Shown here piece after piece: positions 1 through 64,000 of a stretch of 64,000 nt of DNA. Source of the stretch: Anisus vortex (lineage: Eukaryota; Mollusca; Gastropoda; Planorbidae); assembly GCA_949126835.1 (NCBI GenBank), contig OX421497.1:2286271-2350270 (forward strand), in the 5' to 3' direction. The first letter of the stretch is position 1, and each line of letters opens with the position of its first letter. The notes under the pieces were generated by a model, which worked only from the letters and a program-made list of their open reading frames with translations, was not told where the DNA came from and did not search any database. A program made the position numbers and the translations under genes.

Positions 1-531
1 AAAGGTGCCCAGTTATCGGAACTGGATAAAATAATTTTCAAATACACTGTAGCTACCCATGGAGTTATAAGCAATAGTCTTAAGCGGGGATAAAGTATTT
101 TGCGGTATTTTAAACCATTTAAATATTGCATTCTACAAATTACGACGCAAATTAAAACAACATTTTGTTTCCTTCTTAAACGCATAAATACGCAAAATTT
201 GATGACGCCATATAATTATAAGCTTAAAAATAGAGTGTAACCAGGACCACTGCGTTTAAATAAGCTTAGTAACGCGTCGGTATTACTTCCCGAAACAGAA
301 AAAAAATGCTAAATCTATTTGCTTTGTCCTATGTTTGTAAAGTTTTAAATTATTAATTAGCTTTAAGTCATGTATTCACAGTGTAAAGTATTAATAGTAG
401 TGATAGATTAAGAAAATCAACTACAGTATTGGTAGTGTAAAGAATTTATGTTGTTTACGGCACGTAGGCAATTTAAACATGAAGAAAATTTGTTCCCGTC
501 ATTGAGATAAAAATCCATGCACATAGTTTGA

Positions 532-869
532 TGACGTCAATTTAAACATGAAATGCGATTGCGCATTCTGTTTTATACCTATTCTGTGGACATATACAAC
601 ACGAATAAAAACGTGAAGGAATTTTGTATTTGCCAGATACAACGTAAGATACCCATTAAAACCATTAATCATTACCCATTATAACAATTTAAAAATATCC
701 CGCTATAAATTACGACGCAAATTAAAACGTGAATATATTTTGTTCTATTCATTCATAAAGTACAATAGCAAAGGTTGAAGCAAAGTTAATTTTAAATGAA
801 TACGCAAAATTTGATGACGTCATAACGAAAAGCCGGCTAGCTATCTCTGCGCAAACTTTGATGACGTCA
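532..869. promoter_or_regulatory. CRE-like TGACGTCA palindromes in satellite unit
   Basis: The 8-bp palindrome TGACGTCA, the core CREB/ATF consensus, occurs at 532-539, 815-822 and 862-869 in the first unit. It recurs in later units, for example at 2558-2565 and 2625-2632. Each site sits in a TTGATGACGTCA context. Binding is inferred from the consensus only; the sites may simply be part of the repeated sequence. Confidence 0.25.
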
Positions 870-1696
870 TCCTCAAAAAAATCTCAACGCCATCCTTTTT
901 TTTTATTTTCTTAGTGCGATCGATCGAAAAACTATAAAAAGTTGGAACGGCAATTTTAACATGAACCCAAAATATGTCGTTTTTTTCACGTTTTTTGACC
1001 AAACTGACCACTGCGGTCATTTTAATTTTTTTAAAACCTTGACAGTGTTCACCGCCGTAACGCAAAGAATATTTGTAGCAAATTTCACGTTTTTATGTCC
1101 AGTATTTAAAAAGATTATGCGGTATGTACATACCCAGCCAGCCAGCCAGCCACATACATACATACATATTCCTTTTGAGATTTATATATATACAAGCCGT
1201 TATGTGCCCGGTCCTCCGAACCGGCTAAAAGTTATGTTTACATACACTCTAACTACTCAGTCAGTTATAATGAGATGACCTACGACACGAATTTAAACGT
1301 GAGGTAATTTTTTATTTGCCCGCTACAACATGAATTACCCGTTAAAATCATTACTCATCACCCATTATAACAATTACAAAATTGCCCGCTATAAATTACG
1401 ACGCAAATTAAAACATGAATATATTTTGTTCTATTCATTGATTAAGAACATTCGACAGTACTTTTTTTTTTTTTTTAATGATTGTTTGATATATTTTTTT
1501 TACGACAAACATTAAGTCGCAGACCTATGTTGTGTTGTTTTTGTTTATTTGCTATTTATTTATTTATTGTTGCTTTGGAAGCAAACTTAGAATTAAATTT
1601 TCTATTCAACATGTAAAACAATAACAAATGAAACCCTTATGAAATAATGTTTATAAAACGTATGCGACACGAATTAAAACTTTAAAAATTTAGTTC

Positions 1697-2018
1697 CGGC
1701 AATTTGAACATTGCCTGGCAAATTAAACATTGCCCGGTAATTTAAACATTGCCCGGTAATTTAAACATTGCCCGGTATTATAAACATTGCCCGGTATTAG
1801 AAAAATTGCCCGGTAATTTAAACATTGCCCGGTAATTTAAACATTGCCCGGTAATTTAAACATTGCCCGGTATTATAAACATTGCCCGGTATTATAAACA
1901 TTGCCCGGTAATTTAAACATTGCCCGGTAATTTAAACATTGCCCGGTATTATAAACATTTCCCGGTATTATAAACATTACCCGGTAATTTAAACATTGCC
2001 CGGTAATTTAAACAATGG
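1697..2018 (+). repeat. 19-bp minisatellite block 1
   Basis: About 16 tandem copies of a 19-bp word ATTGCCCGGTAATTTAAAC, intermixed with a variant in which AATTTAAA is replaced by ATTATAAA. The block ends each satellite unit just before a conserved GGCCGTTACC junction. Confidence 0.92.
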
Positions 2019-3454
2019 CCGTTACCTAGGCGATAAGCCTAAAGGTGCCCAGTTCTCGGAACTGGATAAAATAACCCATGGAGTTATAAACAATAGTCTT
2101 AAGCGGGCATAAAGTATTTTCCGGTAACTTATACCATTTAAATATTGCATTTTACAAATTACGACGCAAATTAAAACAAAATTTTGTTCCCTTCTTAAAC
2201 GCATAAATACGCAAAATTTGATGACGCCATATAATTATAAGCTTAAATATAGAGTGTAACCAGGACCATTGCGTTTAAATAAGCTTAGTAAGGCGTCGGT
2301 ATTACTTCCCGAAACAGAAAAAAAAATGCTAAATCTATTTGCTTTGTCCTATGTTTGTAAAGTTTTAAATTATTAATTAGCTTTAAGTCATGTATTCACA
2401 GTGTAAAGTATTAAAGTAGTGATAGATTAAGAAAATCAACTACAGTATTGGTAGTGTAAAGAATTTATGTTGTTTACGGCACGTAGACAATTTAAACATG
2501 AAGAAAATTTGTTCCCGTCATTGAGTTGAGATAATAAAATCCATGCACATAGTTTGATGACGTCAATTTAAACATGAATGAAAAATGTCCCTTCATTGCT
2601 ATAAAATCCATGCGCAAAGATTGATGACGTCATAAAAATAATCTCAGCGCATCCTTTTTTTTTCTAACTTTGTGACGAAAAACTATAAAAAGTTGGAACG
2701 GCAAATTCAACATGAACCCAAAATGTGTCGTTTTATTCGCGTTTTTTGACCAAACTGACCACTGCGGTCATTTTAATTTTTTTAAAACCTTGACAGTGTT
2801 CACCGCCGTAACGCAAAGAATATTTGTAGCAAATTTCACGTTTTTATGTCCAGTATTTAAAAAGATTATGCGGTATGTACATACCCAGCCAGCCAGCCAG
2901 CCACATACATACATACATATTCCTTTTGAGATTTATATATATACAAGCCGTTATGTGCCCGGTCCTCCGAACCGGCTAAAAGTTATGTTTACATACACTC
3001 TAACTACTCAGGCAGTTATAATGAGATTGCCCGCATGACCTACGACACGAATTTAAACGTGAGGTAATTTTTTATTTGCCCGCTACAACATGAATTACCC
3101 GTTAAAATCATTACTCATCACCCATTATAACAATTACAAAATTGCCCGCTATAAATTACGACGCAAATTAAAACATGAATATATTTTGTTCTATTCATTG
3201 ATTAAGAACATTCGACACTACTTGTTTTTTTTTAATGATTGTTTGATATATTTTTTTTACGACAAACATTAAGTCGCAGACCTATGTTGTGTTGTTTTTG
3301 TTTTTTTGCTATTTATTTATTTATTGTTGCTTTGGAAGCAAACTTAGAATTAATTTTTCTATTCAACATGTAAAACAATAACAAATGAAACCCTTATGAA
3401 ATAATGTTTATAAAACGTATACGACACGAATTAAAACTTTAAAAATTTAGTTCC

Positions 3455-3947
3455 GGCAATTTGAAAATTGCCCGGCAAATTAAACATTGCCCGGTAATTT
3501 AAACATTGCCTGGTAATTTAAACATTGCCCGGTATTATAAACATTGCCCGGTATTATAAACATTGCCCGGTATTATAAACATTGCCCGGTAATTTAAACA
3601 TTGCCCGGTATTATAAACATTGCCCGGTATTATAAACATTGCCCGGTAATTTAAACATTGCCCGGTAATTTAAACATTGCCCGGTATTATAAACATTGCC
3701 CGGTATTATAAACATTGCCCGGTAATTTAAACATTGCCCGGTAATTTAAACATTGCCCGGTATTATAAACATTGCCCGGTATTATAAACATTGCCCGGTA
3801 ATTTAAACATTGCCCGGTAATTTAAACATTGTCCGGTATTATAAACATTGCCCGGTAATTTAAACATTGCCCGGTAATTTAAACATTGCCTGGTATTATA
3901 AACATTGCCCGGTAATTTAAACATTGCCCGGTAATTAAAACAATGGC
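3455..3947 (+). repeat. 19-bp minisatellite block 2 (long form)
   Basis: About 25 copies of the 19-bp word with interspersed AATTTAAA and ATTATAAA variants. The order of variants is closely matched by block 5, which lies 5296 bp downstream, so the two blocks share a recent origin. Confidence 0.92.
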
Positions 3948-5395
3948 CGTTACCAAGGCGATAAGCCTAAAGGTGCCCAGTTCTCGGAACTGGATAAAAT
4001 AACCCATGGAGATATAAGCAATTGTCTTAAGCGGGGATAAAGTATTTTCCGGTAACTTAATTTTTTTACTTAAACCATTTAAATATTGCATTCTACAAAT
4101 TACGACGCAAATTAAAACAAAATTTTGTTCCCTTCTTAAACGCATAAATACGCAAAATTTGATGACGCCATATAATTATAAGCTTAAATATAGAGTGTAA
4201 CCAGGACCACTGCGTTTAAATAAGCTTAGTAATGCGTCGGTATTACTTCCGAAAACAGAAAAAAAATGCTAAATCTATTTGCTTTGTCCTATGTTTGTAA
4301 AGTTTTAAATTATTAATTAGCTTTAAGTCATGTATTCATAGTGTAAAGTATCAAAGTAGTGATAGATTAAGAAAATCAACTACAGTATTGGTAGTGTAAA
4401 GAATTTATGTTGTTTACGGCACGTAGACAATTTAAACATGAAAAAAAATTTGTTCCCGTCATTGAGTTGAGATAATAAAATCCATGCACATAGTTTGATG
4501 ACGTCAATTTAAACATGAATGAAAAATGTCCCTTCATTGCTATAAAATCCATGCGCAAAGATTGATGACGTCATAAAAATAATCTCAGCGCATCCTTTTT
4601 TTTTCTAACTTTGTGACGAAAAACTATAAAAAGTTGTACTGGCATAGACAATGTGAATCAAAAGTTGTGTTTTTTTCACGTTTTTTGACCAAACTGACCA
4701 CTGCGGTCATTTTAATTTTTTTTAAACCTTGACAGTGTTCACCGCCGTAACGCAAAGAATATTTGTAGCAAATTTCACGTTTTTATGTCCAGTATTTAAA
4801 AAGATTATGCGGTATGTACATACCCAGCCAGCCAGCCAGCCACATACATACATACATATTCCTTTTGAGATTTATATATATACAAGCCGTTATGTGCCCG
4901 GTCCTCCAAACCGGCTAAAAGTTATGTTTACATACACTCTAACTACTCAGGCAGTTATAATGAGATTGCCCGCATGACCTACGACACGAATTTAAACGTG
5001 AGGTAATTTTTTATTTGCCCGCTACAACATGAATTACCCGTTAAAATCATTACTCATCACCCATTATAACAATTACAAAATTGCCCGCTATAAATTACGA
5101 CGCAAATTAAAACATGAATATATTTTGTTCTATTCATTGATTAAGAACATTCGACAGTACTTTTTTTTTTTTTTATGATTGTTTGATATATTTTTTTTAG
5201 GACAAACATTAAGTCGCAGACCTATGTTGTGTTGTTTTTGTTTATTTGCTATTTATTTATTTATTGTTGCTTTGGAAGCAAACTTAGAATTAAATTTTCT
5301 ATTCAACATGTAAAACGATAACAAATGAAACCCATATGAAATAATGTTTATAAAACGTATACGACACGAATTAAAACTTTAAAAAGTTAGTTCCA

Positions 5396-5656
5396 GCAAT
5401 TTGAACATTGCCCGGCAAATTAAACATTGCCCGGTAATATAAACATTGTCCGGTAATTTAAACATTGCCCGGTAATTTAAACATTGCCCGGTATTATAAA
5501 CATTGCCCGGTAATTTAAACATTGCCCGGTAATTAAACATTGCCCAGTAATTTAAACATTGCCCGGTAATTTAAACATTGCCCGGTAATTTAAACATTGC
5601 CCGGTATTATAAACATTGCCCGGTAATTTAAACATTGCCCGGTAATTTAAACAATG
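5396..5656 (+). repeat. 19-bp minisatellite block 3 (short form)
   Basis: About 13 copies of the 19-bp word, including one shortened copy (AATTAAAC) and one CCCAGT variant. The same rare variants occur in block 4 exactly 1680 bp later. Confidence 0.92.
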
Positions 5657-7075
5657 GCCGTTACCAAGGCGATAAGCCTAAAGGTGCCCAGTTCTCGGAA
5701 CTGTATAAAATAACCCATGGAGTTATAAGCAATAGTCTTTTCCGGTAACTTAAACCATTTAAATATTGCATTCTACAAATTACGACGCAAATTAAAACAA
5801 AATTTGGTTCCCTTCTTAAACGCATAAATACGCAAAATTTGTTGACGCCATATAATTATAAGCTTAAATATAGAGTGTAACCAGGACCACTGCGTTTAAA
5901 TAAGCTTAGTAATGCGTCGGTATTACTTCCTGAAACAGAAAAAAAATGCTAAATCTATTTGCTTTGTCCTATGTTTGTAAAGTTTTAAATTATTAATTAG
6001 CTTTAAGTCATGTATTCACAGTGTAAAGTATTAAAGTAGTGATAGATTAAGAAAATCAACTACAGTATTGGTAGTGTAAAGAATTTATGTTGTTTACGGC
6101 ACGTAGACAATTTAAACATGAAAAAAAATTTGTTCCCGTCATTGAGTTGAGATAATAAAATCCATGCACATAGTTTGATGACGTCAATTTAAACATGAAT
6201 GAAAAATGTCCCTTCATTGCTATAAAATCCATGCGCAAAGATTGATGACGTCATAAAAATAATCTCAGCGCATCCTTTTTTTTTCTAACTTTGTGACGAA
6301 AAACTATAAAAAGTTGTACTGGCATAGACAATGTGAATCAAAAGTTGTGTTTTTTTCACGTTTTTTGACCAAACTGACCACTGCGGTCATTTTAATTTTT
6401 TTTAAACCTTGACAGTGTTCACCGCCGTAACGCAAAGAATATTTGTAGCAAATTTCACGTTTTTATGTCCAGTATTTAAAAAGATTATGCGGTATGTACA
6501 TACCCAGCCAGCCAGCCAGCCACATACATACATACATATTCCTTTTGAGATTTATATATATACAAGCCGTTATGTGCCCGGTCCTCCGAACCGGCTAAAA
6601 GTTATGTTTACATACACTCTAACTACTCAGGCAGTTATAATGAGATTGCCCGCATGACCTACGACACGAATTTAAACGTGAGGTAATTTTTTATTTGCCC
6701 GCTACAACATGAATTACCCGTTAAAATCATTACTCATCACCCATTATAACAATTACAAAATTGCCCGCTATAAATTACGACGCAAATTAAAACATGAATA
6801 TATTTTGTTCTATTCATTGATTAAGAACATTCGACAGTACTTTTTTTTTTTTTTATGATTGTTTGATATATTTTTTTTAGGACAAACATTAAGTCGCAGA
6901 CCTATGTTGTGTTGTTTTTGTTTATTTGCTATTTATTTATTTATTGTTGCTTTGGAAGCAAACTTAGAATTAAATTTTCTATTCAACATGTAAAACGATA
7001 ACAAATGAAACCCATATGAAATAATGTTTATAAAACGTATACGACACGAATTAAAACTTTAAAAAGTTAGTTCCA

Positions 7076-7336
7076 GCAATTTGAACATTGCCCGGCAAAT
7101 TAAACATTGCCCGGTAATATAAACATTGTCCGGTAATTTAAACATTGCCCGGTAATTTAAACATTGCCCGGTATTATAAACATTGCCCGGTAATTTAAAC
7201 ATTGCCCGGTAATTAAACATTGCCCAGTAATTTAAACATTGCCCGGTAATTTAAACATTGCCCGGTAATTTAAACATTGCCCGGTATTATAAACATTGCC
7301 CGGTAATTTAAACATTGCCCGGTAATTTAAACAATG
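7076..7336 (+). repeat. 19-bp minisatellite block 4 (copy of block 3)
   Basis: The line-by-line sequence equals block 3 at an offset of 1680 bp, including the rare shortened copy. This marks a very recent duplication of one complete unit or an assembly duplication. Confidence 0.92.
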
Positions 7337-8749
7337 GCCGTTACCAAGGCGATAAGCCTAAAGGTGCCCAGTTCTCGGAACTGTATAAAATAACCCATGG
7401 AGTTATAAGCAATAGTCTTTTCCGGTAACTTAAACCATTTAAATATTGCATTCTACAAATTACGACGCAAATTAAAACAAAATTTGGTTCCCTTCTTAAA
7501 CGCATAAATACGCAAAATTTGTTGACGCCATATAATTATAAGCTTAAATATAGAGTGTAACCAGGACCACTGCGTTTAAATAAGCTTAGTAATGCGTCGG
7601 TATTACTTCCTGAAACAGAAAAAAAATGCTAAATCTATTTGCTTTGTCCTATGTTTGTAAAGTTTTAAATTATTAATTAGCTTTAAGTCATGTATTCACA
7701 GTGTAAAGTATTAAAGTAGTGATAGATTAAGAAAATCAACTACAGTATTGGTAGTGTAAAGAATTTATGTTGTTTACGGCACGTAGACAATTTAAACATG
7801 AAGAAAATTTGTTCCCGTCATTGAGTTGAGATAATAAAATCCATGCACATAGTTTGATGACGTCAATTTAAACATGAATGAAAAAGGTCCCTTCATTGCT
7901 ATAAAATCCATGCGCAAAGATTGATGACGTCATAAAAATAATCTCAGCGCATCCTTTTTTTTTCTAACTTTGTGACGAAAAACTATAAAAAGTTGTACTG
8001 GCAAAGACAATGTGAATCAAAAGTTGTGTTTTTTTCGCGTTTTTTGACCAAACTGACCACTGCGGTCATTTTATTTTTTTTTAAACCTTGACAGTGTTCA
8101 CCGCCGTAACGCAAAGATTATTTGTAGCAAATTTCACGTTTTTATGTCCAGTATTTAAAAAGATTATGCGGTATGTACATACCCAGCCAGCCAGCCAGCC
8201 AGCCAGCCACATATTCCTTTTGAGATTTATATATATATACAAGCCGTTATGTGCCCGGTCCTCCGAACCGGCTAAAAGTTATGTTTACATACACTCTAAC
8301 TACTCAGGCAGTTATAATGAGATTGCCCGCATGACCTACGACACGAATTTAAACGTGAGGTAATTTTTTATTTGCCCGCTACAACATGAATTACCCGTTA
8401 AAATCATTACTCATCACCCATTATAACAATTACAAAATTGCCCGCTATAAATTACGACGCAAATTAAAACATGAATATATTTTGTTCTATTCATTGATTA
8501 AGAACATTCGACACTACTTTTTTTTTTTTAATGATTGTTTGATATATTTTTTTTACGACAAACATTAAGTCGCAGACCTATGTTGTATTGTTTTTGTTTT
8601 TTTGCTATTTATTTATTTATTGTTGCTTTGGAAGCAAACTTAGAATTAATTTTTCTATTCAACATGTAAAACAATAACAAATGAAACCCTTATGAAATAA
8701 TGTTTATAAAACGTATACGACACGAATTAAAACTTTAAAAATTTAGTTC

Positions 8750-9240
8750 CGGCAATTTGAAAATTGCCCGGCAAATTAAACATTGCCCGGTAATTTAAAC
8801 ATTGCCTGGTAATTTAAACATTGCCCGGTATTATAAACATTGCCCGGTATTATAAACATTGCCCGGTATTATAAACATTGCCCGGTAATTTAAACATTGC
8901 CCGGTATTATAAACATTGCCCGGTATTATAAACATTGCCCGGTAATTTAAACATTGCCCGGTAATTTAAACATTGCCCGGTATTATAAACATTGCCCGGT
9001 ATTATAAACATTGCCCGGTAATTTAAACATTGCCCGGTAATTTAAACATTGCCAGGTATTATAAACATTGCCCGGTATTATAAACATTGCCCGGTAATTT
9101 AAACATTGCCCGGTAATTTAAACATTGTCCGGTATTATAAACATTGCCCGGTAATTTAAACATTGCCCGGTAATTTAAACATTGCCTGGTATTATAAACA
9201 TTGCCCGGTAATTTAAACATTGCCCGGTAATTAAAACAAT
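8750..9240 (+). repeat. 19-bp minisatellite block 5 (long form)
   Basis: About 25 copies, nearly colinear in variant order with block 2. The flanking unit body also matches at the 5296-bp offset, so long and short unit types form a higher-order pattern. Confidence 0.9.
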
Positions 9241-10689
9241 GGCCGTTACCAAGGCGATAAGCCTAAAGGTGCCCAGTTCTCGGAACTGGATAAAATAACC
9301 CATGGAGTTATAAGCAATTGTCTTAAGCGGGGATAAAGTATTTTCCGGTAACTTAATTTTTTTACTTAAACCATTTAAATATTGCATTCTACAAATTACG
9401 ACGCAAATTAAAACAAAATTTTGTTCCCTTCTTAAACGCATAAATACGCAAAATTTGATGACGCCATATAATTATAAGCTTAAATATAGAGTGTAACCAG
9501 GACCACTGCGTTTAAATAAGCTTAGTAATGCGTCGGTATTACTTCCGAAAACAGAAAAAAAATGCTAAATCTATTTGCTTTGTCCTATGTTTGTAAAGTT
9601 TTAAATTATTAATTAGCTTTAAGTCATGTATTCACAGTGTAAAGTATCAAAGTAGTGATAGATTAAGAAAATCAACTACAGTATTGGTAGTGTAAAGAAT
9701 TTATGTTGTTTACGGCACGTAGACAATTTAAACATGAAGAAAATTTGTTCCCGTCATTGAGTTGAGATAATAAAATCCATGCACATAGTTTGATGACGTC
9801 AATTTAAACATGAATGAAAAATGTCCCTTCATTGCTATAAAATCCATGCGCAAAGATTGATGACGTCATAAAAATAATCTCAGCGCATCCTTTTTTTTTC
9901 TAACTTTGTGACGAAAAACTATAAAAAGTTGTACTGGCAAAGACAATGTGAATCAAAAGTTGTGTTTTTTTCACGTTTTTTGACCAAACTGACCACTGCG
10001 GTCATTTTAATTTTTTTAAAACCTTGACAGTGTTCACCGCCGTAACGCAAAGAATATTTGTAGCAAATTTCACGTTTTTATGTCCAGTATTTAAAAAGAT
10101 TATGCGGTATGTACATACCCAGCCAGCCAGCCAGCCAGCCACATACATACATACATATTCCTTTTGAGATTTATATATATACAAGCCGTTATGTGCCCGG
10201 TCCTCCGAACCGGCTAAAAGTTATGTTTACATACACTCTAACTACTCAGGCAGTTATAATGAGATTGCCCGCATGACCTACGACACGAATTTAAACGTGA
10301 GGTAATTTTTTATTTGCCCGCTACAACATGAATTACCCGTTAAAATCATTACTCATCACCCATTATAACAATTACAAAATTGCCCGCTATAAAATACGAC
10401 GCAAATTAAAACATGAATATATTTTGTTCTATTCATTGATAAAGGACATTCGACAGTACTTTTTTTTTTTAATGATTGTTTGATATATTTTTTTACGACA
10501 AACATTAAGTGGCAGACCTATGTTGTGTTGTTTTCGTTTTTTTGCTATTTATTTATTTATTGTTGATTTGGAAGCAAACTTAGAATTAAATTTTCTATTC
10601 AACATGTAAAACAATAACAAATGAAACCCATATGAAATAATGTTTATAAAACGTATACGACACGAATTAAAACTTTAAAAAGTTAGTTC

Positions 10690-10895
10690 CGGCAATTTGA
10701 ACATTGCCCGGCAAATTAAACATTGCCCGGTAATTTAAACATTGCCCGGTAATTTAAACATTGCCCGGTAATTTAAACATTGCCCGGTATTATAAACATT
10801 GCCCGGTAATTTAAACATTGCCCGGTAATTTAAACATTGCCCGGTATTATAAACATTACCCGGTAATTTAAACCCTGCCCGGTAATTTAAACAAT
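10690..10895 (+). repeat. 19-bp minisatellite block 6
   Basis: About 11 copies. After this block the usual AAAGGTGCCCAG unit start is replaced by a divergent segment that leads into the palindrome. Confidence 0.9.
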
Positions 10896-10919
10896 GGTTG
10901 TTACCAAGGCGATAAGCCT

Positions 10920-12570
10920 AAAGTTATAATAAGATTTCCCGCTTCACAGTTAATATATACGGCAATTAATAAAACCCCACCCGTTAAAAAGTTTATCGAT
11001 GTATACGTCACAAATTTAAATGTGAATGACATTTTGTACGCCCGCTACAACCGAAACGAACTGCAACGTGAAATATTGCCCGCTAGAAACGAATTGAAAC
11101 GTGAAATATTGCCCTCTAGAAAAGAATTGAAACGTGAAATATTTCCCGCTAGAAAGATTTTAATGCGTATACGCCCGCTTCAAACGAATTAAAAAAGCTA
11201 AAAGTTATGTTTACATACACTCTTACTACTCAAGCAGTTATAATGAGATTGCACGCAACAACTACAAAAGTTTATATTTCGTATACGACACGAATTAAAA
11301 CGTGAATATATTTTGTTCTATTCATTCATAAAATACATTAGCAAACATTGAAGCAAAGTTGATTTTAAATGAATACGCAAAATTTGATGACGTCATAACG
11401 AAAAGCCGGCTAGCTATCTCTGCGCAAACTTTGATGACGTCATCCTGAAAAAATCTCAACGCCATCCTTTTTTTAATTTTTTTAGCGCGATCGATCGAAA
11501 AACTATAAAAAGTTGGAACGGCAATTTTAACATGAACCCAAAATATGTCGTTTTATTCGCGTTTTTTGACCAAACTGACCACTGCGGTCATTTTATTTTT
11601 TTTAAAACCTTGACAGTGTTCACCGCCGTAACGCAAAGAATTTTTGTAGCAAATTTCACGTTTTTATGTCCAGTATTTAAAAAGATTATGCGGTATGTAC
11701 ATACCCAGCCAGCCAGCCAGCCACATACATATTCCTTTTGAGATTTATATATATATATGATATATATGATATGATATGATATGATATGATATATATAAAT
11801 CTCAAAAGGTGTATGTATGTACGTACCGCATAATCTTTTTAAATACTGGACATAAAAACGTGAAATTTGCTACAAATATTCTTTGCGTTACGGCGGTTAA
11901 CACTGTCAAGGTTTTAAAAAAATTTGAATGACCGCAGTGGTCAGTTTGGTCAAAAAACGCGAATAAAACACATATTTTGATTCACATTGACTTTGCCAGT
12001 ACAACTTTTTATCATTTTTCGATCGATCGCGCTAAAATAAAAGAAAAAAAGTACGCGCTGAGATTATTTCTGTATATTGCGTCATCAGATTTTGCACAGC
12101 GCTAACTAGCCGTCTTCTTTTAATGACGTCATCAAATTTTTCGTATTCATGTTACGTTTAACTTTGTTGCGATGTTTGCTAATGTACTTTATGAATGAAT
12201 AGAACAAAATATATTCACGTTTTAATTTGCGTCGTAATTTATAGCGGGCAATTTTTAAATTGTTATAATGGGTAATGTGTAATGATTTTAACGGGTAATT
12301 TATGTTGTAGCGGGGAAATACAAAATTCCATCACGTTTAAATTCGAGTCGTATACGAAATTTAAAATGTGTAGTTCTTGCGGCCAATCTCATTGTAACTG
12401 CTTGAGTAGTTTCAATTCGTTTCTAGCAGTTTGAGTTCAATTCGTTTGTAGCGGGCGTACAAAATGTCATTCACATTTCAATTTGTGACGTATACATCAA
12501 TAAACTTTGTATCTTGCAAGGTTTTTGTAATTGCCATATATATTAACTGTGTAGCGGGCAATCTCATTTA
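10920..12570. repeat. Large imperfect palindrome of satellite sequence
   Basis: The left arm (about 10930-11757) runs in the array orientation and the right arm (about 11787-12570) is its reverse complement. The pivot near 11758-11786 is a (GATAT)n tract. The inner 20 bases of each arm, around 11734-11757 and 11788-11808, pair nearly perfectly. Further out the arms keep the same order of landmarks (CCAG repeat, GACCACTGCGGTC, CRE motifs, CCCGCTACAA motif) with scattered mismatches. At 11041-11170 the left arm also shows a short tandem of a 30-35 bp CCCGCTAGAAACGAATTG-type motif. Confidence 0.85.
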
Positions 12571-14480
12571 CATGGATATGTAAAGTGTATGTAAAAGATC
12601 ATTATGCGATTACATTAAACACAATTTAACTAAAAAAAAAAATTTCTTCTTTGTTTCTTATGGGTTTCATTCGTTATTGTTTTACATGTTGAATAGAAAA
12701 TTTAATTCTAAGTTTGCTTCCAAAGCAACAATAAATAAATAAATTGCAAATAACAAAAACAACACAACATAGGTCTGCGACTTAATGTTTGTCGTAAAAA
12801 AAATTATCAAACAATCATTTTTTTTAAAAATAAAAGTACTGTCGAATGTTCTTTATCAATGAATAGAACAAAATATATTCACGTTTTAATTTGCGTCGTA
12901 ATTTATAGCGGGCAATTTTTTAATTGTTATAATGAGTAATGGGTAATGATTTTAACGGGTAATTTATGTTGTAGCGGGCAAATAAAAAATTACCTCACGT
13001 TTAAATTCGTGTCGTAGGTCATGCGGGCAATCTCATTATAACTGATTGAGTAGTTAGAGTGTATGTAAACATAACTTTTATCCGGTTCGGAGGACCGGGC
13101 ACATACCGGCTAGTATATATATAAATCTCAAAAGGAATATGTGGCTGGGTATGTACATACCGCATAATCTTTTTAAATACTTGACATAAAAACGTGAAAT
13201 TTGCTACAAATATTCTTTGCGTTACGGCGGTGAACACTGTCAAGGTTTTAAAAAAAATAAAATGACCGCAGTGGTCAGTTTGGTCAAAAAACGCGAAAAA
13301 AAACACAACTTTTGATTCACATTGTCTTTGCCAGTACAACTTTTTATCATTTGTCTTCACAAAATAAAAAAAAAAGTATGCGCTGAGATTATTTTTATGA
13401 CGTCATCAAAGTTTGCGCATGGATTTTTTAACAATGAAGGGACATTTTTCATTCATGTTTAAATTGACGTCATCAAACTATGTGCATGGATTTTTATCTC
13501 AACTCAATGACGGGAACAAATTTTCTTGATGTTTAAATTGCCTACGTGCCGTAAACAACATAAATTCTTTACACTACCAATACTGTAGTTGATTTTCTTA
13601 ATCTATCACTACTTTAATGCTGCACACTGTGAATACATGACTTAAAGCTAATTAATAATTTAAAACTTTACAAACATAGGACAAAGCGAATAGATATAGT
13701 AATTTTTTTCTGTTTCGGAAAGTAATACCGACGCCTTAGTAAGCTTATTTAAACGCAGTGGTCCTGGTTACACTCTATATTTAAGCTTATTTTTATATGG
13801 CGCATCAAATTTTGCGTATTTATGCGTTTAAGAAGGGAACAAAATTTCGTTTTAATTTGCGTCGTAATTTGTAGAATGCAATATTTAAATGGTTTGAGTT
13901 ATCGCAAAATACTTTATCCCTGCTTAAGACTATTGTTTATAACTTCATGGGTAGCTACTGTGTATTTAAACATTATTTTATCCAGTTCCGAGAACTGGGC
14001 ATCTTTAGGCTTATAACCTTGGTAACGGTCATTGTTTAAATTACCGGACAATGTTTATATTACCGGGCAATGTTTATATTACCGGGCAATGTTTATATTA
14101 CCGGGCAATGTTTATATTACCGGGCAATGTTTATATTTCCGGGCTATGTTTATATTACCGGGCAATGTTTCTATTACCGGGCAATGTTTCTATTACCGGG
14201 CAATGTTTATATTACCGGGCACTGTTTATATTACCGGGCAATATTTGTATTACCGATCAATGTTTATGGGTAATAATTTTAATCGGTAATTTATGTTGTA
14301 GCGAGCAAATAAAAAATCCATCACGTTTAAATTCGTGTCGTATACGAAATATAAAATGTGTAGTTGTTGCGGGCAATCTCATTATAACTGCTTGAGTAGT
14401 TAGAGTGTATGTAAACATACCTTTTAGCCGGTTCGGAGGACCGGGCACATACCGGCTAGTTATATATATAATATGATATT
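12571..14480 (-). repeat. Satellite unit in inverted orientation
   Basis: This is the reverse complement of a standard unit: poly-T and GTCGTAAA landmarks near 12790, CCAG/CACATACC microsatellite near 13140, CRE-like sites near 13397, the GTTCTCGGAACTGG-type start near 13985 and a minisatellite block at 14032-14272. It is more diverged than the direct units. The repeat ends near 14480, where unique sequence starts. Confidence 0.85.
14032..14272 (-). repeat. 19-bp minisatellite block 7, inverted
   Basis: About 12 copies of TGTTTATATTACCGGGCAA, the complement of the direct-array word. Since 19 is not a multiple of three, it opens all three frames into repetitive ORFs with ILPGN/YITGQ/YYRAM patterns. 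These are artefacts of the repeat, not proteins. Confidence 0.9.
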
Positions 14481-15263
14481 TCATTCCATGGTTTAAGTAT
14501 AGTCTTGTATTGTTTTACGGATACAACTAATGAAGAAAATGAACTTATAAGCAATTATTATTCCATATGAAACTAAGAAAAATGTTTTTATCTTTATGTT
14601 TTCTAAATAATTCTGAGAGATCACATCGATATACTTCACTCTAGCATCAAATTAAATAAAGCATTTCAATGCTATTAAAATAGATATCCTACGTTACACA
14701 AAGGCAATAATAGTTCAAATAGGTTTTCGAAAACTAACTTTTTTTTATTATCAGGTCATACGATATTTTTTTTACAAAATACATTAAGAAAACAAAATGT
14801 CTCCAACAGTTATTTTTTAATTATTGAGTCTTTATTCAGTTTATTATCAACAAAATTGTCATATATCCTTATTATACTGTACATAAACACACAAACAACA
14901 ACAAAAAAAAAAAAAGAAAAAGAAAAACACGAAATAATCCAAGATCTGGTAAATTTTAGGATATCCTTAAAAAGTACAAATAATAATTTAAAGGTGTGAC
15001 TAATTATAATTTTCATTTAAGTATATAATTCAACGTATCTAAACAAATTATATTTTATTGTTATTTTATTTTTCTGCCTTTCAATTGAGCCCCAAAGAAG
15101 TTATTGTGAGATGAGTCGAAATGATATTATACGAGTCTTTAAAAGTGAAAAGTCGTCGACAAGTTTAAATAAGTGGAGGTCATTTTGCCTAAACGTTTTT
15201 TGTACAAAAGTTTTGATAAAATGTATCAATCTAAATAAATTTTCATACTATTTTTATCATCAG
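14481..15263. other. Unique AT-rich stretch before first receptor exon
   Basis: No coding exon, signal-peptide exon or recognisable repeat was found here. It has homopolymer A/T runs and may be intron, since the first visible receptor exon opens with two bases completing a split codon. Confidence 0.5.
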
Positions 15264-18200
15264 ACTATCTAGGCGGAGATAATGTACACAATATTGGATC
15301 TAACCTGAATGAATCTATTACCAAAGTCGGGGATACACCACACTACTTCATCTACAATAACACAGTATCAGAGCTACAACACGTTGTATGCAATATAATC
15401 GGACTCTCGGCGGGAATGAAAGTAAAATTACTTTATGTTGATTGGGAGCCAGAGTGTGAAAGGCTGAAGGAAAACATCTCTATCAATTACATAACATACG
15501 GATGTAAGAAGTAAGCCAATAAAGAAATAAAATATTATCTCTGTTTTTCTGACTTACTTAAATGAATTTTTATTAAACATAATAATTCAATAAATAAGAT
15601 ACATCTAATTGTGTTGCATGCTCTTAGAGAAATTTTAGTTACAGCCTCGTTTCTAAATTGAATAAATTTTTTCTATTTTGACTAGTTAAAACAATACAAC
15701 TTTATGTTAAAAGTAATATAAGAACGCCAAAGTACTATAAGTAAAGAAGTAAAGTACGTGTAATGTTTAATGACAAGTTCAAATCACCACTGCTAGGTAG
15801 TCTGAAGTCTCCCTCAAAACCGGAAAATACATCATAGCATTCATCAGGATTCGAACCACTCAGATACCGTGCACCCCCAAAGTCTTATAACAATAAAAAA
15901 CAATAACATACACAATTCATAAAATGAATAAAATAAGAATAAAGAAGCATAAGGCCTTTTAAACAAGACAGATTAATACACAAACGTATAAATCCCGCTA
16001 AGTACTCGTATCTTTACATGTTCTCTAAACATAACTATACTCTTGAATATATTTAGTATCCAATATTTCATAATAACACCCTTAGAAGGTGAGAAAATTA
16101 TGCTAAAATAATGTATACATCTCTTGTTACCAATGTTTTTGTTTCTTTTGCAGCTTTACAGCTGATTATGAAGAACTCACGTTTCACACAAACGCAGTTC
16201 AATTAGAGATTTTTAAACAATCTAGATTGATATGGATTCAGTTTGAATGTAAGTTTTTTTTAATGTTTAATCACAAGTAATTTATATAACAATGTTTCCA
16301 TAATTTTTAGAAGGAAAATATAGGCACAGAACTTTGTAGACAATTATAAAATAAAAATAAATACAGTCAAAAATGGTAACAAATATTTTAGGAAATAATT
16401 CTTTGGCTCAGTTGCTTGGTCAATCAGCATAGATTTGGGTGTTGTTAGACAAAAGTGCTCTGAACTTTTTTTTTTCACTAACACTGGATATTCTAACAGA
16501 AATCTAACAACACTTAGCCATTTCTTAACGGGTCATCTGTTTCAGCTGAGAAACCAAGAGACATCAAATGCAATGTAAATCCGATCAGCAAATACATCGA
16601 CAAATCAACATCAACAACTTCTTCTTATGGTAAGTTTATTAAAATAAAATTCTGCCAACTATGTGGGCATAGAGTAAACAATAAAGCTAAATTCATGTAT
16701 AGCTCTTGCTTAGTTAGTTAGATAGTTATAACTTAGAAGTTTACAGACGTTCCTGCTAGATAGAAGATTATTACGTCCACTAAGCCCAAAACTCCTGCAG
16801 GGCGGCAGGGATTGGTCGGCAACATGGGCTAGAGCCCTGGTCGTTTCGTTGTCAGTCCGGTGAACGAAGGTATTACTTGACCCATGTTAGGTCTATACTA
16901 ATACTATGTATTGTTATTTGATAGGCCTATTTGAAGGCCCAAACTAATTGGCCTAATCATAAATCATAGCAGGTTGGGAATCGGCATAATGTATGATGTA
17001 TGGCACATGGCACATGGCACATAGGCCTACTATTATTATAATGAGCTCCAAAGAAGTAACAAATTAACGAAGACTATAAGGTCTGAGTGTGACTAATGCT
17101 ACTGTATACCAAGTCTAAGGGGTCATCCATTTATTAATTTACTAGCCTATCATTATTATGTCAACCAAATAGAGGTTTGAAGCAGTTCGACAATTGTTGC
17201 ACATGTCTAGAGCGTATCAATAGTTGTCAAGAACAATAGATTATAAGATGCATTTGGTTCGCTATATTATGTGTAGCGTTTTACCTCTTGTAGATTATTT
17301 TCCACTGACCTAAATTGATACTTTTGTTATTTTTTGTAGTTTTTTGTTAGTTTATGTTTTTATTTTGCAACTTTTCTATTTTTGGCATGTTGCGTTTGAC
17401 TGCGTTAAACAGGACTGAATACCACTATCACCCCATTTACCACACTGCCACGTAAGCCTGAAATCATTTCTATGCCTGCCCATTTTGACAAGCATGAACT
17501 TATAAGGATATTTGAAATAATTATGTATTAGTCGTAAATAGCAACTTAGCATTGGATGGCGTTTTGGTGCTGTACTTGTGATTAGAAATTCTATTTCAGA
17601 AACCGAGTCTGACAACCGCCGATATAGCCTATTGTATATAGTGATTCCTGTGAGTACTTTGACTTTAATAATCGTGATTACTATATTGATACTGTATCGG
17701 ATGGGCATTATTTGGTGAGTACATCTTTTTGATACATGTATAAAAAAAAAGGCCGAAATTCTGTAAACCGAAAAAAAATATAGACATAGACCATTTAAGT
17801 TATTTACTGTAATTTGTATAAACAACATGCATTGGGTTGTGCTACGGTTACAGCTTCACCGGTATAATGTTGTTTGTCTAGGTTCTTGTTCACTATAATA
17901 ACAACTGAAGCCACTTGATGAATCTATAAAACTTGAACTTGTGTACACATATTAACAACGTCAATGGTAGCTATGCAGAAATCAAACAACAACAACTAAA
18001 CCGAACAAATACGCTTACATAGATTTTGGTGCAGAAAATACTAGAAATGGATTTTCCCGAAGCCTTTCGAATACAAAAGAAAAAGCGTACGTCAAAATAA
18101 ATAAATCTTCTTTTACTCTCTACACCAAAATCACATGTAAATAAACAACTCTATATTAACTAATGGGGCACGTTCGGCTGGCGTACTGAAGGTCCTGGTT

Positions 18201-21200
18201 TCGAATACTGGTGAAGGCTAGGATTTGTTCCTGGGTCTGACTTTAGTTGGGGTAAAGGACTGGCCACACAATCCCCTAGTATGCAATGACCATAGAAACT
18301 GGTGAACCACCGGCGCTACGGATCTCTTTGATCCGACGGGATACGTTTTTTTTTACATTAACTAGCGAGGCAATCTCAAATACAATATAGAAACTGCTAT
18401 TTCTACATTTTCAATTATATTTTTAAGGGTTATCGGTGAGTGAGTCTGGCCGGTGAATCTGTCTGTGTGTCAAGGTAGGGCATTAATGAAGATAATGTTA
18501 ACATAGCGCCTCTCCCAATGCTATCTTATTTAGCATGCTCAGTAAGGATAGCAAACGCTAATTAATAAAGGGAGAAGGTTCTACAACTGTACTGTTTTTG
18601 TCGTTGTGTATTGCTGATTAAGCTTATCACCTACATGCTGGAAGGTTGTATATTGTAACGGAGTAATTTGTGATAGATATCGACTATAGTTACTGTTGAC
18701 ATAATATTATCTTAATTAACCACACGGAGTTGTACTTACTTGTCTTTTCGCGAGCTTGACGAGTTTTATATGAGTAGTTACTGAACCATAATAGTAGTAG
18801 TGAGAGAAAGAGAGAGAGAGAGAGATGGAGAGAGAGTGAAGAAGCAGTAGATATTGTTATTCAGTGTTAGAAGGTTGATAGTCCTGATGTATTGAATTTG
18901 GTCACCTCTGATGTTATATTTGTATATAGTTAGGGCATGTGTGGGACCAACTTGATCCATAGGGCCGGTGAAGCAGGGTTCACCAGTTTATGTGGCCACG
19001 GCATACTAGGTGATTGTGTGGTCAGTAGTATGCACAGCCGCCTTAACTTTATCCCAACTAAAGTCAGGTACCCATCAGAGCTGGGCAGACTCAGTGACAC
19101 TCTCCAGTCCCCGGGAACAAATGCTAGCCTTCACCAGGATTCGAACCCGGGACCTTCGGTACTCCAGTCGAACGCGCTGCAGCTCGGTCACCATGCCTCA
19201 TGTGTACCCGTGGATAAAGGCTATTTCGTATTCTACTATTTATATAACGTCTTCTTTGATCTACTGTACAGTTGAACCTGTGTGAATAAAGCAATATATA
19301 TATATATATACAGGGGTCGGAAACCCATGACACGCCTGCAAGACTCGGCACGCAGAGCAATTTTCAATGGCACGCAGAAGACCCACAAAAAAACTATTCA
19401 AATATCTTTTTTACAAGAAATTGAGTGATAGAGTCTGATGACTTTTAGAAATCCTTTTTTGGCCCACTACTATCAAAAGGTTGCCGACCCCTGATATATA
19501 CCATCGAATATTGTTAGTTGAAGTTGAGATCCTGATTCTGATGTATCTTAGCCTACATCACATTACAATTAAGATACTCATGTTTCTTTACAGCTCGGTC
19601 ATAAATCAATAAGGACAAAAACTGTAACAAATGATTTTGTAAAGTATAAACATTTTTACAAACAGACGAAAATTAAAGATATTTTAAGCTAGCTTATATT
19701 GATAGAAGCATATATTATAACTAATTTTATTTCGTTGCACAAATATATTTTTTTTAAACCAAATTTTATCGATTTCGATTTACACAGTAAAAATCAACGT
19801 TTTAAACGTATCGATACTGAAACTGATGTACCGATTACAAGTGATGAAAACGGAGAATACACCACTATAAATGAAGTAAGTATTGTCGTCTTATCTTATT
19901 ATCTTATGTTGTTATCTTCACTTAAAATGTTCTTTCTATACAGAAGGTTTTTTTTTTTTTTAATGTATTTTAAATATTTAACTAAAGTGAGCTTACTACA
20001 CACCAAGAACAAGAGGAAGAAAAGTCTACCTCTAACTAGGAGTTATGCCCGTCAAAATGACAGATAATCGAATGATTACAATGTGATTTGTTAAAAGAGA
20101 AAGAAAAAACAAACAATAAAAACTTTAGTAAGAACGTTTCTTTCGGTATTTAGTTTTTTTTAGAAAAATATACTTCTACTTCTTTACACGGACTAACTAT
20201 GGATTAATAATACATAAAATATATCTATGTAATTATGTATAGAAAGATTATAATTGGCAGGAGTAAAGCCAGGATTTGATGGAAAGGGATTCAAATTGAG
20301 TAAACAATTTTTAATTTAACCCTTTAACTACCACAGGTTTTTTAATATAAATATTTGCTGATGTTGCATATTGTTACAATTTATTTATTGTTAATAACGT
20401 CAATGTGACGTCATCGGTATTTAAGGGGTTTAAATGACTTGTTCCAAAAAAAAATTTTATCCCTAAATTTCATGTGGGGATGCAGGTGGGGAGAATACCC
20501 ACCCTCCTCCACCGGTGGCTTCGATGGTTAAAAGTTAAAATTTAGATGAAAGAGTACTAAGTGTTCCTGTGTGTAAAAAATTACAAACAAAACAGAGCAG
20601 ATAAAAAAAAAACTGTTACAAAAAAAAATGTGTTTTGTTACATTTGAAAGAGTTGTTTACCCTGAATAAGACAGTTTACTACAAACTTTTACATCTGTAC
20701 CCTCTGATCTATAAAAAGAATGGATAGCACCTCCGTATTAGATTTGTATGAGCGAATTGAGGCTTGAATTGATTACACAATTTACAGTATTCACTTATCC
20801 GTGTAAGCAGTTATAGGAATAAATTACATACAATTAGAAAAAATTATACAATAAAAAGTAAGTATAAGTCACTTGAAATGTATTTACAGGTCATTGTTTA
20901 GGAAATATAATTTTATAGATAAGTGAAAGTCACGTGAAAGCCTATTGATTTAGACATCAAGAATGTTACTTTGTATAGATCAGTGGTCTGTACCACATTA
21001 AAGGGTTGAAATGGCACATTTAATTTTATGTCATCTATATATATAAAGTAGTCTGTGTGTGTGCGTGTTCAACCAATCACATTAAGTAATTTAAAGACAT
21101 GTGACCTTATTGTCTCATATCATCTAATTATCATAAAATCTAATTATTAGATCTATAGCTATCTGTTCATTGTTGGTTATAAATTTTGTATCTGTACCTT

Positions 21201-23330
21201 ATACAGGCCAGTTTTATTTCTTTAGCTTGTTTCTTATTAAAACTCAATTAATAATAATTATTTATAAAAAGTCTGGAAAATATTTTTTTTTAATCCTCCC
21301 CTGTTTGCTTCTAGGCAGCGAGCTCAGCACCGAAGGCGTCTTATGACAAAGTTGCTTACTACGCAGTAGACACACAGTCACTGCTACTGAAACAGCAGCG
21401 GCATGACGAGTCAAAGCTTGAACATCAAACATCTCCAACTACTGCCTCGAGACTCAGAGACAACCATTACGATGAGGCAGAAATTGAGACAACATACGCC
21501 ACAGTTAATAAGAATCCGCTGTCGAAAACCGTAAAAGTTAATGTGGAACAATCCAGGTATAATTTTGTAAATAGTAAAATATATATTTTGAGCAGTGTTT
21601 GTTAATAAAAACTAATGTACAAGTCTCTTAAAAACCCGGACGAACCTTCCGGCTCTTAAGATCAGAAGGTAACGTATAAAGCTTAAATACCCTTTCTGAC
21701 CGGGCACGTCACATTTTAGGTAATCCGTAGGCACAACCACTACACTATTTTGACCTACTAAATGTCCCCAGATTATTAACTAGGTGCCATTATCTCGTAT
21801 GCCTGCACTGTCGCACGGAAGTACAAATATACAGACTATAGGACTTCTCCCATGCATGCAAGGAGTTTGGCCTGACTGTAAGTCTGAAAAAGACTAACGT
21901 TATGGCTCAGGGCACAGAGACCCCTCCAAACATTGTCATCGATGGACACACCTTGGAGGTTGTCGAGAACTTCACCTACCTTGGATCCACTATCTCGAGT
22001 TCGCAGTCCATCGATTCGGAAATCAACAGCAGGATCGCCAGGGAAGCCACAGTCATGGCCCAACTGAAACAGCGAGTGTGGGACAACTCCAGCCTCACCG
22101 AGAGGACCAGACTGCGCGCCTACGGCGCATACTGCAGATCCAGTGGCAGGATAAGGTCTCCAATACAGAAGTGCTAGAGAGAGCCAACATGAGCAGCCTT
22201 CATGCTATGCTCAACGAGAAACGCCTCCGGTGGCTCGGCCATGTAAGGAGAATGAATGCAGGTGCATTCCCAAAGACTTCCTCTACGGAGAACTGGAAGA
22301 CAGGGCGCCCAAAATTGCGCTTCAAGGACCTTTATAAAAGGGACTTGATCAAGAGCTCCATTGACCTCGACACATGGGAATTCAAGCCGCTGACCGACCA
22401 ACCTGGAGGCTCGCAGTCAGGCGTGGCACATCCTGCGCAGAAACTGGGCGCAATGAGACGGCCACTCAGAGGAGAGCGAGTCGGAAACACCTACTACAAC
22501 AGCCATCCGCCTTCAAATATCTCAAGTGCGGCAAGGATTGCCACTCCCGAGTTGGTCTACACAGCCATTCTCGGTGGTGCAGCTGTACACCCCACCCATG
22601 AAGCTACTCCATCGTCTCTCGAGACGGACGGATGCCGACAAGGACTATAGTTTCTCCAGACACCGGACTTGGCGAGACAAATAGTGTTGCGCCTATTCCT
22701 TCCTCCCAATCGAGTTAGAATATAGCCTAGCGGATTTACACACTTCGCCAGCTTTGAGACCCATGGGGACGCGTTATACGACGACTGCCTCGGGCGGTAA
22801 AAACAGTTGCTATGCCACTGGGGAATCCCCTTCCAATCAACTTTACCTGCAACTATTTCTCCCATTCACACCGTCATTCAAACGCATAATAAGCATATAT
22901 GAGTTGTTAGATATTATGTAAATGCCTTTTTACATGCTTATCAATTCTACACACTAAACTTTTATATTAACTTTGTATAAATTTCTTAGTGCTTTATCAT
23001 TATAAATACTATATTTATTCTCTATAAAAATGAAAATTGTTTTTGTTTTTTTTGTATTTTCGAGTTTAATGGAGTTTATATTACCCCGTATGAAAATACT
23101 TGCCTCGGTTTTCGTCAGTTTCGGATTACGTCGATTATTCTCGGTCGGATTGTCCATGTAAAACGAGGTTTAACTTTATTTCAATACTGAATTCGCTAAA
23201 CACCTTTTTGTTGTTGTTCATTACTAGATCAACCGATGAAGTGGAGATCCAACAGAACGACAACGTGTATGCTCGTCTACAGCACTTACAGGACAGCTCA
23301 AAGATAACCGAGAATGTTTACAACGGATAG
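15264..23330 (+). CDS. Single-pass receptor, CUB-like ectodomain, ITIM/ITSM-like tail (5' partial)
   Basis: Seven exons read by eye: 15264-15503, 16162-16248, 16546-16629, 17600-17714, 19788-19875, 21315-21556 and 23228-23330 (TAG stop). Each is bounded by AG/GT sites and the phases join without a stop, giving 318 visible residues. Exons 1-2 resemble a CUB-type beta-sandwich ending in IWIQFES, followed by a Ser/Thr-rich stalk in exon 3. Exon 4 encodes one hydrophobic helix (LLYIVIPVSTLTLIIVITIL) followed by YR. Exons 5-7 form a tail with YTTI, YDKV, VAYYAV (ITIM-type VxYxxV), TTYATV (ITSM-type TxYxxV) and VYARL. Such motifs recruit SH2 phosphatases or adaptors in known immune receptors; that role here is inferred. 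The signal-peptide exon is not seen. The gene family is not identified; the CUB call is tentative, while the exon chain is strong. Confidence 0.78.
15776..15885 (-). repeat. Degenerate tRNA-derived SINE fragment
   Basis: On the minus strand it carries GGTTCGAATCCTGATGAATG, a Pol III B-box-like word shared with better-preserved copies at 18941-19200. The body is eroded. It lies in the first visible intron of the receptor gene. Confidence 0.45.
16739..16866 (-). repeat. SINE family B copy (ACAGACGTTCC type)
   Basis: About 128 bp shared with copies at 24913-25030 and 56226-56355, all in the same orientation. On the minus strand the better copies contain GGTTCTAGCCC, a B-box-like word, so a tRNA-derived SINE is likely. 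It is inserted in the intron before the transmembrane exon. Confidence 0.6.
18164..18345 (+). repeat. tRNA-derived SINE family A, plus strand
   Basis: It has a B-box-like GGTTTCGAATACTGGTGAAGG near 18197 followed by the family body (TTTAGTTGGGGTAAAG, ACTGGCCACACAATC, GGTGAACC). The same order appears reversed at 18941-19200. It is intronic in the receptor gene. Confidence 0.65.
18803..18836 (+). repeat. (GA)n microsatellite
   Basis: Short AGAGAG tract interrupted once by ATGG. Its complement gives a Ser/Leu-rich ORF that is not a gene. Confidence 0.85.
18941..19200 (-). repeat. tRNA-derived SINE family A, best-preserved copy
   Basis: On the minus strand it starts with a tRNA-like head (GAGGCATGGTGACCGAG) and a clear B box (GGTTCGAATCC, 19137-19147). 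The body contains CCCAGCTCTGATGGGTACC, TTTAGTTGGGATAAAG and GGCCCTATGGATCAAG. Other copies lie at 18164-18345 (+), 52090-52312 (-) and 59046-59240 (-). The small ORFs across it are not genes. Confidence 0.75.
19311..19493. mobile_element. Non-autonomous hAT element, CAGGGGTCGG family
   Basis: A 183-bp element with near-perfect terminal inverted repeats, CAGGGGTCGGAAACC at the left and GGTTGCCGACCCCTG at the right. The insertion lies inside an AT dinucleotide tract, so the target duplication cannot be resolved. Related copies lie at 42976-43181, 43761-43969 and 50135-50340, and one end at 25895-25989. Confidence 0.8.
21836..22610 (+). pseudogene. Non-LTR retrotransposon, 3' end of RT ORF, frameshifted
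   Basis: Intronic relic in sense orientation inside the receptor gene. The first frame gives a late RT region (KTNVMAQG..., NFTYLGSTIS); a second continues with WQDKVSNTEVLERANM and RLRWLGHVRRM; a third (AADRPTWR through CGKDCHSRVGLHSH) ends in a Cys/His motif usual at the C-terminus of this LINE group. Three frames are needed to read one protein, so it is inactive. The catalytic part of RT is absent (5' truncation). The clade is not assigned. Confidence 0.8.
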
Positions 23331-24637
23331 AAGTGATCATCTCAATCATTATTCAATCAATGAATGTCACTGCACACACAGTTGTCTTATAAGTCATCTT
23401 GGAACTCACCTGCACCCCAAAGATCTAAAATGACATTTGATGGTTCTCATCTACTCAAGCTACGAACATCGGCAACAGTTTAAATCATTAGGTGATAAAC
23501 TCTTCTTGAAAGGATTAGTTCGTGTCTTCTAATTGAATTATAGATCTAATGGTTAATAATATCAAGATAATTTCACAAAGAGATTTGTTTATTGAAAATT
23601 TTCTTAGTAAATATCTTTTTCCAGAATGGCAGGAGATGATCGGGAAGTATCTTTCTTTTCGAATTTATCCCTTATAACGTGAGTTTTCTCAAATGGTTGC
23701 CCAAAGGACTGGTTGAGAGAGGGGCAATTTTCTCTATATTAATTACTTGAAATATATTTTTAGCATTAACAAAATAAAGGTCAACTACACTTTTTAAAGT
23801 CAACGTTTAGTTATAGTTTGTAATGATTATATTTGTTAGTTGTATGAACAGATTTTTTTCTGAAGGATATTAAGAGTTAAACACAGTTGGTTGGTGCACG
23901 GCATGCTTTGGATTTTCATTAAAAATAAAGTATGTGGTCTACATCTGGGTGAAAGCTCTACACATCTCGTTATGGAATGGCATGTAATGGGTTGCCTAAA
24001 CAAACCAGGAAAACTAGTAATTTAACACTATTTAATTAGAACCCTAAAAAAATGCAAGACTAAACACGAACCACGGATGAGCGTAGGACGCAATAATCCG
24101 CTTTACAAAAAGAAGGGTCTGTAATAGATATGATATCTACGAATATGTTAAAAGAAAATATTTTACCAATGCAAATATAATATAGAAATATCCTTTATGA
24201 AAAAAAAAAACAATAGAAAATTACACATTCTGTCGTCTTTACATTATGTATGTTCTATATCGTTTAGGTTCTATTTGCTGTGTATGTTTCATGATTAGTA
24301 TGTTCTACATTTGCTATGTTTTATACTGTGTATTTTCTATATTTTGTAAACCTAACCGCTACATTAGGTTTGTTTCATATATGTTTAACATGCTAAATGT
24401 TCTGCATTCCGTGGTGTCTAAATTTTTTCTTCTAAATTTAATGTTGCTAAATATTTTTTTTTTTCTATATTATGTATAATAATATGCTATGGCCTGCATT
24501 GGCATTCTCTTGGAAACATAGAGAAAATCATTAAAGTGTTTTATATTTAATAAAAAATTAACCCGTTTGTTATTATCAGCTTTAAAAAAAAAAATCCATT
24601 TATAGCTAATACACAATTTCATTACTCAACTTATACA
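23331..24637. other. Receptor 3' UTR and intergenic sequence
   Basis: Candidate polyadenylation signals AATAAA lie at 23773-23778 and 23924-23929, about 440-600 bp after the stop. The rest is AT-rich. A Tyr/Phe/Leu-rich 77-codon ORF at 24246-24479 follows a degenerate TATGTTCTA-type repeat and is not considered a gene. Confidence 0.55.
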
Positions 24638-24825
24638 CAGTGCCCTCACATAGGGTGGGGGGGGGGGGGCAAAGGGGGCATATGCCCGGGGGCGGCACTT
24701 CCAGGGGGGAGGCGGCAAATGTAGTCTAAATATAGCAAATATAGCACTAAACAAGCAGTTACAGTATGCAGGGGGGCGGCGCTGAAACTTTTGCCCATTG
24801 GGCGCCACAGCTTTTAAAGGCACTG
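24638..24825. mobile_element. Non-autonomous hAT element (CAGTGCC ends)
   Basis: A 188-bp G-rich element starting CAGTGCC and ending GGCACTG, flanked by CTTATACA (24630-24637) and TTTATACA (24826-24833), an 8-bp target duplication with one mismatch. The ends and 8-bp duplication fit hAT. A fragment of a related end lies near 52013-52045. Confidence 0.75.
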
Positions 24826-24912
24826 TTTATACATTAATAGTTATCAACATTTGAAATTAATTGTCAAGAAATTATTCTAGTAATAGATATAAAGTCTTTA
24901 ATGTTTATTTCT

Positions 24913-25030
24913 TATAAGTTTTACAGACGTTCCTTCTAGATAGAAGATTATTACGTCCACTAGGCCAAAAATCCTGTAGGGCGACAGGGATCCGTCGGTG
25001 GCAGGGATATAACCCGCGACCTGTCCGTAA
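24913..25030 (-). repeat. SINE family B copy
   Basis: It shares ACAGACGTTCCTTCTAGATA, AAGATTATTACGTCCACTAG and the GGGATCCGTCGGTGGCAGGG segment with the copy at 56226-56355. The minus strand reads GGTTATATCCC where the sister copy has a better B box. Confidence 0.65.
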
Positions 25031-25291
25031 TTCTCTGAATAACTGAGATTTACATATTATTTTAACTCGAATTAAAATATGATATAACATTGTAATTAAA
25101 AGGAAGAGATACGTAGTAATCATACAAACTGGGTAGCTATTTTAAAGTTTAAAAATGTACATGTACATTCTTTAGTCGTAAAATATTTATATAATTTTTA
25201 ACTATTTTGTGTAATTTGATCATTTTAGAGTTATAAATTGTAAGCCATTAATTTTTTTAAAAGGAAACAAAAAAGAAACATATAAGAAATA

Positions 25292-25591
25292 TTAATGTAA
25301 AGAAAACTGGTTTATTATCTCCCTTAAATTAAATTCTCCAAACTCAATGCTAGTGATACCAAACGAGTTTATTGTTATAATATAACTAGTATACTTCTGA
25401 AAATGCTCATCTATCTTATTTTGCCTTAAATTAGGGAAAGAGTTAAATGTTTTGAAATGGATTTCACGGAAAGATATGTTCAGTTTCAATGCAAATCCAT
25501 TGCAGTTGCCCTTTCGGACCCAGTCTTGAAAATGGAAGTTTAACTCACTGAAACGTGTCGCCAAGTCATACAGAAACATTGGCATCAACAC
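25292..25591 (-). pseudogene. hAT transposase fragment (SCAND3/ZBED-like)
   Basis: A 99-codon open frame with FLYDLATRFSELN, FKTFNSFPNL and IDEHFQKYTSYI. This arrangement resembles the middle of domesticated and mobile hAT transposases of the SCAND3/ZBED5 type. No catalytic block or dimerisation domain remains nearby. A CAGGGGTCAG terminus at 25989 lies upstream in the same orientation, so the fragment may be the remains of an autonomous element. Family assignment is from motif memory. Confidence 0.45.
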
Positions 25592-25894
25592 TCAGTTCTC
25601 CTCATTCAATAACGGAATTTTTTTTTTCCATTAAGATACATCTTAATTGCTTCCAGACAAGAAAAGAATCTATCCTAGACTTTACCTATACTCCGTATGA
25701 CTTTCTTCTAGAAGAGACTTGAGAAGCTATACAATTGACTATCTTAACAATAGATTCAATCACAGATTGCAGGTCCAATGATGGGAGCTTTGCATACAAA
25801 CTGTCCTGAACTAAAACAGTCGACGTTCAGTGTGATTCCCATGTGGTTCGCCATGCAGCACCCACTAATTATGCGGAAATATGTTGTATTCACC

Positions 25895-25989
25895 TGCATT
25901 AAGCAATATTCTTGGAGGTCTTTCGCGTGCCACTGAAAATCGTTCTGCGTGCCATGTGTGGCACTCGTGCCTTAGGTTACTGACCCCTG
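25895..25989. mobile_element. Terminal fragment of CAGGGGTCGG hAT family
   Basis: It ends GGTTACTGACCCCTG and contains the family's internal words GCGTGCCACTGAAAATCG and TGGCACTCGTGCC. The opposite terminus is not found. It may belong with the transposase fragment at 25292-25591. Confidence 0.6.
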
Positions 25990-26970
25990 CTATAAAGCAT
26001 TTGCGTTGATTATATAAATACTTTTCGATACTAGATGTTCATCCCGAAAATGAGCAGTAGATGCAATGAATTTTGCAGAAATTCCCATCACTATTAGCTG
26101 CTAGGAAAATAATCGTGAATGGTTAAATAAAAACTGCACTATTAAACAGTGTGTGTATCCTGAGGCACATGGTATTCTTGTAAGATTTGATACGCACGAA
26201 TTCTAAGTTATTCTATTAATCTGGAAAAATGGCTAAAAGTGGCGCCTTTTACCTAAAATTTCGCGTCCCTAGCGTCAAAATCTGACTACGCCACTGAACA
26301 AGACACAATTTATAGACTATGTGTACTAACAGAAAACTGCATTATGTGTCTATCCATAGTTTACAAACGCAATCTCTCTGCTCTCTCTCTCTATCTGCAC
26401 TGCTTACATTTCTTATAAAAGCCATTGCTGCTATCGATAAAAAAAAGACAAATAATTTTGTAGTCAATGGGTTTACGCCTGAAAGATATTAACAGATGCA
26501 TATAAATAATTACAACCACAAGCCGCAGCGCATACAACTGTCATCAACGGGATATGCGCTATACAAGCACTATCATTATCATTATTATTCTCTTCGCCTA
26601 CTGTTGTTGTTTCTTTTTTTTTCTTTTTTTTTGCTTTTCTGTACATGTTATACAACGAGACTCGGTAAATCCACCATCGCCCCCTCCCATTAGGCCTGCA
26701 AGTTGGTTTGAAATATAAAAAAAAATAATTATATTTTCATGTATTTAAAGAAACAAAACTCTTTTAGTTAACAATCCTGACAAACAATATAAATGGACCA
26801 AAACTTAGTAGAAGAGAAAGAGGTAGACGAATGTCCACCCCTCCCTCCCAACTGCACGAAGTAGATGAGAAATTAACTCCCCCCCCCCCCCCACACCCAT
26901 CATACACCCTAAACGTCTGTTAGTATTGTTTCGTAATGTAGCATTTAATGATGCGTTTGTAAATAATGTG
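25990..26970. other. Intergenic stretch, no gene seen
   Basis: AT-rich sequence with a CT tract near 26370, poly-T/C near 26612-26640 and poly-C near 26880-26892. Short ORFs over the poly-T region are low complexity. Confidence 0.5.
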
Positions 26971-27125
26971 CAGTTTCTTCAGAATGGACTCGCCCTATGT
27001 TTGTGATGGATATACAGTTCCTTCAGAATAAACTCGCCCTATGTTTGTGATTAATACCCAGTTGCTTCAGAATGGACTCGCCCTATGTTTGTGATTGATA
27101 TACACTTCCTTCAGAATAAACTCGC
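26971..27125 (+). repeat. 44-bp minisatellite, cluster 1
   Basis: About 3.5 copies of a 44-bp unit, CAGTTCCTTCAGAATGGACT followed by CGCCCTATGTTTGTGATTAA and TATA. It stops at CTCGC 27125, and the same array resumes at 27739. Confidence 0.9.
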
Positions 27126-27198
27126 TGTTAGTGCCCATAATAATAATATTATTATTGGTAGCGTGCTATGGGCATCATAACATTAGAATGTATTATTA

Positions 27199-27279
27199 TT
27201 AACCCTTCCCGTACAGACCTACTTCTATCTATGCTGCCTTCAGTTCCGCTATATACGCGCCCGGGACTGTAAGGGTTAA
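27199..27279. mobile_element. Small TTAA-flanked inverted-repeat element
   Basis: A 73-bp segment bounded by TTAA on both sides, with ends CCCTTCCCGTACAG and CTGTAAGGG. TTAA duplication and CCCTT ends are characteristic of piggyBac-type elements. The segment is short, so chance cannot be excluded. Confidence 0.4.
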
Positions 27280-27738
27280 GAGTTGAATTGATTTTTGTTT
27301 CCAACAAACGACTCTGCGTCTAGGCATATGCATGCAAACTTGACAATGATGAATAAACAATTTCCTTACTCTTACTTCAATCTTTTATTTGCTTCAAGAC
27401 AAACACATATATATATTATTTGATGATATAGAATCTAGGAATCATAGGCACATATAATATACTTTAATTCAACGTTTTAGAATGGAGATATCAAATCAGC
27501 TCCCATCTAGCTTCCATGGGGCTTCTGTTCAAAAACAAGAGGAATTTAATTAAAAAGTATAACTCTGCAGACGGTAAGATAAAGCTTTAAGTCACTGATC
27601 TATATATTATTTTTAAGTAGCAAAAGCTGACTATGAATATTAAACAAAACAATGTGTTTAAATGTAAACATTCTAATAGAAGTACCAAATAAATTAAATA
27701 ATAAATCTAATAATTTTTTTGGGAAAGGCAATATCCAC

Positions 27739-28110
27739 ACTCGCCCTATGCTTGTGATTGATATACAGTTCCTTCAGAATGGACTCGCCCTATGTTTGTG
27801 ATTAATATACAGTTCCTTCAGAATGGACTCGCCCAATGTTTGAGATGAATATACAGTTCCTTCAGAATGGACTCGCCCAATGTTTGTGATGAATACGCAG
27901 TTGCTTCAGAATGGACTCGCCCTATGTTCGTGATTAATACGCAGCTCCTTCAGAGCGGACTCACCCTATGTTAGCGATTAATATGCAGTTCCTTCAGAAT
28001 GGACTCGCCCAATGTTTGTGATTAATATACAGTTCCTTCAGAATGGACTCGCCCAATGTTTGTGATGAATATGCAGTTCCTTCAGAATGGACTCGCCCTA
28101 TGTTTGTGAT
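27739..28110 (+). repeat. 44-bp minisatellite, cluster 2
   Basis: About 8.5 copies of the same 44-bp unit as cluster 1, separated from it by about 613 bp of unrelated sequence. The ORF across it is a consequence of the repeat. Confidence 0.9.
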
Positions 28111-28536
28111 CCAGATCCTCTCCGATTCTCTTCCAATCTATCTCATTGTCTCTGTCTCTTCTGAATTCTCTATATATTTACATATCTCTAAGGCTCTATA
28201 TTTCTTTTTCAATGACTCAATATGTTATTATATATCTCTTTGTGACTCACTATTCCATCTCAGTCTCTCTTTCATTGTGTCTATATCTCTGAATCTACAG
28301 CCTTGTCTTTTTATCTCTAAATCTCAATGTCTCTCTATTTCTCTTGCAATCTTTCGCTCTCTCTCTTTCTCTCTCTGTATCTATCTTTTAATATTCCCTA
28401 TCGCTCTATCTATTTCTTTAGTTCTCTCTCCATATATTTCTACATCAGTTAATATCTTTTTAACTCGAAATATATAATTATATTTGTCTTTCTTCAAGTT
28501 GCTCTCTCTCTCTCTCTCTCTACTTTTACAGCTTTA

Positions 28537-28580
<44 letters not shown>

Positions 28581-28620
28581 ACCCACTCTCACGCTTTATA
28601 TAAAAGTTCTCAATCTTTCT
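28111..28620 (+). repeat. Pyrimidine-rich (CT)n region
   Basis: Long TCTC-dominated stretch with pure (CT)n runs at about 28501-28521 and 28532-28580. The 144-codon ORF at 28043-28477 is Ser/Leu/Ile-rich low complexity and is not a gene. Confidence 0.85.
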
Positions 28621-29496
28621 TTATTTCTTTTTCTGTCTTATTCTCTTTTTCTCCTTTATAGTCTTTAGTCTAGTCAATATAATATTAAATCTATCAATAA
28701 TATTTGTATTATTTATGTTATGTAAAAGGCAAAAAAATACATCCTTTAGAATTTCCTATTTTATGTATTTTAATACACAACTTGGCCTTTTTTTTTAAAG
28801 TATAGGGTTCAGTTATAGTTCATCCAGAAAACACAGTGAAAGTATTTTGAGTATTAACGACTTTCCACGAAATGTTTAAACAGTCAAAAATAACAACAAA
28901 CATCGGATTGCACAATAATGTAATATAAAATTATGATTGATTTGTTGATTCCAGAAAAAAAAGAACAACATTTAATTTGATTGTAAATTGAACAGTATGT
29001 TAGCATTTATTAATTACCGGTAATAAACATCATTTACAACTAATTAAAGAGAAAAAAAAATTATTTACAAAGATAATAAATATATACTTTTATTTGTCAA
29101 ATAATATGATCCTTTAACGCAATGTTCAGGATTTTCCTCAGATATAACATTTCTCTGGCCTGAATATTTTGTTATTATGAAAAGAAACAGTAAAAGAGTT
29201 ACTAGCAATGTGTTTCTACAATTGATAGAGAAAATAATAGAAAGCTAGACATTAGTCCATTCAGTAATTTTAGTTGAAATGCAAAATAAAGAGTTAATCG
29301 TATAACTTCTATTAGACAAAAATTATGAGTTTTTATTGTGGCTTTTAGAAAATGAATTCCAGTTATTTCTTTTAAATAATGTACAGAAATATTATTATTA
29401 TTGTCGTACGTTTTTTTTATTACCCACGATTACACTTGTTTGGAAAAACTGCTATTCTTTATATAGCCTATATAAATATTTTTAAACAGGAAGATT
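28621..29496. other. AT-rich stretch downstream of the ApeC gene
   Basis: No gene or recognisable repeat. It lies just beyond the 3' end of the minus-strand ApeC gene. Confidence 0.5.
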
Positions 29497-29502
29497 TTTA
29501 TT
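29497..29502 (-). other. Candidate polyadenylation signal of ApeC gene
   Basis: AATAAA on the minus strand about 75 nt after the stop codon at 29577. Confidence 0.5.
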
Positions 29503-29576
29503 AAGAAAAAAAGAAGAAAGGCCAAAAACGAAAAGTCTTAAATGTTGTACTAAAGAAAAATTTTTTTTTTTAAGTT

Positions 29577-32500
29577 TCAATTCTCTCTTCCTAAGTTGAC
29601 CGTCAAAGGTTCATAATAGCACAAAGTTATGTTAACATTGTTAACTCGTCCGTCTGGGTGAGGAAATGAGAGCTTGTCACGGTTATTTGAATTCTCACTG
29701 TCGATATTGACGTATTCCTCCGTTGAAGTCATTCCAATCACATCCTGGCAAATGCCGTTGAAACGGTAGAGATAGAAAGGTGCAAAAAATGGCAGTTTAA
29801 TGGGTTGTAAAGCACTTGCATCACTCCGGCAGCAAAAACTCAAAGCGTTGTCCATCAGAAACTCCGGTAAAATTCCACCCCAGCCTCTCAAGTTTCCGGT
29901 ATCCTCGTCGTCAATAACTATTGATCCATTAGAAAAGCCATCTGGGCAGTTATATTTTCTATTGATACAATACGATCCTTTCGGCCATGGCCTTTCTCTG
30001 TCATTTATTTCGTCTTTTACACAAAAAGAAATATTCATAAAATGTTGGGAATTATTCAATAATTTTACAGGAAGGGACAAATGGCTATTTTCACTGTATG
30101 AGTCTTCGTTTAAATCTGAAGATTCAGTGTGAAATTTGTAAAAACCTTCCATCCATGTCTGGGTAGGATGCAATGGACAACCAGCGGACGGTTTAAGTAC
30201 AGCAAAGGTTCCTTGCGGCCATTGATGGACAGAGTCATCCAAACTAGAGTAAATCATAGTAGGAATATGGCTTAAAGCTGTCATAATGTCTTTACTGTAA
30301 TTTAACAAGCTGTTTTCTCTTATTTGAAGCTTTGACTCTAGATACACTATTTTCTTCTCCAAGTAACGAGTTTTATAATAGTGAAACATAGAAATTAAAT
30401 GTAATGCTCGAAGGGTACTCATTTTAACTTTGCGGAGCTGATCTGTCATATTTTTAAATATGATTAAGGTATTGGCGTCTTCAACAACCTTTTGGTCTTC
30501 GGCGTTTAAACTCTGCTGTATTTCTCTGACTTTTGTCATAATGGATTCGAAGTCGCTTTGGAATTCATCAAGATTATTTGCCCCGCTCGGGTCAGGTGTA
30601 ATATACTCTGTTGTAAATTCTGTTGTAAGTACATCAATGGAGCGTTTTACTCTGACACTCTTGTAAATGTCTTTGTTTTGTCGGAATTCGTCATTGGGTA
30701 GGTTTACGGGTTCTTCCTTTTCCATGGAATTATCTTTCGGTGTTGTCCTTTCGTGCTGTGGACGTTTCATGGGGACTTTCCTCTGTGGATTTGCTGCATC
30801 CAAGTTGTCAACACCTGCCTTTTTACTACCGGTGTTGTTCACTGCGTCTCTATTAGAATTGATCTGGGCAGGTGTTGCAATTGTGAAGTTACTTATTTTG
30901 AAGTGTGGTTCCATTCTTTTGACTTGACTTATATGTTGATGCAGATCGGTCTAAAAATATATTAATACATACCTTAAACATAGTAGCTAATAATTAAAAA
31001 GAAAGATAAATAGATAGTTTTTATTTACAAAAAGGTAGAGATTTATATAGCTAAAGAAAATTGGCAAAAGACAGTAGGACAATCAGAACAGAAGACAGAC
31101 GGAAATACAGGCAGAAAGGTAAAATAGACGTATAAATTGATGTAAAGATAGACTGATACATATCAAGATAGATAAATAAATAGTTAGTGAAATAGATAGA
31201 TATATAAATATAGAGCAAGACAGATAGAATTATAGATGTACAGATACTTAGTCTGTAATTGGTAAGCCAAATAGAAATGTTTACTTTACATACTTTCTTT
31301 TTCAAAAAGGCGTCACATCGAAAATGTTCAAATATACTGGTGTCCGCCAAATCCCAAGTTATCTTAAGCTGTGATCCGCTCTGGCCATTGTCAATAACAC
31401 TTCCTTCAGCTTGGACGATTCTTGGGTCATTCAGACGTACGCGAGCTGGATTCGTCCTGAAAATCTCAGCCATGGTTGTCCAATGACTCTGTGGAAGCAC
31501 GATTATGTTAAGGTGGATTAATCAATAAATGGTTGTAAATTAATGAAAAATGTGTCGTAGTGTGATCATTAGTTTTACAATAATGTGGTTGTAGCATGTA
31601 TACAATTTGAGAAACAGACTACAACTGATCATTTAATTTATGTACTGAAATGTTTAGTCCTACTACAACGACGCCAGTGAGTGAATTGTATTTTCATTCA
31701 CGAAGGTCATATAAGAGGTTGTTGTCAAAGTAGCCATTCTGGAGTCAGCATTGTGTTAGAGTTGTTGGTGAGTTATGCTAGATTCACGATAGAGAGAAGT
31801 TGCTCTGCACTGTATGAACATGACAACTTAAAATCGTTCAACTTCGACAATATTTTATGAAGAGATTGTTTCTCACTTATATTTCAAGCTATTGTATTAT
31901 CATAACACAATGCAGCATACTATTTTACTTATTACATCTGTGTGTATTTTAGAATAAACGATTTGCAACCTGTATGGTTACATATTACATTTCATATCAA
32001 ATTGGCCTACTTAATTTTCCTATTTTTTTTTTTATATTTCTATATAGATCTATTTTGTTTCATTTATTCGCATTTTTTGTATTTACTGGTCTTGAAAAAC
32101 CTAGTGGTATTTTTTACATGACTTCTAGGTTTTTAGTGTTGTTTTTTTAGTTGTTTCCCAAGGGGAAAAATAGTCCTATAATGTTCCTGGGCAAACCGTT
32201 TTTTATTTAAATACCTTAAATCAGGGTTCGGGAACCTTTTTGTCTTAGAGAGCCATGGATACCACATATTTTTAAAGTAATTCTGTGAGAGCCATACATT
32301 ATGTTTAAAAAAAAAAAAATTCAAGTAAATGTGTGCATTTAATTTGTGTAATTTCAACACTAAAAGTACAATAATTATGTCTCTGAATTCTTCTGATGCT
32401 GAGCTGAAGTAGACTTTAGCTCATTTGTAGAATGAAATATTGATATGCAATTAATATGCAGATCAAAAATTCTAAAAAAACATTTTCTTAATAATCGAAC

Positions 32501-35500
32501 AATTGTCTGCGATCCCGATGCAGCCATCAAAAGAGCCACATCTGGCTCGCGAGCCATGGGTTAACGACCCCTGCCTTAAATTGTCCTGATGAATATTCTT
32601 TATTTCCCTTTTTGTTTTAATACTTTTTGAAATATTTGATTTAAATTTCAATGAACATGTTTACTTTGTTTTATGGTTCATGATGGTGTTCTTGTGTCGT
32701 GCTTAAGGTATAGTGTTAGTGTTGTGTTTAGCTTTTTAAATAAATAGGTCTTAGATAGCTTTAGCCACAGACCAATATGGTCACGTTGGTTTCCCAAGGT
32801 TGCAGAGAGTAGGACCACCCATCTTCCTCCCCACCCCTTACATTAATATGTCTACAACTGGAGTTACCCAATCTGTGTGGTGCAAGCTAGTTATGTACGT
32901 TGTGTTTTTTTTTAGAAACAAAGAGAAAACAGACATATTGATGTACGCAAAATAATCTCTACGCCCCAATAAATAACTCTAATAATGCCATCGAAGCAAT
33001 TATTTCACAAATAATCTCTAAAACATAATTAAAAATAAATTATATACTATCCAGACAACTCTAAATACAATATATACACATATACCCTATCAAAATTTCT
33101 AAACAATATATCATGCTATACAGATACAACTCTAATTGTTAGTGTTCTCGTGGTCTCTACAAATTTGCCTGTGCATTCGGAAAACTTTCGGGAAAATCTA
33201 GTCTAGTACTTTCTACACCAAAACCTAAATAGGCCTAAGGCTCGCTAACTTTTAGCAAAGACTAGACTCTATAAAAAGATGGACCGCTAGGTCTATTTTA
33301 AGAATTTATATGTTCTCTTTTTTTTCCGTGCGCAACCTATTGCAAGTTTCCACTGTGAGTTTGATTTTAATCTTAATTTTCCATTCTAAAAATAATAGTG
33401 ATGCTATGGAGTAATTAAATAATATATAGGTAGTAACTATATTAATAATTAAAAAGTCGAAATAAAACCCATTTTTGGATATTAAGAAAACCTATATCGG
33501 AAGTAGAGATAGTCAAGTGACTGTCCATGCGGTCGGCAGTCTTTTCTCATAACTCACAAGGAACGCCGGCATTATAATTAGACTCAGGAAAAATAAATAA
33601 AATTGTGTATTATGTTGATACTATAAAGCTATATTTGTTCATTGGATGTGAAGTGTCAACTGTTAATGAATTGTTATTAAATAATATGCTGCAACAAGTC
33701 GTTCTTTTATTATTTACAAGTTTGGAATTTATATTGTGGTGATGTCGTCTATTTTGATGTTCAAATCAATCAAATAATTCAGCTACTGCAACTCAAATAC
33801 TCTGAAAAGACTGGTAGTAATGTTTGATAGTCCAATAATAATAATAGGACATCAACAGGTTTGGTGGCAGCTAACGGAGAGAGAAGCTGAAGGATATAAT
33901 ATTATGTTCAAATTCGAAACTTTTTGAACTTTTTGAAGACGTACTATAAACCACATGGAAAATTATGTGAGTACCAGTTTTTGAACAAAACTGAAGCCTG
34001 AGTCGTTTATTTCAAATACATATACTATTTATCTGATTGAGCACTATAATAGCTCTAAGAAAATATAACGTTTGTCCACCGATGACAAATATTTCATCAT
34101 TGGAAAATTCGATACATAAAATCGAAAAAAAAGTGACTGTACATAGGTCATTGTTTGCAACCGGAAAAAGTTTCGTTCCCACATGTTATCAACAAGGAAC
34201 CTTAACTATATATATATGTTCAAGTCCGATGTTCAAATCCGATGTGACACAACCATGTGTTGAATTTTATGTAGCCTACATAACCATATGTTCAAATCCG
34301 ATGTGACACGACCAGGTGTTGAAATCTGATGTGTTGAAGTCCGATGTGCTTATCGGAAGATAAATAAATAACATTAAATAACTTTAAATATAATTAATAT
34401 TTAATCTGTATACCAAAGACTTTGACATTAATTTTAATTAATGGTATACATTTTTTTCTTGTTTTAATTCTAAAATTGGATTATACCATACTGAAGTGGA
34501 AACTTGAAGCAACTCAACTTGATACAGTGTGAACATTCATTGGATTATTAAATAATTAATTAAGTTTCTTCTGGATTTCTACTCTGGATTTACATTGCAA
34601 TAATTTCATACAGTGAATGTGTTTTCATTTGGATTATTAAGTAATCTTTAATTTAATCATATTTTTTACATTCATTAGTATGAGTTATATATATATATAT
34701 GTATTATTTATGTATAAAGCGGGCTCTGGTTGGCGGGAGTTTCTAAAATAAATCTCTTGTCTATTCTTATTCTGTCTATAATCTATTTCTGTTTCTTAAA
34801 AGAGATTGATTAGAAATGATTCTTTGTTAGTGTTATTTCTGTTAGTTGTCTTGACTTTGTTTGTTATTGTTAAGAATTATTAAAGTAAAATTACTATAGT
34901 CTTGTCAATGTTATACATGTTGTGATTCTTTGTCAAAAATTCCTCTATCATTTGTGGTCCAAGCAGCATTAGTGTATTGTGATTGTGTTTTTTCTATTGT
35001 TACTTGATATAATTTTTTTGTTCTGTATTTTTTGAGATATCATTAATATGCATTGGTTAGTTTTTGCTCTCTGAGTATAATGGTCTATGGTAAGAACATT
35101 AACAATAATAAGTTCACCAGGATAATAATAATATGAATATTCAGATTCATAACTATATGATTTAAGTAGTGCCCAAATACATGTAACTACAATTAACAAA
35201 ATAATAATTGATATCTAATACATGTAACTACAAATGTACAAAATATTCACAATATAACAGGTAAAATAACCTAAATAAAAATAATATTGTGCTTTGCAGT
35301 GCTACTGTAATAATATTATCTAGAATTTACATTGCTATTAATTATAGTAAAATTATTGTGTATTGGCATTAATGAAAATGTACTTCCAGTAATCACAATG
35401 AAAATGTACTTCCAATACTGATAATAATTACATCCATTTCAATTGCTCATAAGAATAATATCATAGTGGCTTATGATAACATTAATCTAATTCTTATATG

Positions 35501-38500
35501 CCATCCTCAATAATAATAATAATATTATATATGTGCTACCATTGGTAATAATAAGATTGTACATTGCTTTGCGGAAAATAATTGTGCAACCTATATAGTA
35601 ATAATAAGTCATAATAGCAAAAAGTGACTTGCACTTGCTTTCAACTCTACTATAAAATTGCTAATAATAATAAAATAAACAAGCCATAATTGAAAATGTG
35701 TCTTGGCATAGCCAATAATTGTTGACATTCTAGCATTTTGCATTCTGAATTATAAACATTTTACTACAGCATAGGATTCAAAAGTTGCTGTGATAATATA
35801 TAACTGCTCATTCTGTATTTAATAAATATTGTCATTCAGTAATATAAAAATGCTCATTCAGTAGTTAATAAATATTGCCATTCAGTATAGGAATAAAACA
35901 TTGCTGTACTATAAAATAGTGCATTATAATAATTGTACTGTACTATAATATAATAAATCTTGACATTCATAATAAATAATAATGGAGTCAAAGGTTCAAT
36001 TACTCTATGATGAGGCTAAATTGTTGGCAAAAGAATATGGTATTACTGATAAGAAGGAATATCAGGAATTTGTTGAAAATAAAGTTAAACAATTGAAAAA
36101 AGAATTAGCAGATAAGGAAAGAGATGAACGAGCAGAATTAAGGGCTCATGAAATTAAACAAAAAGAACTTGATAATGAAATTAAACAAAAACAACTAGAA
36201 CTAGAATTAAAAGAAAAAGAATTACAATTGAATAAAGACAAAGAAAAAGAGTTGAGAGAAACTCAGTTGAAAGAAACACAACTAAAATTAGCTCATGAAT
36301 TGGAGTTGGCTAAATTACAAAATACTAAAGTTGAGCAAACATATAATGAAAAATCAAAACATAGTGTAAGATTTAAAATGCCTCCTTTTGATGGAAAAGA
36401 GAAAATTGTTGATTTTCTAAATTTATTTGAAGCAACATGTAAAGGATATGGGATTCCCATTTCAGAATATTACATTCACCTTATTCCACAATTGAAAGAT
36501 AAGGGTAGGGAAGCACTATCACATATTGATAAAGAAATAACTGATTATGCCATTATCAAAGAACAGTTAATTAAATTCTTTATCCACTCTGAGGATTATT
36601 ACAGACAAAAGTTTCATAACTTTATCTTAACAGACAAGATAGAACCGAGAGCTTTTGTGTCTGAAGTGAAAACATTTTTACTTACCTGGTTAGACTTAGT
36701 AAAAATAGATACCAAAAATCCTAATGAGATTATAGAAATCATGGTTGTTGATAAAGTATTAGAACAAGCTTCTAAACCATTGTTTACTCACATTATGGAA
36801 AGAAAAGTTAAGACAGTTGAAAATTTGATAGATGCAATCTCAAATTTTAAGGATAGTCATCCTAATGTAGAACTGACTAAACAAAATCAAACAGTAAATA
36901 CAATTCAACATAGAAGAAGGAGCTATTCACCTCCTAGGTCTAGACATAATCAATTTGGCAATAGAAAAAAATTTGGTAATCAACCAAAATCTAATAATTA
37001 TAGATGTATTTTTTGCAATGGTACAAACCATTCATCAGAATATTGTTACAGAAATAACAATGCAAGAGGTAGAAATTTCAATCCAAACTTCAATAGATCA
37101 AATGTTGATCATAGAGGTTTTTCAAATCAAAATTTTTCTAATTTTGATAATAGAAACTTTCCAAATCAGAATTTTTCAAATTTTGGAAACAGAAATATGC
37201 CAAATCAGAATTTTTCTAATAACAATGTGCCAAATCAAAATTTTGCAAGACAAGATTTTCCTAATACTCAAAACAGACCTCAATCAAATTTCCAAAATAG
37301 AAGAAATAGAGGAAAACTTAACAATTCCACATCTCAATCAAATAATGTCATATTTGAAAACAGGGGTCAATTAATACTTTTTCCTGCTTATGTGGAAGGA
37401 AAGACCACATACTGTCTAAGAGACACCGGAAGTAGTATAATATGCATAGATGAAAGTATCATTCCAAATCAGAAACCCACCAATATAATAAGAGTGGATA
37501 CAATAAAACTTGGAAATGGTTCCACTGTAAATTGTCCTGTCACTATAATAGACATTGATTGTCCTTGGCTTACAGGAAAAGCAGAGGCAGCCATAATGAA
37601 AAACTGTGTTGCACCTTTAATTATTGGTAATTCTTTCAATGTCAAACATGATAATAGTTTTGACATTTTTCAAAAATGGATGAATGAAAAATCCAATGAC
37701 TTGAATTTGAAACCTGTTCTATTGCAAAATGAAAAGTTAGTAGATTTACCAGAACAAGAATTTTACCCTGCTCTACAAACTTTTAATTTCTTACAAACCA
37801 TAGGAAAGTCAGAAAATAATATTCTCTATGAGACACCTAATATTGACTTATCCATAAATAATGAAAAGGATAATCCTATTCCCAAATGGAATGGAACAGA
37901 AAAACTAGAACAGTATGTAAGCAAATTTGAAAGTCAATGTGAAATAAACAATGTACCAAAAGAATTACATGCTATTTCACTATGTAGACATTTAGAAGGT
38001 CATAAACAAATATTCAACATTGCTAAAAATCAAATATCTGATTTTACTAAAATGAAGAGTGAGATATTATCATATATTGATAGTCCTCATAAAAAGGAAA
38101 CCCAAATGAAAAAAACAGAAAATATCAGTTTAATAAACATGCCTTTTGATGAGCTAACTCTAAAACAAGAACAGAAAGAAGATCCATACATAATTAAAAT
38201 GGTATCAGAAATTGAAAAAGGTCAGGTTAAAAATAAAAACATTGAAATAATAAATGGAATTCTCTGTAGAAAGGACACTAAATTAGATATAACTCAAATA
38301 GTTATACCTAAAACATTAACTGTCAAAGTGATGCAAATTTCGCATAACAATGCATTGTCAGGTCATTTGAGTAGCAAGAAAACAGTTTGTAAACTCAAAA
38401 AGAATTTCTGGTGGCCTAAAATGGAAAAAGATTTGAAAACATTTATTAAAAGCTGTGATACCTGTCTTAGACATAATAAAAAAAATTCTAAACATAAGGC

Positions 38501-41500
38501 TCCAATACAAATGACCGATACCATAAACAAACCTTTTTACAAGATAGCAGTTGATATAATAGGGCCCATGAAGCAGACTAAAACTACCAAAGCAAAGTTT
38601 GCCTTAACCATTATAGACATGGGAAGTAGATGGATAGAGGTAGTTCCATTAAGGGAAATAACTGCAGAAAGGGTCTGTAATGCTCTTTTACCTATCTTTT
38701 GTCGTTTCGGTTTTCCAAGGTTCATATTGAGTGACAATGGAACTCAATTCAAATCAAGCCTTACTCAAGCTTTTGCACAAATGTTAAAAATCACTCAAAT
38801 TTTTAGTTCTATATACCATCCTGAATCAAATGGTATGATAGAAAGGGCTAATCAAACAATAAAACAAATGATAACAAAAGTGTGTGAAGACCATCCATTT
38901 GAATGGGATGATTACCTTCCAGCTATTTTGTTTGCTTATAGACAATCGGTTCATGAAAGCACAGGTTTTTCACCATTTGAATTAGTGCTTGGCAAAAATC
39001 CCAATGGACCATTGGATAATTTCAAATCAGAATTATTAGCACTTAAAGAAAAAAAAATGTCTCCATTTGACTTAGTCAATAAAACTGAAAAACATATGAA
39101 AACAGCTTATGAATTTGCTGTACAAAAAAATGAAGAAATCAAATCTAAAACTTTAATCAGAGAAAATATTCATAAGAACATGAGAAAACTAGAAGTTGGT
39201 AATAAAGTACTTGTTTATTTGCCAATTGGCAGTGGCAATACTATAGAATGGAAAGGACCTTTTGAAATAATATTTAAGCTATCTGATGTATTTTACAAGG
39301 TTAACATTAATAACAAAGAAAAAATTGTTCATTTAAACAATTTGAGAACTTATGAAGAAAACAAAGTAATTGAAAATAAATCAGAAGATGATTTGATAAT
39401 TGAAAATAAATCAGAAGATGATATCAATAAATCAGAACATGCAAAAATGACATTAAATAAATGTTGTTCAATATTAAAAAGCTATAACAGAGAATATAAA
39501 AGCAAAATAATTGAAATTGAAAATAAACCAGACAATGATATTAACAAATCTGAACACAGAGAAATAACATTGAGAAAATGTTGTGAAATTCTAATGAATT
39601 TTAGCAGAGAACTCAGGTATAATCAATAAAATTATACATAGGAATAAATAAATTTATGAATGAGATATGATATTTTCAGTAACAGGTATAATGACATGAT
39701 AACATTTTTTTTCTTTTGTAAAGAACAAATATGTAAATATGGACACTGGTATAAAATAATCTAATTGATGAAAATAATGATTATCAGTTGGAAATTTTTT
39801 TTTATGTAGCCTCTGAACAGTTTGGTAAGACTGTTAAGCACATAAATTTTGTGGCCTCTGAACAGTGAATCTGTTATGCCATATGTTAACATTAATATGC
39901 CTATGTAAGTCTTTAAAAAAGCATTAGAGGAATTGAAATAAGAATGATATAATAATGAAATGCCTATGTAAGACTCTAAAGTCAGAGCATTAGATGATAA
40001 TATTGTATTGTATTCATGTAAGACTAAAGATAGCATTGAAGCCAATAAATAACTGATACATATAAGACTCACAGGAAGATGAGCAGTGTAATATAATTAT
40101 ATAATTGAAGGGAAGACTTGAATAATTTGTGTAATATTTTATTGTAAACTAAGATTAAAGATAATCATGTTACATTGTAAGTAATGTTATTGAGAATATC
40201 AATCAATAATAAATAATAATCAATAAGAATCAATAATCAATAAGAATCAATAAGAATATAAATTCTAAATGAATATTGTGAAGATATAGATTCATAATCA
40301 CCATTATGAAAATGACAATTGAAAAAAACTGACATTAGTATTATATTAATCTTAGTGTATAAACTAATAAATGTTGTATAAAAAAATTTTCATGGAATCC
40401 TTATAGATTTTGTGAGATAAAGATAATGGATAATCTCGACAGCCTTGATGAGTATTTAGCATAACAATTATCGATACACATCATTGATATCCAATAGTTT
40501 ATCTCAGTATTACTGAAGTTGATTAGACAATACCAAAAGATAGTTGTCTATGACTAATTGTCATATTAACATTAGACATTATTCTTTGTGTCTTTTGTTT
40601 ATATTTCTGCCTATGAATTTTTTTTTGTTGTTTGTACATATATTAAATGAATTTTTTCTCTATGTATTATTAAATGAATGATTACATGCATTAATTAAGA
40701 TTAAGATAATTTTTTTTCATTATTGTAAACATTTTTCGTATCAAAAATAATAATAAATTATTATTTTTTCTCTGTGGTTGGGGGGTATGCTATGGAGTAA
40801 TTAAATAATATATAGGTAGTAACTATATTAATAATTAAAAAGTCGAAATAAAACCCATTTTTGGATATTAAGAAAACCTATATCGGAAGTAGAGATAGTC
40901 AAGTGACTGTCCATGCGGTCGGCAGTCTTTTCTCATAACTCACAAGGAACGCCGGCATTATAATTAGACTCAGGAAAAATAAATAAAATTGTGTATTATG
41001 TTGATACTATAAAGCTATATTTGTTCATTGGATGTGAAGTGTCAACTGTTAATGAATTGTTATTAAATAATATGCTGCAACAAGTCGTTCTTTTATTATT
41101 TACAAGTTTGGAATTTATATTGTGGTGATGTCGTCTATTTTGATGTTCAAATCAATCAAATAATTCAGCTACTGCAACTCAAATACTCTGAAAAGACTGG
41201 TAGTAATGTTTGATAGTCCAATAATAATAATAGGACATCAACAAGTGAATTACTAAACCTGAAGTCTAGAGGACTTAGTGCGATCGAAAATTCCGAAACT
41301 GTGTTTCAAGTTATAAAATATCAGAAATATTAAAGCAAGCGGTCGATCTTATTACAATCTTTGCTTTTAGCCTCAATTGTCGCTGCGATGTTTAATTAAT
41401 AATTGATCCCTTTCAAACAAACTGCAATATTGTAAAAAGCAAATTCTATCCCAAACTATCTTTCAGGTCTATGTAGAATATGTCTTTGGGTATTTAGATT

Positions 41501-41927
41501 ATTTTTTTTTCCCTTATTAAAAAAAACAATAGGCTATGTTAAATAAAATATAGAGTCTATTTTTTGTTTTTCACTTAGCAAAAAAAAAAAAAAAAAAACA
41601 CTTTTACTCTCTAAAGTCTAGCCTACTCCATTTAAATGAGCGCGTATAAATAATAAGATAATTTAGTTAAAAAAACAACATAAAACAATTTTAGCAAAGA
41701 ATCAATACAGTGTTATAAAATAAGTAGATAAATACCTGATTTCTTTTTAAGATGACATATCCATCAATTTCATAAAGATTGTCTTGAGCTGTGTCTAGGC
41801 TCGTTTCTTGAAGACTGCATATAATGGAAGCCCCTTGCGTCGTACGACTAAATACAACCTGCAACTGCGGCAGTGCATGATACAGGGGTGTCACCAGACA
41901 CCACATTGCCAACTCCAACCACATCAT
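29577..41927 (-). CDS. Secreted VIgL-like/coiled-coil/ApeC-domain protein
   Basis: Three exons on the minus strand: 41927-41736 (64 codons), 31488-31294 (65) and 30950-29577 (457 plus stop), all phase 0 with GT-AG introns; 586 aa. Residues 1-20 form a signal peptide (LELAMWCLVTPLYHALP). Residues 30-129 are Ig-like, with C37 and C122 as the likely disulfide, the KRNQSHWTTMAEI stretch and FRCDAF, resembling the first Ig domain of snail FREP-type VIgL proteins. A basic, Pro-rich linker ends in RVKR at 229-232, a furin-type site. Residues 253-356 form a helical, coiled-coil segment. Residues 372-576 form an ApeC domain: two WPxG motifs, GCP, CPDGF, DDED, FCCRSD, CQDVIGM, LCYYE and eight cysteines. 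Amphioxus ApeC proteins bind bacterial peptidoglycan, so microbial recognition is plausible but inferred. Intron 1 carries the LTR element and a hAT element. Confidence 0.87.
32222..32573. mobile_element. Non-autonomous hAT element in ApeC gene intron
   Basis: A 352-bp element with ends CAGGGTTCGGGAACC and GGTTAACGACCCCTG and an exact 8-bp target duplication CCTTAAAT (32214-32221 and 32574-32581). Near the right end it has AGAGCCACATCTGGCTCGCG, a motif widespread in animal hAT elements. It is distinct from the CAGGGGTCGG family. Confidence 0.85.
33402..33857 (+). repeat. 5' LTR
   Basis: 456 bp, begins TGCTATGGAG and ends GGACATCAACA. It contains a TATA-like word (CTATAAAGC near 33620) and AATAAA-type words near 33590. 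It appears identical to the LTR at 40788-41243. Confidence 0.95.
33862..33879 (+). promoter_or_regulatory. Candidate primer-binding site
   Basis: TGGTGGCAGCTAACGG begins 4 nt after the 5' LTR. Starting with TGG (complement of tRNA CCA) at this spacing is the usual placement. The matching tRNA was not identified. Confidence 0.6.
34190..34350 (+). repeat. Short tandem repeat in element leader
   Basis: Repeats of GTTCAAATCCGATGTGACAC with variants, about five imperfect copies. The rest of the leader (33880-35981) is AT-rich, has many short upstream ATGs and no long ORF. Confidence 0.65.
35982..39629 (+). CDS. Gag-protease-integrase polyprotein without RT/RNase H
   Basis: 1215 aa, ATG start. 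Residues 1-120 are a charged, Lys/Glu-rich helix. Residues 131-290 are Gag-like (PPFDGKEKIVDFLNLFEATC). A basic Arg/Ser patch precedes a CCHC knuckle at 342-355 (CX2CX4HX4C), followed by Asn/Phe-rich repeats. The aspartic protease signature DTGSS is at 481-485. Residues 634-699 form a second Gag-like segment where RT and RNase H would stand. The integrase zinc domain is HX6H (788/795) with CX2C (825/828); the catalytic triad is D858, D918, E954 with exact D-35-E spacing; a GPF module is near 1092. The C-terminus has two similar 40-residue segments (NKSEH...KCC.IL). There is no frameshift or internal stop. A normal Gypsy polyprotein would carry about 500 more residues of RT/RNase H. Confidence 0.92.
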   Translation: MESKVQLLYDEAKLLAKEYGITDKKEYQEFVENKVKQLKKELADKERDERAELRAHEIKQKELDNEIKQKQLELELKEKELQLNKDKEKELRETQLKETQLKLAHELELAKLQNTKVEQTYNEKSKHSVRFKMPPFDGKEKIVDFLNLFEATCKGYGIPISEYYIHLIPQLKDKGREALSHIDKEITDYAIIKEQLIKFFIHSEDYYRQKFHNFILTDKIEPRAFVSEVKTFLLTWLDLVKIDTKNPNEIIEIMVVDKVLEQASKPLFTHIMERKVKTVENLIDAISNFKDSHPNVELTKQNQTVNTIQHRRRSYSPPRSRHNQFGNRKKFGNQPKSNNYRCIFCNGTNHSSEYCYRNNNARGRNFNPNFNRSNVDHRGFSNQNFSNFDNRNFPNQNFSNFGNRNMPNQNFSNNNVPNQNFARQDFPNTQNRPQSNFQNRRNRGKLNNSTSQSNNVIFENRGQLILFPAYVEGKTTYCLRDTGSSIICIDESIIPNQKPTNIIRVDTIKLGNGSTVNCPVTIIDIDCPWLTGKAEAAIMKNCVAPLIIGNSFNVKHDNSFDIFQKWMNEKSNDLNLKPVLLQNEKLVDLPEQEFYPALQTFNFLQTIGKSENNILYETPNIDLSINNEKDNPIPKWNGTEKLEQYVSKFESQCEINNVPKELHAISLCRHLEGHKQIFNIAKNQISDFTKMKSEILSYIDSPHKKETQMKKTENISLINMPFDELTLKQEQKEDPYIIKMVSEIEKGQVKNKNIEIINGILCRKDTKLDITQIVIPKTLTVKVMQISHNNALSGHLSSKKTVCKLKKNFWWPKMEKDLKTFIKSCDTCLRHNKKNSKHKAPIQMTDTINKPFYKIAVDIIGPMKQTKTTKAKFALTIIDMGSRWIEVVPLREITAERVCNALLPIFCRFGFPRFILSDNGTQFKSSLTQAFAQMLKITQIFSSIYHPESNGMIERANQTIKQMITKVCEDHPFEWDDYLPAILFAYRQSVHESTGFSPFELVLGKNPNGPLDNFKSELLALKEKKMSPFDLVNKTEKHMKTAYEFAVQKNEEIKSKTLIRENIHKNMRKLEVGNKVLVYLPIGSGNTIEWKGPFEIIFKLSDVFYKVNINNKEKIVHLNNLRTYEENKVIENKSEDDLIIENKSEDDINKSEHAKMTLNKCCSILKSYNREYKSKIIEIENKPDNDINKSEHREITLRKCCEILMNFSRELRYNQ
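39630..40773 (+). other. Non-coding 3' region of the LTR element
   Basis: AT-rich, with repeated AATCAATAA words near 40200-40260. No env-like ORF was seen. Confidence 0.6.
40774..40787 (+). promoter_or_regulatory. Polypurine tract
   Basis: GTGGTTGGGGGGTA directly precedes the 3' LTR, the expected position of the plus-strand primer. Confidence 0.65.
40788..41243 (+). repeat. 3' LTR
   Basis: 456 bp, TGCTATGGAG to GGACATCAACA, followed by AGTGA at 41244-41248. Read against the 5' LTR line by line, no difference was found. Confidence 0.95.
41579..41599 (+). repeat. Poly-A tract
   Basis: Homopolymer run in intron 1 of the ApeC gene; no adjoining retroposon was recognised. Confidence 0.8.
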
Positions 41928-42008
41928 TGTGTGCCTTTGTTTATTACTTAAGGTCTTATTATTTTCTATTTCTATTCGCTATATATTGAAGTACTTTGTT
42001 TGTATGTC

Positions 42009-42036
42009 TTTTATAAAAATCAGAACCACTTTTATA
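42009..42036 (-). promoter_or_regulatory. Candidate TATA boxes of ApeC gene
   Basis: On the minus strand TATAAAAG occurs twice, near 42029-42036 and 42009-42016, about 80-105 nt upstream of the ATG at 41927. A start site about 30 nt downstream would give a 5' UTR of roughly 55-75 nt. Supported by consensus and position only. Confidence 0.45.
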
Positions 42037-42516
42037 CAAAATAGTTTGTTCAGAGTTTATATATAATCGGGTTGTTGCGCTTTAAGTGAATATGCAAAAG
42101 GCTAAAAAAAAACATTTAAAACTGTGTGAAAATTAGTGTTTGTTTCGGAAGTAACAATCAAGATTACCAAGATTAGTGTCCACATACACTATAGTGGAAA
42201 TGTACGGTACGAAAATTCAGTTTTAAAGAATGGCGCCAGGAATGGGATGTATAGCATCGGCACACTTAAAAATTCGTAGAAAAGTAAACGCGGGGGAAAA
42301 CAATTCACAAGCTGTTCACGTTCGTGGTTGGTTCGGAAAGAAATAATGATGTTACGTACTTTATAAATGTTTCAGTCTGCAATGTGTGACATTAAAGTCC
42401 TGTTTAAAAAATGCATGCCATTGGTCGGTCAAACACTTCAACGTAATTTGTTAATCTAAAGTGGAATTCCGTGTAACCTAAAAGCACCGAGTGATTGTGA
42501 GCAGTGATACTGGATT

Positions 42517-42906
42517 GTGTCAGTGTTTAACCAACGGATACTTATATACAAATTTAATTTCAGCTACTATACCTTTTTCGGCCATATGTCATTTCACTTT
42601 CTCTCTCCTCTCTTTACCTTCTACGTCCATTGTCATTTGACATTTATTCTATTCCTTCTCCTTCCAATTATCATGCGTCTTTCTCTCTTTACCGGCTTTC
42701 TTTATACATTATTTGGTCATCTGTCGAATGTCATTCTCTATATTTTCATTCGCAATTGTCTCTACACATTCTTTAGTTATCAGTCAAATGCCATTGTCTC
42801 TAGCTCTCTATACCTGTCTTTGTTTATCTGTCATTTGTATTGTATTGTTTACGAGTTGGGTGTCTTCTTGTGTGGCGAGTACGTATGTTTATATTCAGTA
42901 ACGTGA
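42517..42906 (+). repeat. Degenerate pyrimidine-rich tandem repeat
   Basis: Imperfect copies of a TCATTTGTCATTCTCTCTA-like phrase spaced about 60-70 bp apart. The 129-codon ORF is Phe/Leu/Tyr-rich because of this composition and is not called as a gene. Confidence 0.5.
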
Positions 42907-42975
42907 CTTAATTATGTCACATTGTTAGCTGCAGGCTTTCGGATAATATTCACTAGTTACACATGGATTAGAGGG

Positions 42976-43181
42976 CAGTGGTCGTCAACCTTTTGATAAT
43001 AGTGTGAAAAAGTAGGATTTCTAATTCATTCAGCATGCCAACATCCTAAGAGTCATCCTACTCTACCACTCAATTTATTGTAGAAGAGAATTGAATTGCA
43101 TTATTAAGGGTCCTCCGCATGCCACTGGAAATCGCTCTGCGTGCCAAGTCTGCCACACGTGCCATAGGTTGCCGACGCCTG
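42976..43181. mobile_element. Non-autonomous hAT element, CAGGGGTCGG family
   Basis: 206 bp, left end CAGTGGTCGTCAACC and right end GGTTGCCGACGCCTG. Shares internal AGTAGGATTTCTAATTCATT with the copy at 43761. The flanks are too eroded for a clear 8-bp duplication. Confidence 0.75.
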
Positions 43182-43496
43182 GTTCAGAGGAACAGGACAA
43201 AGCTCGACTATATCAATTGACTATTGTTGGCAAGTTGTGTCTTAAACTAAAGGGGTTTGGCCCTCTATTGTGATGTGACATAAATGACGTCAAATACATA
43301 TAAATATTTAACTAAGTGTTGATTGAGATGGTAACCCATGACAGATAACAAACTATACTTTCTCTCATAGCGACAACAGACATCAATACTAAGATTCAAT
43401 GAACTACAGGCATGATAGTTAATATTTTAAAGTTTATTAACATGAAGCTTATTATGAAATGATTGAATATAACAAATGTTTATTTAAATCAATCAT

Positions 43497-43540
<44 letters not shown>

Positions 43541-43760
43541 CATATTAATATATATATATTATGATATAAATTCTCTATTCATGTAATTTGTATATACATA
43601 TATATTATAATTAACATACATGAATATCGACTATATACATCAAGCATGGGCGTAGGCTGGGGCCCAGAGAGAGGGCCTAAAATATGAAATACATTATACC
43701 AATAAGCCTTGGGTCGGGACTTGATTTACATTTTTTATTGGTTTAATATTTAAACTAGAT
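43182..43760. other. Intergenic, with (AT)n microsatellite
   Basis: Contains a pure (AT)n run at about 43500-43538 and a second AT-rich tract to 43561. No gene seen. Confidence 0.6.
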
Positions 43761-43969
43761 CAGGGGTCAGCAACGTTTTCATTATATTGTTCCAAAGTAG
43801 GATTTCTAATTCATTCAGCGTGCCAACATCCTAAATCTCAACCTGCTGTAGCACCTAATTTTCTGTAGAAGAGACTTGATCTGTCTTTGTGTCGTGTCTT
43901 CGCGCGTGCCATTGAAAATCGCTCTGCGTGCGAAGTCTGGCACGCGCGCAGTAGGTTGCCGTACCCCTG
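43761..43969. mobile_element. Non-autonomous hAT element, CAGGGGTCGG family
   Basis: 209 bp, left end CAGGGGTCAGCAACG and right end GGTTGCCGTACCCCTG. Partial flank similarity (AACTAGAT/GTCTAGAC) suggests a decayed duplication. Strongly similar to 42976-43181. Confidence 0.8.
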
Positions 43970-44935
43970 GTCTAGACTCTTTTGACTGACAGAAGGGAAA
44001 GGGCGTAAAGGGCGGGGAGAGAAACGAAACGGGGTATGTTACCTCACGACGAGAGAGGGCGTCGGGAAAAGGGCGGGTAGGGAGTCGTTGGGGAAAGATA
44101 CTTGAGACCAAAAAGCCTTCGCAGTCTTGGTCGACTGAGATTAGAGAATGAGTAGGTAATGTGGAGATGTAACGTCTCGTGATCTACAAAGACAATGTCG
44201 ACACGAGCTTAGAGTCTATTAGAATAGGCATACATGTTAATTCTTGTGATGTACAACAAAGAGGAAGGGGGAGGGTGAGGGGTCGAGAGTACGGGAGGAT
44301 GGTGAAGGGAGGATGGAGCGCTCGTGTTTATGCACGTGAAGATTACATAACATACAGGCGGACAATTTATACGTGCAACAAAAAGATTACCATTATTTTA
44401 GAAAGCAAGTATGGTTTAAAAACAGCTAAACATAATAATAATAAGCCTAATGGAAATGTAATGTCATGCATCAAATAGATCTAGTATGTAAACATATATA
44501 TAGAATGAATGTCATAAATGATAGCGAAATAGCAACACATACATACACATATATCGTTTACACGTGCATTCTTAAGTGACGCTACTTAGTGTAGTGGACG
44601 GATAACACGTAGAGTATATCGTTTTAAACTATCTTAATTAATCAATCAGAAACGTGACGATATTTATAATATTCTAAGGTGCCCGGGGGTATTAAGACCC
44701 AGCGGGTAATAGGGCCCACTTGTCTAAACTAAGGGAAAATATAGAATGCGAAACTTTTTTTCTGCATTACAATGTTATAGTTATATGGCTTGATCACTGG
44801 CAGCAAAAAAAAAGTCTGCCTTATTTTACCGTATTTTCACCGTAGCAAGATAAGTTCGTTGGGTCTGTCAAAATTTGCTCAATTGTCTAATTTTTAAGGT
44901 TCGTATTTTTGCATTTTTAAATATTTCATAATGCT
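43970..44935. other. Intergenic stretch, no gene seen
   Basis: Purine-rich (GGGAAAGGGCG, GAGGGTGAGG) from 43995 to 44330, AT-rich afterwards. ORFs up to 99 codons lack recognisable domains or splice context. Confidence 0.45.
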
Positions 44936-44945
44936 TTTATTTATT
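44936..44945 (-). other. Candidate polyadenylation signals of lectin/EGF gene
   Basis: Two overlapping AATAAA words on the minus strand about 250 nt past the stop codon at 45191. Confidence 0.5.
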
Positions 44946-45190
44946 TTTTAACTGCATGTATTAGCATTTAGAATTTATTAGATAGCAATACTCAGCATAT
45001 AATATTCATATGGTCTAACGGTTTAATGTGCATTGGGTTTGCTAAAACAATTTGGTTCTATTTGCATTGCCAAATAGAAATGCTATTATGGCCAAATTAA
45101 AGAATGTGTAATGAAAATATTGCAAATGAAGATTGAGCTTTGTAAATTTAGAAGTTGAATCCCTCTATTTCCTGTTAATTTCCATATAAT

Positions 45191-48100
45191 TTAGATTTGT
45201 TTCTCTAAAAATAATTTCTTCTTTTTCCAGCCTTTATAGAACTTAAGGATCGCATGAAATAGACTCAGAACATCTGGCACTACAACCACCGCCATGATTA
45301 ACGTTACGAAAACGATACCAAAAAAGCCCACGGTCTGGGCCGAGGGCCTGTTGTCCACAGCACTGGTTCTGGCCATCACATAGGCGGACAGTTCCGTGTT
45401 GGACACGGTCAATTCTTTCTGGGTGGCCTTAATCTCTTGGAGTGCCTGCTGGAGAGCTTCCGTTGGATTTCTCTTGATAAACTTGCAAGAACATGGGCAC
45501 AGCTCGGGTATGTGGCTGCTAGAACAATTGTATTCGTTGGCAGAGAGAGTGTAGCCAGCGTGACAGGAGCAGGCATAAGAACCAGGTAAATTTATACAAA
45601 TCTGTTCGCACAGACTTTCGTTCTGACTGCATTCGTCAACGTCGTGACATGTTCTTTTGTCAGAGAGGTCAAGGACGTAGCCGGGTCTGCAGGAGCACGT
45701 GTAGCTTCCGTTTAAATGTGTGCAGTTGTGGTCGCACGGGGATGGGACCTGGTGACACGGATCGCTGACTATGCAGGACGTCATGTCGTCTAAGAGCGTG
45801 TAGCCTTTGAGACAAGTGCAGTTGAAACCTCCTTCCGTGTTGTTGCATAGCTGGGAACAGTTGTCCGTGGCGCATTCATCTATGTCAGTGCAGTTGTGGC
45901 CGTTGGATTCCAAATTGAAACCATCTCTGCAATAACAAACGTATGAGCCCAGGGAGTTATTGCAGTGATGCTCACACGGGCTTGGAGCATCGCTGCACTC
46001 ATCATTGTCCTCACATGTTTTGTTATCAGCTGCGAGAACAAAGCCAGGCTTACAGCTGCAATAAAAAGATCCGTTAACATTGTTACATGTATCCTGGCAG
46101 CTATGTAGCGATGTCGAGCATTCGTCAATATCAATGCAAGTAATATTGTCCACATCAAAGTAATATCCATTGAAACATCCACACTTGTAGGATCCGATAC
46201 TATTCGTACAGTTCTGACTACAGTTGTGTGTATTCTGCCCGCATTCGTCAATATCACTGCAGTTTTGAGTAGAGTTTGAAAACAGATATCCTTCCAGGCA
46301 ACTGCAGAAATAGGACCCAGGGGCATTGTTGCAAACTTGTTGGCAAAAACTCTTGTTCACGGCGCATTCATCAATATCGCGACATGTTGAGTTGTCAATG
46401 TCAAGATAAAAGCCGCTGTCGCAGCAGCGGTAGGTTTGGTTCACAGTGGGGCACAGGTGGTCGCACAGACCCGTGGGTCGGGAGCATTCGTTCGTGATAA
46501 AACTATTGTTTTGGGTGAAACACCCAGCGTGGCAGTAACAATATGGCCACACCGCGCCACTCTTGGCGCATATCTGGCTGCAGATCTGTCCCTCTGGGGA
46601 GCAGATATCCGTGTAGCCACAAGTAGCATTGTCATCGTTTAGAAAATATCCCGAATAACAGCTGCAATAGAATGTTCCATTTACATTGTTACAGTTTTGG
46701 CTACAATTGGCATTGTTCGTAGCACATTCATCGATGTCGTGGCATGTGACGTTATCACCAGAGATGTAGTAGCCAACAGAACAGGTGCATAGATACGAAC
46801 CGATGCTATTGTTGCAGTGTTGGCTACAGTTGTGGCTGTTCCCTTGACATTCATCTACGTCTACGCAGTTTTCATAATCATCTGACATCCTATATCCGCG
46901 GCCACAGTCACATGTGTACGAATCATTGACGAAGCTGCACATATGGTCACAGAGTCCAGTGGTTTCATTGCATTCTTCCACACTCAGGTATGTATCATTG
47001 CCTACTAGAACCTCACACCCAGCATAGCAGTTACACTGGACCGCCTGCCCGATGACGTTACTACACAGTGGAACACACAGCCCTGTGCTCGCTATGCATT
47101 CGTTCACATAGGAGCACGTTTTGTTATCTCCAGACAGAGTATAGCCGCTGAAACAGCTACAGTAATACGACCCGTTGGTGTTGTGGCAGTTTTGGGTGCA
47201 GCCGTGGGCTCCCAGGACGCATTCGTTAACATCATAGCATGTCTCATTGTCCGCGGCCAGGGTGTAGCCTCGGTCGCAGTCGCAGGTGTAGGACCCGTTC
47301 ACCACGTCGCAGGCGTGGTCGCAGAGTCCGGTGATGTTGGAACAATGGTTGACGTAAATGTAATTGTCGCTGCTGCTTCCGGCACTACAGCCCGCAAAGC
47401 AGCCGCATCGTTGAGTGCCGTTAGCATCATAGCATTGACGGATGCAAACCGCTGCGTTTCCGCTGCATTCGTCTATATACGTACAGTTGACCTTATCTGT
47501 TGCCAACAGATAGCCGTTGTAACAGCTGCAGTTATAGGAGCCGTAGGTATTTTGACAAATTTGTCCACAGTTGTGACTTTTGAGAAGACATTCGTCAGTA
47601 TCCACACACGTCTCATTATCTGAGCCCAGTGAGTATCCTGAGCGGCATTTACAGTTGTAAGATCCGTTGGCGGGATAACAGTTGTGGTCACAAAGGCCGG
47701 TAATTTCCGAGCAATCATTGATGTACAAGTACGTATTGCCGCTGTTCCCAGTTTCACAGCCTGCGTAGCAGTTGCAGAGAGAAGGATCGCTGCCGTCGTT
47801 GCATTCAGCAAGGCAGAACCCTGTACCTAACGTGCATATGTCATCGTATCGGCAGCTGGTACCATCCACGGCCAGGGTGTAGCCGCTGTAGCAGCTACAG
47901 ACGTACGAGCCCTCAGTGTTGTTACAGATTTGGCTGCAGATGCCCTTTGTTGTGGTGCACTCGTCGATGTCATGGCACGTTCTGTTGTCCGTCGTGTCAA
48001 GGGCGAATCCCGGTTTGCAGCTGCATTTGTAAGAGCCATCGGTATTTGTACAGTTGTGGCTGCACACAGACTTCTGCGTGTTGACACTGCATTCATCGAT

Positions 48101-49294
48101 GTCAACGCACGTGAGCGGGCTCCCCGCCAGTGCGTATCCGGGATAGCAGGAGCAGTTGTACCCTAGCAGATCATCATTGCAGATCTGGGAGCAGTTCGCC
48201 GCCCCCGTCTGACATTCGTTCACTGGCTTGCACAGAAATAAGTTCGTATCACTGCAATCGCTGTCAGCTAGATAAGCAGAATTGATCACATTGATCGTCG
48301 CAATTTGTATCTGAGCACAACAAGGGGTAGAGCCGCCGACATTTACACAGCTGGAATCGGGTTGTCCTGCTCCCCAAACATCATTAGCAAATGATTCGTT
48401 AGCCCAGGAGAACGTGTAACTTTGCGTATCACTTGGTTCCGCTTTCAGGTCAATCCAATAAGGCTCGCTGTTGAAGTTTACCAGTGCTCGCAGATAATCA
48501 TTGACCGCCCTGTAATCAGCGTTAGTACTGAACATAGCCAAGTCGGCTGATAAGCTGCCACAGCGGGACTTTGCCTCTGCGTTGCTTGCAGTGATCTGAG
48601 ATATCCAATAAAACTGATTGTTTGCAGTAAAGTTTTTGAAATCAGACGTAGTACTAGACCCAACCAGATTAATCCCTAGGATCGCCGTAGATAATTCTAA
48701 AACTTAAAGAAAAAGAAGAGAAAATTAATTAAACACAAGTTCATATACCAAATATTATCAATTTATATTATGTTGTTATATCAAATATTTTATTCTTTAA
48801 AAAAAAAACTCCACTTACAAAAATTACTTTTCTAGGCATAAAATGCTTATATTATGTATTTTAAGTGAAAACATGAATAAAGAAACACAAATTCAGAAAG
48901 GTTCATTACTAGCGAATATTCACAACTGACAAGAGTAACACTAATAGTTTAATCACTAAACCTAGAAACACTAGATGACAGAAGGGCAAAGAGTAAAGTA
49001 TTAAAGTAGATTGCCCAACTTGACAAAATAAAACGGTTTCTTGCTTTCTAAAAGAAAAGATCAAAATTTTGGTAGTTTTTAATCGTTTTTTTTTTTGTTG
49101 TTTTTTTTATTTTATTATTAATTTAAACGAGAATTAAACCATCAAGTCCAAAGCTACATTATTCTGTAACTTCTTTAACTTTTTTTAACTAGGTAATTAA
49201 AAGCAAAAACAAAACAAATTAGAAAAAAATAAATATTACAAAACTTACTCAGCCAAAGTGCGATAGAAATAGTTGGCCTCTGACCTGTGCTCAT
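45191..49294 (-). CDS. Membrane protein with C-type lectin-like domain and 22 EGF modules
   Basis: Two exons on the minus strand: 49294-49249 (ATG plus start of signal peptide, donor GTAAGT) and 48696-45191; 1183 aa. Signal peptide residues about 1-25 (PTISIALWL..LSTAILGINL). Residues 40-173 are a C-type lectin-like domain (FYWIS, WIDLK, W-GAGQPD, C..FLC); the QPD triplet resembles a galactose-type site. Residues 174 to about 1070 hold 22 EGF-like modules, most calcium-binding type (D-I-D-E-C start). Modules 4, 7, 10 and 14 are atypical, with CxCxAGC and no final cysteine. A CPCSC cluster, a short heptad helix, a transmembrane helix (about 1138-1160, GIVFVTLIMAVVVV) and a short Lys-rich cytoplasmic tail follow. 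Ligand and role are unknown; cell-surface adhesion or recognition is inferred. Almost the entire protein lies in one exon. Confidence 0.88.
48697..49248 (-). other. Intron of lectin/EGF gene
   Basis: GT donor at 49248 and pyrimidine-rich TTTAAGTTTTAG acceptor ending at 48697. AT-rich; no further exon seen inside. Confidence 0.75.
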
Positions 49295-50134
49295 TTTTCT
49301 TCTTCGCAAAAACTCTTTCGACTTTTTAAAATAAAACACGTTTTTTTTGTGTGTGAAATCACATATAATTACTAAATGATCTAACACCGTAAAATCCGTC
49401 CAGCACACTTTTTTTTAAGACCACGACAAACATAGTTTACATACGGCTAGTTGATGAGTTTTTATGGATGGTAGTTTTATATTTACAGCCTTTTGTCTAG
49501 ACTTAAACAAAATTTGTTTCCTCTGGTCAATGCTTCTTTACGTCACAACTTTTGGCATAGAAATGTCAAATCGACTAGTCAACAATAAAGTCCCCCCCCT
49601 CCCCCTCCCACAGTTTTCGGTTGAATAATTAACTAACTGTGGATAATGGGGGCCAAACCAAACAAAACAGAAAATAATATACTCCCAGAGAAAAAAAACA
49701 AACTGCAACCAAACGCTAAGAATTGGAGGCTTTACAAACGATATGAGCAACGTACATTTATATCAATAGTCTATAGATCTATATTATAAAAACAAACAAA
49801 AGTGTGTGTGGGCTAAGATATAGATCTATAAAGAACAGTTAAATCAATAGTATGTAGAAGATGAGGAGAGCCGGGAAAGGAACAGTAATAACAAAACGAA
49901 TTGAACATCGGCGAAACAAAAGACTGATTAATGTTTTCAGCATAATTTAGAGACCTCGAGACATCATCGATTTCGAGGCTCTGTGTGCGTATGGCTATAA
50001 TGTGTCCATGCGACGTTTGCTTATTGTTTGAAATCAGGGCGTTGCCGCGCTTAGGAGAGGCGACCGCATTAAGCAGCACTGTACGGGGGGCGGCATTAGT
50101 CCGCAAAATCTTAATCAAATTTGAACATCTAGGG
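49295..50134. other. Upstream region of lectin/EGF gene
   Basis: Presumed promoter and 5' UTR of the minus-strand gene. No convincing TATA box was found. ORFs of 70-101 codons here have no recognisable domain. Confidence 0.45.
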
Positions 50135-50340
50135 CAGGTGTCGGCAGCCTACGGAACGTGTTCCACACTTGGCACGCCGAGGGATTTTCAATGGCACGCG
50201 CAAGAGGCCCAAAATGTCTATTCAAGTCTCTTCTACAATAAATTTAATGCTACAGCAGGATGACTTTTAGACTGTTGGCACGCAGGATGAATTAGAAATT
50301 ATTGTTTGGCACACTGTTATCAAAAGGTTGCAGAACCCTG
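50135..50340. mobile_element. Non-autonomous hAT element, CAGGGGTCGG family
   Basis: 206 bp, left end CAGGTGTCGGCAGCC and right end GGTTGCAGAACCCTG. Flanked by ATCTAGGG (50127-50134) and ATCTAAGT (50341-50348), six of eight bases equal. Orientation is opposite to the copies at 42976 and 43761. Confidence 0.8.
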
Positions 50341-52089
50341 ATCTAAGTATCGGCTTTTCTAAGATTTGCATCATGCTGAGTACATATATAATATCACACA
50401 GCCGTTTTCGGTATAGATTAGGCGAACTAATCTCTTTCATTGTGTCAGTAATTTGGATAGAGAAGACCTTTTAAATTATCGTGCAATTTGTTATTTTAAA
50501 TAGCGAATTACAATACTATCAAGCAAATTAAAAAAGGCTACTTTTTAACAAAATTATCACTTCGCCAGATGGGCTATTGGTCCAATTTTTCAAACAATAG
50601 CATAGGCCAGGGCGTGGGCCCGCAAGTGATCAATGCGACATAGGCTACATTACTGACTTTTCATATAGATTCTACCTAATAATAAAGAGTCACACGCTGC
50701 CACGCACTTTTATATAAATATCTACAGTAGAAACTGTGTCTACGAATGCTTTGGAATACATCCATCTTGGTTAACGTTTTATTTAATCAGGACCGGCTCT
50801 AGGGTTTTTGACACCCTAGACAAAAAATAATTCTGCGGCCTCATTAAAGTGCCTTTGGCGGGGAGAAACTGAGTAGTGTTAGGGCATTATATACACTTAG
50901 CCCTGTACCAGAAGCCTACATGCCAAGACTGCTTCCGTTAACCGCGGGTTATAACTTAGTGTGCGCATTCGAAGAGTTTTTATTGTATTTTCGTATAGAT
51001 GTTTTGTAAATTCATTACGCTACGAGTATAGATAAGCTTAGGCCCTACTATGAAACATGTTGAAAAGAGCCAAAGAATGCAGAAAATGGTTGGAATCAAC
51101 ATCTAGACTAAGCAAGGCATGCTCGTCCATATAGGCAACCTAGGCAACAACCTATAGGCCTACTCGTAGGCCTATATGGGTGCAAAATTGGGGGGGGGGG
51201 CATAATTGAGGATTTTGTTTTATTTGGAGATTTAAAAATATAAACTAAATTAAAGTGTTCTTAATTATTTTTTTTTGTGGGGGGGCCACTCGTGGCCTCG
51301 CCTTCCACATAGGCATACGACAGAAAAATGCAGTTAATTCATTTTCCTTTACTTTAAAATCATAAATAGGCCTACTTTTTATGTTGCGATTAGCTTGGTT
51401 GGACTGGAGCGCTTACAAATACAATTGTAGGGGAATAAATTAATTTTATTTCACATTTTCAACGAAATAATGGGTTTGTCACTAAAAAAAAATATTTTTG
51501 GGATGTGTGGGGGCCCCTTTGTGTGGGGGACCCTGTTCCAATGGAACACGTGGAACATGCCTAAATACGCCACTGCTAGTAATAATACATAAGGCGTTAC
51601 ATTTTTAACTTAAAATTAGAGAGATCGAATTAATACAACAACTTTCTTTTCTAATGCTCAGATAAACATATAGGCCTAAGGACAAAAACAAATGCTTGTA
51701 AGTAGGCATGCATAGGCCTACTAGGCCTATCATTTCTTCCCGATAGGCCTATAAGAATGGGTTGCCCCAACTATAGGCCTATATATATAGCCAGGTAAAC
51801 CAGTAACTTAAACGCATTTAATAAAAATAATAATGCAATAATAAAAATGCAAGACTAGACATAGAGCTTAAAGCTTATAGGCTAAGCTTATAGCCTATCT
51901 TATCAGGGATGAGCGCAAAAAGGAGCTCTGCGTCAGGCCTAGGCCTAAAATACGGGTCGCGTTGAGTATTTTTTTTTAATTCAGCGTATGGATAGACTTT
52001 ACAAGCTTATGTGGCGCCCCAGGCACATGTGAGGGCACTGTAGGTAGGCCTACCTACCCAGATAGTAGCAGTACAGTCACGTGAATACT
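50341..52089. other. Repeat-rich intergenic region, AGGCCTA-dense
   Basis: No gene. It contains fragments of non-autonomous DNA elements (GGACCGGCTCTAGGGTTTTT near 50786; GGGGCCCC-rich pieces near 51285 and 51505), a poly-G run near 51192-51201 and many TAGGCCTA-type palindromes. Confidence 0.5.
51011..51101 (+). repeat. 91-bp inverted repeat, left arm
   Basis: The segment from TTCATTACGCTACGAGTATA to GGTTGGAATCAACA reappears reverse-complemented at 56795-56885 with a single mismatch noticed. The arms are separated by 5.7 kb. Confidence 0.88.
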
Positions 52090-52312
52090 ACGTCGGACCA
52101 GATTGATCCGTAGAGCTGATGAAGCAGCTAGCGTTCAACAGTTTCGGCTTTACCGCCCCAACTAAAGTCGCGTAGCTTACCCATCAGGGACACCTTACCA
52201 GAACAGGAATAACAAATCATAGCCATAGCCTTCACTAGGATTCGAATCCAGGACCTTAGGCTATTAGTACCTAGGTTAGGTAGGCCTACGCTCTGCCGCT
52301 AGCCCAAAACTA
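52090..52312 (-). repeat. SINE family A copy, diverged
   Basis: The minus strand has GGATTCGAATCCTAGTGAAGG (near the B box), TTTAGTTGGGGCGGTAAAG and CTACGGATCAATCTGGTCCG, in the same order as the copy at 18941-19200, with internal deletions. Confidence 0.6.
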
Positions 52313-52987
52313 ACTGTGCACATGCCCTTCTGTGTAAACCGCGGTATCGAATGTTGTCCCCATGACAGTTTGATCACATTATGCTTCGAAGCTAAATTAT
52401 TATTGTTCTGAGAATTAAAAGATGTGTGCTGATATTCAGGGCCCTCGAGAGAAAAAAAAGATGCCGGTACGAAATCTTTTGTGGGCCCCCTTCTCTCCCC
52501 CCCCCCCCCCCCCCGCCAAAACCTTTTTTTTCCTAACACTATTCAGATCTTGATGATTTATTTGTATTAGGCCTACATACGTTGGAAAAATCAGGAATCT
52601 TTTCAAAAGGTCTGTGGATCATTTTGTGAAACTGCCATAAGTGTAACCATTTACCATTAAAGTGTAATAATTTCAATCATAGCCTTACATGTCTATTACA
52701 AAAATACATTAATCAAGTATTCTTAGTTTAAATTGTTGTAGATCTAATTGGTCCTCCGCTTCAGTAATGATCAGAATTGATCTAATTATTTACAAAAATA
52801 TACCCAACTCATTCATCTTTTGAATGCTTACTGTTTGGTGAAAAGAAATAGTCAACAGAAAATACATCAAATGGCCTACATGAATGATAAAAAAGACAGA
52901 GAAGAAAAAGACTAGTTTTATTAAAACAGGGCTAACTTAAATTGCGTGCCTTTTTCTTGTCAAAACTACGAATTACTGTGTCAAAGT

Positions 52988-54020
52988 TTATTGTCTTGCA
53001 ATGCCAGACTCAATACTGAGCCTAGCCAAGTTGTGCAGGCGATCCTGACTCATGGTGGACCTAAGGCAATTTTTGATGAGCTTAAATTTACTGAATCTCC
53101 TCTCTGCTAATGCTACTGGACTGGTGATGTAAGAAACATCCACGAACTGACACGTATGTTATGAAAAATATTTTCTAATTTGGAATTTGCCAAAACATCA
53201 GTTCCAATGCACCCAACTGTTCTTTACCAACATTTGCATTGTGAACCATTGTTAGGTGAATTATTTCCTGAAGAAAGTCTTCACAACTTATGATATTATA
53301 ATACTTTTCTTCTAACTTAGTAGCTTTATACTTCAAGTCTTCTTCTGACATCTTTTGGCATTTCCAAAGAAAGCTGAATGTGTTAGAAATATCTTTGACT
53401 GAATTGAACCGAACTGTAAACTGTAAGCCCTCCAATAACACTATGCCATTATCTAATACAACATAAAATAATGTGTTTTCGAAAGGGGCTTCCTCAGGGC
53501 ATTCTTCGTTTCGTTCATCTCATTCACATTTTCAACAGGTGTATATATCCTCGTCATGGAATCTTGTTGTTTTTTTACTGGCAGTTGTATTGATGTTCCT
53601 AAACTATTGTACTTCTATCTGCAGGTGGGATTCAACAAGCTTAGCTTCATTCCACATTGCTTTCCAACTGTTTCGCAAAGCGCCTAGTTGTGCATATTAT
53701 AAGCTTTCTATGTTTGCAACTTCCATATCTATAGTCGCATCACAAGCTTGAATGACTTTGTTGCAGAAGCCAAAAGAGACTAGTATACTGTGCCAAACGA
53801 CTGATATTATAATGCTAGAGAAAGAACCGGCATAACATATACATCTCATGAATTTCGTTTCTGGTTTTCGGAGTAAGATTCAGCTTTAACAGGTCTTCCA
53901 TAGCCAACTCAACCCCTGGTAGATGAGCTACAAATTGTTTTACATTTTCAATTCGATCTGACCATATTGTGCTAGAAATGCCATGAAGCTTTGACAGTAT
54001 TTTCCACCTCTTGAGGCTGC
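52988..54020 (-). pseudogene. hAT transposase relic (ZMYM/TTF-type)
   Basis: Reading the minus strand gives successive pieces of one hAT transposase in different frames. These are LKRWKILSKLHGIS and LTPKTRNEIHEMYM near 53840-54010, LGALRNSWKAMWNEAKLVES near 53640-53690, an open 88-codon piece (53175-53441), then the C-terminal dimerisation domain (ALAERRFSKFKLIKNCLRST) ending at a TAA at 52988. Frame changes and stops make it inactive. The order and final domain are diagnostic of hAT. Confidence 0.8.
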
Positions 54021-54261
54021 AACTGAATAATATGTATTTATTTTACATTTGTTTAAAATTATGATTACTTCAACCTCCCCTCGTGGCTACCGCACAGGAG
54101 ATCATTAAAGTGTAAAAGAATCGACTAACTAGCTTTGACTGCCGTACTAGTATGCAGCGACATAGAGTATGTAGGCCTAGACTACTAAGCTAACAGGGAG
54201 AACTTTAAGCCTTTAAGGCTCATAGGTCTATATCTGTAATCGTCCTGCAGAAAAATAATAA

Positions 54262-55075
54262 AAAAGAGATAAGAAGATAAGATAAGAATGGGCATTTCCT
54301 ATAGCGCTTCTATCCATGCTATTAAATTAGCATGCTTATTGCGCTCTGGGTTTGATTTGCAGTGGCAGATGTATTAGCCAAAAAGAAAGGTCTTTAAGTT
54401 CTTTTTAAAAGATTCTCTTTGTCACAGATTCTCTCGGTGTCTGAGGTAAATTGTTCCATAAAGAAGGCACAACTGATTCAAATGAGCGCACTTCCAGGTA
54501 CTTGAAAATAATTTTATGTTCTATTCGCTTTATCACCGGGAGCCAGTGGAGATCCCTCAGTGTCGGGGAGATATGATCTTGCCTCCTCACCCCCGAAACA
54601 ATGCGCGCAGCGGTGTTCTGCACTCTCTGTAATCTCTGCAGTTGGTTCTGGGGCTAACCCCACATGCAACTATTGCAGTAATCCAACCTTGACTGGATAA
54701 GAGAGACGTTACTGCTACGGTATTGACCGTCCTTCTATTGAGTTGAGGTCGCAGCTGACCCAGGGCGCGTAGATGAGACGAACAAGCCTTAACCACAGCA
54801 ATGATATGTGGAACCATTGATATTTTATTATCAATAAAATGGCCAAGGTCTCTAACCGTGTTGGACAACGTTATCTCGGAAGCCCCAACCTTGATCGTAG
54901 TAATAGCTATTTTCCGAAGACTGACACCAGAACCACAGATAATTGCCTTTGTCTTGTCATCATTTAATTTAAGTCTGTTTGCAGCCATCCATGCCTTAAT
55001 TATTTGACAGCACTCCTCCACATTACCAACAGCAGCAGCGCAGGCAGACGAATCAGGACGAAAACTAAGATCCTA
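54262..55075 (-). pseudogene. L2/CR1-like LINE reverse transcriptase relic
   Basis: The minus strand encodes the region just after the RT active site (LSFRPDSS..., WMAANRLKLNDDKTKAIICG, VRDLGHFIDNKISM), then QNTAARIVSGVRRQDHISPT, LRDLHWLPVIKRIEHKI and a C-terminal SLWNNLPQTPRESVTKRIFK. A frameshift near 54620 and an internal deletion split it. The 3' tail (ATGGGCATTTCCTATAGCGC) resembles a fragment at about 18480-18545. The catalytic YxDD segment was not seen. Confidence 0.8.
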
Positions 55076-56225
55076 AATGCTATCGGAAATAATTAGGCCC
55101 TTATTACAACTTAAGGATTTCATTGCATATTTAACAAAATGTTCAAGTACACATTCAAATAATATAATAATTAAGGGCCCCCAGCGCCACGCGAGATTGT
55201 AGAAGGTTTTGGGACATCTCCTCTTAGCTTAATAGCAATAATTAAAAAAATACTTGCGTAATTGCCAATTTCATTTTAAATTTTAATATTCATGGGCTTC
55301 ATGGGCCCCCCTAAACTCTCATCATGGGCCCCGGTACGGCGTACCGGCTGTACCCCCCCCCCCCCTCTCGTGGGGCCTGCTGATATTAGGCTATAGCTAA
55401 CAAAAGAATCGCATATCGCGACGTCACCTTCAGTGCCTTCATTCTTCAGGCGCGGTGCCTGGTGAAGTTTTCCTAGTTATAGGGGGCCTAAGTCTACCAC
55501 CCCGAAAGACTGCCTCTGGTGAGAATTCATTGCTGTAAAAAAAAATGAAAATAGGCCTACTTCATTTTAAATTGGTGAGGACGCAATAATCTTCTTTATA
55601 GAAGGAGCGTCTACAGTCTACAGTACTACGCTGTATAAGATAAGAGATTTAAAGGGTTTTGTTTCGTCATCTAAATCTATATTCCTTCATTTTAATTTAT
55701 TTTTTTTTAAATATAAAACAAAGCAACCGAGCACAAAATGACATTTTATTTTACTACATTTCAGGCCTTTTTTTATTAATAACAACAAATTAGAAATATA
55801 ATTTAACAGGTAGGCTAGGCTATATGATACTATATCTTATATTTTATTACAGACGCTACTTCTGTAAAGAAGATTAGTCCGTCATACGCTCCTTCATAGC
55901 CTAAGTCTAGTCGTGCATTTTCGTCTGTCGGTAGTTTTTTTTTCATATGATAAATATGTAGGGCCTAACAATCTCATTGACGACATTGAATATGTTATAT
56001 GAATATGTTCTGTCGGAGTTTTTTCTAGACAAAAGAAAATACATAGTCTAGATCTAGATGTAGGCCTACATATCATTATCATGTCCTTAAACAAAATTAA
56101 TGTCTTTTTTATTATTTTAAATGTATATCAAGACATTTAATAAAAGACAATCAAGTGTTATTCTTTTTTATATATCATAATAAATTTAATAAATTATAAA
56201 GGAATAAAGGTCTTCCTATATTATA
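55076..56225. other. Repeat-rich intergenic stretch, no gene
   Basis: Contains GGGGCCCCGGTACGGCGTACC-type DNA-element debris and poly-C near 55140-55380. A fragment of SINE family B lies at about 55849-55912. Confidence 0.5.
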
Positions 56226-56355
56226 AGTTTACAGACGTTCCTTCTAGATTCTAGATAGAAGATTATTTATTATTACGTCCACTAGGCCCAAAACTCCTGC
56301 AGGGCGACAGGGATCCGTCGGTGGCAGGGCTAGAACCCGCGACCTGTCCGTTGGT
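56226..56355 (-). repeat. SINE family B copy, best B box
   Basis: About 130 bp. The minus strand contains GGTCGCGGGTTCTAGCCCTG, a tRNA-like B-box region, then CCACCGACGGATCCCTGTCG and TTTTGGGCCTAGTGGACG. An internal TTCTAGATTCTAGATAG duplication distinguishes it from the copy at 24913. Confidence 0.7.
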
Positions 56356-57185
56356 TTTTTGGTGAATAAATACTGAGGTTATAGCATAGCATAGGGTATA
56401 GGATAGGCCTACAAATCTAAATAAATATGTTTTATTCTGAAATTCGTTGCGTAAATAATAATAAAGAACAAATATTAGTATTAGCAAAAATATTAAAAAA
56501 CAATAAAATTTTTCTAGCCAAAAAAAAAAGGAAAAAAATAGCTAAGTAGCCTACAAACTATAATTATAAGAAATAGGCATTATATTGCAATAAATCCACT
56601 TGGATATCAATTATAGCCTATGCTATAGACAATAGGCTATAAATGCTATAATAGCCTACGGCCTAAGACCTAAGGCCTAAGGCTATCAACATAATTAAAC
56701 ATAATTAACATAAAAAAACAATCATTAGGCTATAATGCTACTAATGGTAATCCTTTATCAAAACTATTAACTTTAATTTAGTTTATATTTTGATTGTTGA
56801 TTCCAACCATTTTCTGCATTCTTTGGCTCTTTTCAACATGTTTCATAGTAGGGCCTAAGCTTATCTATACTCGTAGCATAATGAAAAAAACCTAGACTCC
56901 TAGACCTAGTTAAATTTTAACATTTAAATTTATTATTAGGCATTCATTAGGAATGGTTATTTTTTCAGACAATAATTTTTTTTTTCTTAAAGAATTAGGC
57001 ACATAAGTCTATCATTGATTTCATAAAGGCTATCAAATTAAAGAGAGCAAAATATAGATTTTAAATATAAAAGATTAATTTTGATTAAACAGCGTAATTC
57101 TGTACAGAATAAATTGATGATGGAAAAATCTGAAAGAGAGGTCCTAGTTGATGACGCCAATTTTTCACCGCCTGATGCTCCCAAC
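56356..57185. other. AT-rich intergenic with TATAGGCT palindromes
   Basis: No gene. Dense TAGGCTATA/AGGCCTAAGG words around 56560-56720; the right arm of the 91-bp inverted repeat lies within. Confidence 0.5.
56795..56885 (-). repeat. 91-bp inverted repeat, right arm
   Basis: Reverse complement of 51011-51101 with one noticed mismatch. Together with its partner it brackets the hAT and LINE relics. Confidence 0.88.
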
Positions 57186-58046
57186 TAGAGATGGGCAAAA
57201 CCGTTCACCATGCTGATCGCCGCTCAATTGAGCGCTCACTAAAAAGATACGGATCTGTTGAACGGTTCCACGGATCACTTAGTAATTTACCGCCCCCCCC
57301 CCCCCCCCCCCGCCTCCCTCCATAATTTTATATGTTGGATGTCAAGGGGAGAGAAAAACAACTTGGATCCCTTGTTGAAACGCTGTTTTTTTTTTTACTT
57401 AAAACATTAAAAAATATAAATAAGAAATAATTGTTCTCAATTGTCTAGTTGTAGGCTACTAAACTAATTGTAATTAAACTTTTGTTTTTAAGTTAAGCTA
57501 TAATTCCTTTTTTTCACCTTATAAGTAAAATTAAAAGGGTAAATGTAAAATACTGTAATCATATTGGCTAATTATAATGCAAAAATGGTATCATCAACAT
57601 TATTTACAATTGACAGCAATTGTACGATCACTCGCATTCGAAACCAGCATATCGAAATGCAGAACGGGAACCGATCAGTACAGACCCATTCAGTACTGAG
57701 GGGGTCTGAGCTGATCAGTACTGAGCGGGTCTGAGCCGATCAGTACAGACCCATATCAGTACTGAGCGGGTCTGAGCCGATCAGTACTGAGCGGGTCTGA
57801 TCCGATCAGTACAGACCCATATCAGTACTGAGCGGGTCTGATCCGATCAGTACTGAGCGGGTCTGAATCGGTCTGATCCAGGTCAGATCCGGATTCTAAG
57901 TGAACTATGGAAACCAACATATCGAAATGCAGAACAGGAACGGATCAGTACTGATCCGGGTCTTTTGACAGTGATCGGCTTTCGGAACCGTTCCTTTGAA
58001 AGACCCGGATCAGTTGATCAGTTCTTTAGTGAGCGACCCATCTCTA
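57186..58046. mobile_element. 861-bp non-autonomous hAT element with internal tandem repeats
   Basis: Ends TAGAGATGGGC and ACCCATCTCTA, flanked by an exact 8-bp duplication CTCCCAAC (57178-57185 and 58047-58054). The interior has a poly-C run (57292-57311) and, at about 57670-57870, tandem copies of GATCAGTACTGAGCGGGTCT with CAGTAC palindromes. No coding capacity. Confidence 0.88.
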
Positions 58047-58054
58047 CTCCCAAC

Positions 58055-59045
58055 TCGATATAGTTAAACTTTGATTTGTCATATGTTTGAGTGTTCATAG
58101 CGACCTAAAAATATATCGTTGTAATTCGAATCAATGTCATTAGAACTAGTAGGCCTACTACACTACTAGTAGACCCTTTATTAACCGATGATACTAGGAT
58201 TGTTTAAATTCTTGTAAAACATCCTAAAACAATGTGGTTTTAGCTTTTAGGGGCAAGGTATGGAACTCGACAGGATCACATTGTCATAATTGTAAAAATA
58301 ATTCACAAACAATTTTGACCGATATCAGGCATAAAATTGTAATGATAATGTAAATCTACTGGAGTTTTGTTTTAAATATTATAAACTCTATTTTGGAGTG
58401 ATCTGCCCTTTTATGAACGGAAAAATGTACATTTGAAATAGTATTTACAACTTGAATGCCGAAACGGCCATTTTTATCTGCCGTAACCCCACAGATCAAG
58501 CCATTATGGCCAATCATTAGTTTGACAGTTTGTGGGTTAGGTAGTGTTAAATCTAAGTACTGGTAAACGTAAGTTACTGGTGGCAGGTTTCACAAAAATG
58601 GGACTCAAAAAAAATGTGAGCTTTAAATATTACTGTATTATATATCTTTTTAAAGCATGAAAGCTAAGGAATCTGAATATAAAGGTTAGGCTAGAAAGTC
58701 CGCTGACTTTTCACTGTTATAGTAATATAGTTATATAATATAACTGGTAAGAGCACAACTGAAAGTTCCAAATCGTATTATGAAAACAGACATTAACCTA
58801 ATAACTTGCCACAAATCACAGGAATAGGTTTGAAGAGAGGATTCCAATTTTAATAAAAATTAAAAAAATAATGAATTTCTAAGTGATAAAATTTGAGTAT
58901 CAAAGAAAAAGAAGAAAAAATGAAGTTTATCAGTAATATTAGCCTATGGGCAGGTAACTGCAGTAATTATCCCTAATATAATAAGTGTAAACATTATTGG
59001 AGTTCCTGCCCCTTACTTGTTTTAAAATAAAATAAGTACCCTTCG
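58055..59045. other. Intergenic stretch, no gene seen
   Basis: AT-rich sequence without recognisable repeats or long ORFs. Confidence 0.5.
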
Positions 59046-59240
59046 GATTAAATTGATCATAGGGCCAGTAAATCAGTGTTTACCAGTTTCTGTGGCCATG
59101 GCATACTAGTTGATTGTGTGGCTAGCACAATGCACAGCAGCCTTTACTTTACCCCAACTAAAGTCAGGTTCCCATCAGAGCTGGGGAGACTCAGGGACAC
59201 CCTCCAGACCTGGGAAAAAATCCTAGCCTTCACAAAGATT
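59046..59240 (-). repeat. SINE family A copy, B box eroded
   Basis: It matches the body of the copy at 18941-19200 (AGGGCCAGTAAATCAGTGTT, CCCATCAGAGCTGGG), but the B-box position is mutated. A SINE family B-like fragment follows at about 59249-59320. Confidence 0.65.
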
Positions 59241-60813
59241 AGAAAGATGCTCCTGATATAAAGAAGATTATTGCGTCTTACGCTCATCCGTAGTCCGAGT
59301 CTAGTTTTGGGCCTAGTGGACATGATAATTTCTAGAGCGCACTGAGATTGTTAAAATAGCATTGATAGAAGCACTATACCGTATAAATAACCATTATTAT
59401 TATATGAATTGCAGAGAAAAAAAATAAATACAAAACAATAGAAAAGACATATATTGGTATAAAGAATTTTTTATTTCAACAACAAACAAGTTAGGCCTAG
59501 CATTTGGTGGCCGTTTTATGAAACCTGCGTTAGGGTCTTTTTAGTTTGATTAAAAACGACCAAAGCAAAACGTACAGTCCATAATTTAGGCGGTTTGAAA
59601 GAGCACAATCTAAAAGACTTATTTTTGTGTCCCTCCACTCTAGGAACATGAATCAAAATATAGATGAAGAAACAGTTACATATCAATAACTTGTCCATAG
59701 GCCTAATGGCTTTGTCGATTGTTCGATAAATGTAAACATCAACAAGTTACTAAAAAAGCATTTATTTGTTTATGTTTGTGTAGTGCATGATTGCAATCTA
59801 TTTAGAATGAAAGTTCCAAAACAAAGGTTTATATTTAGTAACTTTTATATTTGAAATATATGAAGCTATTATTTTAGAAATTCTAGATATAGAGGGCCTA
59901 CTATTGCACTCAGTCAAACTCACAAAATTCCAGGTGCCAAGTAACTGCTAGTCAATAATAAAACATACATAAAATAATTTTAAACTTAGAGTGCGACACA
60001 TCCATTGATCCGTTTCCATATTTATCTATTTTGGTAGCCTATTTGTCTTTTATTTATTATGTTGTTTTTTGCCTTTTTTTTAAATACACCTTTTTTTGTC
60101 TTTATAGGGAATTGAAAAAGAATGGATGAATGTTGACATATGAAAAGATTATTCAAAAACTTTTGAAGCTAGTCAGAAAGCATTTTCAATACCTGGGTAT
60201 TCATTTATTAAAGCCTTATTTGAAGTGACCCAGGAGAAAAGATTTTGAAACATAACATGTGGAGAAAACTAAATCTCAAAGCTGCAACTTTTTCTAGTAT
60301 CTAATTGATCGTTTTCAAACTCATCCAACTTCAAACTCATCAGAAGAAAAGTATGTTAAAGATAAATGAAACCCATAAACTATTTTCTCTAGGCCCATAG
60401 TGCAATTATATGAAAAAAAAAAAAAAAAAAAAAAAAAAAGCATCAAACAAATTCAGTAAACTTTTTTATCACAGCTACAGAAAAAAACACTTTCTGGAAC
60501 CAAGAGCTATTAAATGAAATAAGCATTTAAAAAAATAATATTTTTATTTCAAGTAACTACAATGTGAGAAATGAAGCAGTCAAATGTTTACAGCGAAACC
60601 GAATATATCATTCTGAACAAAAGACTATGTGTTACAAGTCAACTAAACAACTCCATGCAGCTCAACTATAAATTTTTAGAAGTATTACTATTTCAAGGTT
60701 TGGATTTTAATTAGACATAATGTTTTGTCTATTCACGACAGTGCTACAAATAGATTTGCACATGTTGAAATTGTAAAGAAATTCATCAATGCAAAGACAT
60801 TAATAATAACATT
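59241..60813. other. AT-rich region upstream of zinc-finger gene
   Basis: No coding exon recognised. Poly-A run at about 60413-60438. It may hold 5' UTR and promoter of the zinc-finger gene, but no TATA box or splice pattern could be fixed. Confidence 0.45.
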
Positions 60814-60884
60814 ATGAAGACTTTTGAGTGCAATATATGCTATAGATCATATGAAGTGAAAGTTTAAAGAAAAAACATAAAAGA
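60814..60884 (+). pseudogene. Frameshifted extra N-terminal zinc finger
   Basis: ATG at 60814 opens MKTFECNICYRSYEVK and then a stop. The finger's second half (SLKKKHKRMH) continues in the frame of the main ORF up to the ATG at 60885. A small indel therefore seems to have split an original first finger and moved translation to the inner ATG. Confidence 0.6.
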
Positions 60885-62714
60885 ATGCATTCACAAGAAA
60901 CAACCTTTAAATGTTTGATGTGTAATGAGACCTATTTTACCTTAAATATTTTAGAATACCATTTGGTGAATCATACTGGTGAGTTTAAATATGGCCATTG
61001 TAGTGGTGAATTTTCTTGGAGTTTAAACTTAAAGGGACATCAAAGATGCCTTCTAGTGGAACCCCCCTTTCAATGTTTGATCTGTAATAAGAAATTTGTT
61101 GTCATGAAGAGCTTAATAAACCACTTGTGGAATCATACAGATGAAAAACCATATAAATGTAACATATGTAGCAAAGAATTTATCAGAAAAGGAGACTTAA
61201 AAATACACCAAAGAATACATTCTGGGTTTAAGCCATATAAATGTGACATTTGTTGTAAAGAGTTTTCTCGAAGTCATAACTTAAAACGTCACCAAACAAT
61301 ACATTCTGAGTTTAAGCCGTATATATGTGTCATATGTAGTAAAGAATTTTCTGACACCGGAAGCTATAAAAGACACCAAGAAATACATTCTGGATTAAAA
61401 CCATATAAATGTGACACATGTGGCAAAGGTTTTTCTCGACGAGGAAACTTAAAAGAACACAAAAAAATACATTCCGGATTAAAACCATATAAATGTGACA
61501 TATGTAGTAAAGAATTTTATCAAAGTGGAAACTTTAAGGAACACCAAAAAATACATTTTGGATTAAAGCCATGTAAATGTGCAATATGTAGTCAAGAATT
61601 TTCTTGCCGTGTAAGCTTGAAAGAACATCAAAGATGTCATGCAGTAGAAACCCTTTTTCATTGTTTGATCTGTAATAAGAAATATGATACGATGAGGAAT
61701 TTAAAATGCCACTTGTGGAATCATGCAGGTGAAAAAGCATATAAATGTAACATATGTAGTAAAGAGATTTCTAATAAAAGAAATTTAATACACCACGTAA
61801 GAATGCATTCTGGATTAAAACCGTATAAATGTAACATATGTGGTAAAGAATTTTATAAAGGTGGGGATTTAAAAAGACACCAAAGAATACATTCTGGATT
61901 GAAGCTGTATAAATGTGACATTTGTAGCAAAGAATTTTCTCAAAGTGGACAATTAAAGGAACACCAAAAAATACATTTTGGATTTAAGCTGTATAAATGT
62001 GACATATGTAGCAAAGAGTTTTTTCTAAGTGGACACTTAAAGGAACACAAAAAAATACATTCTGGATTAAAGCCATACAAATGTGATATATGTAGCAAAG
62101 AATTTTATCAAAGTGGAAATCTAAGGGAACACCAAAAAATACATTTTGTATTAAAGCCATGTAAATGTGCAATATGTTGTAGAGAATTTTCTTGCCGTGT
62201 AAGCTTGAAAGAACATCAAAGATGTCATGCAGCAGAAGCCCTTTTTCAGTGTTTGATCTGTAATAAGAAATATGCTGCCTTGAGGAATTTAAAATACCAC
62301 TTGTGGAATCATACAGATGGAAAAACATATAAAAGTGGCATGTGTAGCAAAGAGTTTTCTCAAAGTCAATCCTTAAAAATACACCAAAAAATATATTCTG
62401 ACATTAAACCTTATAAATGTGACATTTGTGGTAAGGAATTTTCTAAAAGTTCAAACTTAAAACAACACCTAAGAATACATTCAGTATTGAAGCCTTATAA
62501 ATGTGACATTTGTAGTAAAGAATTTAATGAAGGTGGGAATTTAAAAAGACACCAAAGAATACATTATGGAATAAAGCCATATAAATGTGACATATGTAGC
62601 AAAGAGTTTTCTCAAAGTGGACACTTAAAAAAACATCAAAGAACAATACATTCTATTAGTGAACCTTTTTTAGTACCGGTAACAAATTTTCTCAAATTGG
62701 AGACTGAAACTTAA
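60885..62714 (+). CDS. C2H2 zinc-finger protein, 21 fingers
   Basis: 609 aa in one exon, made almost entirely of 28-residue C2H2 fingers (YKCDICSKEF...LKxHQxIH). I count 21, of which 19 keep all four ligands. Finger 2 (YGHCSGEF) lacks the first cysteine and finger 18 (YKSGMC...HQKIY) has lost two ligands. Linkers are HSGLKPYKC-like rather than the common TGEKPYKC. A seven-finger period is visible: the pair CKCAIC..CHA followed by F-CLICNKK..HLWNH recurs as fingers 2-3, 9-10 and 16-17. No KRAB, SCAN, BTB or ZAD domain is present. Sequence-specific DNA binding in the nucleus is the expected role. The ATG lies in the tail of a further, frameshifted finger that begins at 60814. Confidence 0.85.
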   Translation: MHSQETTFKCLMCNETYFTLNILEYHLVNHTGEFKYGHCSGEFSWSLNLKGHQRCLLVEPPFQCLICNKKFVVMKSLINHLWNHTDEKPYKCNICSKEFIRKGDLKIHQRIHSGFKPYKCDICCKEFSRSHNLKRHQTIHSEFKPYICVICSKEFSDTGSYKRHQEIHSGLKPYKCDTCGKGFSRRGNLKEHKKIHSGLKPYKCDICSKEFYQSGNFKEHQKIHFGLKPCKCAICSQEFSCRVSLKEHQRCHAVETLFHCLICNKKYDTMRNLKCHLWNHAGEKAYKCNICSKEISNKRNLIHHVRMHSGLKPYKCNICGKEFYKGGDLKRHQRIHSGLKLYKCDICSKEFSQSGQLKEHQKIHFGFKLYKCDICSKEFFLSGHLKEHKKIHSGLKPYKCDICSKEFYQSGNLREHQKIHFVLKPCKCAICCREFSCRVSLKEHQRCHAAEALFQCLICNKKYAALRNLKYHLWNHTDGKTYKSGMCSKEFSQSQSLKIHQKIYSDIKPYKCDICGKEFSKSSNLKQHLRIHSVLKPYKCDICSKEFNEGGNLKRHQRIHYGIKPYKCDICSKEFSQSGHLKKHQRTIHSISEPFLVPVTNFLKLETET

Positions 62715-64000
62715 AATTATATAAATATGACATGGAATTTGAAAGTTATATGTAGTAACAATAGTAAATAGCTTTTTAAAAGTGTGCATTAAAAAACATA
62801 ACAAAGAATACATTTGTAGAAAAGTCTAATAATCGTGTCTAAGTAAAGCTATGAATATTGTAGGCTAGTACTGCTCAGTAATGGAATGAATTGACTTGGG
62901 TAAATCATTGTTTTGTGTGTGTCATTTGTTTTCCCTCCTCTTTACTCTCTGACTTCTAGTTAAACTCTCTGTATGTAACAACACCGTAAGGCAAAAGTAA
63001 CTTTTCTCACACAGACCTGATTGCGGGATGATTCGACCCATGATTTTTTGCCAAAAACCTTCAGATGTTTACAGCAATAAGAAAAAAGGGTGACCTTGAC
63101 ATGTTTATTATGCCTTGAATGTTCGGCCCTAGTATAGTTATACCAGAAATCCATCATTAGTGACAACATTTATAATTATTATACTTTCAGTTTTCATGTA
63201 ATATTTTATTGTTGTATTTCATATGTGTTTGTGCCATTTTAATCTTTTATATTGTTGAAGTATTTTTTGTAGCATACAGTTTATCATTGAAATCTGATAT
63301 CACCTTAAGAGTTGTTCTTTTATTAACCTTGATACTTAAAAGTAACTGTATAGTAACTTTATTTAATGTCTTTATTACAGCCTCTTTTATCAAGTTTGTT
63401 TTCATTGCATATACATTTTCAGAAAGCTATAAAAAAAAAATGTCATAAAATAATTCTTAAGAAAAACTTTGTTTTCATGGGATGGTTTAATATAAATTTT
63501 GGGCCTCTATAAGTACTCTAAAAGAAACATACATGTTAAAAGCCATTTAAGTTTTTCAAATGTATTTCAAGGAAATTGTTTCAAGTTCTGGTACCAAGTG
63601 TTAGATTTAAAAAAAGAAACACACCAGTAAATGCATTGAATAATTATGTATACAGTTTTGTGTCTTGTCCAGTCATTGTTACTGCCACTGGAATAACATT
63701 CAGTTAAAATTATTATCTGTAAAAGTAATAGCTATTGACTATATATGAACATATATAAATAATATTTGTATATATATATATATATTATCTATGAGAAAGT
63801 ATTGATTTCTATTCCCATTGGTTAATATAAAGATATGTGATCATATTATCTTTTATTGTACTTTTGCAATTTTGTTTACTGCTAATGCCCTCTACCAGAA
63901 AAGGGTTAGATTCACCCATTGGCATGCTGTTGACCTTGGTTTATTTCCCCCTGAGAATGTGTTTTTTTTCCCCATCTCTATTTTCATGATTACACATTTT
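62715..64000. other. 3' region of zinc-finger gene and intergenic DNA
   Basis: AT-rich. A decayed finger-like echo (AAAAAACATAACAAAGAATA) lies near 62787-62806 just after the stop. No canonical AATAAA was fixed. A (TA)n tract lies at about 63771-63786. No other gene seen. Confidence 0.5.

Follow-up and report, generated by a model that had tools for sequence, protein, structure and literature searches.

FREPs and their kin are much-studied, diversified defence proteins of the snails that carry schistosomes. The VIgL proteins have been defined by secretion, an IgSF domain and a C terminus of the fibrinogen, C-type lectin or galectin kind (PMC10875847), and two further groups, QREP (C1q head) and HREP (H-type lectin head), are named in PMC8878817. 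In some FREPs the coil measures 150–320 amino acids (PMC7588048). The search described in PMC10875847 starts from the first three head types and would therefore overlook a class headed by ApeC.

ApeC proteins of molluscs have been studied separately. In PMC9585378, short-form ACP groups 1, 2 and 4 are described with ApeC as their sole recognizable domain. A short-form ApeC protein published in 2022, BgACP1 of Biomphalaria glabrata (XP_013078768), bound each of the seven microbes assayed and agglutinated, without killing, all five that were tested for agglutination. It forms disulphide-linked multimers and prefers Lys-type peptidoglycan, DAP-type peptidoglycan and peptidoglycan fragments being bound little or not at all; the assays used the thioredoxin-tagged mature protein in full length, its domains together (PMC9585378). 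The oyster protein CgACP1, consisting of a signal peptide and ApeC only, behaves like BgACP1 (PMC9585378). This agrees with binding by the ApeC part, and in CgACP1 these activities need no Ig domain.

We analysed a 64,000-nucleotide stretch of the Anisus vortex genome (hereafter the window), with a predicted gene whose product would share with FREPs an apparently FREP-related Ig domain, a predicted helical interceding region and a single C-terminal head, which is fibrinogen in FREPs and ApeC here. Judged by their descriptions, CREP, GREP, QREP and HREP likewise join Ig to an interchangeable head (C-type lectin, galectin, C1q and H-type lectin, respectively), and none is described with ApeC in the literature searched. 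Apextrin (MACPF plus ApeC) has a C-terminal ApeC like the window protein, which differs in showing no MACPF in a Pfam scan. With ApeC as its only C-terminal head, the window protein is VIgL-like with a new head, and not a FREP, CREP or GREP.

Gene structure and domains

The predicted gene lies on the minus strand in three exons. Exon 1 (41736..41927, 192 bases) carries the start codon, a signal-peptide-like stretch (residues 1–20, of which 1–18 are hydrophobic with a mean hydropathy of 1.06) and the first Ig half with C37, ending at a phase-0 GT donor; exon 2 (31294..31488, 195 bases) carries the second Ig half, including ITWDLADTSIFEHFRC122; and exon 3 (29577..30950, 1,374 bases) encodes the linker, long helix, ApeC and stop. 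About 75 bases 3' of the stop codon is a candidate polyadenylation signal, AATAAA (29497..29502, minus strand). Exon lengths are all multiples of three, in phase 0 and with GT–AG borders, and splicing as read from the sequence yields 586 residues plus stop. A sequence-only reading had proposed this three-exon gene, and each coordinate that it gave agrees with the sequence, as do the positions of the C37/C122 Ig pair and the count of eight ApeC cysteines, which lie at C387, 439, 457, 464, 502, 503, 530 and 573.

Pfam assigned residues 373–575 (29613..30221, minus strand) to ApeC (PF16977, E 4.3e-40) with the whole profile covered, and the domain has the eight conserved cysteines expected of ApeC proteins. 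No other family exceeded the cut-off in the Pfam scan of the window protein, which returned no Ig, MACPF or matrix domain; a weak match (DUF3388, E 0.038) fell below it. The Ig domain is thus silent in Pfam, yet residues 1–129 scored 33.5 bits against a profile of the relatives' Ig, the highest of 2,000 shuffled sequences reaching 11.2 bits, and the Ig cysteine pair and Ig tryptophan are kept. The claim of an Ig domain holds on this evidence, and judged from family Ig profiles the protein contains an IgSF domain like those of VIgL proteins.

Between Ig and ApeC, residues 142–263 (30549..30914, minus strand) form a linker that is likely disordered (pLDDT <50 in the predicted model). It contains RVKR (residues 229–232; 30642–30653, minus strand), which by consensus we take to be a motif of the type cut by furin-like proteases; a long linker bearing RVKR is absent from 17 aligned relatives. 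Cleavage here could, speculatively, separate the Ig from the head. Helices predicted at residues 255–279 and 288–366 (30240..30575, minus strand; pLDDT about 50 and mostly 60–70, respectively) may form an oligomerising coil.

An Ig–ApeC family in snails

Searching 5.8 billion proteins with the full-length window protein yielded two relatives, from Physella acuta and one other source, among 3,515 candidates; because there were only two, no close orthologue of the window gene is known. Each reads, by eye, as a signal-like N terminus followed by an Ig-like part, a helical stretch and ApeC. A profile of this pair retrieved 18 proteins among 7,995 scored, of which 11 bear the names of panpulmonate snails: Physella (4), Lymnaea stagnalis (2), Candidula (2), Biomphalaria glabrata, Bulinus truncatus and Bradybaena. 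The Ig-like half is found in 17 of the 18, P0018 being the aligned relative that lacks it, and C40, W108 and C121 (Physella numbering) are nearly invariant in the alignment. Pfam detected no Ig in the four relatives scanned.

One member of this family has a known activity. The primers printed for BgACP1 correspond to the peptides SFLVTIN and LCYYEERV, and the mature protein begins at residue 21 (PMC9585378). Read from its second methionine, family protein P0003 has 435 residues, with SFLVTIN at residue 21 and LCYYEERV at the C terminus; BgACP1 is therefore P0003 or a near-identical allele, what was termed its ‘short middle region’ (PMC9585378) comprises Ig plus helix, and the recombinant protein (residues 21–435) included the Ig. 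Structure prediction gave an Ig fold for the Ig part of BgACP1, with one helix directly after it. The description of the BgACP1 N-terminal part in PMC9585378 mentions no Ig, and an antibody-like domain has apparently gone unnoticed in this protein until now. With an Ig profile match in the window protein and a predicted Ig fold in BgACP1, both depart from a short-form architecture in which ApeC is the only recognizable domain.

BgACP1 and the window protein have Ig, helix and ApeC in the same order, with 44% identity in ApeC over 208 residues and 26% over 69 residues in Ig, which is divergent in the window protein, both Ig domains fitting one profile; BgACP1 lacks the long disordered linker. 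No paper naming an Ig–ApeC class was found in the mostly open-access literature searched. The suggestion that the class is undescribed holds only in part, a member, BgACP1, having been in print since 2022 (PMC9585378).

Paralogues in the same genome

An ApeC profile search of the window's own genome (863 Mb in 159 contigs) gave 11 matches (eight full-profile, one over positions 47–208 and two short), of which nine were examined. Five loci (L001, L002, L003, L004 and L008) are single open frames of 427–479 codons encoding Ig, helix and ApeC, and the Ig–ApeC architecture is therefore independent of the splicing inferred for the window gene. Three loci, namely the window gene, L007/L041 and L046 (partial), share the position of a phase-0 intron that splits the Ig, with Q ending the upstream exon and W as the third residue of the next; L045 shows the same split by eye. 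On a model built without them, the window, L007/L041 and L046 Ig domains scored 34.4, 29.5 and 31.0 bits, the top score among 4,000 shuffles being 10.3 bits. In L005 two Ig-like halves can be made out by eye, and its 9.7 bits are no better than shuffles; a supported Ig is present in eight of the nine examined loci.

These loci bear on whether the exons for Ig and for ApeC belong in fact to two neighbouring genes wrongly joined. Exons 1 and 2 are separated by a 10.2-kb intron, about 7.8 kb of it retroelement, and their joining was read from the sequence; but the exon phases fit, the Ig intron recurs at the same place in split L041 and L046, and the Ig–ApeC order runs uninterrupted through the five single-frame loci and 17 database proteins. 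We regard a false join as very improbable.

Identity of Ig–ApeC sequence in this genome reaches 77% to a Biomphalaria protein and 65–68% to those of Physella and Lymnaea, values that point to a planorbid snail. By sequence comparison, the one-frame locus L002 is the BgACP1 orthologue, the window gene standing apart as a diverged paralogue. L001–L004 and L008 lack introns across the domain region while related loci are split, a pattern suggestive of retroposition, which has also been proposed for the single-exon genes FREP2 and FREP14 (PMC7588048).

In the ApeC tree, the window branch is long (1.09 changes per column versus a median of 0.23). Together with a recent-looking insertion in intron 1, whose repeats are identical, and the failure of the full-length search to find a close orthologue, this branch could mark a decaying or silent Ig–ApeC copy, damaged by the retroelement and now functionless. 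Such decay seems unlikely given three open exons with intact splice signals, the AATAAA, and the conserved residues that persist: the full set of eight cysteines in ApeC, and in the Ig both paired cysteines and the tryptophan. The window protein is presumably made.

Two of the split paralogues, L007/L041 and L046, sit in a run of fibrinogen-domain genes on contig C9, and CUB exons lie upstream of both L046 and L041 (L041 by eye). L041 (C9:18542333-18552332) and L046 (C9:18583141-18590140) are similar CUB, Ig and ApeC genes without a clear coil, and L046 apparently shifts reading frame inside ApeC.

Relationship to FREPs

We read 40 of 150 listed fibrinogen loci, namely 10 with long open frames and 30 further ones. 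One of the 10, L051, encodes in one open frame an Ig and, C-terminal to it, a fibrinogen domain (E 2e-31), a layout like that of the single-exon, one-IgSF FREPs known in B. glabrata (PMC7588048); no signal peptide is visible in its exon. The L051 Ig scored 52.2 bits on the 22-row Ig–ApeC model, over positions 6–120 of 121. A 135-residue piece carrying it reached 55.9 bits, where the highest of 5,000 shuffles gave 12.0, and on the 17-row model it scored 50.0 bits versus 11.3 shuffled. For comparison, no PDB chain exceeded 14.9 bits on a 13-row Ig–ApeC profile. Set directly against each other, the window and L051 Ig domains gave only 4.8 bits, so it is the family profile that connects the window gene to FREPs.

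No Ig was found in the nine other long-frame loci. The 30 further loci, read with 1.5-kb flanks, showed no Ig above the reversed-sequence control, nor was one found 8–10 kb upstream of 10 of them among frames of at least 30–35 codons. The profile scores support a relationship between the Ig of the window family and that of a FREP-type gene, resting on one gene, L051. The proposal of a VIgL-like Ig with coil and ApeC head is supported: the Ig matches that of 17 other Ig–ApeC proteins, an Ig fold is predicted in one, and L051 matches the family's Ig profiles at 52–56 bits.

The nine remaining long fibrinogen-matching frames, L052–L060, have an N-terminal cysteine-rich sequence that is PAN/EGF-like by eye, and they represent a different class of fibrinogen-domain protein.

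Proposed function

We consider it probable that the window gene encodes a secreted, oligomeric and soluble pattern-recognition protein made of a FREP-related Ig, a long predicted helix and ApeC, which binds the bacterial cell wall through ApeC. The ApeC would bind peptidoglycan as ligand head, the helix would gather several chains as a coiled coil, and the two together would link bacteria to one another. For the Ig we propose contact with a snail partner, such as a haemocyte receptor or another VIgL, or with a second ligand, or else a second binding face. A matrix or developmental role, as for apextrin in sea urchins, with the Ig serving adhesion, would be consistent with reports linking ApeC proteins to embryogenesis and mucus-based adhesion as well (PMC9585378, PMC8361754). 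We think this quite unlikely, as the nearest tested member, BgACP1, binds and agglutinates microbes and Pfam found no matrix domain in the window protein.

As a soluble recognition protein, the window product belongs to a family that looks like the FREP plan of Ig, coil and lectin head with ApeC as the head, and snails likely use ApeC as a further interchangeable microbe-binding head. Our opinion is evenly balanced on a wider reading: that panpulmonates possess a FREP-type cassette of Ig and coil with exchangeable heads, ApeC being the peptidoglycan reader; that Ig–ApeC genes are the snail's main ApeC genes; that BgACP1 is a VIgL-like protein with known ligand; and that the two CUB-bearing Ig–ApeC genes in the fibrinogen cluster mark the place of head exchange. 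Existing BgACP1 binding data open a direct question, that of the role of the Ig in the Ig–helix–ApeC plan.

Other features of the window

The element in intron 1 is an LTR retroelement (33401..41243) on the plus strand, opposite to the gene, with two identical 457-base repeats (33401–33857 and 40787–41243) and, by eye, an apparent 5-base AGTGA target duplication at its flanks. Its 1,217-codon frame contains integrase domains and a weak SCAN-like match by Pfam, which found no reverse transcriptase there. Upstream of the Ig–ApeC gene, a 1,170-codon open frame (45191–48703, minus strand) has 16–18 EGF-type repeats. Read by eye, it becomes hydrophobic for a stretch close to its end, and its start is C-type-lectin-like, which Pfam did not confirm. 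A 619-codon open frame of C2H2 zinc fingers lies at 60855–62714 on the plus strand.
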